Assembly: GCA_017960805.1 (NCBI GenBank)
Contig: JAGCYM010000022.1
Coordinates: 16,242-80,241 of the forward strand
Direction: 5' to 3'
Origin: Ruminococcus sp.
GTDB lineage: Bacteria > Bacillota > Clostridia > Oscillospirales > Ruminococcaceae
Length of the DNA: 64,000 bases
Shown here: in pieces, positions 1 through 64,000 of the stretch
How positions within the stretch are numbered: the stretch's first letter is position 1
How the letters are laid out: each line of letters begins with the position of its first letter
Translations under genes and position numbers: made by a program
The notes under the pieces: generated by a model
Told to the model about the DNA's origin: nothing
What the model saw: only the letters and a program-made list of their open reading frames with translations
The model's database searches: none

Positions 1-771
1 CGTGAATTCTTTAGGCTTGTGGTTGAGCTTGAAAGATCCGTTTTCATATTCAGCAAGGTACCACAGTCCACAGTCTACTACTTCTCTTGCGATATCCACT
101 GTTTCGTCTGGAGCAACTCCCCAGCCAGTAGGACATGGTGCGATGACATGGATATACTTCGTGCCTTTTATTTGTGAAGCTTTCTGCACTTTTTCAATGA
201 AGTCAGCTATGTATCCTACGCTTGCAGTTGCTGCATATGGAATATCATGAGCAGCAGCAATCTCGAACATGTTCTTTTTAGGACGGATATTTCCATGTAT
301 ATTTGAACCAGCCGGAGTTGTTGTGGTTTTAGCTCCGAATGGAGTTAGTCCGCTCTTCTGTATGCCTGTATTCATGTATGCTTCGTTGTCGTAGCAAATA
401 TAGATGATATTGTCATTACGGTCGATAGCTCCGGAAAGAGCCTGTATTCCAATGTCAGCAGTACCGCCGTCACCTGCGAATCCGACAGCTGTAAAGTCCT
501 TGTAGCCTCTTGCACGAAGACCAGCCTCAACTCCAGTTAGCATGGAAGCTGTTCCTGCAAATGTAGAGATTATAGAGTTGTTGGAGAAGCACAGCTGCGG
601 AAAGTTAAATCCTACTGCTGACATACAGCCTGCGGGAAGTACCGATACTGCGTTCTGACCGAGGACCTTCAATGCTGCTCTGACTGCTAGGCTTCCTCCG
701 CAGCCTGCACAAGCCTTATGTCCATAGAAATATTCTTCGCGTGAAATGCTGTCTGCGACCTTATTTGCCAT
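1..771 (-). CDS. porB: 2-oxoacid:ferredoxin oxidoreductase, beta (TPP) subunit, partial
   Basis: This is the thiamine-diphosphate subunit of a four-subunit pyruvate/2-oxoacid:ferredoxin oxidoreductase, which decarboxylates a 2-oxoacid to an acyl-CoA and reduces ferredoxin in the cytoplasm. The N-terminus has the family CxGCGGS signature (HKACAGCGGS) for an Fe-S ligand, and a TPP/Mg motif GDGGTADIG around residue 100. The ATG at 771 overlaps the end of the alpha gene by 11 bases, so the two are translationally coupled. About 257 residues are visible and the C-terminus lies beyond the left edge. Pyruvate is the commonest substrate, but a branched-chain 2-oxoacid (Vor type) cannot be excluded from sequence. 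Confidence 0.9.
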   Translation of the reverse strand, partial: MANKVADSISREEYFYGHKACAGCGGSLAVRAALKVLGQNAVSVLPAGCMSAVGFNFPQLCFSNNSIISTFAGTASMLTGVEAGLRARGYKDFTAVGFAGDGGTADIGIQALSGAIDRNDNIIYICYDNEAYMNTGIQKSGLTPFGAKTTTTPAGSNIHGNIRPKKNMFEIAAAHDIPYAATASVGYIADFIEKVQKASQIKGTKYIHVIAPCPTGWGVAPDETVDIAREVVDCGLWYLAEYENGSFKLNHKPKEFT

Positions 772-1933
772 TGTCCTCGCCTCCTATGCCAATGAAGTTA
801 ACAGCGTCTGTGCCGTTTGCGATGTCTGTGTATATTTCCTCGATATCTTCAGCAGAGATGTTGCGTCCGCCGAGACCACCGATGTAGTTGTATCCCTTTA
901 CTTCAATGCCAGCCTTTTTGAGTGCAGAGTTGACATTGGTGAATACTGTGCCCTCGTTTCCGAAACTGATATCTTTTTCAAGCACAGCATATGCCCTGAC
1001 ATTTTTCAGGACGGAGGAGATCTCATCATTTGGGAAAGGACGCATATAGCGAATGCGAACAACACCGGCCTTTATACCTTTATCACGAAGTTTATCCGCT
1101 GTTTCGCGACACAGACCGGCTATGCTTCCGAGTGTTACAATGATGTAGTCGGCATCATCGGTGAGGTAATTCTCAGTCAGACCTGTATAGTGTCTGCCGA
1201 AAATGCTTTCAAATTCTTTTTCTGTTTCCTTTATGACATCAGCCGCAGCAAGGATTCCTTTGTGTGCCTTGTACTTGAATATGTAGTTTGTGTCTGGACC
1301 TGCAGAAAATGCCATATTCTTTGGATTCTGTAAGTCAATCCGGTTATCAGTCTCATAGGGAGGCAGGAATCTGTCAGCCTGATCGTGAGTCGGGATATCT
1401 ACTGTTTCGTATGTATGAGTGAGCACAAAACCGTCGAGGTTTGCCATATATGGTGTCTGTACTCTGCTGTCCTCAGCTATGCGATAGCTCATTAGTGCAA
1501 GGTCCAGAGCTTCCTGCGCATTCTCAGCATAGGCCTGTATCCAGCCACTGTCGAGCTGAGAAAGGCTGTCACGCTGGTCACCGTAGATGTTCCAGGGGAG
1601 AGCAGTAGAACGGTCAGCGTTCATCATAACTATTGGGAAGCGTCCGCCAGCTGCGTAATAAAGACATTCTGCCATATAGAGAAGTCCCTGTGAGGATGTT
1701 GCCGTGAAGGCTCTCGCACCTGCGGCACTTGCTCCGATAGCGCAGGAGAGTGCAGAGTGCTCTGATTCAACATGTACGTATTCAGCCTTGAGACTGCCGT
1801 CCTCAACCATTTCCGAAAGTCGTTCAACAACAATGGTCTGAGGAGTTATAGGGTATGCGGAAATGACCTGTGGACGTGCAAGGCGGATACCCTCGGCAAA
1901 GGCTTCATTTCCTGATAAGAATTTTCTGCTCAT
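761..1933 (-). CDS. porA: 2-oxoacid:ferredoxin oxidoreductase, alpha subunit
   Basis: This 390-residue protein is the alpha (pyrimidine-binding) subunit of the same oxidoreductase. It opens with the typical FLSGNEAFAEG segment followed by SAYPITPQT, and its C-terminal part carries the transketolase-C-like fold (VTLGSIAG). An upstream in-frame extension exists, but the ATG at 1933 overlaps the stop of the delta gene as ATGA and aligns with the family N-terminus, so I chose it. The tight gamma-delta-alpha-beta order is the one used by split four-subunit enzymes such as the Thermotoga porGDAB operon. Confidence 0.92.
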   Translation of the reverse strand: MSRKFLSGNEAFAEGIRLARPQVISAYPITPQTIVVERLSEMVEDGSLKAEYVHVESEHSALSCAIGASAAGARAFTATSSQGLLYMAECLYYAAGGRFPIVMMNADRSTALPWNIYGDQRDSLSQLDSGWIQAYAENAQEALDLALMSYRIAEDSRVQTPYMANLDGFVLTHTYETVDIPTHDQADRFLPPYETDNRIDLQNPKNMAFSAGPDTNYIFKYKAHKGILAAADVIKETEKEFESIFGRHYTGLTENYLTDDADYIIVTLGSIAGLCRETADKLRDKGIKAGVVRIRYMRPFPNDEISSVLKNVRAYAVLEKDISFGNEGTVFTNVNSALKKAGIEVKGYNYIGGLGGRNISAEDIEEIYTDIANGTDAVNFIGIGGEDNGK

Positions 1934-2223
1934 TTGTGTTCTGCCTCCAGTTCTATAGCTCCGATTTTGCAGATTTTCGCACATATTCCGCATCCTTTGC
2001 AGAAATCGTAGTCTATGACAGCCCTGCCGTCCTTTATTGCGATAACACCATCGGGACAATAGAGGTAACACTGTTCACAGCCGACGCATTTTGCGGAATT
2101 GATGACGGGTCTTACGCTTCTCCAGCCACTGTTTACAGTGGTGAGATAGCCGGCCTCAAAAGATGTATTTTCAGGGACTTCACCAAATGTGAATTCCTTT
2201 TTTTCTCTGACGTATGGTCTCAT
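1930..2223 (-). CDS. porD: 2-oxoacid:ferredoxin oxidoreductase, delta (2x[4Fe-4S]) subunit
   Basis: A 97-residue dicluster ferredoxin-like subunit that passes electrons from the TPP subunit to free ferredoxin. Two classical cluster motifs are visible: CVGCEQCYLYCP and CKGCGICAKIC. The length fits the delta subunit. Its start overlaps the gamma stop by four bases (ATGA), and its own stop overlaps the alpha start in the same way, indicating strict translational coupling and near-equimolar synthesis. Confidence 0.93.
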   Translation of the reverse strand: MRPYVREKKEFTFGEVPENTSFEAGYLTTVNSGWRSVRPVINSAKCVGCEQCYLYCPDGVIAIKDGRAVIDYDFCKGCGICAKICKIGAIELEAEHK

Positions 2224-2735
2224 TTTGCTACCTCCTGCACAGCTTTAAGTAGTGCGCTTATATTGCGTTCCTGAATTTTGGCAGGCATATACCCTTTAAT
2301 AGCTTCAACTGCGTTTTCAGTTGTGACAACTCCAGAAATTCCAACAAGTAGCCCGAGCATTATCGTGTTCGCAGTTGGAAGCTTGAATTCTGCAGCCGTT
2401 TTGTCAGCGTCGAAGGTGATGACACCGTCAATCTTATTCTTTGAGTTTACTATGATCTGTCCTGTCGGTTTAAGCAGACTTTGGAGCTGAGGACTGTACA
2501 GTGTATCATCTATTATGACTATATAGTCAGCTTTTTCGGTCTGGCTCCTGTCAACTACGGGCTTGGTATCGAGCTTTGTGAACGCGCGTACGGGAGCTCC
2601 GCGACGCTCGGGTCCGAAGGACGGAAACGCAAGTCCGTACTTATTTTCTTCATCTATTGTATATGATGCTCCGAGGAGTTTTGCGGCCGTGAAGGCTCCC
2701 TGTCCGCCGCGTCCGAGCCATAGTATTTCCTTCAT
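2220..2735 (-). CDS. porG: 2-oxoacid:ferredoxin oxidoreductase, gamma subunit
   Basis: A 171-residue gamma subunit and the first gene of the operon. The N-terminus has the family glycine-rich signature GRGGQGAFTAAKLLG, and the segment FPSFGPERRGAPVRAF is diagnostic for this domain. A good ribosome-binding site (CAGGAGAA) precedes the ATG. It starts 89 bases after the lysR stop. A plausible promoter of its own (TTGGAC, 18 bp, TATACT on the minus strand, about 2755-2785) lies in that gap, so the por genes may be expressed independently of the sulfur operon. Confidence 0.92.
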   Translation of the reverse strand: MKEILWLGRGGQGAFTAAKLLGASYTIDEENKYGLAFPSFGPERRGAPVRAFTKLDTKPVVDRSQTEKADYIVIIDDTLYSPQLQSLLKPTGQIIVNSKNKIDGVITFDADKTAAEFKLPTANTIMLGLLVGISGVVTTENAVEAIKGYMPAKIQERNISALLKAVQEVAK

Positions 2736-2824
2736 AATAATTCTCCTGTCGTTTGATTATAGGTTGAGTATATACCCGAAAAAGGGCAAAGTCCAATACC
2801 AAAGTGCTATTTAGGAGTATAGCT

Positions 2825-3736
2825 TCAGTCTATATCCAGATACTTCTTAATCTCGCGAAGATATGTCTCTGCCATCTCACTCAGAAGCACGTTATTTAGT
2901 GTGATGTAACCAATTTCCATTATCTCTTCGGACTCATCCTTGAAAGGAACAGCAATGTAGTCTGAGCCGTTGAGCTCCTCACAGATGATTCCTGAGCAAA
3001 GTGTGTAGCCGTTAAGGCCGATCATCAGATTGAGCATTGTCGCACGATCGTTAGCCTTGATGGTACGCTGATAGTCTGCTGTGCTGAGCAGTTCTTCAGC
3101 GAGATAGAATGTGCTGTTGTCTCCCTGTTCAAAGGAGAGGCATGGGTAGTCAGCAAGCTGATCAAATGTTATCTTTTTTGCCTTTGCGAGCGGATGCCCC
3201 TTCCAAAGGTACACATAAGGCCTGCACTTTGTAAGTGTGTGGAATTTTAGGCCATTCGAGTGCAAAAGCTTAGTTATTGATTTGCGGTTGAAATCATTTA
3301 GGTAGATGATACCTATTTCACTGCGCAAAGTAGCAACGTCGCTGATTACTTCGGCTGTCTTGGTTTCGCGCACAGCAAACTCATACTCCGCTGTATCGAA
3401 CTCCTTGACCATTTCCACGAAAGCCTTTACTGCGAATGAATAGTGCTGAGTTGACACGCCGAATTTTTTCTTGACATTCCCTTTGCCGATGTACTTCTCT
3501 GATAGCACGTCGAATTGTCCGACTACCTGGCGCGCATACTGAAGGAATTCCGCACCGTCATTGGTGAGTGTAACGCCGCGTCCGCTGCGGTTAAATATCT
3601 TTATACCTATCTCGCGCTCAAGTTCCTGCACGGATGAGGAAAGAGACGGCTGCGAAACGTAAAGCTGTTCCGCGGCTTTGTTCATAGAGTTTGTCTCCGA
3701 GATAGCAAGTATGTATTTGAGCTGCTGTAAAGTCAT
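2825..3736 (-). CDS. LysR-family transcriptional regulator, probably of sulfur metabolism
   Basis: A 303-residue LysR-type regulator. Residues 1-60 form the winged helix-turn-helix (LKYILAISETNSMNKAAEQLYVSQPSLSSSVQELE), followed by a periplasmic-binding-protein-like effector domain. The gene lies 10 bases downstream of cysteine synthase and is the last gene of the transsulfuration operon. That position, and the CysB/CmbR/YtlI precedent, suggest control of cysteine synthesis or sulfur-source uptake with a sulfur metabolite as effector. The effector is inferred only. Candidate targets are the promoters at 7027-7055 and 10261-10289. Confidence 0.85.
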   Translation of the reverse strand: MTLQQLKYILAISETNSMNKAAEQLYVSQPSLSSSVQELEREIGIKIFNRSGRGVTLTNDGAEFLQYARQVVGQFDVLSEKYIGKGNVKKKFGVSTQHYSFAVKAFVEMVKEFDTAEYEFAVRETKTAEVISDVATLRSEIGIIYLNDFNRKSITKLLHSNGLKFHTLTKCRPYVYLWKGHPLAKAKKITFDQLADYPCLSFEQGDNSTFYLAEELLSTADYQRTIKANDRATMLNLMIGLNGYTLCSGIICEELNGSDYIAVPFKDESEEIMEIGYITLNNVLLSEMAETYLREIKKYLDID

Positions 3737-3746
3737 ATATTACCTC

Positions 3747-4658
3747 TCAATCATATAGTCCCGTACTGAAATAGCGGTCGCCGCGGTCGGGGAAGACCGT
3801 TACGATGTTTCCTTTGGCGCCGCTCTCTATGAGCTTAAGCACAGCTGCCATTGCTGCTCCTGAGGATGAGCCAGCAATAATGCCCTCCTTTGAAGCAAGA
3901 AGCCGTGCTGTGTTGAATGCTTCGTCATCGTTCATTTTTATTACGCCATCGACAAGTGACATATCCATTGTCTCAGCAATGAAGTCATTGCCAATTCCCT
4001 CGATGTTGTAGTCTGCGTGTTCGCCGCCCCCCATAGTTGAGCCGAAAGGATCTGCGAGTATGCCCTTTGCATTAGGGACACGCTCCTTGATGTAACGGAG
4101 TATACCTGTGTATGTGCCGCCGCTTCCCGCACCTGCAACCACATAATCGATCTTGCCGTCAAGAGCTTCATATATCTCGCGGCCTGTAGTCTCGTAGTGA
4201 GCAAGAGGATTGCTCTGGTTCTTGAATTGCTCCAGCGATATTGAATTCGGTATCTGAGCCTTTATTTCCTCAGCCTTTGCGACTGCTCCGAGCATTCCCT
4301 TCTCGCGGGGAGTGTTTACCACTTCAGCCCCAAGAGCACGGAGAAGAGACTGTTTCTCTGCAGAGAACTTCGTGGGCACTACAAATATTATCCTGTATCC
4401 GCGGTTGAGAGCCGCGAACGCTATGCCAAGGCCTGTGTTGCCTGCAGTAGCTTCAACGATAGTACCGCCATCTTTGAGAAGTCCGCGGCGTTCTGCGTCA
4501 TTTATCATATACAGACCTGTGCGGTCTTTTACGCTTCCTGAAGGATTGTAGAGCTCAAGCTTCGCAAATACGTTAACGCCTTCGTTCCTTACAATATTGC
4601 CAAGTCTCACCAGTGGCGTGTTTCCGATGAGTGACTGCATTGAATCATAGTAATTCAT
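3747..4658 (-). CDS. cysK: Cysteine synthase / cystathionine beta-synthase-like PLP enzyme
   Basis: A 303-residue fold-type II PLP enzyme. It has the IGNTPLVRL start, the PLP lysine in NPSGSVKDR, the substrate loop EATAGNTG and the phosphate-cup GAGSGGT. It would make cysteine from O-acetylserine and sulfide, or, as in MccA-type enzymes paired with a cystathionine lyase, cystathionine from homocysteine and activated serine. An in-frame GTG sits directly before the ATG. I chose the ATG at 4658 because it is 7 bases from GGAGG and overlaps the upstream TGA. The neighbouring cystathionine-family gene makes the reverse transsulfuration role attractive. Confidence 0.9.
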   Translation of the reverse strand: MNYYDSMQSLIGNTPLVRLGNIVRNEGVNVFAKLELYNPSGSVKDRTGLYMINDAERRGLLKDGGTIVEATAGNTGLGIAFAALNRGYRIIFVVPTKFSAEKQSLLRALGAEVVNTPREKGMLGAVAKAEEIKAQIPNSISLEQFKNQSNPLAHYETTGREIYEALDGKIDYVVAGAGSGGTYTGILRYIKERVPNAKGILADPFGSTMGGGEHADYNIEGIGNDFIAETMDMSLVDGVIKMNDDEAFNTARLLASKEGIIAGSSSGAAMAAVLKLIESGAKGNIVTVFPDRGDRYFSTGLYD

Positions 4659-5818
4659 CACTTTACCTCCGCTTTTTCTATGGCCTGTGCAAGATCAGCG
4701 AGTATGTCGTCTATGTTCTCGATTCCGACTGACAGGCGTATAAGTCCATCCGTGATACCGACTTTCTTGCGGATATCAGCGGGAATTGAAGCGTGTGTCA
4801 TAGTTGCGGGGTGGCATACGAGCGACTCTACTCCGCCGAGGCTCTCTGCGAGCGAGATCAGCTCAAGACTTTCAAAGAATTTGCGTATGTCATAGTTCTC
4901 ATGGAGTTCGAAGGATATCATAGCACCGCCGTTCTTAGCCTGTCTGCGATTCACCTCATAGCCCTGTGCAGTTGGAAGACCTGGATAATAGACATTCTTC
5001 ACTGCATTGTGAGCAGAGAGAAATTTCGCTGCCTTTTCTGCATTTTCAACGTGTCTGTCGAGACGTACCGCAAGAGTCTTGATGCCACGAATAAGAAGGA
5101 ATGAATCAAATGGTCCGAGGACTCCTCCTGTGGAGTTCTGAATGAAAGCTATCTTTTCGGCAAGCTCCGGAGTGCTGACAACTGCCAGTCCTGAAACAAC
5201 ATCACTGTGTCCTCCAAGGTACTTTGTTGCACTGTGGACTACAATGTCTGCACCGAGGGAGAGTGGCTTCTGTAAGTAAGGAGTCATAAAAGTGTTGTCC
5301 ACTATTACGAGAAGACCGTGTCTGTGTGAAACCTCTGCGACTGCTGCTATATCAGTTACTGTCATCAAAGGATTTGCTGGACTCTCAATGATTACTGCCT
5401 TGACATCATCTGTTATCTGACTTTCATAGACATCAAGATTGGCGGTATCGGCGATGGTGTAGCTGAAGTCGAAGTGATCAAATACTTTGCTCAGAAGACG
5501 GAAGGTTCCACCGTAGACATTGCTGGAAATCAATACTCTGTCACCGCTGTGAAACAGACTGAGTACTGCAGTGAGAGCTGCCATTCCAGATCCGAAGGCA
5601 AATCCGGCATAGCCGCCCTCCAAGTCCCTGATGAGTGCTTCAAGAGCCTCACGTGTAGGATTGCCTGTGCGCGAATATTCATAGCCGCGCATCTTTCCTA
5701 AACCGTCCTGTTTGTAAGTCGAGGTCTGGTATATCGGGATATTTACAGCGCCTGTGCGCTCGTCGATTGATATCCCTCCGTGGATAAGTGCTGTTTCGGT
5801 ATTTTTATATGTACTCAT
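4658..5818 (-). CDS. Cystathionine gamma-lyase/gamma-synthase family enzyme
   Basis: A 386-residue Cys/Met-metabolism PLP enzyme (aspartate aminotransferase fold). The PLP lysine is in VVHSATKYLGGHSDVVSG, and GSGMAAL and IVDNTFMTPYLQ are also family landmarks. It either splits cystathionine to cysteine and 2-oxobutyrate (MccB/CGL) or condenses an activated homoserine with cysteine (MetB). Sequence alone does not decide between the two. Pairing with a cysK-type gene favours the lyase. The gene couples to the next one by an ATGA overlap, and a hairpin (GGGCGAT arms, 5844-5863) lies in the 97-base gap before it. Confidence 0.88.
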   Translation of the reverse strand: MSTYKNTETALIHGGISIDERTGAVNIPIYQTSTYKQDGLGKMRGYEYSRTGNPTREALEALIRDLEGGYAGFAFGSGMAALTAVLSLFHSGDRVLISSNVYGGTFRLLSKVFDHFDFSYTIADTANLDVYESQITDDVKAVIIESPANPLMTVTDIAAVAEVSHRHGLLVIVDNTFMTPYLQKPLSLGADIVVHSATKYLGGHSDVVSGLAVVSTPELAEKIAFIQNSTGGVLGPFDSFLLIRGIKTLAVRLDRHVENAEKAAKFLSAHNAVKNVYYPGLPTAQGYEVNRRQAKNGGAMISFELHENYDIRKFFESLELISLAESLGGVESLVCHPATMTHASIPADIRKKVGITDGLIRLSVGIENIDDILADLAQAIEKAEVK

Positions 5819-5843
5819 GATAATTCTCCTTTTTATCCGTATG

Positions 5844-5863
5844 GGGCGATGCCAATATCGCCC
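5844..5863 (-). promoter_or_regulatory. Intercistronic hairpin between methyltransferase and cystathionine enzyme genes
   Basis: Perfect 7-bp inverted arms GGGCGAT/ATCGCCC with a 6-base loop lie in the 97-base gap between the two genes. No U-tract follows on either strand, so this is more likely an mRNA processing or stability element than a terminator. Confidence 0.45.
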
Positions 5864-5915
5864 GGCAGTTCAGAATCTTTTTTCAATATGACCGTGTGGC
5901 CATCAGTTCCTTTTA

Positions 5916-6812
5916 TTATTCATAATCATAGCCTGAAGTATAGGTTGCAGATATCAGACTCACGTTTTCAAATGCTCTGAGGTCATCCGAGCGTCCTTCG
6001 AAGTATTCTCTCTGAATTTTCTCTGGTGTCATATATGTGTCTATCTGGAAGCCGAGAGAGTACAGGGCACGCGAGACTTCATTATAATCGAATCCTCCGC
6101 GCATAACCTCACCGAGTGAAGCGGTTATTTCTTCTAGCTGAGATACTCTTCGGGGGAAAGTGCCTGTTTTCATCGGGTAGTCGAACACTACCTCGCTTCC
6201 TAGAGCTGACAGCTCTGACATTTGTCTCAGCGTATCTGTAAATACGTCAAGTGTGAGGTAGTAGGATACTCCGAGTATGCTGAAAAATGTTTTTATATTA
6301 GGGTCGAAGCCAGCTTCAATTAGCTTTTCACACATTTGCTCTTTCTCGAAATCAACAGGCACATAGTGTACATTCTGGCGGAGATTCCATTTCAGCTCCC
6401 TGATCTTTTCAAGCTTGTAACGCTGTGTGTCAGGGTGATCTATTTCGAATATCTCAATGTTATCATTTTCGTTGCGGAACGAAAATGTGTCAGAACCCGC
6501 ACCACAGATGACATACTGTATCTTACCGTTTTCCTTAGCGAAGTCTTCAAGCCTAACTTCATTGAAGTGTATGCGTGAGAGTGGTATGGGAGCGAAGTAC
6601 TCATTGATTATCTGTTCGGTGTCCTCGCGTGACAGAGACTGCGAACCGTCAAGGCCGCTGTTTATCATAGTGTAGATCGTTTCGTATTCTTCTTTACCCA
6701 TAAAGTCATAGGCAAGGTAGTCATCGTATATTTTCTGACGTGAGCGGTTTGAGTGCCATGCTCTTACAAATGCACATATTTTTGCTGTTATGCTTTCTCT
6801 TTCATTGACCAT
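5916..6812 (-). CDS. LCM-superfamily class I SAM-dependent methyltransferase
   Basis: A 298-residue protein resembling the leucine carboxyl methyltransferase superfamily (PPM1-like). It carries a SAM-binding loop YVICGAGSDTFSFR followed by the acidic strand IFEIDHPDTQ. The substrate is unknown; members methylate carboxylates or secondary metabolites. I chose the ATG at 6812 because GGAGG lies 5 bases upstream. An upstream in-frame TTG at 6830 would place that site inside the gene. It is the first structural gene after the Cys-rich leader and terminator, so it is probably controlled by sulfur supply and cotranscribed with the transsulfuration enzymes. Confidence 0.8.
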   Translation of the reverse strand: MVNERESITAKICAFVRAWHSNRSRQKIYDDYLAYDFMGKEEYETIYTMINSGLDGSQSLSREDTEQIINEYFAPIPLSRIHFNEVRLEDFAKENGKIQYVICGAGSDTFSFRNENDNIEIFEIDHPDTQRYKLEKIRELKWNLRQNVHYVPVDFEKEQMCEKLIEAGFDPNIKTFFSILGVSYYLTLDVFTDTLRQMSELSALGSEVVFDYPMKTGTFPRRVSQLEEITASLGEVMRGGFDYNEVSRALYSLGFQIDTYMTPEKIQREYFEGRSDDLRAFENVSLISATYTSGYDYE

Positions 6813-6822
6813 AAGTTCCTCC

Positions 6823-6854
6823 AAAAACAAAAATGCGCAGAACGCTGACGCATT
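6823..6854 (-). terminator. Attenuator terminator upstream of the transsulfuration operon
   Basis: On the minus strand the arms AATGCG(T)CAG and CTGCGCATT close on a 4-base CGTT loop: nine pairs with one bulged T, followed by TTTGTTTTT. It lies between the leader ORF stop (6883) and the ribosome-binding site of the methyltransferase gene (6818-6822), which is the position of a transcription attenuator. A copy of the descending arm (CTGCG) occurs inside the leader ORF at 6917-6921 and could compete for the ascending arm. Confidence 0.8.
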
Positions 6855-6882
6855 CCACGCATGTTAATTAACCCGTTGATGT

Positions 6883-6975
6883 TCAGGAGAAACGGCAACA
6901 TCGCTGAGCATAAGCACGCAGAATACGTATATATTTCATATTACACATACAACAACACATCATATTTGCTTTCAT
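6883..6975 (-). CDS. Cys/Met-rich leader peptide (putative attenuator ORF)
   Basis: A 30-codon ORF with ribosome-binding site AAGGGGT 7-8 bases before its ATG. It encodes six cysteines (residues 7, 8, 9, 11, 26, 27) and five methionines; residues 5-11 read MMCCCMC. It lies about 45 bases downstream of the predicted transcription start and is followed by the intrinsic terminator at 6823-6854. This is the layout of trp/his-type attenuators, in which ribosomes stalling at Cys codons when Cys-tRNA is scarce would prevent termination. The core Met-Lys-Tyr-Ile-Arg (13-17) recurs in the leader at 10167-10229. Function is inferred. Confidence 0.75.
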   Translation of the reverse strand: MKANMMCCCMCNMKYIRILRAYAQRCCRFS

Positions 6976-7026
6976 GTTCAGCACCCCTTTCAATTAATTC
7001 ACTGTATTCCTATCGGAACTATATGA

Positions 7027-7055
7027 ATTATACCATTTTCTGATAGATCTGTCAA
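7027..7055 (-). promoter_or_regulatory. Consensus sigma-A promoter of the transsulfuration operon
   Basis: TTGACA (7055-7050), 17-bp spacer, TATAAT (7032-7027) on the minus strand: a perfect consensus. The predicted start is near 7020, giving a leader of about 205 nt before the first structural gene. The spacer holds a near-palindrome GACAGATCTATC. So strong a promoter in front of a biosynthetic operon is consistent with control by attenuation rather than by initiation alone. Confidence 0.85.
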
Positions 7056-7110
7056 TAGGTTACGGCTATATTCGGCAATAGTTATAGAAATTTCCTACAA
7101 TTCATATCGT

Positions 7111-7161
7111 CTTTGTAGAATATGCGGATTTTGCTTTGTAATGGCGTATTTGGGCTTTGTA
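7111..7161. repeat. Three CTTTGTA direct repeats upstream of the sulfur promoter
   Basis: CTTTGTA occurs at 7111-7117, 7134-7140 and 7155-7161, spaced 23 and 21 bp (about two helical turns), 55-105 bp upstream of the -35 box. This could be an activator-binding array, for example for the operon's LysR protein. The motif is short and AT-rich, so chance is possible. Confidence 0.35.
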
Positions 7162-7184
7162 TGATGATCATCCTTGGACCGCAT

Positions 7185-7221
7185 TAAAGAAAAAGGGGAT
7201 AATGTAAAAGAACATTATCCC
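7185..7221 (-). terminator. Intrinsic terminator of the ABC transporter operon
   Basis: On the minus strand a perfect 10-bp stem GGGATAATGT/ACATTATCCC with a 6-base loop is followed by CTTTTTCTTT, immediately after the permease stop codon. It separates the ABC operon from the transsulfuration promoter downstream. Confidence 0.9.
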
Positions 7222-8142
7222 TCATCTTTTCCACCTCAGAAGGTGTGACTGCAATTTGTTGAACAGGAATGTCACGGCGATGACAACGATACCGATGACG
7301 AGAAGTCCTGTTATTGTTCGTGTGTAGTCTCCAAAGTCGGAGTAGTATTTAACATAGTAGCCCATTCCGTCTCGTGCGCCAATCATCTCTGCTGATGTCA
7401 GGAGGATGAATGATACGCTAAGTCCCTGATTGCAACCAAGGAAGATCTGCTGCAAAGAAGCAGGAAGTATTACCCGGAAGAGCATTTCGGGTTTGCTTAC
7501 ATTGAGCACTTTTGCGGAGTCGATTATTTTTTTGTCAACGCCAAGCACACCGCTCATCGTACCTGCAAACACAGGCCAAAATGTTGCAAGGAAGATAACA
7601 AATACCGATACTGATTTAAAAGTAGGCAGAAGCGCAATACCATATGGAATATATACTATCGGAGGTATTGAGCTGAAAAACTTTGTAATGTAAGTTGCTG
7701 CACTGCCCACTCTTGCGCTCCATCCTATAAAGAGTCCGAGCGGAACTGCTACGATAACAGCCAGCAGGAATCCCTTAATAGTAGTTCCCAGAGAGCTTTC
7801 TATATTGATGAATATTTTGTCCTTGTCTTCAACAAACTGGTGTATCACCTTGCCGGGAGCAGGAAACAGCAAGTCATTCAGAATATTGAACTTTGCTGTT
7901 GCAAGCGACCACACTCCCAGAAGGGCGAATATGAAGCTGGCAATATCTACTACAAGTTTAAGGCTCTCTTCCTTCTTGATGAATGACGAAATAATAAGGA
8001 TTATAATTTCTGCCGCTACAGCAAATGTAATTAGCTTTCCTGTGTATACATCTTTTGTAGATTTGTCAGGCAGGAGCTGTATAAGAAGCAGAGCAATGAA
8101 GAGCAGGTGTACAACTCTTAGATAACGTTTTGCAATTGTCAT
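7222..8142 (-). CDS. ABC transporter permease, sulfonate/nitrate/taurine (SsuC/TauC-like) type
   Basis: A 306-residue inner-membrane permease with several hydrophobic segments. It carries the BPD-transporter EAA-type loop near residues 225-250 (LQQIFLGCNQGLSVSFILLT) that docks on the ATPase. Its N-terminal pair of membrane segments before residue 75 is longer than in E. coli SsuC. The start overlaps the ATPase stop by ATGA. The family imports alkanesulfonates, taurine, nitrate or thiamine precursors. Placement beside cysteine genes favours an organosulfur substrate, by inference. Confidence 0.85.
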   Translation of the reverse strand: MTIAKRYLRVVHLLFIALLLIQLLPDKSTKDVYTGKLITFAVAAEIIILIISSFIKKEESLKLVVDIASFIFALLGVWSLATAKFNILNDLLFPAPGKVIHQFVEDKDKIFINIESSLGTTIKGFLLAVIVAVPLGLFIGWSARVGSAATYITKFFSSIPPIVYIPYGIALLPTFKSVSVFVIFLATFWPVFAGTMSGVLGVDKKIIDSAKVLNVSKPEMLFRVILPASLQQIFLGCNQGLSVSFILLTSAEMIGARDGMGYYVKYYSDFGDYTRTITGLLVIGIVVIAVTFLFNKLQSHLLRWKR

Positions 8143-8957
8143 AGTACCACCTCTTCTCCACCGATACGCTCTGCTATGTCAGTATTCAGAAGAGAGAGAA
8201 GCTTGTTGCGGAACTTGTTGTACTCATCTGTTTTGACAAGTTCAGCACGGCTTCTAGGACGATCGAATGGAACGTTTACCACTTCATTGACCGTGCCCGG
8301 ATGAGCAGTGAGAACGACTATCTTATCTGAGAGCAGAATAGCCTCATCGATGTCGTGAGTAACAAATACGACTGTCTTGCGTTCTTCAGTACCGTCACCT
8401 TCCCACAATGAGAGAAGAAGTTCCTGAAGAATAATGCGGTTTTTGGGATCAATTGCGCTGAACGGCTCATCCATGAGGAGAATCTCCGTGTTCATAGCAA
8501 GAGCTCTTGCTATAGCCGCTCTCTGCTGCATACCACCTGAAAGCTGTGATGGATACTTGCTTCCTGCGTCAGCAAGTCCGACCTTTGTGAGAAATTCGTC
8601 CGCAAGCTTTGAACGTTCACGGCGCTTGATATTGCGGTGTGTCTGCTTTATACCAAATTCTATGTTTTTCTTTGTGGTCATCCATGGGAAGAGTGAGTAG
8701 TGCTGGAACACAACTCCACGTTCTGAACCTGTACCATGTAATTCCTTGCCGTCAATCTGAACTGAACCACCGGCCGGAGCGTAAAGTCCTTCAAGTACAC
8801 TCAGTAGAGTGGATTTGCCGCATCCGCTTGCACCGATAACACTCACGAACTCTCCGCTCTGCACACCGAATGATACATCATGGAGAGCGTTGAAGCTGTG
8901 CTTATTGTCTATATAGTTGACGGTAAGGTCTTTTATTTCAATCTTATTCGTAGTCAT
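8139..8957 (-). CDS. ABC transporter ATP-binding protein (SsuB/TauB-like)
   Basis: A 272-residue ATPase with Walker A GASGCGKST, Q-loop FQHYSLFPW, signature LSGGMQQR, Walker B ILLMDEPFSAID and the H-loop VTHD. It powers import by the adjacent permease. I chose the ATG at 8957 (AGGAG 7 bases upstream) over an in-frame TTG at 8960. The gene overlaps the end of the binding-protein gene by 14 bases and the permease start by 4, so all three are translationally coupled. Confidence 0.92.
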   Translation of the reverse strand: MTTNKIEIKDLTVNYIDNKHSFNALHDVSFGVQSGEFVSVIGASGCGKSTLLSVLEGLYAPAGGSVQIDGKELHGTGSERGVVFQHYSLFPWMTTKKNIEFGIKQTHRNIKRRERSKLADEFLTKVGLADAGSKYPSQLSGGMQQRAAIARALAMNTEILLMDEPFSAIDPKNRIILQELLLSLWEGDGTEERKTVVFVTHDIDEAILLSDKIVVLTAHPGTVNEVVNVPFDRPRSRAELVKTDEYNKFRNKLLSLLNTDIAERIGGEEVVL

Positions 8958-10131
8958 CAAAATGCTCCTTTAAAGATGTGTATATTTCATCGGAGTTTTC
9001 GGCTAAGATGCTGTCGAGAGCTTTCTTGTAAATATCAGTGTTATAGTGAGCCTCGATATCAAAATCATCAGTATAGCCGAGTTCAACGATGGTGTTTTTA
9101 AGTGTTACCGTTCCCTGTTTGTCTGGGTCGGGACTTGATACACTATAACCACCGTACACCTCTGTGTCGATGAAATCTTCTTCGATATCTATGTATTTCT
9201 TGACATCCTTAACTGTACCCTCGTGATCGCTCTGTGTAAAGTGATACGCCTTTATGAATGCTCTTTCAATTGCTGTGTATGTATTAGGATAGCTACTGAG
9301 TGCTTCAGTTCTTGCAACCTGACGGCAGCAAGGTTGATTCTCGAGTGCTTTTTCATGTGCACAGTAGTAAACAACCTTGTATCCCTGAGACTTTGCCAGC
9401 GAAGCATAGGGAGAGTAAACTGAAGCAGCATCTATTGTACTGTTCAGCAAAGCTGCATAAGCATCTTTCTGGCTGTCAAAGTAGACGATATTAACTTTAT
9501 CGGCACCTTCGCCTATTTCAATGTTAGCATCGCGAAGAAGTATCTGAAGCTCAGCGTCCTGAACGCTGTTCTTGACTGAAGCGACATTTCTGCCCTTGAG
9601 GACTTCAACGCCTGCCTCGTCCTTGTCAGCGTACTCTGATTTGATAACGTAGCCGTGACCATTAGTCATTGCTCCGCCGAATACGGATATTTCGTGTCCC
9701 TGGCTCTCAAATGTTAGGGTCGGAACCGAGCCGATGAAGGCTACATCAAGCTTTTGCGACTCAAGGCCGTTGACGAGTTCAGCTGCGCTCGAGAACTGGG
9801 TGAGCGTAACGTTGAGCCCCTCATCCTTGAAGTAGCCTTCCTCGGATGCTACGAACGCGAGCAGATGCGCCGTAGAGTTAAGATATCCAATGTTGATGTC
9901 TGTTTTTTCTGGTTTACCGAGGACCTCAGATGCACTGTCACCGCAGCAGTCAGCGGGTTCAGAGCAGCAATCTTTATCCTTGCCTTCACAGCAATCCTTG
10001 CTCTCTTCAGTTTCGGAAGTTACAGATGTTGTCTGATCTTCAGAGCCCTCAGAACTGTTATTGAATGCTCCACAGCCTGTGAGAAGTGAAGCAGCTAAAA
10101 GAATGGAAAAAATCTTTGTTTTATTATTCAT
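8944..10131 (-). CDS. ABC substrate-binding lipoprotein (SsuA/NMT1-like) with a Cys-pair linker
   Basis: A 395-residue lipoprotein. The signal peptide ends in lipobox LLTGC (Cys20). Residues 45-65 hold three Cys-Cys pairs (47-48, 55-56, 62-63) in an acidic linker. A type 2 periplasmic-binding fold of the nitrate/sulfonate/taurine class follows (INIGYLNSTAHLLAFVASEEGYF, then LDVAFIGSVPTLTF). Another pair, CC, occurs in the segment ENQPCCRQVAR. The pairs are not a general family feature and could bind a metal or thiol. It captures the substrate outside the membrane for the adjacent permease and ATPase; the substrate is unknown. Confidence 0.85.
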   Translation of the reverse strand: MNNKTKIFSILLAASLLTGCGAFNNSSEGSEDQTTSVTSETEESKDCCEGKDKDCCSEPADCCGDSASEVLGKPEKTDINIGYLNSTAHLLAFVASEEGYFKDEGLNVTLTQFSSAAELVNGLESQKLDVAFIGSVPTLTFESQGHEISVFGGAMTNGHGYVIKSEYADKDEAGVEVLKGRNVASVKNSVQDAELQILLRDANIEIGEGADKVNIVYFDSQKDAYAALLNSTIDAASVYSPYASLAKSQGYKVVYYCAHEKALENQPCCRQVARTEALSSYPNTYTAIERAFIKAYHFTQSDHEGTVKDVKKYIDIEEDFIDTEVYGGYSVSSPDPDKQGTVTLKNTIVELGYTDDFDIEAHYNTDIYKKALDSILAENSDEIYTSLKEHFDDYE

Positions 10132-10166
10132 TATTTATCAGCCTTTCGTTTTTGGGTAGAATTTGT

Positions 10167-10229
10167 TTACTTAGTGAATGCTATACAACGCATTCGTTCC
10201 GAAAAGCTTATATATCTAATGTAATTCAT
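10167..10229 (-). CDS. Short leader peptide upstream of the ABC operon
   Basis: A 20-codon ORF whose ATG is 8 bases after AGGAG. Residues 1-5 are MNYIR, matching the MKYIR core of the Cys-rich leader at 6883-6975, and a Cys occurs at residue 15. It lies between the promoter at 10261-10289 and the binding-protein gene, whose start is 36 bases downstream. Inside the ORF, arms GAATGC and GCATTC (8-base loop) can form a hairpin, but no U-tract follows. If functional it would act on translation or readthrough rather than by a simple terminator. Confidence 0.55.
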   Translation of the reverse strand: MNYIRYISFSERMRCIAFTK

Positions 10230-10260
10230 TATCATCACTCCTGTGTTTTTCTATGTGTTA

Positions 10261-10289
10261 ATCATACCATATCCGTAGGTATTTGTCTA
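10261..10289 (-). promoter_or_regulatory. Promoter of the ABC operon with overlapping inverted repeat
   Basis: TAGACA (10289-10284), 17 bp, TATGAT (10266-10261) on the minus strand, one mismatch in each box. A perfect inverted repeat ATACC-N9-GGTAT (10264-10282) spans the spacer and the -10 box. ATAC/GTAT half-sites are common for LysR proteins and repressors, so this may be an operator for the regulator at 2825-3736. Confidence 0.65.
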
Positions 10290-10299
10290 ATACGTATAC

Positions 10300-10480
10300 T
10301 CTATGGTGACCTATAGATTTTTTCTATCGCTCTTCAACATCAGAAAATGGCTGTATTATAGGAGTTTGTACGCTGATTTGTAGCCGGAGAATCGCATGTT
10401 TAAAGCATACCTAAAGAATAGGAATAAAGAACGCGGCTGTGGGGTTGATAGAATAAATACATATAAGTGTGTTTCTCTTA
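10300..10480. other. Intergenic stretch without a convincing gene
   Basis: Between the ABC promoter and the cellobiose phosphorylase terminator I see only an imperfect palindrome (CTAT...ATAG, about 10301-10316). A 40-codon plus-strand ORF (10396-10518) is also present, but its end runs through the terminator hairpin and I do not accept it as a gene. Confidence 0.5.
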
Positions 10481-10512
10481 AAATCAAAAAACTCCGAGGT
10501 ACTCTCGGAGTT
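10481..10512 (-). terminator. Intrinsic terminator downstream of cellobiose phosphorylase
   Basis: On the minus strand a 9-bp stem (AACTCCGAG/CTCGGAGTT) with a 5-base loop is followed by TTTTTTGATTTT. Confidence 0.85.
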
Positions 10513-10575
10513 AAGTAATAATATATGAGATTACTTTTTGTAGGTTTGAAGGGATTTAGATTCGTTTTGAAATCA

Positions 10576-10604
10576 GAAATGGCTGCACAATGTGCAGCCA
10601 TTTC
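10576..10604. repeat. Perfect 13-bp inverted repeat after cellobiose phosphorylase
   Basis: GAAATGGCTGCAC and GTGCAGCCATTTC flank a 3-base loop. No U-tract follows on either strand, so it is not a simple terminator; the true terminator lies about 65 bases further on. It may protect the 3' end of the mRNA. Confidence 0.7.
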
Positions 10605-10629
10605 AAATATAACTTGTTTTTGCTTATTA

Positions 10630-13044
10630 TTAACCAAGAACTACCTTAACTTCATTTGTATCAGCAAGCTTGTCGGCAGGAATATAATTACCATCAAGCT
10701 TTGTACCATTAAGGATGATCTCTTTAACACCAGACTGAACATGTGCAGCGTTGTCAACAGTGATGTTGAGCTTCTTACCGCGGAAGTTCTTGAAAATCTT
10801 GAAGCCGTCCCATGAAGCAGGGATAGAAGGATCAATCTTAAGACCGCCGAGGTCAGGACGCATGCCGCAGATGCCCTCAACACAACCGACCATAACTGTT
10901 GAAGCTGTTCCGGTAAGCCAGTGTACATGTGAACGTCCTTCATATGGAGAAGCCTTTGATTCAGTGAACTGACCATGTACATATGGTTCCATAACACGGA
11001 TCTCAGCCTTATCATTCATTGCAGCAGGAGAGCTTTCGAGGAAGTACTCAAATGCACGGTCACCGTGGCCGAGAAGTGCTTCAGCAAGGATGAGCCAGCC
11101 CTGTGACTGTGAGAAGATACCGCCGTTTTCCTTGGTATCAAGGTTGAATACCTGCATCAGAGCACCGCTGAAGTGATGATACTTATATGGAGGTTCAAGG
11201 AGCTTTGCTCCGTAAGGTGTATTAAGAATATCATGAACGCTGTTCATTGCCTTTTCAGCTTGTTCTTCTGAAGCAAAGCGAGAGATTACAGACCAGCTCT
11301 GCGGATTGAGCCACATGTTAGCTTCTGGATCCTTCTTTGCACCAACGATAACACCGTTATCGCGGATACCTCTGATGAATCTGTCTTCGTCCCAGCACTT
11401 TTCAAGAGCATCGCCGAGCTTCTTCTGAACGCCTGTAATATAGTCAACATATTCATTGTCACCGCGAGATACAGCCATATCCTTGATAACTGTCATTGCA
11501 TAGTAAAGCTGGAAAGCAACGAATGTGGATTCGCCCTGTGCACCAAGACGTAGACAGTCGTTCCAGTCAGCGTGAAGACCAGCGGGCATATCGTGACTGC
11601 CGAGACGCTCAAGTGAGAATCTTATAGCGTTCTTGAGATGTTCATAGACTGTAGCTTCACCGCCGCCTTCTTCGGCATAAGTGATAACCTCATCGAGGAA
11701 TGCCTTGTTGCCGCTTTCACCAAGGTACTTTACAATAGTCGGGAAGAGCCAGAGCGCATCGTCAGCACGATATGAAGGATGACCTGTTTCCTTTGCGTAA
11801 ACACTGTGTTCGTCGTTCTCATCAGGACAGGTTTCGTGACCTGCATTGTGAGTGAACTTAACAAGTGGGAGACCGCCACCATTGCTGACCTGTGCAGAAA
11901 GCATGAAACGGATCTTTTCTGCAGCAAGCTCTGGATCAAGGTGAATGATGCCCTGGATATCCTGAACGGTATCACGGTAGCCGTATCCGTTACGGAGACC
12001 GCAGTAAACAAATGATGCTGCTCTTGACCATATGAAAGTAATGAAGCACTGATAAGCATTCCATACATTGATCATGTTGTTGAACTCATCAGAAGGAGTT
12101 TCAACCTGGAAATTTGAAAGCTGACCGTGCCAGTAGTCCTTGAGTTGTTTGATATCAGCGTCTACCTTACCTGCAGCCTTGTATTCGTTAAGTATAACAT
12201 CTGCCTCGGCACTGTTGCGCTGACCCATGATAAATACAAATTCCTTGGTTTCTCCGGGAGCAAGAGTGATATCACTCTGAAGAGCGCCGCATGAATTGGA
12301 GTTGAAGTTCATTACGCCGTCGCACTTACCAGACTCAACAGCTATAGGATTTGAGAATGTTCTGTAAGGTCCGATGAAGTTGCTGAGAGAACCATTGTAG
12401 CCTGTTACAGGCTGACCAACCATACCGAAGAAACGCTCCTTGTGATTGGAACCTGTTTCGTCAAATCCTGTGTTTTCATTCATATGCTGGATTATACGGT
12501 TATCCTCGAAGCTTGTACGAGTGATGAAAAGCGTATACTGGAGATTAACCTGATCCTGCTCATAGTTAGGCTCGTTTGTAAACTCAACCATTCCGTAAAC
12601 GGAAAGCTTTCTTTCTTTATCAGAAGCATTAGTTACCTTAGCACGCCATACTTCAAATGTCTTGCCATATGGAACATAATATGTAACCTCAGATTTAATA
12701 TCTGTGTATTCTGCGGAGATTATTGTATATGCAGTACCGTGACGGCATTCACTCTTGTACTTGTCAAGCGGCTTGCCAACAGGCTGCCATGAAGCTGACC
12801 AGTAATCGTTTGCTTCATTGTCACGGATATAAATATAACGTCCCGGAAGTGCCATGTCGGAATTGAAACGGAAACGTGATATACGTCCGTTAGCGCCTGA
12901 CTTAACAAAACTGTATCCTGCAGCGTTATTTGAGATCATAGCGCCATATTCTGGATCACCGAGATAGTTTGCCCATGGTGCGGGAGTAGCGGGATTTGTG
13001 ATGACATATTCCTTGTTTTCAAGATCAAAATGTCCGTACTTCAT
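10630..13044 (-). CDS. GH94 cellobiose phosphorylase
   Basis: An 804-residue cytoplasmic glycoside phosphorylase, close to the usual 810. It converts cellobiose and phosphate to glucose-1-phosphate and glucose, saving ATP in cellulose fermentation. The N-terminus KYGHFDLENKEYVITNPATP and PWANYLG matches family 94, and the general acid Asp is expected in the motif HADWNDCL. The GH5 cellulase in the same window produces its substrate. Close GH94 alternatives are cellodextrin or chitobiose phosphorylase. The expression signals are a TTGATT-17-TATAAT promoter at 13112-13140, GGAG before the ATG and a terminator at 10481-10512. Confidence 0.87.
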   Translation of the reverse strand: MKYGHFDLENKEYVITNPATPAPWANYLGDPEYGAMISNNAAGYSFVKSGANGRISRFRFNSDMALPGRYIYIRDNEANDYWSASWQPVGKPLDKYKSECRHGTAYTIISAEYTDIKSEVTYYVPYGKTFEVWRAKVTNASDKERKLSVYGMVEFTNEPNYEQDQVNLQYTLFITRTSFEDNRIIQHMNENTGFDETGSNHKERFFGMVGQPVTGYNGSLSNFIGPYRTFSNPIAVESGKCDGVMNFNSNSCGALQSDITLAPGETKEFVFIMGQRNSAEADVILNEYKAAGKVDADIKQLKDYWHGQLSNFQVETPSDEFNNMINVWNAYQCFITFIWSRAASFVYCGLRNGYGYRDTVQDIQGIIHLDPELAAEKIRFMLSAQVSNGGGLPLVKFTHNAGHETCPDENDEHSVYAKETGHPSYRADDALWLFPTIVKYLGESGNKAFLDEVITYAEEGGGEATVYEHLKNAIRFSLERLGSHDMPAGLHADWNDCLRLGAQGESTFVAFQLYYAMTVIKDMAVSRGDNEYVDYITGVQKKLGDALEKCWDEDRFIRGIRDNGVIVGAKKDPEANMWLNPQSWSVISRFASEEQAEKAMNSVHDILNTPYGAKLLEPPYKYHHFSGALMQVFNLDTKENGGIFSQSQGWLILAEALLGHGDRAFEYFLESSPAAMNDKAEIRVMEPYVHGQFTESKASPYEGRSHVHWLTGTASTVMVGCVEGICGMRPDLGGLKIDPSIPASWDGFKIFKNFRGKKLNITVDNAAHVQSGVKEIILNGTKLDGNYIPADKLADTNEVKVVLG

Positions 13045-13069
13045 ATAATTAAACTCCTAACTCGTTTTT

Positions 13070-13100
13070 CTGTGCAGACATAGTGCTGCTGACTGCACAG
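13070..13100 (-). promoter_or_regulatory. 5'-terminal hairpin in the cellobiose phosphorylase mRNA
   Basis: Arms CTGTGCAG and CTGCACAG form a perfect 8-bp stem starting about five bases after the predicted transcription start. No U-tract follows. Such 5' hairpins usually stabilise mRNA against 5'-end-dependent decay. An operator role is also possible. Confidence 0.5.
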
Positions 13101-13111
13101 TATGATATAAT

Positions 13112-13140
13112 ATTATACCATTTGTATGAAGAAAAATCAA
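13112..13140 (-). promoter_or_regulatory. Promoter of the cellobiose phosphorylase gene
   Basis: TTGATT (13140-13135), 17 bp, TATAAT (13117-13112) on the minus strand, about 70 bases upstream of the ATG. Confidence 0.75.
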
Positions 13141-13286
13141 GAGGGGGATTATCAGTTTTTTTGACCAAAAACGGAAATAATATATTGTTAAAATGGCTGA
13201 AAGTTGACTTTTTTGCATAAATATGATAGAATAATACATACTTGAGAACGTGTCGTTGTTATTAACAAGCGGACGGGGGTGAGCTC

Positions 13287-13733
13287 ATGGAACTTGTCAT
13301 AGCATTGATAGTTATTATTGTATTCTGCAAAATACTTGGTGTCAGCAATGAAATGCTTGTTTTAGGCGGACTTGCATTGATTGAGCTCACAATTGTGCTT
13401 ATGATGTTCATGTTTGCTTACTTCTGCGTGAGAATGCTGTTCACAAAGAGAAGGGAAGCAAAGTTCACCCGTGTGGACAAAGCGCCGAAAGGCAATTTTA
13501 AAGTTGCGTATTATGAAGTTGATGGTACCGAATACCCATGCATATTTCCAAGTGAAATGATACTCAACGACAAGATGTACCGTACCGACCGCACATATAA
13601 AGTATTGTATAGCAAGAGAAGTAAAAAAGTATATGATATATGGACAATCCTTACATGTATTATCGGATTTGTTTTCAGTGCATTTGCAGTCTTCCTGACA
13701 ATGCAGATAGTGTCGATAATACCTATGTTCTAA
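13287..13733 (+). CDS. Small membrane protein of unknown function
   Basis: A 148-residue protein not recognised from sequence. Hydrophobic segments at about residues 3-15 and 25-50 and another near 118-145 flank a basic, soluble middle (residues 53-112) that resembles a small beta domain exposed on one side of the membrane. A GGGGGTGAG ribosome-binding site precedes the ATG. A promoter (TTGACT, 17 bp, TAGAAT) lies at about 13206-13234. The downstream ArsR gene starts 15 bases later, so the two are probably cotranscribed. Confidence 0.7.
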   Translation: MELVIALIVIIVFCKILGVSNEMLVLGGLALIELTIVLMMFMFAYFCVRMLFTKRREAKFTRVDKAPKGNFKVAYYEVDGTEYPCIFPSEMILNDKMYRTDRTYKVLYSKRSKKVYDIWTILTCIIGFVFSAFAVFLTMQIVSIIPMF

Positions 13734-13748
13734 GACGGGAGAAAGAAA

Positions 13749-14099
13749 ATGGGAGAGCACGTTTGCGTAAATAAGAACATACACGATGGTGTTACGGATA
13801 AAGTATCAGGAACTATGCCGGATGAATCAGCGTTATATGATGCTGCAGAGCTCCTTAAGGTTTTTGGAGATCCGACAAGGCTCAGAATTATTTCAGCTCT
13901 GTGCAAAAGCGAGATGTGTGTATGCGATATCGCCAAGCTTCTCGGAATGACACAGTCAGCTATTTCACATCAGCTGCGTGTTCTTAAACAGGCAAGACTT
14001 GTCACGACACGACGTGACGGAAAGACTATTTTCTATTCGCTTTGTGATGAGCACGTTCAGCGTATCTTCTACTGTGCACTTGATCACGTGATGGAATAA
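13749..14099 (+). CDS. ArsR/SmtB-family metal-sensing repressor
   Basis: A 116-residue winged-helix repressor. The helix containing EMCVCDIA matches the alpha-3 Cys metal site (ELCVCD) of ArsR/CadC-type proteins, followed by the recognition helix TQSAISHQLRVLKQA. The N-terminus also holds a Cys (VCVNK), as in CadC. It should release DNA on binding a thiophilic metal such as Cd, Pb, Zn or As. No metal pump lies next to it; the only likely operon partner is the small membrane protein upstream. Confidence 0.88.
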   Translation: MGEHVCVNKNIHDGVTDKVSGTMPDESALYDAAELLKVFGDPTRLRIISALCKSEMCVCDIAKLLGMTQSAISHQLRVLKQARLVTTRRDGKTIFYSLCDEHVQRIFYCALDHVME

Positions 14100-14217
14100 C
14101 CGAATTAACATTTTGTTCATATACTAAGGATAAAAAAATAACATTATTAAACCACTATTATGATATAATATAAAGTAGATTTAAATTAGTGAATTGTATC
14201 AACAAGGAGGTGGTCGA

Positions 14218-15375
14218 ATGAGTGATGAAACACCTAAAAGTATAGTAAATGTTATCGACGAATTCGACTACTCAACGCAGAATGAATTCTATAACGAAAA
14301 ATTCAAAAAGTGGCGCCGGAACAAAGATAATCACTGTGCTTTCAATTTTGTTGCAAACAAAAATGAAAAAGTATATGTTGAGAGTAAAGGATTTGTAGCA
14401 CATTCCGTTGAAGAGGCGGAAAAGGAGTCACTTACGCATATAGTATACATCATCGGTATTGCTGCTCTGATGTGGCTTGTTACTGAGGATGTAATCGGAA
14501 AACTCGGAATCTCACTTTTCACACTTCTTGGTTTTGATATTCATGCAAATTTCTTCAATTCTTCCATATACGGAGGAAGTATGGAGATAGTTGCTGCATT
14601 GATAGTTGTATCAGTTCTGAAGATAGTTGTACCGGCTATTTATGCACATATCAAGTTCAAATTCCCGAGAAAGGTTGAGTTCATGGGAAAAATGAACAAC
14701 AGCCTTGCATTAGTCGGAGCGATATCACTGACGCTTATAATATGTACTGCTACAAGTCTTCCAAGCGCTTATTCCAGTGAGTCCAAGGAGATATATGATT
14801 ATTTCCGTAGTATAGATGCGGATCTCTATGTATGGGATCAGACGGAATTTCTCGTTTATACTATATTTGACGTCGTGATAATGTCAATTATTTCGGAGAT
14901 ATTCTTCCGAGGAGCGATGTTTGCTGCGCTGAGGCAGTTTGGTGATCCGTTTGCAATAATATTTACAGCACTGACAGCAGGACTTCTTACTCAGGATTTC
15001 CGCGCTATGCCTGTGACGATTCTTATTTCTCTTGTCGCTGGATATGGCATGGTCAGCAGCGGTACAATGTTTACAGCTATTTCAGTAAGCATTGTTTACA
15101 AGATGTACAACCTTGCTTTATTGATTCTTGAGACTGACAGAACAGAAAAAATGCCGCTAACCAGAAACATTTTTATGATGATAACGCTGGCAGCCGGTAT
15201 AATCGGTTTTGTGGTTTTCTGGATCGCATTCGTTCGAAGGAAAAAAGGCGGAATTGCTCTTTACAGTTCCGAATATTCCAGATGGCGTAGATTCGGTTTT
15301 GCGCTAAAGACATTCCCGTATTCAGCGGTATTGCTTATATGTCTTGCTTATGCAACAGTGAGGTTGACACAGTGA
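14218..15375 (+). CDS. CPBP-like integral membrane protein, active-site motifs degenerate
   Basis: A 385-residue protein with a soluble N-terminus (about 80 residues) and roughly eight membrane segments. The block SEIFFRGAMFAALRQFGDPFAIIFTAL resembles the CPBP (CAAX protease/bacteriocin-processing) core. However, the first Glu of EExxxR is Ser, and the His residues of FxxxH and HxxxN are missing. It is therefore probably a non-catalytic relative. The ATG at 14218 follows AAGGAGGTGG. The stop overlaps the tadA GTG start (GTGA). Confidence 0.65.
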   Translation: MSDETPKSIVNVIDEFDYSTQNEFYNEKFKKWRRNKDNHCAFNFVANKNEKVYVESKGFVAHSVEEAEKESLTHIVYIIGIAALMWLVTEDVIGKLGISLFTLLGFDIHANFFNSSIYGGSMEIVAALIVVSVLKIVVPAIYAHIKFKFPRKVEFMGKMNNSLALVGAISLTLIICTATSLPSAYSSESKEIYDYFRSIDADLYVWDQTEFLVYTIFDVVIMSIISEIFFRGAMFAALRQFGDPFAIIFTALTAGLLTQDFRAMPVTILISLVAGYGMVSSGTMFTAISVSIVYKMYNLALLILETDRTEKMPLTRNIFMMITLAAGIIGFVVFWIAFVRRKKGGIALYSSEYSRWRRFGFALKTFPYSAVLLICLAYATVRLTQ

Positions 15376-15842
15376 CAGACAGATATATGGAGCGTGCGCT
15401 AGAACTTGCCCGTGATGCATTCGATGCAGGTGAAGTTCCGGTTGGTGCAGTAGTAGTTAAGAAATCGACTGGCGAGATCGTCGGTGAAGGCAGAAATATG
15501 CGCGAAGGCGCAAAGAATGCTTTAGCTCATGCGGAAATAATGGCTATAGATGAAGCCTGCAGGAAGCTTGGCGGCTGGCGGCTGCCAGACTGTGCGATAT
15601 ATGTTACGCTTGAACCATGTCCCATGTGTTGCGGAGCGATAATCAATTCCAGAATTGATACCGTCTTTTTTGGAGCATATGATCTGAAAAGCGGATCAGC
15701 CGTATCAGTACAGAAAATGTTTGATTATCCATATAACTATAAGCCTGAAGTGATCGGCGGAATTATGGAAGATGAGTGTGCTGAGCTTCTCTCGGAGTTC
15801 TTTGTGAAACTTCGGGTTAAACGAAAAAACAAAGATAATTGA
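15372..15842 (+). CDS. tadA: tRNA-specific adenosine deaminase
   Basis: A 156-residue zinc deaminase that converts A34 of tRNA-Arg(ACG) to inosine. It has HAEIMAI (zinc His and catalytic Glu) and the PCPMCCGAI zinc cysteines. I chose the GTG at 15372, which overlaps the upstream stop and is 8 bases after GAGG. An ATG at 15387 is the alternative. The terminator at 15846-15876 follows directly. Confidence 0.92.
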   Translation: MTDRYMERALELARDAFDAGEVPVGAVVVKKSTGEIVGEGRNMREGAKNALAHAEIMAIDEACRKLGGWRLPDCAIYVTLEPCPMCCGAIINSRIDTVFFGAYDLKSGSAVSVQKMFDYPYNYKPEVIGGIMEDECAELLSEFFVKLRVKRKNKDN

Positions 15843-15845
15843 TTT

Positions 15846-15876
15846 GAGCCGGAAAGTTATGCTTTCCGGCTCTTTT
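15846..15876 (+). terminator. Terminator of tadA, overlapping the ylbJ stop codon
   Basis: An 11-bp perfect stem GAGCCGGAAAG/CTTTCCGGCTC with a 5-base loop, then TTTT. The descending arm also encodes the last residues of the convergent ylbJ gene, so one hairpin serves the convergent junction. Confidence 0.85.
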
Positions 15877-16939
15877 CGTATTGCACGAATATCATGGCAG
15901 TCATTATTGCTAGTATAACCGATGGTACAGGGGATGGTTTGCTGTGAATATGCGGAGTCAAGGATGCGGAAACTATTTCTCCTGAGATAAAAAACGGAAG
16001 CAGTATCTTGCAGATGATATAGCTTATTATAGAGGTTCCGACGCGGATCACTATAGCAGGAATCAATGAAAGCTTTCCACGAAATATTGCGGTAAGCTGC
16101 ATAAATACACAGCCTCCGCCGAATGTTACCAATGCGGATATTACTGGGAGAAGAGTAAAATCATTTTCGGGGAGTGAACCAATGGCAGTAACGTCCAGAA
16201 ATGAACAGATAATGCCGGCTGAAACAAGATAGTCCGTTCCATTAAGCTTTGATAGTAAATCAGCAGCGGCAGGAAGTATTCCGGTATATGCCAGCGTGGC
16301 TGACAATACGGCAAATCCGAGTATAGCAGCACATATCTCAGCAATGGAACGTCCGGCTGAAGATATGCATTCGGGAAGCATAGCAGAATGAAAGGTTATG
16401 GTGCTCTGTTCCGGGGTGTTTGGTTTTTGTTTCCGAAGAAAAAAAGAAAGTATTAGCGCTGCAGTAATACTTGACGCTGCAGAAGATATACTGATCAGTA
16501 AACCTATATTTTGTGAATGGTAAAGCTGAAATGCGATGCACCCGTATATAAAAGAAGGGCCAGCTCCGAGGCAAACTCCTTCAAGAAGTTCAGTTTCGCG
16601 TTTGGTGATCCGTCCGGCCTCATAATACGTCAGAAGCATACGTGCTCCAACCGGATATCCTGCTATGTTTGAAAAAAGGAATATAAGAAAAATGTCTCCG
16701 TCCATACCAAACAGGAATCTGCCTGCTTTATGAAAAAATCTGCCCGCATATGTAATAGAACCACTGCGGATCAGCAGGGACGAAACTGCGATCATTGCAA
16801 AAAGGGAAGGTATTACAGCTGTCAGACAGCGTTGCAATGCAGCATTTACGGACACTCCGATTGTCCCTGAGGCAAATATACACACTACAGCTGAAAATAT
16901 CAGAATAGCTGCAATCAATAATTCTCTTGTTTTTTTCAT
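15857..16939 (-). CDS. ylbJ: YlbJ-like sporulation/nucleoside-recognition membrane protein
   Basis: A 360-residue polytopic membrane protein with the Gate/nucleoside-recognition fold and about eight to ten membrane segments. The blocks AVIPSLFAMI and FSNIAGYPVGARML resemble YlbJ, a mother-cell protein needed for dipicolinic acid uptake and spore heat resistance in Bacillus. The ATG at 16939 (AAAGGGTG upstream) is preferred over a GTG nine bases earlier. It is divergent from yqfC-yqfD across a 41-base gap, which supports a sporulation link. Confidence 0.75.
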   Translation of the reverse strand: MKKTRELLIAAILIFSAVVCIFASGTIGVSVNAALQRCLTAVIPSLFAMIAVSSLLIRSGSITYAGRFFHKAGRFLFGMDGDIFLIFLFSNIAGYPVGARMLLTYYEAGRITKRETELLEGVCLGAGPSFIYGCIAFQLYHSQNIGLLISISSAASSITAALILSFFLRKQKPNTPEQSTITFHSAMLPECISSAGRSIAEICAAILGFAVLSATLAYTGILPAAADLLSKLNGTDYLVSAGIICSFLDVTAIGSLPENDFTLLPVISALVTFGGGCVFMQLTAIFRGKLSLIPAIVIRVGTSIISYIICKILLPFFISGEIVSASLTPHIHSKPSPVPSVILAIMTAMIFVQYEKSRKA

Positions 16940-16980
16940 AAAAATCACCCTTTAAATCATATTATTTGAGGGGGGATATT

Positions 16981-17271
16981 ATGTTTGAAAAGATATCTGA
17001 AAGAGTAAGAGAAGAATTTTCACCTGTATCCGGAATACATATTGAGAGCAACAGGGAACTTGTGATTGAGAATTGCCGCAGAATTGAAGAGTGTGATGAG
17101 GTGTTCATGCAGTTTGTTTCAGGGCATCTTCGTGTTCAGGTCTGGGGGAGTGATCTTCGTGCTTTTGATCATAAGACCGGCGGGCTTGTAATCCGCGGAA
17201 AAATAACACGGATTGAGTTTGCTGAAAGGAGAAGACACCAAAATGAAAAATCAGATACGGGGATGCGTTAA
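16981..17271 (+). CDS. yqfC: YqfC/YabP-family sporulation protein
   Basis: A 96-residue protein of the YabP/YqfC family, small beta-rich proteins made under sigma-E in spore formers. It has the family pattern ESNRELVIENCRRI followed by VWGSDLRAFDHKTGGLVIRG. GAGGGGGG precedes the ATG at 16981. It overlaps yqfD by 29 bases, the conserved yqfC-yqfD pairing. Confidence 0.8.
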   Translation: MFEKISERVREEFSPVSGIHIESNRELVIENCRRIEECDEVFMQFVSGHLRVQVWGSDLRAFDHKTGGLVIRGKITRIEFAERRRHQNEKSDTGMR

Positions 17272-18406
17272 GATAAATGTCAAGGGACGTGATCTGTATG
17301 GTTTTATAAATGCTGTACATGATAACCGTATCAGCTGTTTCAGCCAGTATGTTAAACGTGATTGCTTCTCTGCGGAGATATACCGTTCTGACATCTGCTG
17401 TATTGAGAGGATTGCAAGAGAACATGGACTTGAATTATCCTGTTTCGAGTATGAAACTGTTTCAGCAAAAATAATACGCCGAAGGAAACGTTTTGGTATC
17501 ATAATTGGTATGATACTGGTTATAGCAGCTTCAGTTTACTTTTCAAGTGTTGTTGTAACTATTGATATACAAGGAAATGAAAAAGTTAGTGATGAGGTAA
17601 TATTATCCGCACTGGATGAAATGGGAGTGCGGAAAGGAACACCATTCAGGCAGATAAACTATATTAGTTGTGAGAATCAGCTTCAGATCACGGTTGACGG
17701 TTTATCGTGGGCCGGGATGCATAGGACAGGACACAGGCTTGTGGTCGAGGTCACAGAGATCGTTGAAAAGCCTGAAATGCTTCATTCTCGGATACCGTGC
17801 AATCTTATTGCTTCGCATGATGCGAAGATAGTGTACACTACTGTTCTTGATGGTATGCTTTTGCATAAGGTCGATGATTATGTTTTGAAGGGAGACATGC
17901 TTGTAAGCGGTGTTACAAGTGATGCTACGGGACATACTACTCTCCATCATGCTATGGGAACAATTATAGGGATATTCCGTGATGAAGCTTCGTTTTCAGG
18001 GACGTTTGAACAGGAACGTAAAATCCCAACAGGAAAAACAGATATCAGAAGAAGAGTGTTGTTGCTCAATCTGGACATTCCGTTGTATCTGGGCAGAAAC
18101 AATTATGAAATCTGTGAAATGGAGAGTATTTCTAAACCGGTTACAGTATTTGGGCTGGAACTGCCAATATGCATTGTCAGGAACAAGTATACGGAATATG
18201 AAAGCAGGATAACTGAGCTTTCAGCTGAGGAATTGACTGATGAACTTATGAAGAAGGTATATATCTATGAAAAGAATTTTCTGTCTGACTGTGAAATTCT
18301 GGATCGAAACATAGTTAAAACAGAAAAAGACGGTACGCAGACACTGAATGTTGCGTACCGTCTGAAAGGCGATATTTGCTCTCAAAAAGAGATATTGATA
18401 AAGTAG
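17243..18406 (+). CDS. yqfD: YqfD sporulation protein
   Basis: A 387-residue protein close to Bacillus YqfD (398). It has a cytoplasmic N-terminus, a single membrane anchor at about residues 80-100 (IIIGMILVIAASVYFSSVVV), a POTRA-like segment next to it (IDIQGNEKVSDEVILSALDEMG) and a large extracytoplasmic domain. The ATG at 17243 follows AAAGGAGAAG. In most Firmicutes phoH follows this gene; here the convergent cellulase does. Confidence 0.85.
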   Translation: MKNQIRGCVKINVKGRDLYGFINAVHDNRISCFSQYVKRDCFSAEIYRSDICCIERIAREHGLELSCFEYETVSAKIIRRRKRFGIIIGMILVIAASVYFSSVVVTIDIQGNEKVSDEVILSALDEMGVRKGTPFRQINYISCENQLQITVDGLSWAGMHRTGHRLVVEVTEIVEKPEMLHSRIPCNLIASHDAKIVYTTVLDGMLLHKVDDYVLKGDMLVSGVTSDATGHTTLHHAMGTIIGIFRDEASFSGTFEQERKIPTGKTDIRRRVLLLNLDIPLYLGRNNYEICEMESISKPVTVFGLELPICIVRNKYTEYESRITELSAEELTDELMKKVYIYEKNFLSDCEILDRNIVKTEKDGTQTLNVAYRLKGDICSQKEILIK

Positions 18407-18437
18407 TCTTCTGAAAGCAGTATAAGCCGGAGAATAA

Positions 18438-20495
18438 TTATTCTGCTCCGCTCATGATACCAGCAAGGATAGTATCGTTCCAGGACTGACTTCCTCTGTT
18501 ATAGATACCATATCCGTCCTTGCCTGATTGTTTGCCGTTATCCCATATGAAGCACTTGATTCCGTTTGATTTAGCGGAAGAAATATAATAATTATAGTAA
18601 TTGGCTCTTACTTCATCATCAGCTACTGCCACACATCCGAATTCACCGATTATAACAGGAATGCCCTTGTCAATGAATATGCTCTTCATTTTAGCGAATT
18701 TTGCATCTAGTTCAGCTTTCTCTGAATCACCGAATGTTGTTGACTGACCATCAGCAAACTTCCATGGAGCGTAGTAATGAATAGATACGATTATATGACT
18801 GTCATACGGAACAAGTACATCGTTCATTGCGACATCTTCAGCTGAAGCGGCATAACTTGTGATAATGAGTGTTCTGTCAGCATTTTTACCGCCGGAATTT
18901 CTGACTGAGTCCACGAAATCCTGTTCATACTTGTTAACGATCTTTCGTTCTGCTGCAGTACCGCCAATCCATTCTGCCGAACTGCCGACTGTTCTTGGTT
19001 CGTTCATTCCCTCAAAGAGAAGACGGTCATCATAATCCTTGAATACTTCAGAAATCTGTTCCCAGATTTTGATAAGCTTTGCACTGTCACCAGCGTATTC
19101 AGAATCGTTAGGATCAAACCAGATGTAGTCATCATGATGCATGTTGAGAATAACATACATATCGTTGTTGTAAGCGTAGTCAACTACTTCTTTAACTCGG
19201 TTCATCCAGTCAAGTTCGATCTTGTCGCCGTCCATATGCTCGTCCCAGGTTACAGGAATACGAATAGCATTGAAACCTGCTTCCTTAACACCTGTTATCA
19301 TTTCCTTTGTTGTCTTGAGGTTGCCCCAGCCTGTTTCAGTTGAGACGCCTGTCTTTCCTGTCTTGTAACTGTCAAGTGTATTACCAAGGTTCCATCCAAC
19401 ATTTATGTCTTCAACTATCTCAGATGAACTGCGGAATCCGTTCTTTGATGAAGATGATGGTTTCCTGCCGGTCCATGGATTGCTTCCGTCATCATAGCTG
19501 TATTTTACGGTAACATCGTTTAGAGTAATTGTTGGTTGATCACTCCACCAGTATCCAAGCACAAGCTCACCGTCCTCTGCAATGTATTCCTTTGCTTCAA
19601 AGGGCACAAGCCATGATAGCTCAAGAGTGGAACTGTCAGTGTAAACAGCCGTATCCGGCAATTCAAAGCTGCCCTTGGATGAGTTGTAGCTGAAGCCTCC
19701 TGTGAACTTTCCGAAACTTCCGTCTGAGCTGATGTTGAATGTTACTAGTTCTGGGAAAGCACCTTCAGGGAGAAAGTCAGCTGTAGGTATCTTTATGGTA
19801 TTGTCAGAGTCACTGTAACTTACGCTACTGTCAACCTTCTGAGATACAGTGCCATCTACTGGGATGTCTCTTGTACGTGTGTAGTTGCATATTATTTCAT
19901 CTATTCTTATGCTTCCGGCTCCGCCCCACCAGTATCCGAACAGTACTTCTCCGCTTGGATCAATATAATCACGAAGATTGTCTGGAATATTCCATTTGAT
20001 CTCGCCATATGCACCTTGTGTTGGAGCAGTAAAGTCAGCAGTCTGATGCCAGCCGTCAGTGGTTGCGGCCGGACAGTCATTTGATACGGAAATGCCACAG
20101 CCTCCCTTAAATTCTCCGATGTTGTTATTATCCGCTGTATAGATAACAAATGTGAATGAGGTGATTACATCACCGTCCTCTATGAAATCCGAAAGCGGAA
20201 GTTTAAGAGTGTTGCTTCCGTGATCACGGAGAATAGTCTGATCGACCAGTTTTCTGGAAGCGCATTCAGCAGAATAAGTTTCTACAGGGCTGACATGTTT
20301 GGTTTCAGCTTCGGTTTCGGGTTCAGTTTTATCATTGACATTATCAGAATTTGTTACGCTTGTTTGTTCCTGAATCTCAGTTTTTGAGTTCTTATCTCCC
20401 GAGTCATCAGAAGATTTTCCACAGCCGCTAGTGATAACACCTACAGTAAGGAGCATACAAAGCGTTGCAACACTGATTGATTTAGCTTTTTTCAT
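18438..20495 (-). CDS. Lipoprotein GH5 endoglucanase with two CBM-like modules
   Basis: A 685-residue surface lipoprotein (lipobox VITSGC). After a Thr/Glu linker come two repeated beta-sandwich modules, at about residues 75-195 and 210-335. Each ends in a GYWW-containing motif (EVLFGYWWGGAGSIRID and ELVLGYWWSDQPTITLN) typical of carbohydrate-binding modules. The C-terminal GH5 domain, subfamily 4-like (GWNLGNTLDSY), has acid/base Glu in GMNEPRT and nucleophile Glu in PVIIGEFGC. It would cut cellulose or xyloglucan at the cell surface and feed cellobiose phosphorylase. No dockerin is present. Confidence 0.88.
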   Translation of the reverse strand: MKKAKSISVATLCMLLTVGVITSGCGKSSDDSGDKNSKTEIQEQTSVTNSDNVNDKTEPETEAETKHVSPVETYSAECASRKLVDQTILRDHGSNTLKLPLSDFIEDGDVITSFTFVIYTADNNNIGEFKGGCGISVSNDCPAATTDGWHQTADFTAPTQGAYGEIKWNIPDNLRDYIDPSGEVLFGYWWGGAGSIRIDEIICNYTRTRDIPVDGTVSQKVDSSVSYSDSDNTIKIPTADFLPEGAFPELVTFNISSDGSFGKFTGGFSYNSSKGSFELPDTAVYTDSSTLELSWLVPFEAKEYIAEDGELVLGYWWSDQPTITLNDVTVKYSYDDGSNPWTGRKPSSSSKNGFRSSSEIVEDINVGWNLGNTLDSYKTGKTGVSTETGWGNLKTTKEMITGVKEAGFNAIRIPVTWDEHMDGDKIELDWMNRVKEVVDYAYNNDMYVILNMHHDDYIWFDPNDSEYAGDSAKLIKIWEQISEVFKDYDDRLLFEGMNEPRTVGSSAEWIGGTAAERKIVNKYEQDFVDSVRNSGGKNADRTLIITSYAASAEDVAMNDVLVPYDSHIIVSIHYYAPWKFADGQSTTFGDSEKAELDAKFAKMKSIFIDKGIPVIIGEFGCVAVADDEVRANYYNYYISSAKSNGIKCFIWDNGKQSGKDGYGIYNRGSQSWNDTILAGIMSGAE

Positions 20496-20673
20496 AAGAA
20501 AAACTCCTAACATCAGACAATTATGTCATATATGCTGATTATATCATAGTTTCTTATATATTGCAATGGATTGGGAAACTTTTTCTTTAAACAAAATAAA
20601 AATTGATAAAAACATAATTCCAATTATCGATAGAGGCATAAATAAATTATATCTCCCGATTTTTAGCCGATAC

Positions 20674-20733
20674 TTGACAATAAAGAAAAGATATGGTATT
20701 ATAATCCCGTTGTATTGTATCCTCTTCGGAGGA
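20674..20733 (+). promoter_or_regulatory. Promoter and 5' UUCG hairpin of the ECF S-component gene
   Basis: TTGACA (20674-20679), 17 bp, TATTAT (20697-20702). About 11 bases after the expected start lies the perfect hairpin TCCTC-TTCG-GAGGA (20720-20733), a very stable C(UUCG)G tetraloop, upstream of an AAGGAGG ribosome-binding site. The leader is too short for a known vitamin riboswitch. Confidence 0.7.
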
Positions 20734-20758
20734 ATAATAACAAGGAGGAAAATTTAAT

Positions 20759-21793
20759 ATGAAAACAAAGTTCAACACCAGATCAATGGTACTGTTGGGA
20801 CTGCTGATGGCTATCGTGCTTTTATTCTCGCTGACGCCAATCGGAACTATCCCTATCGGACCGCTGTCAATCACTCTGAACATCATTCCTATCGCAATTG
20901 CTGGAATTGCACTTGGACCTGTAGGCGGCCTTATTGTAGGTACGTTCTTCGGTATATTCAGTTTCCTGCAGTGCTTCGGAATCGGACCACTCAGTGCAAT
21001 GGGCGCTGCTCTCGTTGAGATTAATCCTGTTTTAGCTTTCATTCAGAGAGTTATTCCTAGAGCTCTTGACGGACTTCTTGTTGGTTTGATCTATCAGGGC
21101 ATGACAAAACTTAAGGCTAAAAGAGCTTATTATGTTATTGCAGGTCTTGTAGCTTCTATGTTCGGACTTGCGACATTCCTTTCTATCATGCAGTTTGCGT
21201 TCTCGCATTCTGTTGTCGGTGATGACGGTAAAAAGGTTTGGGTTCGTGATGAAGCAATGGAAAGCCTCATGTCATCCAAGGGACTTATCATATATATATG
21301 CATTACAGTAGCACTTCTGCTGTTCTGTATCGGATATCTGCTCGTTAGCGGTCATAAGCTTACTCGCATGCAGGTATCATGTGCAGTAACAGGTTTCTGC
21401 TCGGCTTTTCTGAACACATTGTTCTTCATGTCGGCTCTCGTGCTGCTCTTTGGCAACACTGATTATGTCAGCACGCTAATTCAGTCAAAAGGCAATGGCA
21501 ATATACTGCTGTTTGTAATTGTATTTGTCGGAATCAACGCTCTGTTTGAGATGGTTGTTTCCACGATTATAACAACTGCTGTCGGAAGCGCTCTTCACAA
21601 GGCTAAGCTTGTTGAAGGCCCAATGGAAGAAGTTGATGTGAAAGCTGCTGAAAAAGCTGTAAAGAAAGCTGAGAAAGAGCTCTCTGAAGCTAAAAAGGCA
21701 GAAAAGGCTAATAATAAAGCTGAAAAAGCAGCGGAAAAGGCTGCAAAGACGGCTGAGTCTGCTGCAAAGGAATCAGCTGATTCAGAAGAATAA
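20759..21793 (+). CDS. ECF transporter S component with charged C-terminal tail
   Basis: A 344-residue vitamin-uptake S component. The N-terminal pattern resembles FolT/PanT-like proteins: LGLLMAIVLLFSLTPIG, then GPLSITLNIIPIAIAGIALGPVGG. It is much longer than the usual 170-200 residues, with an extracytoplasmic loop near residues 150-175 (DDGKKVWVRDEAMES). A roughly 65-residue Ala/Lys/Glu tail (from about residue 280), probably helical, follows. The substrate is not identifiable. It is encoded alone, as group II ECF S components are, and would share the EcfAAT module elsewhere. Confidence 0.78.
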   Translation: MKTKFNTRSMVLLGLLMAIVLLFSLTPIGTIPIGPLSITLNIIPIAIAGIALGPVGGLIVGTFFGIFSFLQCFGIGPLSAMGAALVEINPVLAFIQRVIPRALDGLLVGLIYQGMTKLKAKRAYYVIAGLVASMFGLATFLSIMQFAFSHSVVGDDGKKVWVRDEAMESLMSSKGLIIYICITVALLLFCIGYLLVSGHKLTRMQVSCAVTGFCSAFLNTLFFMSALVLLFGNTDYVSTLIQSKGNGNILLFVIVFVGINALFEMVVSTIITTAVGSALHKAKLVEGPMEEVDVKAAEKAVKKAEKELSEAKKAEKANNKAEKAAEKAAKTAESAAKESADSEE

Positions 21794-21804
21794 TACGATA
21801 CAAC

Positions 21805-21835
21805 ATAGCCTCTCGAAAGAGAGGCTATTCTTTTT
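21805..21835 (+). terminator. Terminator after the ECF S-component gene
   Basis: A 10-bp perfect stem ATAGCCTCTC/GAGAGGCTAT with a GAAA loop, then TCTTTTT. Confidence 0.92.
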
Positions 21836-21863
21836 GGTTGATTATAGCTTTTTCAGACTTAGT

Positions 21864-21884
21864 TTTAGGTCAGCTTTAGGTCAG
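21864..21884. repeat. Direct repeat TTTAGGTCAG upstream of polA
   Basis: Two identical 10-mers start 11 bp apart (21864 and 21875), one helical turn, just upstream of the polA promoter (TTGCTA, 17 bp, TATAAT, about 21915-21942). This is the spacing of a response-regulator dimer site, so it may bind a regulator. Confidence 0.45.
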
Positions 21885-21978
21885 ATTCCTTGACTATAAC
21901 ATACTGAAGCTATTGCTATTTAGCGCAGGATGTGGTATAATAATCAAGTATGTATTTTTTTATGAAAGGAAGATATAG

Positions 21979-24513
21979 ATGAAGCTCCTCGCTATAGATG
22001 GCAACAGCATTCTCAACCGTGCTTTTTATGGCATAAAGCTGCTTTCAAACAAGAAAGGCGTTTTCACGAATGCTATTTTCGGCTTTATGAACATATATAT
22101 GAAAAACTTCGATGATGTTCATCCGGACGCAGTCGCAGTAGCATTTGATCTCAAAGCTCCGACTTTCCGTCACAAAGCGGTGTCCTACTACAAAGCAAAC
22201 CGAAAAGGTATGCCGGAAGAACTTGCTCAGCAATTGCCCCTGATCAAGGAGCTTCTTAAGCTGCTTGGCATAACTGTAATCGAGTGTGAGGGATATGAAG
22301 CGGATGATGTTTTAGGTACGCTTTCAAAGATGTGTTCGGACAGCGGAAATGAATGCTTTGTTCTTACTGGAGACAGAGACAGCCTTCAGCTTATAGATGA
22401 AAAGGTGACAGTACTTCTTGCGACAAATAAGGAGACTATTCATTATACACCAGAACGTTTCCGTGAAGACTATGGATTTGATCCGATACGTCTCATTGAC
22501 CTGAAGGCTCTAATGGGAGATTCTTCTGATAATATTCCTGGAGTTGCTGGTATAGGTGAAAAGACTGCTACTTCTCTTATTCAAGAATACGGAACGCTTG
22601 AAGGGGTATATGAAAGCTATGAGGAATCCGGACTAACTAAGGGAGTAAAAGCAAAACTTGCTGCAGGACAGGCATCTGCAAAAGAGAGCAAATGGCTTGC
22701 GACAATTGTGCGAGATGCTCCGATAAATACAGAACTCGGCTCATATATGCTTGGTGATCCGGATAATGCAGGTGTGAGCCGTCTGCTCACAGAACTTGAG
22801 ATGTATAAGCTCCTTGATAAGCTAGGGATTTCATATTCTGAGGGAGAGGCTGTTACTGAGGTTAAGAAGGTTGAATACACTCCTATCGAAGTAACTGTTA
22901 GCGCTCTTACCGCTGCTGATATAAAGGGATTTAATGAGGTCAGCTATCTTTTTGACGGAAAGAATCTTTCAGTGCTTAACGGAGAAAAAGTATATACAGC
23001 TTCTGATGATGAACTGATCAGTATGTTTTTTGCTTCTGAATGCAATAAGATAACTTTTGATGCAAAACCACATTATCGTTGGGCAATGGCACATGGAGTT
23101 GAGCTTTGCAATCTAAGAAGCGATGTTCCGATCTGTGGTTATCTGCTGAATACTTCTGCTTCTGATTATGCGGTTGATAAACTTTGTGCTGAATATGGCG
23201 TACATTACTGCAGCGAGAACGGTGAATATGCTGAACTTGTAACGCTAGGCAGCTTAGTAGAAAAACTTCGTTCGGAAATAGAACGTGAAGGTATGACTGA
23301 CCTTCTTGAAAACATTGAAATGCCTCTAATTGAAGTTCTTGCCTCAATGGAATATCATGGTGTGAAAATTGACAGAAGTGGCGTAGAGGATTTAGGAACA
23401 ATGTTGTCTGAGCGGATAGAAGAGACACAGCAGATGATATATAGTGAAGCTGGACACGAGTTTAATATTTCATCTCCTAAGCAGTTAGGTACTGTTCTGT
23501 TTGAAGAACTGGGACTTCCAGCAAAGAAAAAAACAAAGAGCGGATACTCAACAAATGCAGATGTGCTTGAGGAATTACGCAATTATTCACCAATAGTTGA
23601 TAACGTTCTTAAATATCGCCAGTATACAAAACTTAATTCAACTTATGTTGAAGGATTGCTTGACAAGATTGCAGATGACGGACGTATCCATACTTGTTTC
23701 AGACAGACGGAAACAAGAACCGGACGTATATCTTCAACAGAACCAAATGTTCAGAATATTCCTGTACGAACTGAGCTTGGTTCTCAGATGAGGCGCTTCT
23801 TTATTGCGCAAAACGGACGAACACTTGTTGATGCTGATTACAGTCAGATTGAGCTTAGGGTGATGGCACATCTCTGTGGAGATGAAAACATGATAGCAGC
23901 TTTCAACTCCGGCGAGGATATACACACATCGACGGCAGCACAGGTGTTTGATATGCCTTCAATTATGATAACACCTGAGATGAGAAGTGCAGCTAAAGCT
24001 GTTAATTTCGGAATAATCTATGGCATCGGAGCGTTCTCGCTCTCAAAGGATATCAACACTTCAGTTGCTCAGGCGAAAAAATATATTGCTGATTATCTGG
24101 CGAAGTATCCTAAGGTTGATGCGTTTATGGAAAATACAGTTGATGATGCAATGAAATCAGGTGTCGTTTCAACTATGTTTGGCCGTAAGCGTCGTATTCC
24201 TGAATTGATGTCTTCAAACAAGATGCTTCAGGCTGCTGGAAAGCGTATCGCTATGAATACTCCTGTGCAGGGAACAGCCGCTGATCTGATTAAAATTGCC
24301 ATGATAAATGTTTACCGCAGGCTCAAGTCTGAAAACCTTTCAGCAGAGCTTATCCTGCAGGTACATGATGAACTGATCATAGAGTCTGATCTTTCATGTG
24401 CAGAACATGCTGCTGAGATATTAAAAGAGGAAATGCAGGGCGTATATGAGATGAAAGTGCCTCTCGCAGTTGATGTTCATACCGGTGACAGCTGGTATGA
24501 TGCGAAAGGATGA
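21979..24513 (+). CDS. polA: DNA polymerase I
   Basis: An 844-residue repair/replication polymerase. Residues 1-290 form the 5'-3' exonuclease (LLAIDGNSILNRAFYG, GEKTATSL). The central 3'-5' exonuclease-like region lacks the catalytic carboxylates, as in Bacillus and Taq enzymes. The polymerase domain has motif A (DADYSQIELR), motif B (RSAAKAVNFGIIYG) and motif C (QVHDELIIE). It removes RNA primers and fills gaps. RBS GAAAGGAAG. Confidence 0.97.
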   Translation: MKLLAIDGNSILNRAFYGIKLLSNKKGVFTNAIFGFMNIYMKNFDDVHPDAVAVAFDLKAPTFRHKAVSYYKANRKGMPEELAQQLPLIKELLKLLGITVIECEGYEADDVLGTLSKMCSDSGNECFVLTGDRDSLQLIDEKVTVLLATNKETIHYTPERFREDYGFDPIRLIDLKALMGDSSDNIPGVAGIGEKTATSLIQEYGTLEGVYESYEESGLTKGVKAKLAAGQASAKESKWLATIVRDAPINTELGSYMLGDPDNAGVSRLLTELEMYKLLDKLGISYSEGEAVTEVKKVEYTPIEVTVSALTAADIKGFNEVSYLFDGKNLSVLNGEKVYTASDDELISMFFASECNKITFDAKPHYRWAMAHGVELCNLRSDVPICGYLLNTSASDYAVDKLCAEYGVHYCSENGEYAELVTLGSLVEKLRSEIEREGMTDLLENIEMPLIEVLASMEYHGVKIDRSGVEDLGTMLSERIEETQQMIYSEAGHEFNISSPKQLGTVLFEELGLPAKKKTKSGYSTNADVLEELRNYSPIVDNVLKYRQYTKLNSTYVEGLLDKIADDGRIHTCFRQTETRTGRISSTEPNVQNIPVRTELGSQMRRFFIAQNGRTLVDADYSQIELRVMAHLCGDENMIAAFNSGEDIHTSTAAQVFDMPSIMITPEMRSAAKAVNFGIIYGIGAFSLSKDINTSVAQAKKYIADYLAKYPKVDAFMENTVDDAMKSGVVSTMFGRKRRIPELMSSNKMLQAAGKRIAMNTPVQGTAADLIKIAMINVYRRLKSENLSAELILQVHDELIIESDLSCAEHAAEILKEEMQGVYEMKVPLAVDVHTGDSWYDAKG

Positions 24514-24519
24514 TACAGC

Positions 24520-25089
24520 ATGATAAAAAACAGGACCAGATACACAGAGGATGACATACGTCTTATATGCGGAAATATAAAAATAAATAAAAAGTTTGTT
24601 AAAAAGACGGTCATATCTTTGATTATTGATTTTTTGTTTGTTATATACTGCGTCTATCTATGTTTTCGTTTTTCATCCGGTGAATGGCTTTTAAGTATTG
24701 GGAATCTGGGATGTCTGATTATCCTTGCTTCATTGATCTTTGCTTGTTACAACATGTATAAATCAATTTTGGGTATTATCAACTATAAGAAGAATCGGCT
24801 CAACCGTATTATTAATAACTCAGATATAGATACGGAAAGGTATATGGAATTAAGCGAGAAATGTATTGTTGTAACTACAGAAAAGAACGGAGTAGTGAAT
24901 GATAGAAAATTCGGATGTGAACTGGTAAAAGGTTATCTGCAGACCAGAGACAGCATCTATATAAAAACTGTACTGAATGATCAGCAGGAAGTATATATAA
25001 TTCTTCATAATGATGGGTATATAGAAGGCTCTAAGAATGAAACACTGGAGTATCTGAAAAAACTTGGAGTTAATGAGGTGACTGTCTGA
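24520..25089 (+). CDS. Membrane protein of unknown function, YcxB-like
   Basis: A 189-residue protein with two membrane helices at about residues 30-50 and 58-80 and a cytoplasmic C-terminal domain (about 100-189). The C-terminal strand pattern (CIVVTTEKNGVVNDRKFG) resembles the YcxB-like C-terminal domain, but I am not certain. It starts 6 bases after polA and overlaps rimI by a TGATG-type junction, so it is in the polA-tsaD operon. Confidence 0.65.
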   Translation: MIKNRTRYTEDDIRLICGNIKINKKFVKKTVISLIIDFLFVIYCVYLCFRFSSGEWLLSIGNLGCLIILASLIFACYNMYKSILGIINYKKNRLNRIINNSDIDTERYMELSEKCIVVTTEKNGVVNDRKFGCELVKGYLQTRDSIYIKTVLNDQQEVYIILHNDGYIEGSKNETLEYLKKLGVNEVTV

Positions 25090-25547
25090 TGGAGATAAAA
25101 CGTATTACACCTGGTTATCCGGATACAGTATATGAATCTCTTTCAGAGCTTGACAGAAAATGTTTCGGAGCTGAAGGATGGTCACCGGCTGCATTTGAAG
25201 AAGGAGCAAAGCGCGACGGAGGAATAGTACTTGCCGCTTTCTGTGGTGAGAAGCTTACCGGTTTATTTGCCGGATTCACAGCTGCTGATACCGGCGAGAT
25301 CCTTTCACTTGCTGTTGAGGAAGATTGTCGCGGGCAAGGGATCGCAAAGGCACTTCTCAGCGAATTTATGGCGCTTATTCCGGATGAGGTCACAACAATT
25401 GCTCTTGAGGTCAGGCAGTCTAATGCCGCAGCTATATCGCTGTATAACAGCTTCGGTTTCATTAAAGAAGGAATAAGAAGAAGATTCTACCGCGACCCTG
25501 TTGAAAACGCGGATATAATGGTAAAGTATGTAAAGGAAAGTGTTTGA
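25089..25547 (+). CDS. rimI: Ribosomal-protein-alanine N-acetyltransferase-like GNAT
   Basis: A 152-residue GNAT acetyltransferase with the acetyl-CoA loop VEEDCRGQGIAKALL and the C-terminal RimI pattern LEVRQSNAAAISLYNSFGF. RimI acetylates the N-terminus of ribosomal protein S18 in E. coli. Pairing with tsaD three bases downstream is the usual arrangement of this branch in Firmicutes. Confidence 0.85.
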   Translation: MEIKRITPGYPDTVYESLSELDRKCFGAEGWSPAAFEEGAKRDGGIVLAAFCGEKLTGLFAGFTAADTGEILSLAVEEDCRGQGIAKALLSEFMALIPDEVTTIALEVRQSNAAAISLYNSFGFIKEGIRRRFYRDPVENADIMVKYVKESV

Positions 25548-25550
25548 TAA

Positions 25551-26561
25551 ATGCTTATTTTAGGAATAGAAAGCTCCTGCGACGAAACTGCTGCTAGTGT
25601 CATAGAGGATTGCCGAACGATTCGTTCATCAGTTATCTCTACACAAATAGAGGAGCATAAAAAATATGGGGGAGTAGTACCGGAAATAGCTTCCCGCCGC
25701 CATTGTGAAAATATACTTGGTGTAACAAGAAAAGCTCTGGGAGATGCAGGTGTGACACTGTCAGATCTTGATGGTATTGCAGTTACATACGCTCCGGGAT
25801 TAATAGGTGCTTTGCTTGTTGGTGTAAACTTTGCCAAGGGACTTGCTATGGCTTCAGACAAGCCTCTGATTCCTGTTCATCATATAGCAGGACATATAGC
25901 GACTAACTATCTGAGTCATCCTGATCTTGAACCTCCATATCTCTGCCTTGTTGCAAGTGGTGGACACAGTCATATAATCGAGGTACTCAGTTATACAAAA
26001 TTCAGAGTTGTTGGACGTACCAGGGATGATGCAGCAGGGGAGTGCTTTGATAAGTGCGCTAGAGCGATGGGATTTCCGTATCCTGGTGGAGTACATGTTG
26101 ACAATGCGGCACAGTCTGGTGATCCAAAAGCTTTTAAACTTCCGCATCCGGTTGTTGCTGGCAATGAGTATGATCTTAGTTTCTCAGGACTGAAGACAAA
26201 TGTCATAAATCTTCTGCATCATGCCGAGCAGAAGGGAGAGAAAATTGACAGAAATGACCTTTCGGCCAGCCTTCAGGCTACTATAGCTGAGATACTCACT
26301 AATAAGACAATGCTGGCAGCGGAAGCGCTTGGTTATCAGAAAGTTGCGCTTGCCGGCGGAGTTTCTGCAAATTCAGGAGTTCGCGCAGCTATGTCTGATG
26401 CGTGTAAAAAGCGAGGCTATAGTTTCTTTATGCCGGAAAAGGCTCTCTGTGGTGACAACGGAGCGATGATAGGATGTCAGGGAAGTTATAATCTTATGGC
26501 AGGAATAACAGCTGATGAGAGCCTGAATGCGATAGCAACACTTTCAATGGATGAAATATGA
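25551..26561 (+). CDS. tsaD: tRNA N6-adenosine threonylcarbamoyltransferase
   Basis: A 336-residue Kae1/TsaD protein that transfers threonylcarbamoyl to A37 of ANN-reading tRNAs together with TsaB and TsaE (not in this window). It has GIESSCDETAASV, the metal-binding HHIAGH, GGHSH and the ASKH-fold segment ALAGGVSANSGVR. The length is standard. Its gene overlaps the first possible start of the next ORF, but that gene's true start is 24 bases downstream. Confidence 0.96.
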   Translation: MLILGIESSCDETAASVIEDCRTIRSSVISTQIEEHKKYGGVVPEIASRRHCENILGVTRKALGDAGVTLSDLDGIAVTYAPGLIGALLVGVNFAKGLAMASDKPLIPVHHIAGHIATNYLSHPDLEPPYLCLVASGGHSHIIEVLSYTKFRVVGRTRDDAAGECFDKCARAMGFPYPGGVHVDNAAQSGDPKAFKLPHPVVAGNEYDLSFSGLKTNVINLLHHAEQKGEKIDRNDLSASLQATIAEILTNKTMLAAEALGYQKVALAGGVSANSGVRAAMSDACKKRGYSFFMPEKALCGDNGAMIGCQGSYNLMAGITADESLNAIATLSMDEI

Positions 26562-26584
26562 TTCGGAGTATGAAAGGAAAGAAT

Positions 26585-27280
26585 ATGAAAAGAATAACAG
26601 CATTAATATTTGCTGCTTCTATAGCTGGAACACTTATTGTGGGATGTTCTAACAAGTCAAAGACTGATGAGAGTTCTTCACGAGCGGAGCGAGTCAGCAC
26701 AGCGCCTATAGATACAGCCATTCTGGGAGAATGGAGTAGCGGAACAAACGGATACATATTCAGCGAAGATAGAACAGTTTCACTTCCGATAGATTTTACA
26801 TCATCAGCTCATTTCAATAAAGACGGCTCATTTTCGATGGAGTCTTCAACAGTAGATAAAAAGGAGATAGAGTATGACGGTACTTCTCTTAAAGTATCTC
26901 ATTTATATGAAGAAGCTGAAGGCGACGAGCCATTGCTCCTTCTTGATATGAAACGAACAGATGCTGAAAACATTAACAGCTACGATGGAGTATATGATCT
27001 TCTTGGAGGAACATATCTGGACATGCTTGCATATAACCTTGCAATAGATGTCCAGAAGATAAATGTTATAGCAGATGTTAGTGGCGAGAATCTGAAATTT
27101 ACTGTTAAGGATTACTGTTATTTTGAGACGATTGACAATACACTTGAAATGTTCAGTGAGAATATGAACTACGTGAAATACATTGATGATTCAGTAAAAT
27201 ACACATATAAAATAGATGGTGACACTCTGACGCTCACATATGAAGACGGAGCGAAAGAAGTCCTTACAAAGGTTAAGTGA
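26585..27280 (+). CDS. Lipoprotein of unknown function (first of a tandem pair)
   Basis: A 231-residue lipoprotein with signal peptide and lipobox LIVGC, then a Ser-rich linker and a soluble domain. The ATG at 26585 follows GAAAGGAAAG; an earlier in-frame ATG at 26558 lacks the signal-peptide spacing. The segment NSYDGVYDLLGGTYLDML is mirrored in the next gene (ESYDGLYDIETELFKEKL), so the two are diverged paralogues. Both open with a GEW/GRW-type strand, suggesting a lipocalin-like or calycin-type barrel, but I cannot name a function. Confidence 0.75.
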   Translation: MKRITALIFAASIAGTLIVGCSNKSKTDESSSRAERVSTAPIDTAILGEWSSGTNGYIFSEDRTVSLPIDFTSSAHFNKDGSFSMESSTVDKKEIEYDGTSLKVSHLYEEAEGDEPLLLLDMKRTDAENINSYDGVYDLLGGTYLDMLAYNLAIDVQKINVIADVSGENLKFTVKDYCYFETIDNTLEMFSENMNYVKYIDDSVKYTYKIDGDTLTLTYEDGAKEVLTKVK

Positions 27281-27293
27281 GAGGAGAAACAGC

Positions 27294-28055
27294 ATGAAAA
27301 GAAGGTTAACATTTCTGTTAGTTGGTACTGCTGCAATACTATCGTTAGTTTCTTGCGGAAGTAAGGAGGATACATCTGTAAGACCGATTAAAATTGAGGA
27401 AAGTGCTACCGCTGCCATAGAGACGACAGTATCATCCGCAGCGACAAATTCAAGCACGGAACAGACAACATTTCATGAACGCCATGACTATGAAGACGGT
27501 GTTCTAGTCGGACGCTGGGAGGGTGAAGAAGCTGAGATTGTTCTGCAGGATAATGGAAAGGTTACCGCAGAATTTGATATTTCTGAGGTTATGATGATAG
27601 AAAAAGAGGGCGTATTCATGCTCAGTGGTGAAGAGTATCCGAATGTGCAGTATGATGGGAAAACTCTTACTATTCTGACTAATGGGGATGATGACACAGA
27701 TCCCATTGAATTCTTAACTCTTTCCAGAAAAGACGAACCAAATACTGAGAGCTATGATGGCCTTTATGATATAGAGACAGAACTATTCAAGGAAAAGCTT
27801 GCAGGTATTATTGTGGATGAAGATGCTGCAGATTTCGATATTCAGATAAGAATTAGATATGGAAAGTTTATTGTATGCCTTCCCGAATTCTGTGAGTACA
27901 CGCAGAATGGAGATGAGTTCTCAATTACTCTTCCTTATGGTTCTGAAGGTACTCTTGCTGATGAGCTAAGTGACAGTACTTTTGTTTTGGATGGAGATAA
28001 AGTTACATTCTACACTAGTGAAGGAATTTCAGAACAGTTTGAGAAGAAGGAATAA
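27294..28055 (+). CDS. Lipoprotein of unknown function (second of a tandem pair)
   Basis: A 253-residue lipoprotein (lipobox SLVSC) with a Thr/Ser-rich linker to about residue 60 and an acidic domain with the same order of motifs as its upstream neighbour. The ATG at 27294 has GAGGAG 8 bases upstream and starts 13 bases after the preceding stop. A longer ORF reading back to 27240 would overlap the upstream gene and lacks a signal peptide at its start. Function unknown. Confidence 0.75.
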   Translation: MKRRLTFLLVGTAAILSLVSCGSKEDTSVRPIKIEESATAAIETTVSSAATNSSTEQTTFHERHDYEDGVLVGRWEGEEAEIVLQDNGKVTAEFDISEVMMIEKEGVFMLSGEEYPNVQYDGKTLTILTNGDDDTDPIEFLTLSRKDEPNTESYDGLYDIETELFKEKLAGIIVDEDAADFDIQIRIRYGKFIVCLPEFCEYTQNGDEFSITLPYGSEGTLADELSDSTFVLDGDKVTFYTSEGISEQFEKKE

Positions 28056-28108
28056 TCTGCGTTCTGATTAAGTCCGGAATACTGATATATTTATATGTAA
28101 TTAATAAT

Positions 28109-28164
28109 GAATGCGCTGGCTTTTGCTCCGGATCTTGATCGGAGTGATTTAAGTTAACGCATTC
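28109..28164 (+). terminator. Branched hairpin after the lipoprotein pair (probable terminator)
   Basis: Outer arms GAATGCG (28109-28115) and CGCATTC (28158-28164) enclose an inner stem GCTCCG/CGGAGT, and TTTATTTT follows. It lies between the lipoprotein stop and a stronger terminator at 28195, so it may be a terminator or a small stable RNA. Confidence 0.5.
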
Positions 28165-28194
28165 TTTATTTTGGCAGAATGTGTAGAAAGAGTT

Positions 28195-28236
28195 AGGGAG
28201 AGATCATGCTGTAAAGCATGATCTCTCCCTGTTTTT
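28195..28236 (+). terminator. Strong terminator between convergent lipoprotein and rtcB genes
   Basis: A 16-bp perfect stem (arms starting AGGGAGAGATC at 28195 and ending at 28230) with a GTAA loop, then GTTTTTA. On the minus strand the U-tract is poor, so it mainly ends plus-strand transcripts. Confidence 0.88.
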
Positions 28237-28245
28237 AGAGTATTG

Positions 28246-28419
28246 TCAATCATCGATATCATTTGTTTGGGGATGTTTGGCTTTCCTCTTGTAAGCTTTT
28301 TTATTGTTAGGGGCAATTCTGGTGACTGGATTAAGTCCGTTCCAGTCACGACGTTTTTCTGAATTGATTTTCTTCTGTTCCTTTTTGCTTAGTTTCTCAA
28401 AAGAGACAAATTTCTCCAT
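28246..28419 (-). CDS. Small basic protein coupled to RtcB
   Basis: A 57-residue, highly basic protein starting MEKFVSFEKLSKKEQKK, with the central motif WNGLNPVTR. Its ATG shares a base with the rtcB stop (TAATG), so it is translated by coupling. I recall small Lys/Arg-rich proteins with a similar W-x-x-x-NPVTR core beside rtcB-like genes in other Firmicutes, but could not check this. RNA or ribosome binding is a reasonable guess from its charge. Confidence 0.8.
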   Translation of the reverse strand: MEKFVSFEKLSKKEQKKINSEKRRDWNGLNPVTRIAPNNKKAYKRKAKHPQTNDIDD

Positions 28420-29624
28420 TATTCATCACCTGCCTTGAAGTTGTAAATCGGTTTGATTATTTCGTTGATTTCAACTGTTTCAGAAATATTATCAATGATA
28501 TCATCGATAGACTTATATGCCATTGGACATTCATCAAGAGTTGCTGCGTTGACAGATGTGGTGTAAATACCGTTCATCTGTTTCTTGTACTCTGAAACGG
28601 TGAAACTGTTTTTGGCCTGTGAACGTGACATGAGTCTTCCGGCACCATGAGGAGCAGAGTAGTTCCAGTCAGGATTTCCTTTTCCTGTACAGATAAGGCT
28701 GCCGTCACGCATATTGATAGGAATAAGGAGTTTTTCTCCTTGCTGCGCAGATACAGAACCTTTGCGGAGTATCATAGTCTCTGTATCTATATAGTTGTGA
28801 ATGGTAGTGAATTGTTCTTCAATGTGAAGATGCATGCCCTTGATTATTTCGTCCATCATTGCCTGACGGTTGAGCATTGCAAATTGCTGGACGATTTTCA
28901 TATCATGTATATACTGACTGAATAGTTCGCCTTCGCAGTAAGCCAGATGTTTGGGGACATCTGTTGTTTTGGTATTTTTCAGCCTAGCTATTTCGGATTG
29001 AATCTGCTTGTCTTTCCCTTCGGATTTCAAGTGCTCAATTAGTGCTTCGATATCCTTTTTTGAACTGAGATTAAGGCGATTAAATGCCTCTTCCTGATAG
29101 AATTTCGCCGTTTCTACTCCCAGGTGGCGAGAACCGGAGTGAATTACAATATATATGCTTCCGTCATCACTTTTATCTGCTTCAATAAAATGGTTTCCAC
29201 CGCCGAGAGTCCCAATGCTGAGTTCAGCGCGGAGAGGATTGATTCCGTCATAACAGTAAAGCTCTGTGAGATCAATTCGATCATTATAGCGGTGAGCTTT
29301 TTCTCGTACGGTGAATCCTGAAGGAATCTTTTCATAGATAAGTTTATCGAGTTTCTGCAGTTCTATATGTTTTTCCTTCAGCCTAACTGTTTCCATTCCG
29401 CAGCCTATATCAACACCTACAAGATCGGGGACAACGGTATCATGAATAGTCATTGTAGTGCCTATAGTACATCCTGCTCCGGCATGAACGTCAGGCATGA
29501 TACGAATGGTTGCTCCTGTACTCATAGGCTGATTGCATAGCTCGATTATCTGTGAGATAGCTGATTCATCAATAATATCTGTAAAGACTTTTGCAGAGTT
29601 ATATTTTCCTTTTAGTTCAATCAT
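28419..29624 (-). CDS. rtcB: RtcB-family RNA ligase
   Basis: A 401-residue RtcB protein, which joins RNA 2',3'-cyclic phosphate (or 3'-phosphate) and 5'-OH ends using GTP and Mn. Metal and catalytic motifs visible are DVHAGAGCTIG, VGVDIGCGMET, GGGNHFIE and HSGSRHLG, with the guanylylated His in SAPHGAGR. DVHAGAG differs from the DVHPGYG of E. coli RtcB and marks the shorter bacterial subgroup. The ATG at 29624 has AAGGAAC upstream. A leader ORF and terminator precede it (29652-29791), so expression is probably conditional. Confidence 0.92.
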   Translation of the reverse strand: MIELKGKYNSAKVFTDIIDESAISQIIELCNQPMSTGATIRIMPDVHAGAGCTIGTTMTIHDTVVPDLVGVDIGCGMETVRLKEKHIELQKLDKLIYEKIPSGFTVREKAHRYNDRIDLTELYCYDGINPLRAELSIGTLGGGNHFIEADKSDDGSIYIVIHSGSRHLGVETAKFYQEEAFNRLNLSSKKDIEALIEHLKSEGKDKQIQSEIARLKNTKTTDVPKHLAYCEGELFSQYIHDMKIVQQFAMLNRQAMMDEIIKGMHLHIEEQFTTIHNYIDTETMILRKGSVSAQQGEKLLIPINMRDGSLICTGKGNPDWNYSAPHGAGRLMSRSQAKNSFTVSEYKKQMNGIYTTSVNAATLDECPMAYKSIDDIIDNISETVEINEIIKPIYNFKAGDE

Positions 29625-29651
29625 ATTGTTCCTTTCTGAATTCCTAACAAC

Positions 29652-29677
29652 AAAAAAGCACTCCTGCAGAGGAGTGC
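29652..29677 (-). terminator. Leader terminator upstream of rtcB
   Basis: On the minus strand an 8-bp stem GCACTCCT/AGGAGTGC with a 4-base loop is followed by TTTTTT. It stands 28 bases before the rtcB start codon and after the leader ORF, so most transcripts should end here unless an antiterminator forms. Confidence 0.85.
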
Positions 29678-29701
29678 AAAATAGCGAATATGTGCAAGTA
29701 G

Positions 29702-29791
29702 TCAGCACATGGCTGAGCTTATCGGGCAAACTCCATGCTTAATTAAGATGTTCAGTTTTGGTTTCTGATAGTTTATATATGTGGATTTCAT
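29702..29791 (-). CDS. Leader peptide upstream of rtcB (putative attenuator ORF)
   Basis: A 29-codon ORF with ribosome-binding site AAAGGACGG 8 bases before its ATG. It ends in residues VCPISSAMC. Its 3' end can form TCAGC/GCTGA (29716-29702) or, exclusively, ATGTGC/GCACAT (29710-29690), and the terminator at 29652-29677 follows. Exclusive hairpins at the stop codon, then a terminator, are the hallmark of ribosome-controlled attenuation. Which codon or signal matters is unknown. Confidence 0.65.
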   Translation of the reverse strand: MKSTYINYQKPKLNILIKHGVCPISSAMC

Positions 29792-29824
29792 GGTGTTCAC
29801 CGTCCTTTCGTAGAATATGACATT

Positions 29825-29853
29825 ATTATAGACTGCCATTTAGAATTTGTCAA
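29825..29853 (-). promoter_or_regulatory. Consensus promoter of the rtcB leader
   Basis: TTGACA (29853-29848), 17 bp, TATAAT (29830-29825) on the minus strand. The expected start near 29818 leaves a leader of about 195 nt before rtcB. Confidence 0.85.
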
Positions 29854-29914
29854 GAACTATTTCGGCAAAAAATAGTTACAGTTTAGATTCAGATTGTTTG
29901 AAACATGAGGATTG

Positions 29915-30481
29915 TTAGTCCAGATCAGGTTTGTATTCGCTTCTGAGGATAGAGAAATATAGTCTTCCGACATATTTGCCATCCATAAAGAAATAATCAC
30001 GGAGAGTACCTTCATAATTGAAGCCGCATTTCTCAATTACGCGTTTTGATGGAGCATTTATCGTTTTTGTGCAGATCTGAACTTTGTGAAGATTGATTTT
30101 TTCAAATCCAAATGCAATGACTGATTTCGTTGCTTCGGTAGCATATCCCTTGCATTGATATTCAGAACCAATACAATATTCTATCTCAGCAAAATGATTT
30201 TTGTTGTCAACGAGAAAATATGCTATTTGTCCAATGCATTCGCCGGATGTTTTTTCTATAACGGCCCAGCGATAATAGTCGTTTCTTTCATAAGAGCCAA
30301 TGTATTTATCCAGAAGTTCCTTGACTTCTGCTTTGGTAGAGTATACAGGCTCAGAATACATTTTCTGGATCTTTTCATCAGCAATCCAGTTCCTGAGCAT
30401 GGAATCATCGTCGCTGTATTCGAATCTTCTGAGTATAAGTCTCTCTGTTTCGATTGTTGTAGTCCCGTTGTGTGTAAGCAT
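29915..30481 (-). CDS. RimJ/RimL-type GNAT acetyltransferase
   Basis: A 188-residue GNAT of the RimJ/RimL subgroup: TERLILRRFEYSD at the start, acetyl-CoA loop GSEYQCKGYATEATKSVI, and the C-terminal NAPSKRVIEKCGFNYEGTLRDY. It probably acetylates a protein N-terminus or a small amine. CGGAGG precedes the ATG. It is monocistronic, after the terminator at 30543-30576. Confidence 0.85.
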   Translation of the reverse strand: MLTHNGTTTIETERLILRRFEYSDDDSMLRNWIADEKIQKMYSEPVYSTKAEVKELLDKYIGSYERNDYYRWAVIEKTSGECIGQIAYFLVDNKNHFAEIEYCIGSEYQCKGYATEATKSVIAFGFEKINLHKVQICTKTINAPSKRVIEKCGFNYEGTLRDYFFMDGKYVGRLYFSILRSEYKPDLD

Positions 30482-30542
30482 GATCGTTCCTCCGTTTTTG
30501 TTATTGATATATTATGTCAGCAGATTGATTGAAAAAAGTGAT

Positions 30543-30576
30543 AAAAATCCGAGGAGACAGAATCCTCGGATTTTTT
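30543..30576 (-). terminator. Bidirectional-looking terminator after the O-antigen-ligase-like gene
   Basis: A 13-bp stem (TCCGAGGA/TCCTCGGA core with flanking A and T runs, 7-base loop) lies directly behind the minus-strand stop at 30584. T-runs are present on both strands. Confidence 0.88.
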
Positions 30577-30583
30577 AGTCACA

Positions 30584-32167
30584 TTACTTTTTCTTTTTCT
30601 TATTGCTTTTTTTCTTTGGCTGAGTATTCTTTACTGGAGCAGCTGAAGAATCAGTATTGGTGGAAGTCTCTTCCTTAGGGGAATCTTTTTTGGAAGATCC
30701 GGCTGTTTGCGCTGGTTTGGATGCCGGGACAGTTACTGCTTCCGGTGTTTTGGAAGTTGATACAAGCTGCGCCATTGAGCAACCAGCTACTACCCAGAAT
30801 ATAGGTGAAAATGCTGTGTTGCTGCATCCGATAAAGAATATCAGAACACCACCGACAGACAGGATAAACATGGTGATCTGTGACCATGTGCCGCCTTTTG
30901 CTCTTTTTGCACCAATAAACAACACAGGCAGAAGAACTGCGATCAGTGCGATGAGTGAAGGAACTCCGCGTGTAGCTGCTGTATAGAGATATTCATTATA
31001 TACTTTATCAAAAGTTCCTTTGTTTTCGACTACGATATCAGATATCTGAGATTCTTCATTAGCTCCGCTGTTACCGAATGTGTAGAGCTGAGGGAAAACA
31101 AGCTGTTCAGGACCAGTACCGGTGAGACTGTGCAGGCTGATGATGTTCATGGTCTTGCTGTTGAGAGTGCTGTAGACGTCCAGGGTGTCATCAATGTCAA
31201 TGTTTGCTGTGTTAGGTTCTCCACTTGCTGAGATACGGTAATATGAATCGGCAAACCAAAGGATACGTCCGTCATAGAGACGGTAGCTGGAAATGTTACC
31301 AATAAGTCCTGCCTGAACAATGCATATTGCTGCTGCGGCAGGTACTATAACAGCAAGAACAGAAAGGAATCCGGCTTTGTTTGACTTAAGTTTGATAATT
31401 GCTACAATTGATGCAATAATAGCAAATACAAGACCGCAGATTCCAATGAACGAGTAAGTGAACATCATTGTAAATGAACAGATGATCACTGTGAAAATGA
31501 AGAATATCTTACTTGCTGTATTCTTGACAGATGTGAAAGCAATGAGAGATGAAGTAATAACAAGAGTCAGTACCATAGCGAGAAAAAGAGGGGACTGAGA
31601 GAGTCCTGAAGCGGCATTTGCCTGAATCTCAATCGAGATCATGCGGTAGTTGCTGATCTTTCCAGTGAACACTTGTATAAGTCCGAATACTGAATTGAGA
31701 ATACCGAGTGCAGCCAGTCCGTATATTACAGTTTTTATTGCTTTTTCACGCTTGATTGAGGCAGCGGTTATAAAGAAACAAAGGTAGAATATCAGAGCAA
31801 GCAGTCCTTCTCCTCTGCCGTTGTAACCATAGAATGATATCCCGATATCATATGAATTTATGAGTGATACAACGCCCCAGAGGAGCATTGCTGCAAAAGC
31901 GCATATCGGAAATACGAGCTTTCCGGTTACATATTTTTTAATCAGAGCGATAAGTGCAAGAATCATACATATAACGCCTGCTATTGCGAGACCTGCAGAA
32001 GAGAGTTCAAACAGAGAATCTTGGGCAATTACTGGGATCGCTGTTGCAAGCGATGTGGTGAACAGCGCGGCCAGAAGTCCGAATGAAGCTATTTTTGAAT
32101 ATTTCTCTTCAGTCATATTTAGTATGAAATTAGATTTTTCACTAGTGTGGAATATTTCCTTAGCCAT
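30584..32167 (-). CDS. O-antigen ligase/polymerase-like membrane protein
   Basis: A 527-residue protein with about 11-12 membrane segments and one large extracytoplasmic loop (about residues 290-385) before the last helices, the layout of the Wzy/O-antigen ligase (Wzy_C) family. The loop holds the short SLTGTGPEQ motif typical of this group. The last 60 residues are a Ser/Thr/Pro linker ending in a Lys-rich stretch, predicted cytoplasmic. In a Gram-positive it would polymerise or ligate surface glycan units. No other glycan genes are adjacent. Confidence 0.75.
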   Translation of the reverse strand: MAKEIFHTSEKSNFILNMTEEKYSKIASFGLLAALFTTSLATAIPVIAQDSLFELSSAGLAIAGVICMILALIALIKKYVTGKLVFPICAFAAMLLWGVVSLINSYDIGISFYGYNGRGEGLLALIFYLCFFITAASIKREKAIKTVIYGLAALGILNSVFGLIQVFTGKISNYRMISIEIQANAASGLSQSPLFLAMVLTLVITSSLIAFTSVKNTASKIFFIFTVIICSFTMMFTYSFIGICGLVFAIIASIVAIIKLKSNKAGFLSVLAVIVPAAAAICIVQAGLIGNISSYRLYDGRILWFADSYYRISASGEPNTANIDIDDTLDVYSTLNSKTMNIISLHSLTGTGPEQLVFPQLYTFGNSGANEESQISDIVVENKGTFDKVYNEYLYTAATRGVPSLIALIAVLLPVLFIGAKRAKGGTWSQITMFILSVGGVLIFFIGCSNTAFSPIFWVVAGCSMAQLVSTSKTPEAVTVPASKPAQTAGSSKKDSPKEETSTNTDSSAAPVKNTQPKKKSNKKKKK

Positions 32168-32188
32168 AGGTACAACCTTTCTTTCAAA

Positions 32189-33847
32189 TTAATTTGCCTT
32201 TATTGTAACGATGTATGTATCGTCTTCACCTTTTTTGACGGATATTGAAGTTCCGGAATCGATAGATATTGATCCGTCAGGCGCATACCACATATATCCT
32301 TTTGTGCTGCTGTTTATAACAGAGCCGTCATGGAAGAAGTTGTCTGTCTTGTCATCTCCTTCGTTTACCAGACGAATGAAGCGGATACCTTCATCATTAT
32401 TGGTTTCTTCATTGTTTCCGCTGGCATATTTCCAGCTGGGGTATGTTCTGTTGTTGTTTTGTGTTGCTTCAACATGATATACTCGAACTCCGCTTCCTGT
32501 GCTTTTCCACCAGTAATCTTTCAGACGGAGGTTGTTATTGTCAAGTGAAGTATATTCAATTATGAAAAATTCAGAGCGGTATTTATCTGCCAGATCCCCG
32601 CGAGGGATTATTACACAGTTGCCGTTATCAGTTTCGCTGTTGTAGAGAGTGAATGTTTGTTCACCGGCTGAACTGTCGAATACGCTGACCTGGCCTTCTC
32701 TGTACCATCCGAGCATAAGTTTTGAGGCTGCGCCAAAGTCTCCTGCGGCATCATCCATAAGTTCGAATCCTGCCGAACCGTGCATTCCTTGGAAATCATC
32801 GCGGTTATAAAGGTAATAATCAGGCAGTCCCATACAGTGCCCCATTTCATGAGAATATGTGCAGCAGAAAGAACTGTAATTATTTTTTCCTTCAATATTT
32901 CTGTTTCCAACAATGACATGACCTAATTTCAGTCCGTCGTGTTTGATGGACTTGTTTCCGCCGTATCCTCCTGAGGTAGACCACCAGTATTCTTTGCTCG
33001 CAGAACTTGGAACAATTATCATTATAGAGTCGATAGTTCCATCCTTATCAGCATCATAATCGTTGAAATCAATCTGGGGGTCAAACGCATTTATTACTTC
33101 ATCGATCAAGGCAACATGAAATTTATCTCCTTCATAGAAGGAAATTGGATGTTGAGCAGTGTACTCAAATGCCTTTCCACTAAGATTTATCGCGCCTTTT
33201 GAAGATCGTTCATAGAATGCAGCAACACTTTCAAGCGGGTAGAGCTTGCTGTTTTCATCAGCGTCTGCGAAAAGTGCTTTTTCAACTTCGTCAGTTGATG
33301 CCTTGTATTCATATTTGCAATCGGAGAAATCAACGCTGAAAACAGCGATCCTTGCATCTCCCTGAGATGGCATTGAACCATATAGATCGTAAATAGGAGC
33401 ATCAATGTAGTCAGGTGGGATTACTTCGTTTGCATACCATCTGTAGACGAGCTGAGCTGTGTCATTATTAATAACAAGCTGCCTCATTGCTACCAGATCA
33501 AACGTATCAATAACTCCATCCTGATTCATATCAGCAAGCTGGAAATATTTAACGCCGCTTTTTATGGCATCTTGTCCAAGACTTGTTATTTCTTCACGCT
33601 TGCCGGTAAGATAATATGCATTGTCCATATCATAGACTCCGGTATCGGGAAGTCCTGATGAACCAAGTACATATTTAGTGAGTATGACTAGGTCGGCAAC
33701 ATTGAATTTGCTGTCATCATTTAGGTCACCGATATATGTCACCCTTTTCCATTCAGCTGAAGCTGATAAGGAAGAGGGGAGCGTATATGATGCAACAGCG
33801 CCAATCGTGACAGCGGCAGCAGCTGTTTTTAGTAAAAGGCGTTTCAT
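32189..33847 (-). CDS. Secreted M6-family metalloprotease with N-terminal dockerin
   Basis: A 552-residue exported protein. After the signal peptide comes a type I dockerin made of two calcium-loop repeats, GDLNDDSKFNVADLVILTKYVLG and DMNQDGVIDTFDLVAMRQLV, separated by an unusually long insert of about 40 residues. An M6/immune-inhibitor-A-like protease follows, with zinc site HEMGHCMGLPDYY. The dockerin should anchor it to a cohesin scaffold. Proteases in cellulosomes are rare, and a role in processing or defence is inferred. Confidence 0.87.
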   Translation of the reverse strand: MKRLLLKTAAAAVTIGAVASYTLPSSLSASAEWKRVTYIGDLNDDSKFNVADLVILTKYVLGSSGLPDTGVYDMDNAYYLTGKREEITSLGQDAIKSGVKYFQLADMNQDGVIDTFDLVAMRQLVINNDTAQLVYRWYANEVIPPDYIDAPIYDLYGSMPSQGDARIAVFSVDFSDCKYEYKASTDEVEKALFADADENSKLYPLESVAAFYERSSKGAINLSGKAFEYTAQHPISFYEGDKFHVALIDEVINAFDPQIDFNDYDADKDGTIDSIMIIVPSSASKEYWWSTSGGYGGNKSIKHDGLKLGHVIVGNRNIEGKNNYSSFCCTYSHEMGHCMGLPDYYLYNRDDFQGMHGSAGFELMDDAAGDFGAASKLMLGWYREGQVSVFDSSAGEQTFTLYNSETDNGNCVIIPRGDLADKYRSEFFIIEYTSLDNNNLRLKDYWWKSTGSGVRVYHVEATQNNNRTYPSWKYASGNNEETNNDEGIRFIRLVNEGDDKTDNFFHDGSVINSSTKGYMWYAPDGSISIDSGTSISVKKGEDDTYIVTIKAN

Positions 33848-33885
33848 TATATCAGCTCCTTGGCTTTAACGAAGTGAGAAGGTAC

Positions 33886-33917
33886 AAAAAAAGCTGCGGA
33901 CGAAACCGTCCGCAGCT
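33886..33917 (-). terminator. Terminator of rny
   Basis: An 11-bp perfect stem AGCTGCGGACG/CGTCCGCAGCT (4-base loop) is followed on the minus strand by TTTTTTT. It lies just after the rny stop. Confidence 0.92.
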
Positions 33918-33923
33918 GACCGA

Positions 33924-35501
33924 TTATTTTGCGTAGTCGGAAACTCTGCTTTCGCGAATGAGGTTGACCTTGATCTGACCTGGATAATCCATCTCAGTTT
34001 CGATCTGCTGTGCGATCTGTCTAGCAACAAGAACCATCTTCTCGTCGTTGATGACTTCAGGTACAACCATGATCCTGACTTCGCGGCCTGCCTGAACTGC
34101 AAAGCATTTTTCAACGCCTTCATATGAAGTGCATATCTCCTCAAGCTTCTGGAGACGCTTGATGTAGCTTTCGTAGTTTTCGCTTCTTGCGGCAGGTCTT
34201 GCAGCGGAAATAGCGTCGGCAGCCTGAACGATGCAGGCGATGACTGTTTTAGGCTCAACATCATTATGGTGAGCTTCAACAGCGTGTATAACAACGGGAT
34301 TTTCGTAGTATTTTTTACATACGTCAACACCAATCTGTACGTGTGAACCCTCGATTTCAGAGGTAAGAGCCTTACCTATATCATGGAGAAGACCAGCACG
34401 TCTTGCCATATTGGCGTCAACACCTAGCTCAGCGGCAAGAACACCAGAGAGCTGTGCAACTTCTATAGAGTGGTCGAGGACGTTCTGTCTGTAACTTGTA
34501 CGGAACTTTAGACGTCCGAGGAGCTTTATGAGCTCATGGTTAAGACCGTGAACATTGGTCTCAATTACAGCTCTTTCACCCTCCTGCTTGATGCGGTGCT
34601 CAACCTCGCGGCGAGCTTTATCGACCATTTCTTCAATGCGGGTAGGATGGATACGTCCGTCAGCTATGAGCTTTTCGAGGGCAATTCTAGCAACCTCGCG
34701 GCGTATCTGATCGAAGCATGAAAGTGTGATTGCTTCGGGAGTATCGTCGATGATAAGATCGACGCCTGTAAGTGTTTCGAGGGTACGGATATTACGTCCT
34801 TCCCTACCAATAATTCTTCCCTTCATTTCATCATTGGGAAGAGGCACAACTGAAACTGCTGCTTCTGATACCTGATCTGCGGCTACCTTTGCGATAGCGA
34901 GTGAGATATAGCTTCTAGCCTTTTCATTGCACTCATCCTTGAGGAGCTGTTCATAATTTGCAATCTTGACTGCTTTTTCATGAACGAGGTCATCCTCGAG
35001 AGTTGAGAGAATGTATTCTTTTGCCTGATCTTTTGTAAATTCTGAGATTCTCTCAAGAATATCCATCTGAGACTTTTTGATCTGCTCAGCTTCCTTGAGT
35101 TTTTCGTCGGCACTCTTTATTTTCTGATTAAGAGTGTCCTCCTTTTTTTCAAGATTATCATTTTTCTTATCGAGATTCTCTTCTTTCTGCTGCATACGTC
35201 TTTCCTGACGTGACAGCTCAGCCCTGCGATCCTTGATCTCCTTATCCGCCTCAGTGCGGAGCTTATGTATCTCATCCTTGGCTTCAATTAGAGCGCTCTT
35301 CTTCTTGTTATCTGCGTCCTTTTCAGCATCTTCAACTATACGTGCTGCCTGCTGTTCAGCTGAGCCCACCATAGTCTCAGCGTCATGCTTACGCTTCTCA
35401 ACACCTGCAGACACACCTTTTTTGTAGGATACTAGAGCACCTACAACTACACCGATGACGAGAGCGGCAACGATGAGTATGATTGCAATAACAGGATCCA
35501 T
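33924..35501 (-). CDS. rny: Ribonuclease Y
   Basis: A membrane-anchored endoribonuclease that starts mRNA decay. It has an N-terminal membrane helix ([19 protein letters not shown]), a long coiled coil to about residue 200, a KH domain ([15 protein letters not shown]) and an HD domain (LLHDIGKAL with a preceding HSIEVA). I prefer the ATG at 35501 (525 residues) because the other ATG, at 35510, is only two bases from GGAGG. Bacillus RNase Y has 520 residues. Confidence 0.95.
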
Positions 35502-36021
35502 ACAGTGCATTACCTCCTTTTCGTAATTTAGTTTGTATCATAAAACATTCATTACTAAAGGCGGTAAATGCCGCTTATTTTATTCATTTAAAAATATATT
35601 GAAAGGGCCTTTCAATAGACCACTCGAAAATATTGGACATTCCGTCCGTCATTTTGTTCATATATCTCATTATCCGTTCTGGACATCTTTTTTTGTCGTC
35701 TCATGACGGAATGATTTAAAACAAAGCTGCAAATACTGCCAAAAGTAATATTTTTGCAAATAAATACAACATAGTTATTATACACTTTTTCTGAGATTAT
35801 GTCAATAGATTTTCCGTGATTTATTACATCTTGTTTAAAATTAAGTGGTTTAACAATAAAAGGTGGCTTAATAATGCCTGAGGCTGATTTTTTGCGAAAA
35901 AAAGAGTTGAAATTTAGTGATATATATGTTATACTTATAAAAGCGTACTTTTTTCGGTAAAAAGATTTTCGAAAAAATACATAATCATTTTTCGCTATTT
36001 TGCGGAGATCGGAGATATATC
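35502..36021. other. Divergent intergenic region with inverted repeats
   Basis: This AT-rich 520-base gap separates rny and the gene at 36022. It contains a perfect palindrome TTGAAAGGGCCTTTCAA (35599-35615). Arms CATTCCGTC (35638-35646) and GACGGAATG (35705-35713) could fold in the rny leader. A plus promoter TTGAAA, 17 bp, TATACT (35907-35935) is present. A weak minus promoter TTGGCA/TTAAAT may lie at 35714-35742. I found no gene in it. Confidence 0.55.
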
Positions 36022-36471
36022 ATGATAGATATCAATATGCTAACTACATTGTCAGAAGCAGAGATCGAGAATCCAAATCTGTTTCCCTTTCCATTCAGCA
36101 TGCATATAGGTTTTGCTATAATCGGACTCCTTTTCTTTCTCTATCGCTTTGTTACTGATAAGAAGCCATATCAGCTCATTTTTGCATTTGCCATTCCTTT
36201 TTCATTGACTATCTGGCTTTCAGACAGCAGAGCCTGGTTCTATACTCTCGGAGCTGTAGAAGCAGTACTTGTAATTTGCGCTTTCATCACTACTTTCATT
36301 TTCAAGGATAAGCCTGAGGAAAAAGCCGAGACAACTGTTAAGGCTGAGGTCGCATCCGATGATGATGATGATAAATCCGATGATGAGGACGAGACCGAAG
36401 CTTCAGAAATTGAGGATGATGAGGAATCAGCTGATCCAGAAACTGATGATAACGACGAGGAAGAGGAGTAA
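36022..36471 (+). CDS. Membrane protein with acidic C-terminal tail, unknown function
   Basis: A 149-residue protein with three membrane segments (about residues 25-42, 50-68 and 72-95) and a roughly 50-residue Asp/Glu-rich cytoplasmic tail. It resembles no family I know. It is followed after 3 bases by the hydroxyacid dehydrogenase gene, so the two are cotranscribed from the promoter at 35907-35935. Confidence 0.7.
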   Translation: MIDINMLTTLSEAEIENPNLFPFPFSMHIGFAIIGLLFFLYRFVTDKKPYQLIFAFAIPFSLTIWLSDSRAWFYTLGAVEAVLVICAFITTFIFKDKPEEKAETTVKAEVASDDDDDKSDDEDETEASEIEDDEESADPETDDNDEEEE

Positions 36472-36474
36472 GAC

Positions 36475-37425
36475 GTGAAGATAGTTCTTCTTGACTGGTA
36501 TACGGTCAGTGTCAATGGCGATATTACTCCACAGGTATTTGAACAGTTTGGTGACATGAAGGTGTTTTCACTTACAAAGCCCGAGGAGACGATAGCAAAT
36601 ATCGGTGACGCTGATGTGGTTCTCTGCAATAAGGTTCTCATTACAAAGGAAGTTATGGATGCTTGTCCTAACCTGAAATATGTTGGCCTTTTCGCAACAG
36701 GATACAATAATGTTGATGTTGCCTATGCAGCGGAGAAGAATATAACAGTATGCAATGCCGGACAGTATTCAACAAACGCTGTCGCTCAGCAGGTTTTTGC
36801 ATATATTCTTGACAGATACAGTCGTATACGCGACTATGATAACGCCGTTAAGAACGGCGAATGGGAACGTTCTCCAGCATTCTCATATTTCCCGATCCCT
36901 ACAGCTGAACTGGCTGGTCAGACGATCGCGATAGTCGGTTATGGTTCGATAGGCAGACGCGTTGCGAAGATAGCTGATGCGTTCGGAATGAATATAATCA
37001 TAAGCACAAGAACCAAACCTTCGGATTGTCCTTATGAAGTGACTGATGTTATGACAGCTGCTTCGAGAGCAGACGTTATAACATTCCATTGCCCGCTTAC
37101 TGAGCAGACCAAAGGACTTGTCAACAGTGAGCTTCTAAAAGTAATGAAACCAACTGCAACTCTTATTAATACTTCAAGAGGACCTGTTGTTAATGAAGCT
37201 GACCTGGCTCTTGCCCTCAACAATGGGGAGATAGCTGCTGCTTATGTAGATGTGCTTGAGAAGGAGCCGATGTCTCCTGAAACACCACTGAAGAATGCAA
37301 AGAATCTTACTATGACTCCTCATATAGCCTGGGCAGCGTTTGAGACAAGAGAGCGTCTTGTCGATATTGTTTGTGATAATATCCGCTCATGGATGAGTGG
37401 CCAACCCAAAAATAAAGTAAACTGA
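36475..37425 (+). CDS. D-2-hydroxyacid dehydrogenase (glycerate dehydrogenase-like)
   Basis: A 316-residue NAD-dependent D-2-hydroxyacid dehydrogenase with GTG start. It has the Rossmann loop IVGYGSIGRRVAK, the catalytic Arg region INTSRGPVVNEADL, the Glu in VLEKEP and the catalytic His in TPHIAWA. It is closest in style to hydroxypyruvate reductase/glycerate dehydrogenase, but other 2-hydroxyacids are possible. It lies 12 bases upstream of proB. Confidence 0.85.
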   Translation: MKIVLLDWYTVSVNGDITPQVFEQFGDMKVFSLTKPEETIANIGDADVVLCNKVLITKEVMDACPNLKYVGLFATGYNNVDVAYAAEKNITVCNAGQYSTNAVAQQVFAYILDRYSRIRDYDNAVKNGEWERSPAFSYFPIPTAELAGQTIAIVGYGSIGRRVAKIADAFGMNIIISTRTKPSDCPYEVTDVMTAASRADVITFHCPLTEQTKGLVNSELLKVMKPTATLINTSRGPVVNEADLALALNNGEIAAAYVDVLEKEPMSPETPLKNAKNLTMTPHIAWAAFETRERLVDIVCDNIRSWMSGQPKNKVN

Positions 37426-37437
37426 AAGAAGTTTTTT

Positions 37438-38235
37438 ATGAGAAATATTTCGGAAAAAAAGAGAGTTGTCATAAAACTCGGCACTTCAACGCTTGCCCAT
37501 AAAACTGGCAAACTGAATATCCGTCGAATGACAAATCTCGTCAGAGTGATATCAGATCTACATAATTCGGGCCGTGAGATTATTATGGTATCTTCCGGTG
37601 CGGTAGGACTCGGAGCTGGAAAAATCGGGCTTCCCGAGAAGCCAAAGCAGACCAATATCAAGCAGGCGGTAGCTGCTATAGGTCAATGTGAATTGATGCA
37701 TGTATATGATGACATGTTTGCTAAATATAGTGTTACAGTAGCTCAGATACTGCTAACCAAGGCAATAATTGACAATCCTAATCACTGTCAGAATTTCAAG
37801 ACTGCAGTAGAGACGCTTGTTGGCATGGGTGTCATTCCTATAGTAAATGAAAATGACACGATCGCTATTGATGAGCTTGAACTTGAGATCGGAGAGAACG
37901 ACTCACTTTCAGCACTTGTTGCTGAGCTTTCAGGAGCCGATCTCCTGCTTATACTTTCTGATATTGACGGCCTCTATTCTGATGACCCGCGTACTAATCC
38001 TGATGCGGAGCCCATACATGTTGTAGAGAAAATAACTCCGGAGATCGAGAGTGTTGCCGGTGGAGCAGGTACAAGTTTAGGTACTGGCGGAATGTCTACA
38101 AAGATAAATGCCGCTAAGATAGCAACAGAAGCCGGGATCGATATGGTCATTATGAACGGAAGAGATCCGGAAAAGCTTTATGATCTCTTTGAGGACAAGG
38201 AAATAGGTACAATATTCAAAGCAGCGAAGAAATGA
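37438..38235 (+). CDS. proB: Glutamate 5-kinase, without PUA domain
   Basis: A 265-residue amino-acid kinase domain that phosphorylates glutamate in the first step of proline synthesis. It has the N-terminal KLGTSTLAHK, IPIVNENDTIA (glutamate site) and GTGGMSTKINAA. The E. coli enzyme has 367 residues, with a C-terminal PUA domain that is absent here; short forms are known in some Firmicutes and differ in feedback inhibition. proA follows after a 68-base gap. Confidence 0.93.
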   Translation: MRNISEKKRVVIKLGTSTLAHKTGKLNIRRMTNLVRVISDLHNSGREIIMVSSGAVGLGAGKIGLPEKPKQTNIKQAVAAIGQCELMHVYDDMFAKYSVTVAQILLTKAIIDNPNHCQNFKTAVETLVGMGVIPIVNENDTIAIDELELEIGENDSLSALVAELSGADLLLILSDIDGLYSDDPRTNPDAEPIHVVEKITPEIESVAGGAGTSLGTGGMSTKINAAKIATEAGIDMVIMNGRDPEKLYDLFEDKEIGTIFKAAKK

Positions 38236-38303
38236 GAATGATGAAACGCGCTGCTACCTTAAATAATTAGAATACTATATATAAGTAAGTAGGTGTAAAA
38301 AAT

Positions 38304-39551
38304 ATGAGTTACACACAGGATTTAGGAATTAAGGCAAAGGCTGCAGAGCCTATTATAGCAGGAGCAGGAACAGCAAAGAAAAACGAAGCGCTTGCTGCTA
38401 TATCTAAGGCGCTTATTGTAAATGCGGCTGAGATAATTGCAGAAAACGCAAAAGATCTTGCTGCTGCAAAGGATAATGGGATTTCTGTTGCAATGCAGGA
38501 CAGACTTAAGCTTGATGAGAGCCGTATCGCTGGTATGGCCAAGGGAGTTGATGAGCTTATTGCTCTGAAGGATCCTATTGGCGAGGTAATTGGCGGTGGT
38601 GTCCGTCCAAATGGCCTTCATATTACCAAGACGCGTGTTCCGCTTGGAGTTATCGGAATAATCTACGAATCACGTCCGAATGTTACAGTTGATGCTGCAG
38701 CGCTGTGCCTGAAGGCAGGTAATGCAGTAATCCTAAAGGGCGGTAAGGAAGCCATCAACTCAAATATCTGCCTTGGCAAGATAATGCGTGAAGCAATTGA
38801 GAGCGTTGGACTTCCTGCAGATGTAATCCAGGTAGTTGACAATACATCGCGTGAGACTACTAATGAGCTCATGAAACTGAATGGTTATGTTGATGTACTT
38901 ATCCCGAGAGGAAGTGCTCGACTTATCCAGGCAGTGGTAACAACTGCAACAGTACCGGTTATCGAAACCGGAGCAGGAAACTGCCATGTTTATGTTGATG
39001 CGTCCGCAGATATTGAGATGGCTGCAAACATTACCGATAATGCCAAAACACAGCGTCCGTCTGTTTGCAATGCGATTGAGACTCTGCTTGTTCACAAGGA
39101 TATTGCTGAAGAATTTCTCCCTGTGATCACAGAGCGCTTTAAAACGCATAATGTGAAGATTTATGGCTGTGACAGAACAATAGAGATCCTTGGAAATAGT
39201 GTTGAGAAAGCTACAGAGACTGAGTACGCAACAGAATTTAATGATTACATCATTGCAGTAAAGGTTGTTGACTCAATAGATGAGGCAATTGCTCACATTA
39301 GAAAATACAGCACACGTCATTCTGAGTGCATTGTTACAAAAGATCTAGCTTCTGCAGCTAGATTCCGCAATGAAGTTGATGCTGCGGCTGTATATGTTAA
39401 TGCTTCAACTCGTTTTACTGATGGCGGAGAGTTTGGCTTTGGTGCTGAGATAGGAATTTCTACTCAGAAACTTCATGCAAGAGGTCCTATGGGACTTACC
39501 GAGCTAACTACTGTTAAATATCTGATTGATGGAAATGGTCAGATAAGATAA
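38304..39551 (+). CDS. proA: Gamma-glutamyl phosphate reductase
   Basis: A 415-residue NADPH-dependent reductase making glutamate-5-semialdehyde for proline. The catalytic Cys is in QRPSVCNAIETLL, and ESRPNVTVDAAALCLKAGNAVILKGGKEA is typical. Standard length and standard proBA order. Confidence 0.96.
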   Translation: MSYTQDLGIKAKAAEPIIAGAGTAKKNEALAAISKALIVNAAEIIAENAKDLAAAKDNGISVAMQDRLKLDESRIAGMAKGVDELIALKDPIGEVIGGGVRPNGLHITKTRVPLGVIGIIYESRPNVTVDAAALCLKAGNAVILKGGKEAINSNICLGKIMREAIESVGLPADVIQVVDNTSRETTNELMKLNGYVDVLIPRGSARLIQAVVTTATVPVIETGAGNCHVYVDASADIEMAANITDNAKTQRPSVCNAIETLLVHKDIAEEFLPVITERFKTHNVKIYGCDRTIEILGNSVEKATETEYATEFNDYIIAVKVVDSIDEAIAHIRKYSTRHSECIVTKDLASAARFRNEVDAAAVYVNASTRFTDGGEFGFGAEIGISTQKLHARGPMGLTELTTVKYLIDGNGQIR

Positions 39552-39608
39552 AAGACTTGTTCTTAAGACTTCGGCAGTGGACTGCCAAAACAAATTCAGG
39601 AGGGAATC

Positions 39609-41525
39609 ATGGCTATCAGAAAAGACCTTGACGATATGCTGAATAACCTTAAAGGAAGCAATGATACCGCGGCACCTGTAAAAAAAGTGCAGCCTGCAAT
39701 TGTACCTGTACACAAACCTAGTAAGGCAGAAGAGGAAATCGACCATATGTCGGTAGATGATCTGCTCAATAGCCTTTCACATGTTAATGATATGGCGGAG
39801 CATGTTGATCCGATGAATTCTCCGGAGCCTGTAAAGAAGAAAAGAATAGTTATTTCAGGTGATCTTCCGGACTATGAAGCTCTTAGAAGAGCTGAGCTTG
39901 AGAAGGATCGTGCAGAAGCTGAGAGACTTCGCCTTGAGGCTGAAAAGAAGGCTGCGGAAGAAGCTGAGAGAGTTCGCCTTGAGGCTGAAAAGAGAGCTGC
40001 AGAGGAAGCTGAGAGAGCACGTCTTGAAGCTGAGAGAAAGGCTGCAGTGGAAGCTGAGAGAGTGCGCCTAGAAGCTGAGAGAAAGGCTGCAGAAGAGGCT
40101 GAGAGGGTACGCCTTGAAGCTGAAAAAAGAGCTGCAGAAGAGGCTCAGAGAAAACGCATTGAAGCTGAGAGAAAGGCTGCAGAGGAAGCCGAGAGAGCAC
40201 GTCTTGAAGCCGAGAAGAAAGCAGCGGAAGAAGCACAGAGGAAACGCCTTGAAGAGGCGAAAATAGCAGCGGAAGAAGCTATAGCTGCAAAAACAGCAGC
40301 TTATACAAAGCAGACAGATACACCTGATAAATCATTCTCATTTGAGGAAGAGATAAATGTTGTTGCGTCATCTCAGACCGAGGATAGTCTTGGAGGAGAG
40401 CCGACTGTTGATGAGCTTATGGCTGCAGCTTTTGCAGCAGTAAAGGCTGAAGCTGAAGCTGATATAGAAGAAGCAACTGAAGCAGTAGCTGAACAAGTTG
40501 CCGAAGCAGAGCAGGAAGCTGATGAGATTATCGAGACTGATCCTGTCGGAGATATGATCGATACAATACGTGAGGATGCTGAGAAAAAGCTTTCAGAGCT
40601 TGAAGAAGATGCAGAGCATGAGGAAACTGATTCAGTTGATTCAAATGAGGAGACTGATGAGGATGAAACTCTGCAGGGCGAAGAGGAAGAAAAATCAGCA
40701 GAGCGTAAGAAGCGTTTCTTTGAAATGAGAAAAGCAAATGATGAAGAATCAGGAACTGAAGAAGAAAAGCCTAAGGGCAAGATAACTTCTGCGCTTGAAA
40801 AGATAATGGATGAAGATCCTGATGAAATCATTGCTGAAAGAAGTGAAAAAATAGAGGAAGACGAGTTTGAAGAACATAGTGACGGCAAACTTAAAAAGCG
40901 TCTGTATACTATATTTGGTATCGTATTTGCTGTTCTTGCATGCATCGGACTCATAACAGTAGTTGCAACGTCGGCTAAACTCTTCCGAACATTTACTTCA
41001 GGTAATTCAAAGAAATCCGGTTTTGCTGAACAGGTTTATCCAGCTGTTATCATGGATATAGAGTCTTTCGATGAACCTTCGCAGCTCACTTCTGATCAGG
41101 TGATAACCGCAGCAATCTGGTCAATGATAATGTCAGACGGAACACTTGACCAATATGAGAGAACTTTTGATGTTGTAAGAGTTCCTGCTGTTGATGTTGA
41201 ATCCTATGCTGTTAAGCTCTTTGGAGAAAATCTTCCTGAGATAACTCATACTACTGTAGGTCCGGCTGAGTCGAGATTCTATTATAATGAAGAGAAGCAG
41301 TCTTACAATGTTCCTCTTACTCCAGTTACTTTTACATACTCACCTGAGATAAAATCAGTAACTAAGAGTGGCAGCGAGTATACTGTCGATGTTGATTATA
41401 TAGATGAGCTTCCTGAATGGCTTCCAAAGACATCTTCTAAGTCTGTTCAGTTCAAACTGACGGAAACAAGTGACGGATATCAGATAAAGTCAATGAAGGT
41501 AATTTCTGAAAACAACAATATATAA
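39609..41525 (+). CDS. Coiled-coil membrane protein with 15-residue repeats
   Basis: A 638-residue protein of unknown function. Residues 104-223 are eight 15-residue units (consensus AERVRLEAEKRAAEE; DNA 39918-40277), predicted to be a long charged helix. A second acidic Ala/Glu-rich region follows to about 425. One membrane helix (about 431-453) precedes a roughly 180-residue extracytoplasmic domain, NTF2-like in predicted strand pattern but not assignable with confidence. The layout suggests a cytoplasmic rod tethered to a surface domain. AGGAGG precedes the ATG. Confidence 0.75.
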   Translation: MAIRKDLDDMLNNLKGSNDTAAPVKKVQPAIVPVHKPSKAEEEIDHMSVDDLLNSLSHVNDMAEHVDPMNSPEPVKKKRIVISGDLPDYEALRRAELEKDRAEAERLRLEAEKKAAEEAERVRLEAEKRAAEEAERARLEAERKAAVEAERVRLEAERKAAEEAERVRLEAEKRAAEEAQRKRIEAERKAAEEAERARLEAEKKAAEEAQRKRLEEAKIAAEEAIAAKTAAYTKQTDTPDKSFSFEEEINVVASSQTEDSLGGEPTVDELMAAAFAAVKAEAEADIEEATEAVAEQVAEAEQEADEIIETDPVGDMIDTIREDAEKKLSELEEDAEHEETDSVDSNEETDEDETLQGEEEEKSAERKKRFFEMRKANDEESGTEEEKPKGKITSALEKIMDEDPDEIIAERSEKIEEDEFEEHSDGKLKKRLYTIFGIVFAVLACIGLITVVATSAKLFRTFTSGNSKKSGFAEQVYPAVIMDIESFDEPSQLTSDQVITAAIWSMIMSDGTLDQYERTFDVVRVPAVDVESYAVKLFGENLPEITHTTVGPAESRFYYNEEKQSYNVPLTPVTFTYSPEIKSVTKSGSEYTVDVDYIDELPEWLPKTSSKSVQFKLTETSDGYQIKSMKVISENNNI

Positions 41526-41531
41526 GTAATA

Positions 41532-41561
41532 AAGGCCGCAAGCATGTCTTGCGGCTTTTTT
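41532..41561 (+). terminator. Terminator of the coiled-coil protein gene
   Basis: An 8-bp stem GCCGCAAG/CTTGCGGC with a 5-base loop, then TTTTTT. Confidence 0.9.
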
Positions 41562-41636
41562 GCGAAATAGCGCACATTTATAACCAAGCGAAATATCTGT
41601 CGAATAATTAAAAAATAAAAAATAAAAGACAAGGGG

Positions 41637-41665
41637 TTGACAAACATGGCACTTTCTGATATAAT
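41637..41665 (+). promoter_or_regulatory. Promoter of tRNA-Leu
   Basis: TTGACA (41637-41642), 17 bp, TATAAT (41660-41665): a perfect consensus, 20 bases before the mature tRNA 5' end. Confidence 0.9.
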
Positions 41666-41684
41666 ATTAAAGCAATCAGTCAAT

Positions 41685-41769
41685 GCGAGTGTGCTGGAAT
41701 TGGCAGACAGGCACGTTTGAGGGGCGTGTGTCGACAGACGTATGGGTTCAAGTCCCATTACTCGCACCA
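41685..41769 (+). tRNA. tRNA-Leu(GAG)
   Basis: A class II tRNA with encoded CCA. The acceptor stem GCGAGTG pairs with TACTCGC, the anticodon stem CACGT/GCGTG frames the loop TTGAGGG (anticodon GAG), a short variable arm follows, and the T-loop is GGTTCAAGTCC. It reads CUC and CUU. It has its own promoter and terminator, so it is a single-gene unit. Confidence 0.95.
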
Positions 41770-41772
41770 CAG

Positions 41773-41804
41773 AGCAGATACGAAAGTATCTGCTTTGTTT
41801 TTTT
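41773..41804 (+). terminator. Terminator of tRNA-Leu
   Basis: A 9-bp stem AGCAGATAC/GTATCTGCT with a GAAA loop, then TTTGTTTTTTT. Confidence 0.92.
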
Positions 41805-41832
41805 GCTGATACGATTTTTTTCTTAAATCTAC

Positions 41833-41861
41833 TTGACAAATCTGTTTTTTAGTAGTATAAT
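41833..41861 (+). promoter_or_regulatory. Promoter of the rplJ-rplL operon
   Basis: TTGACA (41833-41838), 17 bp, TATAAT (41856-41861): a perfect consensus upstream of the L10 leader. Confidence 0.9.
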
Positions 41862-41884
41862 AATAAAGCTGTTTGAAAAAACAG

Positions 41885-42000
41885 TAAATATCGTATTCTA
41901 AAGACAGCTGGCAGGTTAATCCGTAAGTCCCGCCGAGGAATTGCAAGTGATATAAGCTATCATTGTCCTTTTCCGAGCTGTCGGCAAAGGACTTTTTTAA
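41885..42000 (+). ncRNA. Ribosomal protein L10 leader
   Basis: The leader contains AAAGACAGCTGGCAGG, then AATCC and CCGCCGAGG, which resembles the L10/L12-binding leader of Firmicute rplJ operons. It ends in GTCCTTT/AAAGGAC followed by TTTTTT (41965-41998), an attenuator terminator. When free L10(L12) complex binds the kink-turn region, antitermination is lost and expression falls. Confidence 0.85.
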
Positions 42001-42047
42001 TTGCACTCTGAATACGATAATAAACAATATTCGGAGGTGAATACACA

Positions 42048-42560
42048 ATGCCAAGTAATGCAGTTCTCGAAGCTAAGAAGGCTAAGGTCGATCAGCTCAC
42101 AGAGGTCCTCAAGAATTCCGTATCAGGTGTTCTCGTTGACTACAAGGGTATCACCGTTGAGGAGGATACTAAGCTCAGAAAAGAGCTCCGTGAGGCAGGC
42201 GTTAACTACTTCGTAGAGAAGAACACAATGCTTCTCCGTGCATTCAAGAATGTCGGAATCGAAGGTCTTGAGGATGCTCTTAACGGTACTACCGCTATTG
42301 CTCTTTCAAGCGAGGATCAGACTGCTCCTGCTCGTATTCTCGGTAAGTTTGCTGAGAAGGCTGGCGATGAGAAGTTTAATCTTAAGGCTGGTTTCGTTGA
42401 AGGTGAAGTTTACGATCAGGCTGGAGTTGTTGCTCTTTCCAAGATCCCTTCAAAGGACGTTCTGCTCGCACAGTTGGTTGGCTCTCTCCAGGGTCCCCTT
42501 CAGAAGCTCGCAGCTTCCCTCAAGGCAGTTGCAGACAAGAAGTCAGAAGAAGCTGCCTGA
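42048..42560 (+). CDS. rplJ: 50S ribosomal protein L10
   Basis: A 170-residue stalk-base protein that anchors L7/L12 dimers on the ribosome. It has the N-terminal pattern VLEAKKAKVDQLTEVLKNS, then VDYKGITVEEDTKLRKELR. It feeds back on its own leader (41885-42000). CGGAGG precedes the ATG. Confidence 0.97.
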   Translation: MPSNAVLEAKKAKVDQLTEVLKNSVSGVLVDYKGITVEEDTKLRKELREAGVNYFVEKNTMLLRAFKNVGIEGLEDALNGTTAIALSSEDQTAPARILGKFAEKAGDEKFNLKAGFVEGEVYDQAGVVALSKIPSKDVLLAQLVGSLQGPLQKLAASLKAVADKKSEEAA

Positions 42561-42635
42561 TTTCTTTATTATTCATAACGCAGCTTGAATCAATAACCGT
42601 ATTTCGGTAAATAATTATTAAAGGAGATTATTATC

Positions 42636-43010
42636 ATGGCTTCAGAGAAGATCACTAAATTTGTTGAAGATATCAAGACTCTTTCTGTTCTCGAGCTTTC
42701 TGAGCTCGTAGACGCTATCCAGGAAGAATTCGGCGTAACAGCAATGGTTGCTGCTGCTCCTGCTGCTGGCGGTGCTGCTGCAGGCGGCGAGGCTGCTAAG
42801 ACAGAGTTCGACGTTGTTCTTACATCCTTCGGTGATGCTAAGATGGCTGTTATCAAGGTTGCTAAGGAAGTTCTCGGTCTTGGTCTTAAGGAGGCTAAGG
42901 AGATAGTTGAGGCTGCTCCTAAGGCTCTCAAGGAAGGCGTTTCAGAGGCAGAGGCTAACGAGCTCAAGGCTAAGTTCGAAGAGGCTGGCGCTACAATCGA
43001 GCTCAAGTAA
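42636..43010 (+). CDS. rplL: 50S ribosomal protein L7/L12
   Basis: A 124-residue stalk protein that recruits translation GTPases: an N-terminal dimerisation helix, an Ala/Gly hinge ([15 protein letters not shown]) and a C-terminal domain starting [16 protein letters not shown]. It has a strong AAGGAGA ribosome-binding site for high expression. rpoB does not follow; a terminator does. Confidence 0.97.
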
Positions 43011-43032
43011 TCATATTACTTAAAGCTTACAG

Positions 43033-43062
43033 AGGACTGTACATTAGTACAGTCCTTTTTTT
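43033..43062 (+). terminator. Terminator of rplJ-rplL
   Basis: A 10-bp perfect stem AGGACTGTAC/GTACAGTCCT with a 4-base loop, then TTTTTTT. Confidence 0.92.
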
Positions 43063-43072
43063 GTGCAACGAA

Positions 43073-43106
43073 AAAGCTATAAGAATCTGAGCTTTCTTAT
43101 AGCTTT
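43073..43106. terminator. Second hairpin after rplL
   Basis: A 13-bp perfect stem AAAGCTATAAGAA/TTCTTATAGCTTT with an 8-base loop. The better T-run (TTTTT) is on the minus strand, where no gene is seen upstream. It may act as a backup or antisense-blocking terminator. Confidence 0.6.
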
Positions 43107-43269
43107 AATTATAATCTTTCATTTTGCTAAATTAAGGTAAGAGCTTTGTGATAAATGTATATGGACAGTATGATTTATTGTGTATTTCTACAATTTTTTC
43201 GGCGTTCGTTGACAACTTATCGGTGATTGTGGTATTATTTTAGTAACTAAGATAGGGGAGGTAGTCGCA

Positions 43270-44061
43270 ATGAAAAAATTGTTAGGCATTATTATGACCG
43301 CTGTAATTGTGGCTGCAAGTGTTCCTTGCTTTTATGCAGAAGCCGCTAGTATCAGCAGCCCTTCTGTAACAGAGCAGACAATGACCCTTTCAGCATCTGA
43401 ACTTTCGGATTATGCCAATCAGGTTGCAGTCCTTGTTAACAAGGAGCGTAGTCAGAGAGGACTGGCTCCATTGCGTGTTCTTCCTAAGTTGCAGAGTGCC
43501 GCTCAGGTGCGTGCGCAGGAGATAACCCAGCTCTTTGATCATCAGAGACCTAATGGGAAAAAGTGTTTCAGTGTAATCGAGGAATTCGGACTTGATTATT
43601 ATTATATAGGTGAGAACATAGCTGCTGGTCAGGCTACTCCTGAAAAGGTTATGAATTCATGGATGAATTCAGATGGCCACAGGAGCAATATTCTTGATCC
43701 GGATTTTATGTATATCGGAGTTGGTGTTACTCAACAAGGAAACACAATATACTGGTCTCAGATCTTTTTGAAATATGATGAATTCTCTGATGCTTATATT
43801 CCTAAGGAGAAGGAAAAAACAAGAAGCTATGGTGATCTTGATGCCGATGGAAAAGTTGACAGCAGGGATGCGTCGACCATACTTGGTGAGTATGCAGTTG
43901 CTTCTTCAGGAGGAGCATCAAAACTGAATTCGGATCAGAAAAAGTATGCTGATATTGATTCCAATGGCAAGATAGATAGTAAGGATGCGTCGTATGTACT
44001 TGGCTTCTATACTTATCTGTCTTCAGGCGGAAAAGAAAATGATATCAGAAAGTGGATATGA
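43270..44061 (+). CDS. Secreted CAP-domain (YkwD-like) protein with C-terminal dockerin
   Basis: A 263-residue exported protein: a signal peptide (to about residue 25), a CAP/SCP domain (VAVLVNKERSQRGLAPLRV, then GENIAAGQATPEKVMNSWMNSDGHRSNIL) and a dockerin with two repeats (GDLDADGKVDSRDASTILG and DIDSNGKIDSKDASYVLG). The dockerin should tether it to a cohesin. The function of bacterial CAP proteins is poorly defined. A promoter TTGACA, 18 bp, TATTAT lies at 43209-43238, with AGGGGAGG before the ATG. Confidence 0.9.
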   Translation: MKKLLGIIMTAVIVAASVPCFYAEAASISSPSVTEQTMTLSASELSDYANQVAVLVNKERSQRGLAPLRVLPKLQSAAQVRAQEITQLFDHQRPNGKKCFSVIEEFGLDYYYIGENIAAGQATPEKVMNSWMNSDGHRSNILDPDFMYIGVGVTQQGNTIYWSQIFLKYDEFSDAYIPKEKEKTRSYGDLDADGKVDSRDASTILGEYAVASSGGASKLNSDQKKYADIDSNGKIDSKDASYVLGFYTYLSSGGKENDIRKWI

Positions 44062-44081
44062 GTTGATAATTATGATGATAT

Positions 44082-44112
44082 GAAACCGGGTTTATTACTC
44101 GGTTTCTTTTTT
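44082..44112 (+). terminator. Terminator after the CAP-dockerin gene
   Basis: GAAACCG/CGGTTTC stem (extendable to 9 pairs with one G-T), then TTTTTT. Confidence 0.85.
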
Positions 44113-44146
44113 ACTTTAAATTAGGGAAATTATGTTAGCAAATTGC

Positions 44147-44175
44147 TTGCAACTCAGTATTTCATATGGTATAAT
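44147..44175 (+). promoter_or_regulatory. Promoter of the two-component/ABC operon
   Basis: TTGCAA (44147-44152), 17 bp, TATAAT (44170-44175), 31 bases upstream of the response-regulator ATG. Confidence 0.8.
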
Positions 44176-44205
44176 GACATAGAAAAAACAGGAGGTTCGA
44201 GTGAG

Positions 44206-44811
44206 ATGGCAAATATACTAATAGTCGAAGACGATAGAACTCTAAGCGGCAGTATATGTCTAGCCCTCGGATCTGATGGGCATTCTACTATTCAGGCATA
44301 TTCGGTTGATGAAGCGACAGAATATCTAATGCAGACAGATATCATCCTGCTTGATGTTTCACTTCCTGGTATGAATGGATTTGATTTTTGTAAAAAAATA
44401 CGTGAGAATTCAGATGTTCCGATAATTTTCATTACGTCGTATGATGAAGAATCAGACATACTTAAAGGATTTGATCTCGGTGGCGACGATTATATTACAA
44501 AACCGTTTCGTCTGAAAGTTTTACTGTCAAGAATTCGTGCGGTGCTGCGCAGATGTAATGTTGATACACAGGATCTGGAGTTGACAGCGGTTGAGCAGAA
44601 ATTACTTGAATATCTAATGCAGAACAAGGGAAGATTTCTTACGCGTGAACAGATACTTGCATATTTGTGGGACTCTAAGGGATGCTTTGTTAATGACAAT
44701 ACCCTGTCTGTGAATATAAGCCGTTTGCGTGATAAGTTGAAAGAGCACGGCAAAGGACAGATAATCACCAAGAGAGGTGTTGGATACAAATGGACAGAAC
44801 AGACAAACTAA
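44206..44811 (+). CDS. OmpR-family response regulator
   Basis: A 201-residue regulator. The receiver domain has acidic residues EDD (8-10), the phospho-acceptor Asp in IILLDVSLPG and Lys in ITKPF. The short winged-helix output domain is LTREQILAYLWDSKGCFVNDNTLSVNISRLRDKL. The ATG at 44206 (GGAGG upstream) is preferred to the earlier ORF start. It overlaps the kinase gene by 22 bases. The set is like BceRS-AB/VraSR-FG systems that sense and export antimicrobial peptides. Confidence 0.92.
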   Translation: MANILIVEDDRTLSGSICLALGSDGHSTIQAYSVDEATEYLMQTDIILLDVSLPGMNGFDFCKKIRENSDVPIIFITSYDEESDILKGFDLGGDDYITKPFRLKVLLSRIRAVLRRCNVDTQDLELTAVEQKLLEYLMQNKGRFLTREQILAYLWDSKGCFVNDNTLSVNISRLRDKLKEHGKGQIITKRGVGYKWTEQTN

Positions 44812-45998
44812 TCAATAACCGCGAACCGAAGCGGATGCTTCTGATGTTCGCGGTCATACTTTTATTTGCTGCAGGCACATGGTATCTTATTTCAGGAAGA
44901 CTTGCGGATGCCGCTATGACTGAAAGAATCCATGGTGCGCTTTCTTTTTACAGCGGGCAGAGATTCACAGACGTGCCTTCTGACGAGTATATTTCAGAGG
45001 GTGAGAGACTCGCTGTAGATTACGGAATAAGCTCAGATATGAGTCCACGTCTTATGGGAGGCTATAGTGAGCTTCGCAGTAAATACTTTTTGTGGGGATT
45101 TGCGGCTATTGCAGTCGTAGATGTTTTGTGGCTGATGTTTGGACTCGGACAGCTCTTCCGTGTGTACGGAGGTATTGAGCGCGTACGCTCGCAGTGTCTA
45201 GAACTCTCTGAACATCTTGGGAACTCATCAGAGATAGTCGGGGAAGATATGAGCTGTGTGAGAAGACTTTCAGATAGCGTAGCAGTTACCTCACGGCGGA
45301 TTGGATTTATCAATTCCCAGCTTGCCGATGCTAAAAATGGAATCGCTGACTTTCTTGCCGATCTTTCTCATCAGCTCAAAACTTCTCTTTCTGTGATACG
45401 CCTCAACAGTGATATTCTTGAGGAGGTTGATAACATACCACCTGAGCGCTGCAGACAGCTTAAAGATGAGATGATGGAGAATGTCGATGGTATGGAGGCG
45501 CTTATACTTGCCGCACTGAAACTTGCTAAGCTTGACGCAGAAGCAGTCGAATACGATATTAAGCCTCAGTCACTTGCAGAAACATGCAGAGAGGCAGTAA
45601 AGAAAATATCACCACTCCTTCGTGAGAAAGGTATAACTGCAGATTTAAGCTGTCCTGAAATTACGTTTGCTCATGATAGAGTATGGCTCTGCGAAGCAGT
45701 TGAGAATATTATCAAGAATGCAATCGATCATTCAGAATGTACGGAGATCCGTGTTGAAGAAGAGGCTATGCCATCTGTTATCAGGCTGTCCGTCAGTGAT
45801 AACGGTAGAGGAATAAAACAGGAAGATATACCTAAACTTTTTGAAAGATTCGGCAAAGCTTCCAAAGGAAACAATATGACGAGCGTGGGAATCGGACTAT
45901 CCATAGCACGAAAAATAGCTATTGCTCATTCAGGAGACATAACTGTATTCTCAGAAGAGGGCAAGGGGACTAAAATTGTTATGACCTTCCTTTTGTAA
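44790..45998 (+). CDS. Sensor histidine kinase
   Basis: A 402-residue kinase with two membrane helices (about 17-37 and 98-120) around a 60-residue extracellular loop. It then has the H-box SHQLKTSLSVIRL, N-box NIIKNAIDH, G-boxes DNGRGI and GIGLSIA. The short sensor loop fits kinases that rely on a partner ABC transporter for signal detection; such a transporter is encoded 56 bases downstream. Confidence 0.92.
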   Translation: MDRTDKLINNREPKRMLLMFAVILLFAAGTWYLISGRLADAAMTERIHGALSFYSGQRFTDVPSDEYISEGERLAVDYGISSDMSPRLMGGYSELRSKYFLWGFAAIAVVDVLWLMFGLGQLFRVYGGIERVRSQCLELSEHLGNSSEIVGEDMSCVRRLSDSVAVTSRRIGFINSQLADAKNGIADFLADLSHQLKTSLSVIRLNSDILEEVDNIPPERCRQLKDEMMENVDGMEALILAALKLAKLDAEAVEYDIKPQSLAETCREAVKKISPLLREKGITADLSCPEITFAHDRVWLCEAVENIIKNAIDHSECTEIRVEEEAMPSVIRLSVSDNGRGIKQEDIPKLFERFGKASKGNNMTSVGIGLSIARKIAIAHSGDITVFSEEGKGTKIVMTFLL

Positions 45999-46054
45999 CT
46001 TTAATGTAAGATTACTATGATACAATGACCTCATAAAGAAAGGAGGTCTATTAA

Positions 46055-46747
46055 ATGGACGATAATATAATAATTAGAACAGAATCACTGGTGAAGCAGT
46101 ACGGTGATGGCGAGAGCAAGGTCATGGCTCTTGATAATGTATCATTCGTGGTTAAACGCGGTGAGTTTGTGGCAGTCACTGGTGAGAGCGGAAGCGGTAA
46201 GACCACTCTTCTGAATATCATTGGTTCGCTCGATAAGCCAAACTCAGGAAAGGTATTCTTCGACGGGCGCGAGATAACTGGCAGACCCGATAATGAACTC
46301 TCCGCGTACAGGAGGCGCTCTATCGGCTTCATCTTTCAAAGCTACAACCTTATTCCCGTGCTGAACATTGAGGAGAACATAGTGCTCCCACTCAATCTTG
46401 ACAGCACCGAGCCCGATATGGCATATCTCGAAGTGCTGCTGGAACTGACGGGCTTGAAGAGCAAGCGCAGGTGTTACCCGAGCGAGCTTTCAGGAGGTCA
46501 GCAGCAGAGAGTTGCGTTCGCACGCGCACTTGTACACAAGCCCGAGCTCATACTCGCGGACGAACCGACGGGCAACCTCGATAGCAGGAACAGTCGCGAG
46601 ATGATAGAGATACTGAAAAGCTCGATAAAGAAGTACGCACAGACACTCATCCTCATCACACACGATATGTCTATCGCTGCGCAAGCTGACCACATATTCA
46701 CGATGAAGGACGGCGTCCTCACCGAAAGTGAGGGGACACTAAGATGA
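46055..46747 (+). CDS. ABC transporter ATP-binding protein (MacB/BceA-type)
   Basis: A 230-residue ATPase with Walker A GESGSGKTT, signature LSGGQQQR, Walker B LILADEPTGNLD and H-loop ITHD. The ADEPTGNLD motif is typical of the LolD/MacB/BceA class working with FtsX-type permeases. AAAGGAGG precedes the ATG, and the ATGA overlap couples it to the permease. From about 46200 on, GC is clearly above that of neighbouring genes (two 60-base samples gave 53% and 62%). Confidence 0.92.
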   Translation: MDDNIIIRTESLVKQYGDGESKVMALDNVSFVVKRGEFVAVTGESGSGKTTLLNIIGSLDKPNSGKVFFDGREITGRPDNELSAYRRRSIGFIFQSYNLIPVLNIEENIVLPLNLDSTEPDMAYLEVLLELTGLKSKRRCYPSELSGGQQQRVAFARALVHKPELILADEPTGNLDSRNSREMIEILKSSIKKYAQTLILITHDMSIAAQADHIFTMKDGVLTESEGTLR

Positions 46748-49545
46748 AACATCTTTTCAGACTTGCGCTAAAATATGTGACGCGGCAGAAGATCCGCACT
46801 GCGCTGATGTTCCTGAGTGTCACACTGTCGGTGTTCGTATTGAACACGTTTCTGGTCTACACTTCGAGCACTATACGCTCGGTGAGAAATGGTGTTATCT
46901 CGCAAAACGGCGAATGGGAGGCTGACCTTCAGGGCGTGCTGAACGCCATAAGAGACGGACACTCCGAGAACGTGAAAACACCACTTGAGGCAGCGAAGAT
47001 TATATCCAACCATGTCACAGTGGACAAGAACAACACCTACATCGTGGACCAGTACCAGTTCCCTTATGAGCAGAACGCAGGCGAGCCTATCGGCTACTTT
47101 GATGTTAAACTCGACGACGGCACTCGCAAGACGGTAAGGTCGATATTTCGCTCATCGCTTACGGGTGACCTTGAAATGCGAGGATTTTTGATACAGCACA
47201 CCGACGACCTCGCCCCAGATGAGATGATAGTTCCATCTTGGATGGCGAAGGCAGGATATGAGGTCGGAGACACTGTAACAATAACTATCACGCCCACAAT
47301 GGGGACGCTTAATGAGAACTCCGATGCAATGAAGGCAGTTCGCGCTAGGCTGGCAGAGCTGAACGGGAGTTCCGAGGAGTTCTACTATATCCTGCAAGGT
47401 GAGGAATCCGATTCGACTGCAAGAAATGGTAGAAGAGTCATAAAGTACAATCTGTTTGATATGCTATGTGAGTGCGCAGACACAGACGGGATAAATCTTG
47501 ATGTCGCCGAAATGAGCACTCCCATAAAGGTTACGGGCAGGATTGCGGGCTTTAACAGTAGTTCTACAGAACACGAATCGGGCACAACAATGTGGATCGG
47601 AACCGCACTCGATACTGATATAAACCTTTCGTTGCTGAATGATTCGCCTAGCGGCTTTATTTGTGACAACTTTGGCAACTGCTATATAAAGACCAACCCG
47701 AATACCTCTTTCGAGTATAATATGGAGCTCCTGCTGAAAGACCTTGGCTTCACGGGCGACGATGCCTACGAGGATTTCAAATATGAGATGCATGGCTACG
47801 GTATGGAGCTCAACACGCCCTATATGTTGACCTCTTTCAGGAGCGTTGAGGGCATAGGCACAGCTGTTCCCTACATCGGCGCATACATTGTTCTGCTTCT
47901 AATCGTTTGGTTTTTTTCACGTTTCATCATCGACAACGCTTTCGAGATTTCTGTTCAGGAGAGAAGCGTGCAGTTCGCGACTCTGCGAATAATGGGCGCT
48001 TCAAAGGGACAGCTTGCTACGCTTGTTTTCACTGAGGGACTTTTCTACGCACTGACGGCTCTGCCACTCGGCATTTTAAGCTCAACCCTCGCCTGCAAAT
48101 ATTTCTTCGATTCGCTCGCGGGAGTGGGAGTCGAGTACGTCGAATTCTACGCCAGTCCGCTGACGATATTGTTATGCACTCTGCTCTGCCTGACAGGAGT
48201 TTTCATCTCCACCTACACCTCAGCGATGTGGGCGTCAAGGAAGCTTACACCCGCGGAGGCCCTCAACTATGGGAAGCCAAAGAGCACGAAGAAGCGCCAA
48301 AAGCAGAAGAAGTCAAAGCTTGATCTCAGCTCAAAGCGTTTTATGATACGCTATACGATGAAGAATATCCTCCGCACTAAGCGTCGCTTCCTGATATCGT
48401 CGGTGGCAATGGCTCTCGGCGTGCTGATATTCACACTCTGCATACAGCTCGGACTGACGCTCTACGGTGAGGTCAAGGAATATATCGGCGAGCCGACCTA
48501 TGACTTCTACATCTATGCGGACGCTGCAGATGTTGATTCTATTCAGAAGGAGCTTATGGACAGCGGAGGATTCAAGTCGTCGTACTATGAATGTCACGGA
48601 AGTATCGTTCTGACTGAAAATGAGCTGAAAAAGCTTGGAGACGAAAGTGCCGCTCTTGACATAAATATGCAGGCTGGCTATATCCCGATAAGTATAATGA
48701 CAATGGATAAAAACAAATTCGAGAGCGGTCATAAGGGACTCAGCGATATGGCTGTATCCTATGCAGAACGCGATATCACAACCTATTCAGAGCTTCTCGG
48801 TATAAGTTATGAGGAGTTTGAAAAGGGTGACGCAGTGCTGTTTCTCCCCCAGCAGAGACACGACGGTGAGGACTTCGGTTACGGCTATACAGAGCTCACA
48901 GACCATATAGTTTTCAGCGGTAATCAGGACGAAGAAATTAAGATACGCGGAATAGTTCACGCCGATTACAGCACGTTCATACTTGTCCCGATGAGCAAGG
49001 CTCAGGAGCTCATCAGATACGGTAAGCCGATGTCCGCAAATATGTACTTCTTGGTAAAAGATGCCAAGCATTATCCCACTGCTAAAATGGCAATAGATTC
49101 GATGAGTTTCCCCTTGGACAACGTCTACGATGAATACAAGGTAGGCACGGGAATAACAGAATTCGTCAAAACTATAGTGAAAATTGTACTGACGCTTATG
49201 CTGTCAATATGGCTGTGCGGTGTCGTTTCGATGATGAACACGATCAACACAAGCGCTCTCAACCGCAGCCGCGAGCTAATAATGATGCGGGCAGTCGGTA
49301 TGACGCGGAAGCAGCTCACAGGGACAGTCGTACTTGAAAGTCTTCTGTTCTCATCATTTTCGGCAATAGTTGGTACGCTTTTAAGTGTTGTCGGCTATCA
49401 GCTTATAATGCGTCTGATACTTAACACCAGCGCTCCATTAAGCGGAGTTACTGCTTTGATAGTATCATTTATTCTGAATGTTTTGATTGCTTTAATCGCC
49501 GCATTACCTGGAATTCGTACACTGAATCATTCAGTAGCCAAATAA
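46744..49545 (+). CDS. FtsX-type ABC transporter permease
   Basis: A 933-residue permease with an N-terminal helix, a large extracellular domain (about residues 45-380), three membrane helices (FtsX domain 1, about 385-500), a second helix and extracellular domain, and a C-terminal FtsX domain (about 800-930). This duplicated layout is that of MacB-like exporters and larger Firmicute peptide-resistance transporters. Together with the kinase pair it probably protects against a cell-envelope-active peptide. Codon choice is GC-rich through most of the gene and returns to local norms near its end. Confidence 0.88.
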   Translation: MKHLFRLALKYVTRQKIRTALMFLSVTLSVFVLNTFLVYTSSTIRSVRNGVISQNGEWEADLQGVLNAIRDGHSENVKTPLEAAKIISNHVTVDKNNTYIVDQYQFPYEQNAGEPIGYFDVKLDDGTRKTVRSIFRSSLTGDLEMRGFLIQHTDDLAPDEMIVPSWMAKAGYEVGDTVTITITPTMGTLNENSDAMKAVRARLAELNGSSEEFYYILQGEESDSTARNGRRVIKYNLFDMLCECADTDGINLDVAEMSTPIKVTGRIAGFNSSSTEHESGTTMWIGTALDTDINLSLLNDSPSGFICDNFGNCYIKTNPNTSFEYNMELLLKDLGFTGDDAYEDFKYEMHGYGMELNTPYMLTSFRSVEGIGTAVPYIGAYIVLLLIVWFFSRFIIDNAFEISVQERSVQFATLRIMGASKGQLATLVFTEGLFYALTALPLGILSSTLACKYFFDSLAGVGVEYVEFYASPLTILLCTLLCLTGVFISTYTSAMWASRKLTPAEALNYGKPKSTKKRQKQKKSKLDLSSKRFMIRYTMKNILRTKRRFLISSVAMALGVLIFTLCIQLGLTLYGEVKEYIGEPTYDFYIYADAADVDSIQKELMDSGGFKSSYYECHGSIVLTENELKKLGDESAALDINMQAGYIPISIMTMDKNKFESGHKGLSDMAVSYAERDITTYSELLGISYEEFEKGDAVLFLPQQRHDGEDFGYGYTELTDHIVFSGNQDEEIKIRGIVHADYSTFILVPMSKAQELIRYGKPMSANMYFLVKDAKHYPTAKMAIDSMSFPLDNVYDEYKVGTGITEFVKTIVKIVLTLMLSIWLCGVVSMMNTINTSALNRSRELIMMRAVGMTRKQLTGTVVLESLLFSSFSAIVGTLLSVVGYQLIMRLILNTSAPLSGVTALIVSFILNVLIALIAALPGIRTLNHSVAK

Positions 49546-49551
49546 TACAAC

Positions 49552-49600
49552 AGCAGCGGACCATTCCAAAAAGAGGAGTGGTTCACTGCTGTTTTTCTTA
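49552..49600. terminator. Bidirectional terminator between the permease and CNNM genes
   Basis: Arms AACAGCAG and CTGCTGTT with an inner ACCATTCC/GGAGTGGT stem, followed by TTTTT on the plus strand. It sits between convergent genes. Confidence 0.75.
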
Positions 49601-50923
49601 TTCTTCAGTTTCTTCTTTTTCATTGTTATGGAGTTTTTTTACCCTACATAGTTCCACACGGTGATGATGTATTTCCAGGACATCTATTCTTAGTCCGTCA
49701 CATTCAAGATATGTTTTTGATCCGTCCTTAGGTATCTCTCCGAGTCCCGCTATAACATAGCCTCCGAATGTGTCAAATTTATCAGCTGGAAGCACTATGT
49801 CAAGTTCCTCGCAAACTTCATCCAGTGGCATTATTCCAGGAATTAACCACTGATCATCAGCGATCTGTTCAAACTCAGCTTCTGTTTCACCTGTTTCATC
49901 ATCATCGAATTCACCAACGAGCTGCTCAACAAGATCAGTGACTGTAACAATACCTGTCATACCGCCATATTCGTCGACTACAACAGCAAAGTGGTCGGCG
50001 CCTTTTTTCTTCATCTGAGCAAACAGCGCATCTGCCTTCATAGTTTCATGAACGAAGTATGGTTCACGGACTGCATTAGCCATTATATTGTCACGGCTTT
50101 TATCGTCTAGCCGGAAATAGTCCTTTGCGTTAAGTATTCCTATGACATTGTCTACGCTCTCACCACAAATAGGGAAAATCGAGTGACGTGTACGATGTAT
50201 TGTTTCTTCCCATGTTTCAACCGGATCACTGCTCCAGAGTACATTAACATCGGTACGGTGAGTACATACCTGCTCTGCTGTAGTGTCATCAAATGCAAAT
50301 ACATTTTTGATGATGCGATTTTCGTCTTCGTCGATAGTTCCTTTTTCGGCACCGGCATCTGACATCATCATTATTTCTTCTTCGGTAACTGTGTCCTCTT
50401 CCTTGTTTGGATCAATCCTGAATAATCGCAGAACAGCGTTTGTAGAAATGTTGAGTATCCATACAAGAGGAGCGAACATAATCTGTGTTAAGCGAATGAT
50501 TTTTGCCATTCCAAGAGCAAGCTTCTCAGAATACTTCATCGCAAGTCTTTTAGGTACAAGTTCGCTGAAAACAAGCGTTATGTATGAGAGTAGTAATGTG
50601 ATCAGGATTACAGATACTGCTCGGAGTACACGTTCAGGGATATCTATACCTGTTTTCATGATAAGTGAAGTTAGTCTTTCCGAAAAATTATCTGCTGCGA
50701 AAGCGGCTCCGATAAATCCAGAAAGTGTTATTGCTACTTGTGTTGTGGCAAGGAACCTAGCCGGCTGACTAGTTAGTTTTTTTAGAGTGATAGCTTTTTT
50801 ATTGCCGCTAGCGGCAAGCTTGTCTAGCTTAGTGTCGTTTATTGAAATTACTGCTATCTCAGCACAGGCAAATGCTGCATTGAGTGCAATCAGTATAATT
50901 TGCAGAATTATCTGCCCTAACAT
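49598..50923 (-). CDS. CNNM/CorC (HlyC) family transporter with CBS pair
   Basis: A 441-residue membrane protein: an N-terminal CNNM domain with three to four helices (to about residue 190, including a GFIGAAFAADNF segment), a CBS pair (about 205-330; DVNVLWSSDPVETW, YGGMTGIVTVTDLVEQLVG) and a C-terminal CorC_HlyC domain. Family members export Mg or Co or protect against Mg excess; the older name hemolysin is misleading. A leader ORF and hairpin precede it (50972-51074), so expression may respond to translation or ion status. Confidence 0.9.
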   Translation of the reverse strand: MLGQIILQIILIALNAAFACAEIAVISINDTKLDKLAASGNKKAITLKKLTSQPARFLATTQVAITLSGFIGAAFAADNFSERLTSLIMKTGIDIPERVLRAVSVILITLLLSYITLVFSELVPKRLAMKYSEKLALGMAKIIRLTQIMFAPLVWILNISTNAVLRLFRIDPNKEEDTVTEEEIMMMSDAGAEKGTIDEDENRIIKNVFAFDDTTAEQVCTHRTDVNVLWSSDPVETWEETIHRTRHSIFPICGESVDNVIGILNAKDYFRLDDKSRDNIMANAVREPYFVHETMKADALFAQMKKKGADHFAVVVDEYGGMTGIVTVTDLVEQLVGEFDDDETGETEAEFEQIADDQWLIPGIMPLDEVCEELDIVLPADKFDTFGGYVIAGLGEIPKDGSKTYLECDGLRIDVLEIHHHRVELCRVKKLHNNEKEETEE

Positions 50924-50971
50924 AATTATCCTCCGTTATAATATTTTGATGTTTTTTACGAGAAGCCGCAA

Positions 50972-51012
50972 AAGGCATAGCCTAACACCTGAAGCAGTGA
51001 AGACCATGCCTT
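50972..51012 (-). promoter_or_regulatory. Leader hairpin overlapping the leader ORF stop
   Basis: On the minus strand arms AAGGCAT (51012-51006) and ATGCCTT (50978-50972) enclose a 27-base loop containing the leader ORF stop codon (50984-50982). TTTT then GCGG follows, a poor terminator. A ribosome at the stop would melt the stem. Confidence 0.5.
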
Positions 51013-51074
51013 GATATATCATATATAACAAAGGAATATCGGTAATTACACCCATCAGGCGAATTACTGTCCAT
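50982..51074 (-). CDS. Leader peptide upstream of the CNNM/CorC gene
   Basis: A 30-codon ORF preceded by GGAGGTGAG. It encodes MDSNSPDGCNY at the start and ends HCFRC, with three Cys and several aromatic residues. It begins about 27 bases after the predicted transcription start and ends 59 bases before the CNNM start codon. The hairpin at 50972-51012 contains its stop. The layout resembles the leader ORFs that control Mg transporters in enterobacteria (mgtL, corL), but homology to them is not visible. Confidence 0.6.
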   Translation of the reverse strand: MDSNSPDGCNYRYSFVIYDISRHGLHCFRC

Positions 51075-51108
51075 TAAATCACTCACCTCCGAAAATTGAT
51101 TTTTATTT

Positions 51109-51137
51109 ATTATAGTATAAATCAGAGCAATTGTCAA
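51109..51137 (-). promoter_or_regulatory. Promoter of the CNNM/CorC leader
   Basis: TTGACA (51137-51132), 17 bp, TATAAT (51114-51109) on the minus strand: a perfect consensus. Confidence 0.85.
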
Positions 51138-51180
51138 GTAGCGAAATTCGTTGATTTTAGGGCGACGATATGTAATATGA

Positions 51181-51945
51181 TTATTCCAGCCCCTTAAGAG
51201 TATTGATGATAGGCAGATTGAATTTTTCGGCGAGTGACTGGCATTTTTCTATAGGTCCCCTGTTGCTCAGCATATATGGTGTATGTGCGTCACAGCCGAT
51301 TATAACTGAGTTTCCTGTTTCTTTTGCGATACTAAGGAATCGTTCAGAAGTGTAATTCCTTCCATCGCGAACTCCGAGCAGATTTATTTCAACCGGATGG
51401 TTGTTATCCTTTAAATATCTGCATAAGCGTTTAAATTCTCTGTCATATACATCGGTGCTTCCTGTGAAGTTGAACAGATCAGGATGAGCAAGGTAAATAT
51501 ACCTGCCGGTTTCCATTCCTTCAATTACTGAGTCAACATATTTTATCAGTTCTGATTCGTCGTTTGAAGGAATGCCAGTATACTGGTGATATGGTTCCGG
51601 ACCTACAGAATGCTGACCTAGTATCATATAGTCAACAGGATAATCAGCGAGGAGTTTGTCCTGTGCTTCAAGTAGTTCAGGAATATATTCTGATTCAAAT
51701 CCGATGTATATTTTAATATCTTTCGCATATTCTTTTTTTAGATCTGTAAGAGAACGGAAATAACCGTCAACTTGCTTTGAATCCATACGACAATCAGATA
51801 TGTATGCATATGGGTAAACCCAGGGGCAGTGATCGGAAAAACCAAGGATCTTGAATCCGCTTGCTATAGCGTGTTCGATATATTCTCTGTCTTCGCCTTT
51901 TGCATGGTGACAGCGAAAAGTGTGAGTGTGGTAATTAGCGAACAT
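51181..51945 (-). CDS. hisK: PHP-type histidinol-phosphatase
   Basis: A 254-residue PHP-domain phosphatase catalysing the penultimate step of histidine synthesis. Metal-binding motifs are NYHTHTFRCHHA at the start, GFSDHC, GQHSVG, LAHPDLF and GCDAHTP. The ATG at 51945 follows GAAGGGAGAG and gives the family N-terminus; the longer upstream reading does not. It is isolated from other his genes. Another PHP phosphoesterase activity cannot be excluded. Confidence 0.85.
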   Translation of the reverse strand: MFANYHTHTFRCHHAKGEDREYIEHAIASGFKILGFSDHCPWVYPYAYISDCRMDSKQVDGYFRSLTDLKKEYAKDIKIYIGFESEYIPELLEAQDKLLADYPVDYMILGQHSVGPEPYHQYTGIPSNDESELIKYVDSVIEGMETGRYIYLAHPDLFNFTGSTDVYDREFKRLCRYLKDNNHPVEINLLGVRDGRNYTSERFLSIAKETGNSVIIGCDAHTPYMLSNRGPIEKCQSLAEKFNLPIINTLKGLE

Positions 51946-52085
51946 GTAATCTCTCCCTTCATTTATATCATAACATAATGTCCTCTTATTTGCAAGGTGT
52001 GACAATTGTAACTGTCAAAATGACATTTCTAATCTTTATACTTATTCTGATAAGGTATATAATAATTCATGTAGAGGGGGAATGA

Positions 52086-52517
52086 ATGATGAGAATGACT
52101 ATGAATAAAGTATTAGCAAGCTTAGGTGTTGCTATAGGAGTGCTGATGTTTCTTGCACTTCTACCTTCCGGAGCAACTCTTATCTTTTCGCTTCTCACGC
52201 GATACAGAGGAAATGATACTGTTCCGTTTATCACATATGTGTTTGATATAGTATGTTCAGCACTGATATTTCTTCTGCAGTGTGCAGACCTGACAGCTAT
52301 GACATTTTTTCTAACTCTCGGACGTAAAAAAGGAATACTGATGAGCTGTATTCTATTGTTCAGCGGACTTCTTGTAAATATGCTTTTTGCAGTGTTCTGT
52401 ATGTTCTTAACTGACACCTCAATCAGAATAACTTGTATGTACTGCCTTGTTACAGGCATGATGTTTCTTACTTCCGCACTCTTTCTGAGCGTCGGCAGAT
52501 GTGAAGTAACGCAGTAG
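52086..52517 (+). CDS. Small membrane protein, unknown function
   Basis: A 143-residue protein of four membrane helices (about residues 10-32, 45-68, 80-104 and 113-135) joined by short loops. I do not recognise a family. GGGGG precedes two adjacent ATGs. The -10 box TATAAT lies near 52058. It is monocistronic. Confidence 0.7.
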   Translation: MMRMTMNKVLASLGVAIGVLMFLALLPSGATLIFSLLTRYRGNDTVPFITYVFDIVCSALIFLLQCADLTAMTFFLTLGRKKGILMSCILLFSGLLVNMLFAVFCMFLTDTSIRITCMYCLVTGMMFLTSALFLSVGRCEVTQ

Positions 52518-52530
52518 TTAATATATCAGC

Positions 52531-52573
52531 AAAAAAGCCATAGTATTCATTGTGATTTTGAATACTATGGCTT
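52531..52573 (-). terminator. Terminator of the GH25 gene
   Basis: A 15-bp perfect stem AAGCCATAGTATTCA/TGAATACTATGGCTT (9-base loop), followed on the minus strand by TTTT. Confidence 0.9.
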
Positions 52574-52578
52574 GCTTA

Positions 52579-53565
52579 TTATGTCATACTATCAGTTTGA
52601 GCAGAAATCTCTTTTTTTCCGTAGTTACGGAAGCTTAGATTGAGGTCCACTCTTCCTTCTATTCCGGGAATAGTTCCGGAGCTTGAGTACTGCCAGATAT
52701 CATATTTATAATAATATGTAGGTTTATCGCCATACTCCGCCAGCCAGAAGTCGTAATCCTTTAGACGGGGAAGATCCAGCTTGTGCATGGCTGTGGATTT
52801 GTTCTGGTAGATCATTGGCGTATAGCCAGCTGATTTTACACGTTCACAGAATGCTATACAGCAGTCTGCGAGAGTCTCAACACTTACATCATCTGTTCTG
52901 GCGTTGTCATCAAATATCATCTCCCAGTCATAGACGACAGGGTAAGTAATATTACAACCGGAAATAGCGTCAAGAACTGCATCAGCTTCTTCAATAGCCT
53001 CTTCTGTTGAAGTTGCTTGTGAGAAGAAGTAAACACCAGTATCTATGCCAGCAGCGTTTGCTTTCTGAAGATTATCGTTAAAGTTTTCGTCTATTGTTAC
53101 GATACCGCCTCCATATGTACGGTATCCGGCACGGATCATTGCAAAGTCAATCCCAGCGCCCTTTACCTGTCCCCAGTCTATCTCTCCCTGGTGTTCAGAG
53201 ATGTCGATGCCGGTTTGAGACTTTACTGTTTCACCGTCCATATAGAAAGAATAGCCGTTTCGTGTAACGATGTTGTCTGTATTGATATCACTTGCCGGAA
53301 CATCGCTGTATACTGGCACGAATACCTCTCCGAGAGTTGTGTCGTGCATCAGTATTTTTTTTCCATCAAGCTGATAGAAGGTTTCTTCTTTCTCAATAAA
53401 TGCTCTTGTGCGTACTTCAGGATCCTGTTTGCTTGCTTTAACGGCATCTTTATTTCCGCGAATAAAAATGAAAAATACAAATACTATCAACATTAAGAGA
53501 ATTATCATTGCTTCAAGGAGTGCTGCAACCCTGAAGAGTGCGTTTCTTTTATTTGCCGAAGCCAT
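52579..53565 (-). CDS. Membrane-anchored GH25 lysozyme-like muramidase
   Basis: A 328-residue protein with an N-terminal membrane anchor (LLEAMIILLMLIVFVFFIF), a short spacer domain and a GH25 barrel. The catalytic Asp/Glu are in GIDISEHQGEIDW and YPVVYDWEM, and the N-terminal stretch FAMIRAGYRTYGGG is typical. It would cut peptidoglycan glycan strands at the cell surface. The ATG at 53565 follows CAGGAGG. Confidence 0.9.
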   Translation of the reverse strand: MASANKRNALFRVAALLEAMIILLMLIVFVFFIFIRGNKDAVKASKQDPEVRTRAFIEKEETFYQLDGKKILMHDTTLGEVFVPVYSDVPASDINTDNIVTRNGYSFYMDGETVKSQTGIDISEHQGEIDWGQVKGAGIDFAMIRAGYRTYGGGIVTIDENFNDNLQKANAAGIDTGVYFFSQATSTEEAIEEADAVLDAISGCNITYPVVYDWEMIFDDNARTDDVSVETLADCCIAFCERVKSAGYTPMIYQNKSTAMHKLDLPRLKDYDFWLAEYGDKPTYYYKYDIWQYSSSGTIPGIEGRVDLNLSFRNYGKKEISAQTDSMT

Positions 53566-53667
53566 TTTGTCCTCCTGATTCTTTATTTCTTTATCTATCA
53601 TAACATAAAAAAATGCTACTGTAAACAGAATGATGGAAAATTTGCAATTATTTTGCGAGATAACAAA

Positions 53668-53731
53668 GAAAAAAGCGATATTTTCCATTGCCTGAGAGGA
53701 TTGTCCGGGTTATGGATACTATCGCTATTAA
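53668..53731 (-). terminator. Large-loop terminator after folC
   Basis: On the minus strand AGCGATA and TATCGCT (plus inner TCCAT/ATGGA) close a long loop and are followed by TTTTTTC, just after the folC stop. It also lies upstream of the GH25 gene. I see no full riboswitch consensus in the loop. Confidence 0.6.
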
Positions 53732-53742
53732 TTAAGTTTAGG

Positions 53743-55023
53743 CTATTTTAAAATTTTGTTGAGTTCATCGCAGAATTCTTTGTACATATATAATGAACCT
53801 AACGCCAGCAGAGGAATGTTGTTTTCCTTGGCATATGAGTATGCTGCCTTGACGCCTGAACCTAAGCTTGTATAACTACGTGCTGCGATACCTTCTCGAG
53901 AAAATGTGTCGGCGAGAACCGAGCTTTCAAGAGCACGTGGATTGGCTGGAGTAACAGTAAATGTTTTGCTAACATACTGACCAAGGATTGAAGGATAAAG
54001 CGCATACTCCTTATCAGCCATAACACCGATGAGAAGCGCAACTTTTTCTCCTCTGAAACACTGACGGATACTTGCGGCAGCCTGCCGTATTCCATCCGGA
54101 TTGTGAGCACCGTCAAATATTACTACTGGATCAGAATTAAGAAGTTCAAATCTTCCATGCCAGTATGTCTCTGAAAGCCCTTTTCTTACGGATTCATCAG
54201 AGATTTCAAGTCCTTCGCGTCGGAGAAGCTCAACTGCTGTGAGAACATTTGCGATATTGTATATCTGATATGTTCCAATCAGCGGAACTCGTGCCTTTCC
54301 AAAGCCATCGAATTCAAGTTCTGTTCCGTTTATTCCGGTTGATGTTCCCAGGGTCCGCATCTGGTCAGTAACACTAAGAGGAGCATTCTTTTCAAATGCC
54401 GCGGCTGTGATAACTTCGAAGGCATCAAGGTTTGTGCCTCCGTACAGTACTGGTCTTCCTTCTTTTATTATTCCTGCCTTATGAGCTGCTATCTCACGTA
54501 TTGAGTTACCCAGAAAGGAAGTATGGTCCAGCGCAACATTCGTTATTACCGACAGAAGCGGAGATTCAACAACATTTGTTGAATCAGTGTCTCCGCCCAT
54601 TCCGCATTCGATAATTGCAATGTTGCAGTCAACGCGGTGAAATAATTCGTATGCAACTGCTGTTAGTATTTCAAACTCAGTTGGCTTATCTTTCATAGAT
54701 TCACAGGCCGGAATTATATCGTTCATGACCCATGTGAATACATTTTCGGAGATTTCCCGGCAGTTTATGCGGAAGCTGTCTGTCACGCCTGTCAGAGCAG
54801 GGGAGGAAAAGTTTCCGACGAGATAGCCGGATGCTCGCAGTATATGGCTGAGCATAGCCGAAAACGAACCTTTTCCGTTAGTTCCGGCAACATGGATAAT
54901 TTTTGTTTTATTCTGTGGATCACCAAGTATATGACATAACTTGGTTATGCGTTCAAGGCCCAGTTTACTGCCTCTTCCGGCAGCGATTTTTAGATATTCT
55001 AGTGATTCAGCGTAATTTGCCAT
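53743..55023 (-). CDS. folC: Folylpolyglutamate/dihydrofolate synthase
   Basis: A 426-residue ATP-dependent ligase adding glutamate to folates, which traps them in the cell. It has the P-loop HVAGTNGKGSFSAML, the Mg-binding HTSFLGNSIREIAAHKAGI and FDGAHNPDGI. It overlaps the folT stop by 17 bases, so folate uptake and polyglutamylation are coupled and jointly controlled by the upstream THF riboswitch. Confidence 0.95.
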   Translation of the reverse strand: MANYAESLEYLKIAAGRGSKLGLERITKLCHILGDPQNKTKIIHVAGTNGKGSFSAMLSHILRASGYLVGNFSSPALTGVTDSFRINCREISENVFTWVMNDIIPACESMKDKPTEFEILTAVAYELFHRVDCNIAIIECGMGGDTDSTNVVESPLLSVITNVALDHTSFLGNSIREIAAHKAGIIKEGRPVLYGGTNLDAFEVITAAAFEKNAPLSVTDQMRTLGTSTGINGTELEFDGFGKARVPLIGTYQIYNIANVLTAVELLRREGLEISDESVRKGLSETYWHGRFELLNSDPVVIFDGAHNPDGIRQAAASIRQCFRGEKVALLIGVMADKEYALYPSILGQYVSKTFTVTPANPRALESSVLADTFSREGIAARSYTSLGSGVKAAYSYAKENNIPLLALGSLYMYKEFCDELNKILK

Positions 55024-55591
55024 GATTACATATTTTTTCGAGCTGCTGAGAGAATGCTTTATTCTTCATGAGCAGGATAATGAGTGTGGATTCAACAATA
55101 ACAATTCCTATATACAGCGGAACACGCCACATTAACATTAGTGTTATCGGGTACTGGCCACCAAAGAGATAATACAATCCGATTGTCTTGATTATCATTG
55201 AGCCGACAATGTGTGCAGCGAGATCAGCAAGTATTATAGTGAGTGTTTTGTTCTTTTTGAATAGGTACATTGATACAAGTCCTGATACTAAACCAATGCT
55301 AACAAATCCGAGTGTAGTTACTGGATTAGGTGGATATCCCTTGAGGAAACAGCCAAAATAGTCAGCGCCAAATCCGACTGCAGCACCGACAAAAGGACCA
55401 AACCAAATTCCTGCCAAAACAATAGGAAGATTCTCGATGCCTATTCTGGCGAATGGCATTACATCAATAGAAAAAACCTTTCCGACAGCACCGCTGAGTG
55501 CTGTAAGAAGAGCAGCTATGATGAGAACTCTGACATTTCCAAAAAGCTTCAAATTGTTTATGGGGGTATTCTTGCTTTGAGTTGTATACAT
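55007..55591 (-). CDS. folT: ECF folate transporter S component
   Basis: A 194-residue six-helix S component for folate uptake through the shared ECF module. It has the FolT pattern MPFARIGIENLPIVLAG, then FGPFVGAAVGFGADYFGCFLKGYPPNP. A THF riboswitch directly upstream and folC directly downstream fix the substrate with good confidence. The ATG at 55591 follows AAAGGAGG, which is complementary to an upstream CCTCCTTTTC. Confidence 0.95.
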   Translation of the reverse strand: MYTTQSKNTPINNLKLFGNVRVLIIAALLTALSGAVGKVFSIDVMPFARIGIENLPIVLAGIWFGPFVGAAVGFGADYFGCFLKGYPPNPVTTLGFVSIGLVSGLVSMYLFKKNKTLTIILADLAAHIVGSMIIKTIGLYYLFGGQYPITLMLMWRVPLYIGIVIVESTLIILLMKNKAFSQQLEKICNHGKLR

Positions 55592-55599
55592 AAAAAACC

Positions 55600-55645
55600 T
55601 CCTTTTCCACATCATACGACAAGAAAAGGAGGCGAACCTCTTGAA
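55600..55645 (-). promoter_or_regulatory. Expression platform of the folT riboswitch (Shine-Dalgarno sequestration)
   Basis: On the minus strand CCTCCTTTTC can pair perfectly over 10 bp with GAAAAGGAGG, the folT ribosome-binding site. Competing with it is the hairpin GAGG-TTCG-CCTC, which uses the same CCTCC and is followed by TTTTCTT. Ligand state could thus switch both translation and termination. Confidence 0.7.
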
Positions 55646-55654
55646 TGTTGTCCT

Positions 55655-55755
55655 ATGAAGCGGGATGCAAAGCGCGAACCGCGGCATATAGCCTTCGTCC
55701 AGCCGACAACTCCCCGTCCGGCAGGCACTTAACGAACTCGCTTTTACTCTTCAGC
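55655..55755 (-). ncRNA. Tetrahydrofolate (THF) riboswitch
   Basis: On the minus strand the element reads, with gaps: GTTCGTTAAGTGCCTG, then GGACGGGGAGTTG, then GGACGAAGGC, then GCATCCCGCTTC. These are the conserved blocks of the THF riboswitch found upstream of folT in Firmicutes. A terminal TGAAG/CTTCA helix closes it. Binding of reduced folates lowers expression of folT-folC. Confidence 0.87.
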
Positions 55756-55782
55756 CTGTGGTGTTTTTCTTTCACCGATAAT

Positions 55783-55811
55783 ATTATACGATAGACGATT
55801 AAACAAGTCAA
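55783..55811 (-). promoter_or_regulatory. Promoter of the folT-folC operon
   Basis: TTGACT (55811-55806), 17 bp, TATAAT (55788-55783) on the minus strand, about 28 bases upstream of the riboswitch. Confidence 0.85.
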
Positions 55812-56044
55812 TAGGTGGGAAGATTTTTGGTATTTTATACTATTTAGCGGATCGGAGCGACATTTTTTTGTAAATGGTGCAAAGCCCTGGTATTCAATTG
55901 CTTTGGGCAGTATATACATGAATGAACGGGTAGATTCGTAAAAAATAACGAATCTCTTTACGTGATTAAATAAAAACTTTATTTTTACAGTGAAATGTGG
56001 TATAATGCTAATGTGGTTTTTTATGAAAAAATGGAGGAGAAGAG
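55812..56044. other. Intergenic region upstream of the HAD phosphatase gene
   Basis: It contains an AGATTCGT/ACGAATCT inverted repeat near 55932-55955 and a probable plus-strand -10 box TATAAT about 40 bases before the HAD gene. No gene is seen. Confidence 0.5.
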
Positions 56045-56869
56045 ATGAAGAAAACCCTTTATGTTTCCGACCTTGACGGAACTCTATTAAGTCCCGAACC
56101 TGCAATCACGGAGCATACTGCGGATATCATTAATTCTTTGATATCAAAGGGGATGTATTTTACCTATGCCACAGCGAGAAGTGTGTATTCTGCAGTCCCT
56201 ATAACTGCTTCACTCAACATTAATGTGCCATGCATGTTTATGAATGGTGTTAGCATTTATGATATAGAGTCTAAAAGCTACATAAAAAACGAGTTCATTT
56301 TGTCAGATGCATCTGAAGAAGTGCTTCGCTCATTTGAGAGACATGGAATAAGGTGCTTCATGTACAGAATTGATGACGGCGATCTTACCTGTTACTATTC
56401 GAAGATCACATCAAAAGTAATGCGCAGTTTTGCGGAAGTCAGAAAGAATCATTATAAGAAACCTTTCATTCAGGTAGAACGCCTGGCTGATTTCGCAAAT
56501 GACGATACCGTATACTTTACTACTACCGGTCCGCATGATGAGCTTTATCCGATTAAATGCGAGATTGAGAAAATCAGTGGTATTGATCATGCATTTTACT
56601 TGGATGTGTATAACGGGGAATGGTATCTTGAGATTTTTTCAGAAAAGGCTTCAAAAGCGAATGGAATTCGCTTCCTTCGCGAAAGATTTGGCTTTGATGA
56701 AGTTGTTGCCTTTGGGGATAACCTCAATGATCTTAGTATGTTTGAGGCTGCTGATGTCAGGATAGCGGTCGGCAATGCAAAGGAAGAACTGAAATCTGCA
56801 GCGGATATCGTCATCGGAACTAATGCTGACAACGGGGTGGCTGAATGGCTGGCTTCCGCTTATAGATAA
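56045..56869 (+). CDS. HAD-superfamily Cof-type phosphatase
   Basis: A 274-residue HAD hydrolase of the Cof/YidA group: catalytic Asp motif VSDLDGTLL at the start, a large cap domain, and GDNLNDLSMFEAADVRIAVGNA at the C-terminus. Substrates of this group are sugar or nucleotide phosphates and flavin phosphates; it cannot be assigned further. It ends 28 bases before iorA and may be in the same operon. Confidence 0.9.
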   Translation: MKKTLYVSDLDGTLLSPEPAITEHTADIINSLISKGMYFTYATARSVYSAVPITASLNINVPCMFMNGVSIYDIESKSYIKNEFILSDASEEVLRSFERHGIRCFMYRIDDGDLTCYYSKITSKVMRSFAEVRKNHYKKPFIQVERLADFANDDTVYFTTTGPHDELYPIKCEIEKISGIDHAFYLDVYNGEWYLEIFSEKASKANGIRFLRERFGFDEVVAFGDNLNDLSMFEAADVRIAVGNAKEELKSAADIVIGTNADNGVAEWLASAYR

Positions 56870-56897
56870 TCATTTACATGAAAGGAAATACATAAAT

Positions 56898-58628
56898 ATG
56901 AAAAAACTCATGCTTGGAAACGAAGCCTTTGCAAGAGGCTTATATGAGGCAGGCTGTAAGGTGGTTTCGAGCTACCCGGGTACACCCTCCACTGAGATAA
57001 CTGAGGAGGTAGCTAAGTACGATGAGGTTTACGCAGAATGGGCGCCTAATGAAAAGGTAGCTATGGAGACTGCTCTTGGAGCTTCGATTGCTGGTGCAAG
57101 AAGCTTCTGTGGAATGAAGCACGTTGGTCTCAATGTAGCTGCAGATCCACTTTATACTGCTGGATATACAGGCGTAAATGCAGGTATGGTAATTGCAGTT
57201 GCTGATGATCAGGGGATGCATTCTTCACAGAATGAGCAGGATAGCCGTCATCATGCTATAGCTTCAAAGGTTCCGATGCTTGAGCCATCTGATTCGACCG
57301 AATGCAAGGAATTTGTCAAGCTTGCATTTGAGCTTTCAGAGCAGTTCGACGCTCCTTTTATCGTAAGAATGTCAACAAGAGTTGCTCATTCACAGAGCAT
57401 CGTAGAGATGGAGGAAAGACAGGACCTTGCTCTAAAGGATTATGAGAAGACGCCACAGAAATTTGTTATGATGCCTGCATATGCTAAGGGCAGACACGTT
57501 TTTGTTGAGGAGCGTACAAAGAAGCTGATTGCATATGCCGAGACATCTCCGTTAAACAGAGTTGAGATTTCTGATAAGGCTGAGTTCGGTGTTATCACTA
57601 ACGGTGCTGCTTATCAGTACGTTAAGGAGGCACTAGGAGACAAGGCTTCAGTCCTGAAACTCGGTATGGTAAATCCTCTTCCTGAGAAACTGATTCAGGA
57701 TTTTGCTGCTAAATATGAACAGGTTTATGTTATAGAGGAACTTGATGGAATAATCGAAGCACATTGCCGTAATATCGGTGTTAACAACATAAAGGGCAAG
57801 GAGATATTCGGATACATCGGTGAACTTCCTCAGTCTGTAATAGCTGAGAAGCTGCTCGGTGAGAAGAAGGATTTCGTATCTCTCGAAGACAATATTCCGG
57901 TACGTCCTCCTGTTATGTGTGCAGGATGTCCTCACCGCGGACTGTTCTACTGCCTAAAGAAGCTTGGTGTTACTGTTTCCGGTGATATCGGATGCTATAC
58001 ACTCGGAGCTGCTGCTCCGCTTAATGCTATTGACACAACAATCTGTATGGGTGCGTCAATTTCAGGCCTTCACGGTTTCAACAAGGCAAGAGGAGCTGAG
58101 TCTGAGCACAAGACTGTTGCTGTTATCGGTGATTCTACTTTCATGCACAGCGGTATGACCGGTCTTGTTAATATCGCATACAACAACTCAAATTCAACAG
58201 TTATTATTCTTGATAACTCCATAACAGGTATGACAGGTCACCAGCAGAATCCTACAACAGGTAAGAACCTCAAGGGAGATCCGGCTGCAGCTGTTAACCT
58301 CGAGGAGCTCTGTAAAGCAATCGGAATCAAGCGCGTTCGTGTTACTGATCCATATAAGCTTGCTGAGACAGAGGCAGCTATCAAGGAAGAACTTGCAGCT
58401 GATGAGGCTTCTGTAATCATTTCACGCAGACCATGTGCTCTTCTGAAGTATGTCAAGCACAATCCTCCCTTCAAGGTTAATACTGAAAAGTGCGTAGGAT
58501 GCAAGATGTGCATGAAGCTTGGATGTCCCGCTATTTCTATGAGAGACGGCAAGGCAGTTATCGACCACACTCAGTGTGTAGGCTGTGGCATCTGCAAGGA
58601 GCAGTGCAAAATAGGCGCTATTGAATAA
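56898..58628 (+). CDS. iorA: Indolepyruvate:ferredoxin oxidoreductase, alpha subunit
   Basis: A 576-residue TPP enzyme subunit with SSYPGTPSTEITEE near the start, TPP/Mg motif VIGDSTFMHSG and two C-terminal [4Fe-4S] motifs (CVGCKMCMKLGCP, CVGCGICKEQC). It converts aryl-pyruvates to aryl-acetyl-CoA with reduction of ferredoxin, or the reverse. The ATG at 56898 follows AAAGGAAA and yields the family N-terminus. Its partner iorB is separated from it by two small unknown genes. Confidence 0.95.
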   Translation: MKKLMLGNEAFARGLYEAGCKVVSSYPGTPSTEITEEVAKYDEVYAEWAPNEKVAMETALGASIAGARSFCGMKHVGLNVAADPLYTAGYTGVNAGMVIAVADDQGMHSSQNEQDSRHHAIASKVPMLEPSDSTECKEFVKLAFELSEQFDAPFIVRMSTRVAHSQSIVEMEERQDLALKDYEKTPQKFVMMPAYAKGRHVFVEERTKKLIAYAETSPLNRVEISDKAEFGVITNGAAYQYVKEALGDKASVLKLGMVNPLPEKLIQDFAAKYEQVYVIEELDGIIEAHCRNIGVNNIKGKEIFGYIGELPQSVIAEKLLGEKKDFVSLEDNIPVRPPVMCAGCPHRGLFYCLKKLGVTVSGDIGCYTLGAAAPLNAIDTTICMGASISGLHGFNKARGAESEHKTVAVIGDSTFMHSGMTGLVNIAYNNSNSTVIILDNSITGMTGHQQNPTTGKNLKGDPAAAVNLEELCKAIGIKRVRVTDPYKLAETEAAIKEELAADEASVIISRRPCALLKYVKHNPPFKVNTEKCVGCKMCMKLGCPAISMRDGKAVIDHTQCVGCGICKEQCKIGAIE

Positions 58629-58718
58629 AAAATACAGAATATTTAGTATCAGGTAACATATTTCGGAGTATGAAGAGACATAATACACGTTGCACCAAAT
58701 GATGGAGGAAACATATTT

Positions 58719-58925
58719 ATGAAGGTTAGGAAAATCAGTTGTCCGTACTGTAATGTACTTATGAAATATATTGGCACAAAACGCATTCAACTTGGCAAGA
58801 GCGGATTAATAATTGAGCATCTTGACCAGTGGCTTTCAGGTGCGCTGACTGCCAGCATTTATGAGTGTCCGGAATGTGGAAAACTTGAATTTTTCAAGTA
58901 CAGAAAGGCCAAAAAGGAACAATAA
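58719..58925 (+). CDS. Small zinc-ribbon-like protein
   Basis: A 68-residue protein with two CxxC knuckles (CPYCN at residues 8-12 and CPECGK at about 50), as in nucleic-acid-independent zinc ribbons. Function unknown. GGAGG precedes the ATG and its stop overlaps the next start (TAATG). It sits inside the ior cluster, between the two subunit genes. Confidence 0.75.
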   Translation: MKVRKISCPYCNVLMKYIGTKRIQLGKSGLIIEHLDQWLSGALTASIYECPECGKLEFFKYRKAKKEQ

Positions 58926-59323
58926 TGTTACAGATGAACATATATGAGGAGTTTGCCGCATGGCTTGATAATCTCCTCGAAAACAATAATATGCCAGATA
59001 ACGCAGTTGCTTACTGTTTTAATCTATATGAAGAATCTGATGAGGAACATCTTTATTCTGTCCAGCTTATAGCAGCAAGCGAGTTTGATCCTGCTGATGA
59101 ACAGGGGGAATGGGCTTGCGAAGAGGTTTGGAGCAGCGAGGAAGATGTATTCGTTGTTGACACTTCTGACGAGAAGGACACTGGATGGAACCATGCACAG
59201 GAACTCTTCCGTGAAATGATAGAAGAGTACTTGGTTAGCGGCGGATATCGCAGTGTGTTTGACAATGTAAAAGGCATAGCAGTTGGATTCGTAGACGGTG
59301 AGCTTGAGATAGTGAAGAAATAA
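58925..59323 (+). CDS. Hypothetical acidic protein in the ior cluster
   Basis: A 132-residue, strongly acidic soluble protein without signal peptide or recognisable motif. The pattern of alternating helices and strands (YSVQLIAASEFDP, VKGIAVGFVDGELEIV) suggests a compact alpha/beta domain. It is coupled to the zinc-ribbon gene by a TAATG overlap and is followed after 20 bases by iorB. It may be an accessory or unrelated passenger. Confidence 0.7.
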   Translation: MLQMNIYEEFAAWLDNLLENNNMPDNAVAYCFNLYEESDEEHLYSVQLIAASEFDPADEQGEWACEEVWSSEEDVFVVDTSDEKDTGWNHAQELFREMIEEYLVSGGYRSVFDNVKGIAVGFVDGELEIVKK

Positions 59324-59343
59324 CTTCAAAGGAGAAATAGACA

Positions 59344-59925
59344 ATGGAAACTAAATCTATCATGATAGTCGGCGTTGGCGGACAGGGATCACTGCTCGCT
59401 TCAAGACTGCTCGGTAATGTGCTCCTCGCACAGGGTTTTGATGTAAAGGTCAGCGAGGTTCACGGAATGAGTCAGCGCGGCGGCTCGGTAGTGACATACG
59501 TTAAATACGGTGATAAGGTTTATTCACCAGTTATTGAAAAAGGCGAAGCTGATGCTGTAATTTCGTTTGAGCTTCTTGAAGCAGCTAGATGCCTGCCTTA
59601 CCTCAAAAAAGGTGGCCACCTTATTACATCAACACAGCAGATAGATCCTATGCCTGTAATAACAGGTGCAGCTGAATATCCGGAAAACCTGGTTGAGAAA
59701 CTCAGAGCAGCCGGTGCAGAACTTGTAGCAGTAGATGCACTTTCTCTCGCTGAGCAGGCAGGAACATCGAAGGCTTCAAATGTTGTTCTTATGGGTGTAC
59801 TTGCATCTCGTATGGATTATCCCATGGAACTCTGGCAGAACGCCATTGAGCAGTGTGTGCCTGCAAAGTTCCTTGAACTCAACAAGAAGGCTTTTGAACT
59901 TGGTTTGAACGCAAAATCAGTATAA
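59344..59925 (+). CDS. iorB: Indolepyruvate:ferredoxin oxidoreductase, beta subunit
   Basis: A 193-residue gamma-type domain with the glycine-rich start IVGVGGQGSLLASRLLG and the diagnostic EVHGMSQRGGSVVTYVKYG. It completes the IorAB enzyme. A good AAAGGAGAA ribosome-binding site precedes it. Confidence 0.95.
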   Translation: METKSIMIVGVGGQGSLLASRLLGNVLLAQGFDVKVSEVHGMSQRGGSVVTYVKYGDKVYSPVIEKGEADAVISFELLEAARCLPYLKKGGHLITSTQQIDPMPVITGAAEYPENLVEKLRAAGAELVAVDALSLAEQAGTSKASNVVLMGVLASRMDYPMELWQNAIEQCVPAKFLELNKKAFELGLNAKSV

Positions 59926-59956
59926 TTCTAACGTTTTGGCTATTGGGGGATTTGCT

Positions 59957-61450
59957 ATGAAACGTTTTAGCATATTATTACTTGCTTTTGCAGTTACAGC
60001 GTCTCTGACAGCTTGTGGTCCGGCTGCGCTTATCGATGAAGTAGTTGAGGAGAAAACTATTGTTTCAACTCAAGAAATCACTGAGCAGACTACTGCAGAT
60101 GATCTTCCGGGGCGCTTCGAAGGACGCCAGACGTGTTTTAAAACGATTGCAAACAGTGAAAAACCCGAACTTGTAAAGATCAGATTCTCAGGTGAATGTG
60201 ATGAGAATATCAAGAAACATGCAAGTGTTTCTGATCTTTATGGTGTGGATTATCTTCACAGTGGAGTAGTAGGGCTTGTTGGTTCACCGATAGATGTATC
60301 TTATGATGAACAGATCAAGCAGCCAGAGCTTTCTTTTATTTATGATAAGGAACAGCTTCGTGGTGTTCCTGAAAAGAATCTCATAGTCCTTCACTATAAT
60401 GAGAATGATCAGTTTTATGATACAATTGAAAAATTTGATCTTGATACTGCAAACTGTATAGTTTCCGTAAAGCTGAAGGAAGATGGAGTATATCTTCTTG
60501 CCGACGCTTTCCAGTGGTACGGTGCTTGGGGAATGGATGTATCAAAATATGCGTATGATTCTGATCCGACATCTTATGAAACTGACTGGGAGCGTGAATG
60601 GGATACGGGAAGCATAATGGAGCTTGCTGATAAGCAGTGGGCGATAGATAATGCACCGAATTTCCATGTTTCAACTCCTGAGGAACTTGCTTCTGTTGTA
60701 TACTATGTAAATGGATTGAACAAGGATGGCTCGCAAGTAAGCATAACCCTTGAAAATGACATCGATCTTACAGGTTATGACTGGAAGCCTATTGGCTGGA
60801 CAAGTTCGAGCTCACATCAGTTTTCCGGAACAGTGGATGGCAAGAATCATAATATCAACGGCATGAAGATAGCTGTTGAGTATGAAGACTGCGGATTCAT
60901 TGGTTATGGTCTAGATGTTGTAATGCGTGATATCAGCTTCACAAACGCAGATGTCAGCAGCACCAGATGTACCGGTATAGCTGGAGGCGAAATATATTTC
61001 ACCACTACGTGGACGAATGTACGAACACAGGGAAAGGTATCAGGAGGAACTGAAGACTATGGTGCTATAGTCGGAAGAGAGACTTCTATTACTTTCAAGA
61101 ACTGTGTCTCAGATGTTACTGTAGACGGCAAGCCTTTTGAATATCTTTCATACAGACAGAAGCGAATTGATGATGTTGAGATAGTTGAGACCTTTCACCT
61201 TACACTCAACTCTGATGGATCCATAACCCGTGATGATCATGATGGCTTCAGGAATCTCAGCTGGCATATCGAGGTCGATGGAGTACAGGTGCTTGAGAGA
61301 AGTGCTGTAGATCCAAAAACGAATGAGCCTGAGCTTACGCTTGACAAGAAATATCAGTCAGTTGAAAGAGATGGAAAACATTCCATTTATCTTGTTGCTT
61401 ACATAAACGGTGCATATATCCGTGTCAGCAACATTATAGAGTTTGGCTGA
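59957..61450 (+). CDS. Lipoprotein with GLUG-like repeat region, unknown function
   Basis: A 497-residue lipoprotein (signal peptide, lipobox SLTAC). Residues to about 220 are unassigned. The middle part has a short right-handed beta-helix-like stretch with GLUG-type turns (FSGTVDGKNHNINGM, GFIGYGLDVVMRDISF, GAIVGRETSITFKNC). The C-terminus looks like an Ig-like domain. Probably surface-exposed adhesion or carbohydrate binding. Its place between iorB and paaK looks incidental. Confidence 0.75.
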   Translation: MKRFSILLLAFAVTASLTACGPAALIDEVVEEKTIVSTQEITEQTTADDLPGRFEGRQTCFKTIANSEKPELVKIRFSGECDENIKKHASVSDLYGVDYLHSGVVGLVGSPIDVSYDEQIKQPELSFIYDKEQLRGVPEKNLIVLHYNENDQFYDTIEKFDLDTANCIVSVKLKEDGVYLLADAFQWYGAWGMDVSKYAYDSDPTSYETDWEREWDTGSIMELADKQWAIDNAPNFHVSTPEELASVVYYVNGLNKDGSQVSITLENDIDLTGYDWKPIGWTSSSSHQFSGTVDGKNHNINGMKIAVEYEDCGFIGYGLDVVMRDISFTNADVSSTRCTGIAGGEIYFTTTWTNVRTQGKVSGGTEDYGAIVGRETSITFKNCVSDVTVDGKPFEYLSYRQKRIDDVEIVETFHLTLNSDGSITRDDHDGFRNLSWHIEVDGVQVLERSAVDPKTNEPELTLDKKYQSVERDGKHSIYLVAYINGAYIRVSNIIEFG

Positions 61451-61527
61451 ACCGGCAGATAAGCCGTTTCATATAAATCATCTATGTAAAAGCAAAATAT
61501 ATCTTTATTTTAAGGAGTCGAAGTCCA

Positions 61528-62850
61528 ATGGAAAAATACTGGGATCCAGAGATCGAAACGATGTCCCGAGAGGACATGAAAGCATTGCAGAGCGAGCGCT
61601 TGGTCAAGCAGGTTAAGCGTGTTTACGAAAACGTAAAATATTACCGTGATCTCATGGACAAGAAGGGCGTTAAGCCTGAGGATATAAAGAGTATTGACGA
61701 TCTTCATAAGCTGCCATTCATCAGCAAGGCTGATTTACGTGATGGTTATCCATATGGTCTTCTTGCTGTTCCGCTAAGTGAATGTGTTAGAATCCATTCT
61801 ACAAGCGGAACTACCGGCAAGAGAGTAGTTGCATTCTATACACAGAATGATGTTGACCTCTGGGACAACTGCTGTGCACGTGCTATAACTGCTGCAGGTG
61901 GTACAAAGGAAGATGTTGTACATGTTGCTTACGGCTTTGGCCTTTTCACTGGAGGAGCTGGTCTAAACGGCGGTTCACACAAAGTCGGATGCCTTACACT
62001 TCCAATGTCATCCGGTAACACCGAAAGACAGATCCAGTTCATGCAGGATCTCGGTTCGACAATTCTTTGTTGTACTCCATCATATGCTGCATACATAGGC
62101 GAAACTGTTCAGGAGATGGGGATCTCTCCTGATGATCTGAAGCTCAAGGCTGGTATCTTCGGAGCTGAGCCGTGGACTGAGGAGATGCGCCAGACAATTG
62201 AGAAGTCACTTGGTATCAAGGCATATGATATTTACGGACTTACTGAAACAAGCGGCCCTGGCGTTGCTTTTGAGTGTAGCGAGCAGACAGGAATGCATAT
62301 AAATGAAGACAATTTCATTCCAGAGATAATTGATCCGGATACGGGAGAAGTTCTCCCTGACGGTGAGGTCGGAGAACTTGTTTTCACAAGCATAACCAAG
62401 GAAGCATTCCCACTTCTCAGATACCGTACACGTGATCTCTGTGTACTCAGCAGAGGAAAATGCTCATGCGGACGTACTCTTGTAAAGATGACTAAGCCAA
62501 TGGGCAGAAGCGATGACATGATGATAATCCGCGGAGTAAATGTATTCCCGTCACAGATTGAGACTGTTCTCATTGCTGAGGGATATGCACCCAATTATAT
62601 CATCGAAGTTGACCGTGTAAATAATAGTGATACACTTGATATTAGTGTTGAGATGAAACCAGAGCAGTTCTCTGATAAGGTTAAGGATATGCAGGATCAG
62701 GAGCGTTCTCTTGCACTTGCTATCAAGACAATGCTCGGTATTAATCCTAAGGTTCATCTTGTATCACCCAAATCCATCGCAAGAAGCGAAGGCAAGGCAG
62801 TAAGAGTCATCGATAAGCGTAAGCTGCATGACACACCTGTCAAGAAGTAA
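61528..62850 (+). CDS. paaK: Phenylacetate-CoA ligase-type enzyme
   Basis: A 440-residue adenylate-forming ligase with the AMP-binding loop HSTSGTTGKRVV, YGLTETSGPG and the C-terminal hinge GRSDDMMIIRGVNVFPSQIE. In this iorAB context it interconverts aryl-acetate and aryl-acetyl-CoA. It either conserves energy from aromatic amino acid breakdown or activates phenylacetate so that IorAB can carboxylate it to phenylpyruvate for phenylalanine synthesis. AAGGAG precedes the ATG. Confidence 0.93.
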   Translation: MEKYWDPEIETMSREDMKALQSERLVKQVKRVYENVKYYRDLMDKKGVKPEDIKSIDDLHKLPFISKADLRDGYPYGLLAVPLSECVRIHSTSGTTGKRVVAFYTQNDVDLWDNCCARAITAAGGTKEDVVHVAYGFGLFTGGAGLNGGSHKVGCLTLPMSSGNTERQIQFMQDLGSTILCCTPSYAAYIGETVQEMGISPDDLKLKAGIFGAEPWTEEMRQTIEKSLGIKAYDIYGLTETSGPGVAFECSEQTGMHINEDNFIPEIIDPDTGEVLPDGEVGELVFTSITKEAFPLLRYRTRDLCVLSRGKCSCGRTLVKMTKPMGRSDDMMIIRGVNVFPSQIETVLIAEGYAPNYIIEVDRVNNSDTLDISVEMKPEQFSDKVKDMQDQERSLALAIKTMLGINPKVHLVSPKSIARSEGKAVRVIDKRKLHDTPVKK

Positions 62851-62913
62851 TGTGATTCAGACAGCTGAGCTGTCACGAATTATAACACAATTTTTATTAA
62901 AGGAGAAATTACT

Positions 62914-63129
62914 ATGAAAGTCAAAATCTTTTCAACAAGTTTCCAGCCCGCTCAGGAAAAATACGAGAAATATGCAAACTTTGAGAACGATATCAATGAG
63001 TTTATTGCAACTGTAAAGGTTATCGATATCAAGTACAGTACATCAGCAGGTCTTTGCCACGATGCTCAGACTCATGTTAACGAATTCATCGAGGACTTTT
63101 CAGCTCTCGTAATGTATGAGGAGAAGTAA
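62914..63129 (+). CDS. Small protein between paaK and the ACT-domain gene
   Basis: A 71-residue soluble protein starting MKVKIFSTSF, with an acidic helical body and one Cys (GLCHD). The beta-alpha pattern is like small sporulation/secretion-independent proteins of unknown role. AAAGGAG precedes it. Its position between two functionally linked genes suggests an accessory part of the aryl-CoA system, but this is inference. Confidence 0.7.
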   Translation: MKVKIFSTSFQPAQEKYEKYANFENDINEFIATVKVIDIKYSTSAGLCHDAQTHVNEFIEDFSALVMYEEK

Positions 63130-63172
63130 TTCTCTATTAAAAATGGGGTAATATCTGCAAGGAGGAACTTCA

Positions 63173-63607
63173 ATGGCATATGTAAGACAAATCTCAGTAT
63201 TTTTAGATAATAAACCAAATCAGCTTACCGGCGTAATGAAGCTGCTCAAGGGCCATATGATCAATATCAGGGCACTCAGTATAGCAGATACAAAGGATTT
63301 CGGCATTCTCAGAATGATAGTAGATGATACGGAAAAGGCAGTTGACACACTAAGAGAAGCGTCATATGCTGTAGCAGAAACTGAGATCGTTGCTATTACG
63401 ATTCCTGATACTCCGGGACAGCTAAGCCGCGTACTTGATATTCTTGGCGAACAGAATGTCAATATTGAGTACCTTTATGCTTTCCTCGGAAAGTCAGACA
63501 GATCAGTATCATTTGTTATCCGTGTAGACGACAACGATGCTGCATATGCGGCTCTTGAGGCTGGCGGCATTATTCGTCTGACATCAAATGACATCTCTGA
63601 GATGTAA
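63173..63607 (+). CDS. Tandem ACT-domain protein of the aryl-CoA cluster
   Basis: A 144-residue protein made of two ACT repeats (residues 3-68: ISVFLDNKPNQLTGVMKLLKG; 70-140: ITIPDTPGQLSRVLDILGEQ). ACT domains bind amino acids. Standalone proteins of this type regularly follow paaK in iorAB-paaK clusters and are thought to sense aromatic amino acids. AAGGAGG precedes the ATG. Confidence 0.9.
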   Translation: MAYVRQISVFLDNKPNQLTGVMKLLKGHMINIRALSIADTKDFGILRMIVDDTEKAVDTLREASYAVAETEIVAITIPDTPGQLSRVLDILGEQNVNIEYLYAFLGKSDRSVSFVIRVDDNDAAYAALEAGGIIRLTSNDISEM

Positions 63608-63842
63608 ATGAGAGTATAATCTCAAAAAGCAAAAATGTACTTGTAACTGTACATATGAAAAAAGAGAAGGAATAAGCCTTTTCTTACTGATAGATTTAGG
63701 GATCCAAAGTTATGTTACAGCAAGATCTTCATGAATGTATTTCATGATTGTTCCTTGTTAACTGGATACTGTTTCATCAGATGCTCCTTCCGCTAATACT
63801 TAGTAGTGGAAGGAGCATTATTAATAATGAGGGTAAATTATT
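63608..63842. other. Intergenic hairpins upstream of the right-edge secreted protein
   Basis: It contains an ATGTAC/GTACAT hairpin (about 63635-63654), an AAGAGAAGG/CCTTTTCTT hairpin (63662-63685, possible weak terminator of the ior operon) and, in the leader of the next gene, a near-perfect 15-bp stem with arms ATGCTCCTTCC/GGAAGGAGCAT (about 63780-63816, one G-T pair) without U-tract. No further gene is seen. Confidence 0.5.
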
Positions 63843-64000
63843 ATGAAAAATAGGAATAGAAAAACAAAAAGAGAATTAATAAAAGCTTTTTCAGGCAGCC
63901 TGATGGCAGCTGCTATGGCAGTTACTTCCATTGCTTCTGTTATGATTCCAGTGAGTGCTAATGCAGTCGAATTGCTTGGAGCTACTGACTTCGAGGATGG
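63843..64000 (+). CDS. Secreted protein, N-terminus only (probable carbohydrate-active enzyme)
   Basis: About 52 residues are visible: a basic start, a signal peptide (AFSGSLMAAAMAVTSIASVM, cleavage near SANA) and then ELLGATDFEDG. The latter resembles the first strand of N-terminal carbohydrate-binding modules of secreted cellulases in ruminococci. The gene continues past the right edge, so the catalytic domain is unknown. AGGG precedes the ATG. Confidence 0.6.
   Translation, partial: MKNRNRKTKRELIKAFSGSLMAAAMAVTSIASVMIPVSANAVELLGATDFED

What the first reader, a model, noticed from the sequence alone, without database searches (positions are those of the whole stretch)
6812..7055. Cys/Met-rich leader peptide and terminator: probable cysteine attenuator
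Seen: on the minus strand a perfect promoter, then a 30-codon ORF with a good ribosome-binding site and six Cys codons (7-9, 11, 26-27) plus five Met, then a 9-bp bulged stem with a U-tract, then the ribosome-binding site of the first gene of a transsulfuration operon. Known: this is the layout of trp/his/leu attenuators; Cys-rich leader peptides controlling sulfur genes have been described in actinobacteria. Inference: low Cys-tRNA stalls ribosomes on the Cys run. CTGCG inside the ORF (6917-6921) copies the terminator's descending arm and could act as antiterminator when exposed.
Basis: partly seen in the sequence, partly recalled or inferred. Interest (0 to 1): 0.85.

Follow-up and report, generated by a model that had tools for sequence, protein, structure and literature searches.

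The report
Cysteine-sensing attenuator before cysteine operon
A short cysteine-rich decoy gene and an RNA hairpin sit in front of a cysteine-making operon in a Ruminococcus and very probably switch the operon on when cysteine runs short; the same layout, built from different sequences, recurs in related bacteria.

Summary
The finding is real. Minus strand: a consensus promoter (7055-7027), a 30-codon leader ORF (6975-6883; Cys 7-9, 11, 26-27) and a 13-bp terminator (6862-6833), just before a methyltransferase / cystathionine-lyase-family / CysK-family operon. In 43 R. flavefaciens-group leaders this pairing follows each terminator's own sequence (0 of 5000 permutations as good). In mask folding, a ribosome on the Cys block leaves the arm free and one just past it covers it (43 of 43). 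In 8 other genera, 8 of 8 methyltransferase orthologues have a Cys-rich leader of other sequence plus a strong terminator; 0 of 14 paralogues do. One such operon also holds SAM synthetase, LuxS and a nucleosidase-like gene, pointing to methionine-to-cysteine conversion. Best reading: a classical ribosome-mediated attenuator sensing charged tRNA-Cys. The kind is known; I found no report of one for this operon or in Clostridia. Open: a near-invariant second Cys block with an otherwise rare CGA codon. No expression data were available.

The parts
7027..7055 (-). Promoter TTGACA-17-TATAAT, extended -10
   Evidence: 12 of 12; the same exact hexamers and spacing in 29 of 30 methyltransferase loci
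7006..7020 (-). Possible 5' stem-loop GUUCC-GAUA-GGAAU at the RNA's start
   Evidence: Seen in the fold; TCCGATAGGAATAC largely conserved in the alignment
6984..6990 (-). Leader ribosome-binding site AAAGGGG
   Evidence: Sequence; purine-rich site before all 43 leaders
6883..6975 (-). Leader ORF, 30 codons, MKANMMCCCMCNMKYIRILRAYAQRCCRFS
6943..6957 (-). First Cys block, codons 7-9 and 11 (the sensing stall site)
   Evidence: Cys at aligned offsets -16, -15, -14 in 0.88, 0.95 and 1.00 of 43 leaders
6915..6928 (-). Antiterminator arm ACGUAUUCUGCGUG (codons R17 to R20)
   Evidence: Own duplex -18.4 against -17.0 swapped and -11.9 shuffled kcal/mol, 0 of 5000 permutations; 528 of 601 cells paired, both-side changes at 8 of 14 pairs
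6895..6912 (-). Near-invariant block UAUGCUCAGCGAUGUUGC with second Cys pair (codons 26-27); alternative pairings with the leader start or the post-stop RNA
   Evidence: GCU 42, CAG 41, CGA 42, UGU 42, UGC 39 of 43 (14 of the 43 were found by this block)
6871..6883 (-). Post-stop segment AACAUC...GGGU, partner of the block in a hairpin nested inside the antiterminator
   Evidence: Mask fold with ribosome on the Cys block; 341 of 410 cells paired, no both-side change
6833..6862 (-). Terminator hairpin, 13 pairs, -19.0 kcal/mol
   Evidence: 510 of 550 cells paired, both-side changes at 8 of 13 pairs
6823..6832 (-). U-tract UUUUGUUUUU
5916..6812 (-). First operon gene: SAM-dependent methyltransferase, ATG at 6812; GGAGG at 6822-6818
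   Evidence: Pfam LCM PF04072, NCBIfam TIGR00027
4658..5818 (-). Cystathionine lyase/synthase family (Cys/Met metabolism PLP enzyme)
   Evidence: PF01053; NF005810 best but below its cut-off, 560 against 594 bits
3747..4661 (-). CysK / cystathionine beta-synthase family enzyme
   Evidence: PF00291; TIGR01136 335.9 against cut-off 344.15, TIGR01137 333.5 against 510.25

Best explanation
A ribosome-mediated transcription attenuator that senses charged tRNA-Cys. Transcription starts at the consensus promoter and a ribosome loads on the leader. With cysteinyl-tRNA plentiful it runs through the Cys block; the antiterminator arm is covered or refolds onto upstream leader RNA, the 13-bp terminator forms and transcription stops before the operon. 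With cysteinyl-tRNA scarce it stalls in codons 7-11, its front edge just short of the antiterminator arm (6928-6915); the arm pairs with the terminator's ascending arm around a nested hairpin, and RNA polymerase reads on into the methyltransferase, cystathionine-lyase and CysK genes. Shown here: the parts, their conservation, the linked evolution of antiterminator and terminator arms, the spacing, and recurrence of the layout in other genera. Inferred: stalling, tRNA-Cys as the signal, termination in the cell.
For: 43 distinct leaders with U-tract hairpins, each before the methyltransferase. Leader profile: 30 strong hits in 119 relatives, each in a genome with the methyltransferase, next best E = 0.0014. 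Antiterminator/terminator arms: 0 of 5000 permutations, both-side changes. Mask folding: antiterminator 0.74-0.78 with the A-site at offsets -16 to -12 (the Cys block), 0.01 at offsets -6 to -1; Cys block above middle in 43 of 43; window 0.88 stalled, 0.02 without ribosome. Other genera: Cys ORF plus hairpin in 8 of 8 orthologues, 0 of 14 paralogues; antiterminators in these, own against swapped, 155 of 5000 permutations as good. Cys is the residue these leaders share; Met is not enriched in most of them. Gene context: SAM synthetase, LuxS, nucleosidase-like protein, lyase and CysK homologue after the methyltransferase in L176. No Rfam family at the locus.
Against: No expression data. With the descending arm present, the terminator dominates at equilibrium even with a stall (window 0.97; mean of 43: 0.59, against 0.86 without a ribosome), so the choice must be kinetic. 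The nascent antiterminator is near 1.0 in every ribosome state in L057, L081 and L086, and low even with a stall in L069. The stop codon lies too far downstream for a ribosome there to cover the arm (mean 0.40 in that state). Antiterminators of L150 and L155 are no better than shuffles (412 and 165 of 500) and L161, L162 are marginal (93, 52). Only 1 of 8 distant loci shows a near-consensus promoter upstream. L029 lacks the leader.
Confidence: 0.87

Rival explanations
1. The peptide itself is the sensor: the nascent Cys-rich chain, or its near-invariant AQRCC end, binds a metal or reacts with an oxidant and stalls or frees the ribosome, with the same RNA switch downstream.
For: AQRCC is conserved in nearly all 43 leaders. 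Cys-rich leader peptides sensing copper or redox are recalled from Alphaproteobacteria and Bordetella, from no call.
Against: The peptide outside Cys is not conserved between genera, the genes make cysteine, and AQRCC is fixed at the codon level too, including synonymous positions, which points to RNA.
Confidence: 0.05
2. Translational rather than transcriptional control: the leader's stalling opens the ribosome-binding site of the methyltransferase, and the hairpin is secondary.
For: In the window fold the end of the leader (GUUUCUCC) pairs with GGAGGAAC before the methyltransferase. Mycobacterial Cys leaders are described as translation attenuation (PMC13236596, passages).
Against: U-tract hairpins in 43 of 43 and 8 of 8, with both-side changes in the stem. 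The site pairing was not tested in relatives.
Confidence: 0.04
3. Methionine is sensed (five Met codons) or methionine and cysteine together.
For: M-M-C-C-C-M-C is common in the genus; the pathway starts from methionine in L176.
Against: Distant leaders have 1-6 Met in 29-53 residues, most of these far from the Cys run, but all have 3-8 Cys.
Confidence: 0.02
4. The ORF encodes a modified peptide or other functional small protein.
For: One distant leader (L153) has a weak match to a modified-peptide toxin family, 17.3 bits against a cut-off of 35.
Against: Seven other distant leaders have no match, the window leader none; no peptide-modification gene was recognised among the operon genes scanned.
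Confidence: 0.02

Closest known systems
Classical ribosome-mediated attenuators (trp, his, ilv leaders; recalled)
   Same: Short ORF with codons for the end product, antiterminator arm after these codons, U-tract terminator, biosynthetic operon
   Different: Amino acid is Cys, host is a clostridial Ruminococcus; a second Cys pair lies beyond the antiterminator arm, and the stop codon is too far to cover that arm
uORFC-8-2 motif before cysS in Rhodobacterales (PMC8632094, passages)
   Same: Predicted Cys attenuator: tandem Cys codons and intrinsic terminator
Cys-run leader peptides before cys operons in Actinobacteria (PMC1262725, passages; Canestrari 2020, cited in PMC13236596, not held)
   Same: Cys-codon runs before cysteine genes; response to Cys reported in mycobacteria according to the title of the cited paper
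   Different: No conserved terminator found there; translation attenuation in mycobacteria according to PMC13236596
His leader peptides in bacilli (PMC2965389, passages)
   Same: A leader-peptide attenuator in Firmicutes, where T-boxes are usual
   Different: Histidine, hisS/hisZ genes
CymR-controlled yrrT-mtnN-mccA-mccB operon of Bacillus subtilis (recalled, no call)
   Same: SAM methyltransferase plus reverse transsulfuration genes, controlled by cysteine
   Different: Protein repressor instead of an attenuator; methyltransferase recalled as another family

Membership tests
Ribosome-mediated transcription attenuator | Translatable leader ORF with a run of codons for the pathway's end product | tested here: met
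   43 of 43 leaders of the genus group (ORF with Cys was a condition for counting) and 8 of 8 orthologous loci elsewhere; translation itself not observed
Ribosome-mediated transcription attenuator | Intrinsic terminator between leader and first gene | tested here: met
   43 of 43, -12.1 to -22.5 kcal/mol; 8 of 8, -17.6 to -34.1
Ribosome-mediated transcription attenuator | Antiterminator exclusive with the terminator, freed by a ribosome stalled at the control codons | tested here: met
   for the genus group; in distant loci clear for 4 of 8 against shuffles and the mask pattern in 7 of 8 by eye
Ribosome-mediated transcription attenuator | Termination relieved by starvation for the amino acid | not testable with these tools
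   Needs expression data
uORFC-8-2 (Rhodobacterales cysS) | Lies before cysS in Rhodobacterales | tested here: not met
   Gene before which it lies is the methyltransferase, in Ruminococcus records
T-box, SAM riboswitch or other Rfam family | Match to the family's covariance model | tested here: not met
   No match at gathering score at the locus or in 11 loci; T-boxes do occur elsewhere in this genome, 9 matches, 6 over the cut-off
NCBIfam leader-peptide or other small-protein family | Match to a curated model | tested here: not met
   Window leader no family; 8 distant leaders no match above cut-off

The most novel reading that the evidence does not exclude
A two-checkpoint Cys attenuator: the antiterminator strand is framed by Cys codons on both sides, and the second block, near-invariant at the nucleotide level with an almost unused CGA codon, is both peptide code and a switch strand that pairs either with the leader's own start site, blocking re-initiation, or with the post-stop RNA, shaping the antiterminator. 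For: Cys also follows the proposed arm in 5 of 8 distant leaders of other sequence (9 of 54 residues, P about 2e-9 at the background rate, arm ends chosen by me; 3 of 29, P 0.002, without L150 and L155, whose arms are no better than shuffles). Against: mask folding shows no gain from a stall at the second block (means 0.49-0.56, about the 0.54 without a ribosome, and 0.05 in the window's own leader), and the block's own pairs show no both-side changes.
Probability: 0.25. Interest if true: 0.7.

Novelty: new member of a known kind. Interest (0 to 1): 0.6.

Why it matters
If true, anaerobic Clostridia control the route from methionine to cysteine by a cysteine-codon attenuator, with no dedicated protein regulator needed, in a bacterium that uses T-boxes elsewhere. 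Eight other genera carry leaders of other sequence with the same architecture before the same gene, so the family could show how leader-peptide attenuators turn over while their logic stays. It also suggests a task, supplying SAH for transsulfuration, for a methyltransferase family that the models name only as SAM-dependent methyltransferase.

Tried and rejected
Riboswitch or T-box at the locus: no Rfam match at gathering score. Leader before other operons: no further hit below E = 0.001 in 119 relatives. Cystathionine-lyase homologues of genomes without the methyltransferase (L135-L146, 43-49% identity): a mechanical scan flagged Cys ORFs of 4-6 Cys in 7 of 12; I judged them chance, and did not test for terminators. 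Overlapping +1 frame starting in the invariant block: considered, not tested. Block/post-stop hairpin: beats shuffles (-12.0 against -7.4 kcal/mol) but own pairing is no better than swapped (3159 of 5000 permutations as good), as expected when one side is invariant. Start-site/block pairing: -11.0 against -6.3 shuffled, at least 5 predicted pairs in 30 of 43; both-side changes at 4 of 18 pairs, all in an outer extension that pairs poorly, none in the block. Antiterminator of G072: not better than shuffles. Sequestration of the methyltransferase ribosome-binding site: seen in the window fold only, not tested in relatives. Pattern scan: 39 of 64 stretches are leaders by my eye; the other 25 look like chance or other genes. 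The hairpin limit of -15 kcal/mol for one search was set after seeing the values (paralogues: best -12.0); for L153 picked a hairpin inside the leader, the one after its stop is -18.7.

Full report
Observation. The promoter is a 12-of-12 match with a 17-nt spacer and TG before the -10. The leader ORF runs from ATG 6975 to TGA 6885-6883 with Cys at codons 7, 8, 9, 11, 26 and 27. The terminator is better than described: 13 uninterrupted pairs (6862-6850 with 6845-6833) and UUUUGUUUUU. The methyltransferase starts at 6812.

Conservation in the genus. The methyltransferase was searched in 119 relatives; 35 have a match at E <= 1e-20, and 30 full-length ones gave loci. Of these 30, 29 have a short upstream ORF rich in Cys, mostly of the form CCCMC..RIL..YAQRCC, and 29 the exact promoter; L029, near a contig end, shows neither. 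A scan of the named species genomes with YTRTGCTCAGCGATGTTG gave 64 stretches, 39 of them leaders by eye, in records titled Ruminococcus (many R. flavefaciens) or, in two cases, Clostridiales or Bacillota bacterium. Together 43 distinct leaders remain: 29 through the gene, 14 through the pattern, two duplicates dropped. All 43 are followed by the methyltransferase; 38 of 43 also by the cystathionine-lyase homologue (in the other five the stretch held ends before or shortly after its place), and 38 of 43 have ssu-type transporter genes upstream. A profile of 21 leader peptides gives 30 strong hits (E <= 7.3e-7) in 119 relatives, each in a genome with the methyltransferase, and nothing else below E = 0.001.

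Switch. All 43 have a hairpin followed by a U-tract, -12.1 to -22.5 kcal/mol. The codons after the first Cys block (CGU AUU CUG CGU in the window) pair with the terminator's ascending arm: own duplex -18.4 kcal/mol, arms swapped between species -17.0, shuffled leader -11.9; 0 of 5000 permutations reach the own value. Relatedness inflates such a test, so the changes matter too: 528 of 601 antiterminator cells are paired, with both-side changes at 8 of 14 pairs; for the terminator 510 of 550 and 8 of 13.

Ribosome positions. Folding the transcript up to the ascending arm with a ribosome footprint masked (its size set by me), the antiterminator is at 0.74-0.78 with the A-site on the Cys block (offsets -16 to -12), 0.01 at the six offsets -6 to -1, and 0.37-0.62 beyond the second Cys pair; Cys block above middle in 43 of 43, at least 0.5 in 38 of 43. 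For the window: 0.88 stalled, 0.02 without ribosome, 0.05 at the second Cys pair, 0.00 at the stop. With the descending arm present the terminator dominates at equilibrium (window 0.97 even with a stall; mean of 43: 0.59 with a stall, 0.86 without), so the choice must be made while the RNA grows. Some leaders do not follow: L057, L081 and L086 stay near 1.0 in every nascent state, L069 stays low with a stall.

Other genera. Orthologues with 48-61% identity to the window's methyltransferase were found in G072, G342, G424 and G258 and G521, G589, G621 and G472: eight genera, one in the window's family, seven in other families. All eight have a Cys-rich leader and a terminator, for example SCCCRCYSDTGG (L153), NCCCCPCCIDTGG (L163), NCFCCCILC (L164). 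One uniform scan (ORF with CC and at least three Cys; hairpin below -15 kcal/mol with U-tract, limit set afterwards) gives 8 of 8 orthologues against 0 of 14 paralogues of 31-38% identity; two paralogues have such an ORF, with no hairpin or one of -5.7. Antiterminators beat shuffles clearly in L153 and L164 (9 of 500 shuffles as good), L163 (15) and L156 (25), less so in L162 (52) and L161 (93), not in L155 (165) and L150 (412); own against swapped arms, 155 of 5000 permutations as good. The mask pattern, high on the Cys run and low after it, is seen by eye in 7 of 8, not in L150. Peptide sequences share little but Cys. Leader starts in these loci are less certain than in the genus, and only L164 of 8 has a near-consensus promoter upstream; in several a second CysK homologue or ssu genes stand just upstream, so some leaders may lie inside operons. 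Whether these leaders and the Ruminococcus leader share descent was not tested.

Operon. In the window: methyltransferase (LCM, TIGR00027), cystathionine lyase/synthase family, CysK/cystathionine beta-synthase family. In L176 (G472) methyltransferase, SAM synthetase, LuxS, a phosphorylase-superfamily protein placed like SAH nucleosidase, lyase and CysK homologue stand in a row; in L179 (G621) methyltransferase and SAM synthetase are one 706-aa frame. This spells methionine to SAM to SAH to homocysteine to cysteine. In the window's genome two homologues of the nucleosidase-like protein lie elsewhere. The exact reactions of the two PLP enzymes are not settled: their NCBIfam scores stay below the cut-offs of the best models.

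Second Cys block. GCU, CGA and UGU each stand in 42 of 43 leaders (14 of 43 by construction, 28 of the 29 found through the gene), although CGA is 3 of 3240 codons in nine window genes. Its RNA can pair with the leader start or with the post-stop segment; the pairs that involve it show no both-side changes. Why it is so fixed is open.

Literature. Searches of the held open-access library led to Cys leaders in Actinobacteria without terminators (PMC1262725, passages), a predicted Cys attenuator before cysS in Rhodobacterales (PMC8632094, passages), mycobacterial cysteine genes under translation attenuation (PMC13236596, passages, citing Canestrari 2020, not held) and His leaders in bacilli (PMC2965389, passages). 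PMC11109978 and PMC6429828 (passages) and PMC2864571 (term counts, no passage) hold neither 'cysteine' nor 'Ruminococc' in the main text. In what I saw, none describes this element; subscription journals are mostly not in that library and supplements were not searched.

Verdict. A well-supported member of the classical attenuator kind, new for this operon and lineage as far as I could search; cysteine response remains to be shown.

Noticed in passing
window 8944-10131 (-): The SsuA-like lipoprotein has a Cys-rich stretch (DCCEGKDKDCCSEPADCCGD) after its lipobox; a similar stretch is seen in L054, L078 and L094, 3 of 10 loci scanned by one pattern.
   Followed up: partly
window 55656-55753 (-): THF riboswitch, the only Rfam match at gathering score in the window.
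   Followed up: no
L179 5712-7832 (-): Methyltransferase and SAM synthetase joined in one 706-aa reading frame in G621.
   Followed up: partly
L176 5451-10783 (+): Apparently complete methionine-to-cysteine operon (methyltransferase, SAM synthetase, LuxS, nucleosidase-like, lyase, CysK) behind a Cys leader in G472.
   Followed up: partly
L177 4514-9000: In G258 the methyltransferase frame ends early (251 aa) and genes for a D12 DNA adenine methyltransferase and an M23 peptidase follow on the other strand, perhaps an inserted prophage.
   Followed up: no
L029 (G035 contig end): The one full-length methyltransferase locus of 30 without the leader; its 147 nt upstream look unrelated, perhaps an assembly join.
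   Followed up: no
window 6895-6912 (-): The invariant block also opens a +1 frame (MLSDVA...) at AUG or GUG in the leaders seen; probably a by-product of the fixed nucleotides.
   Followed up: no
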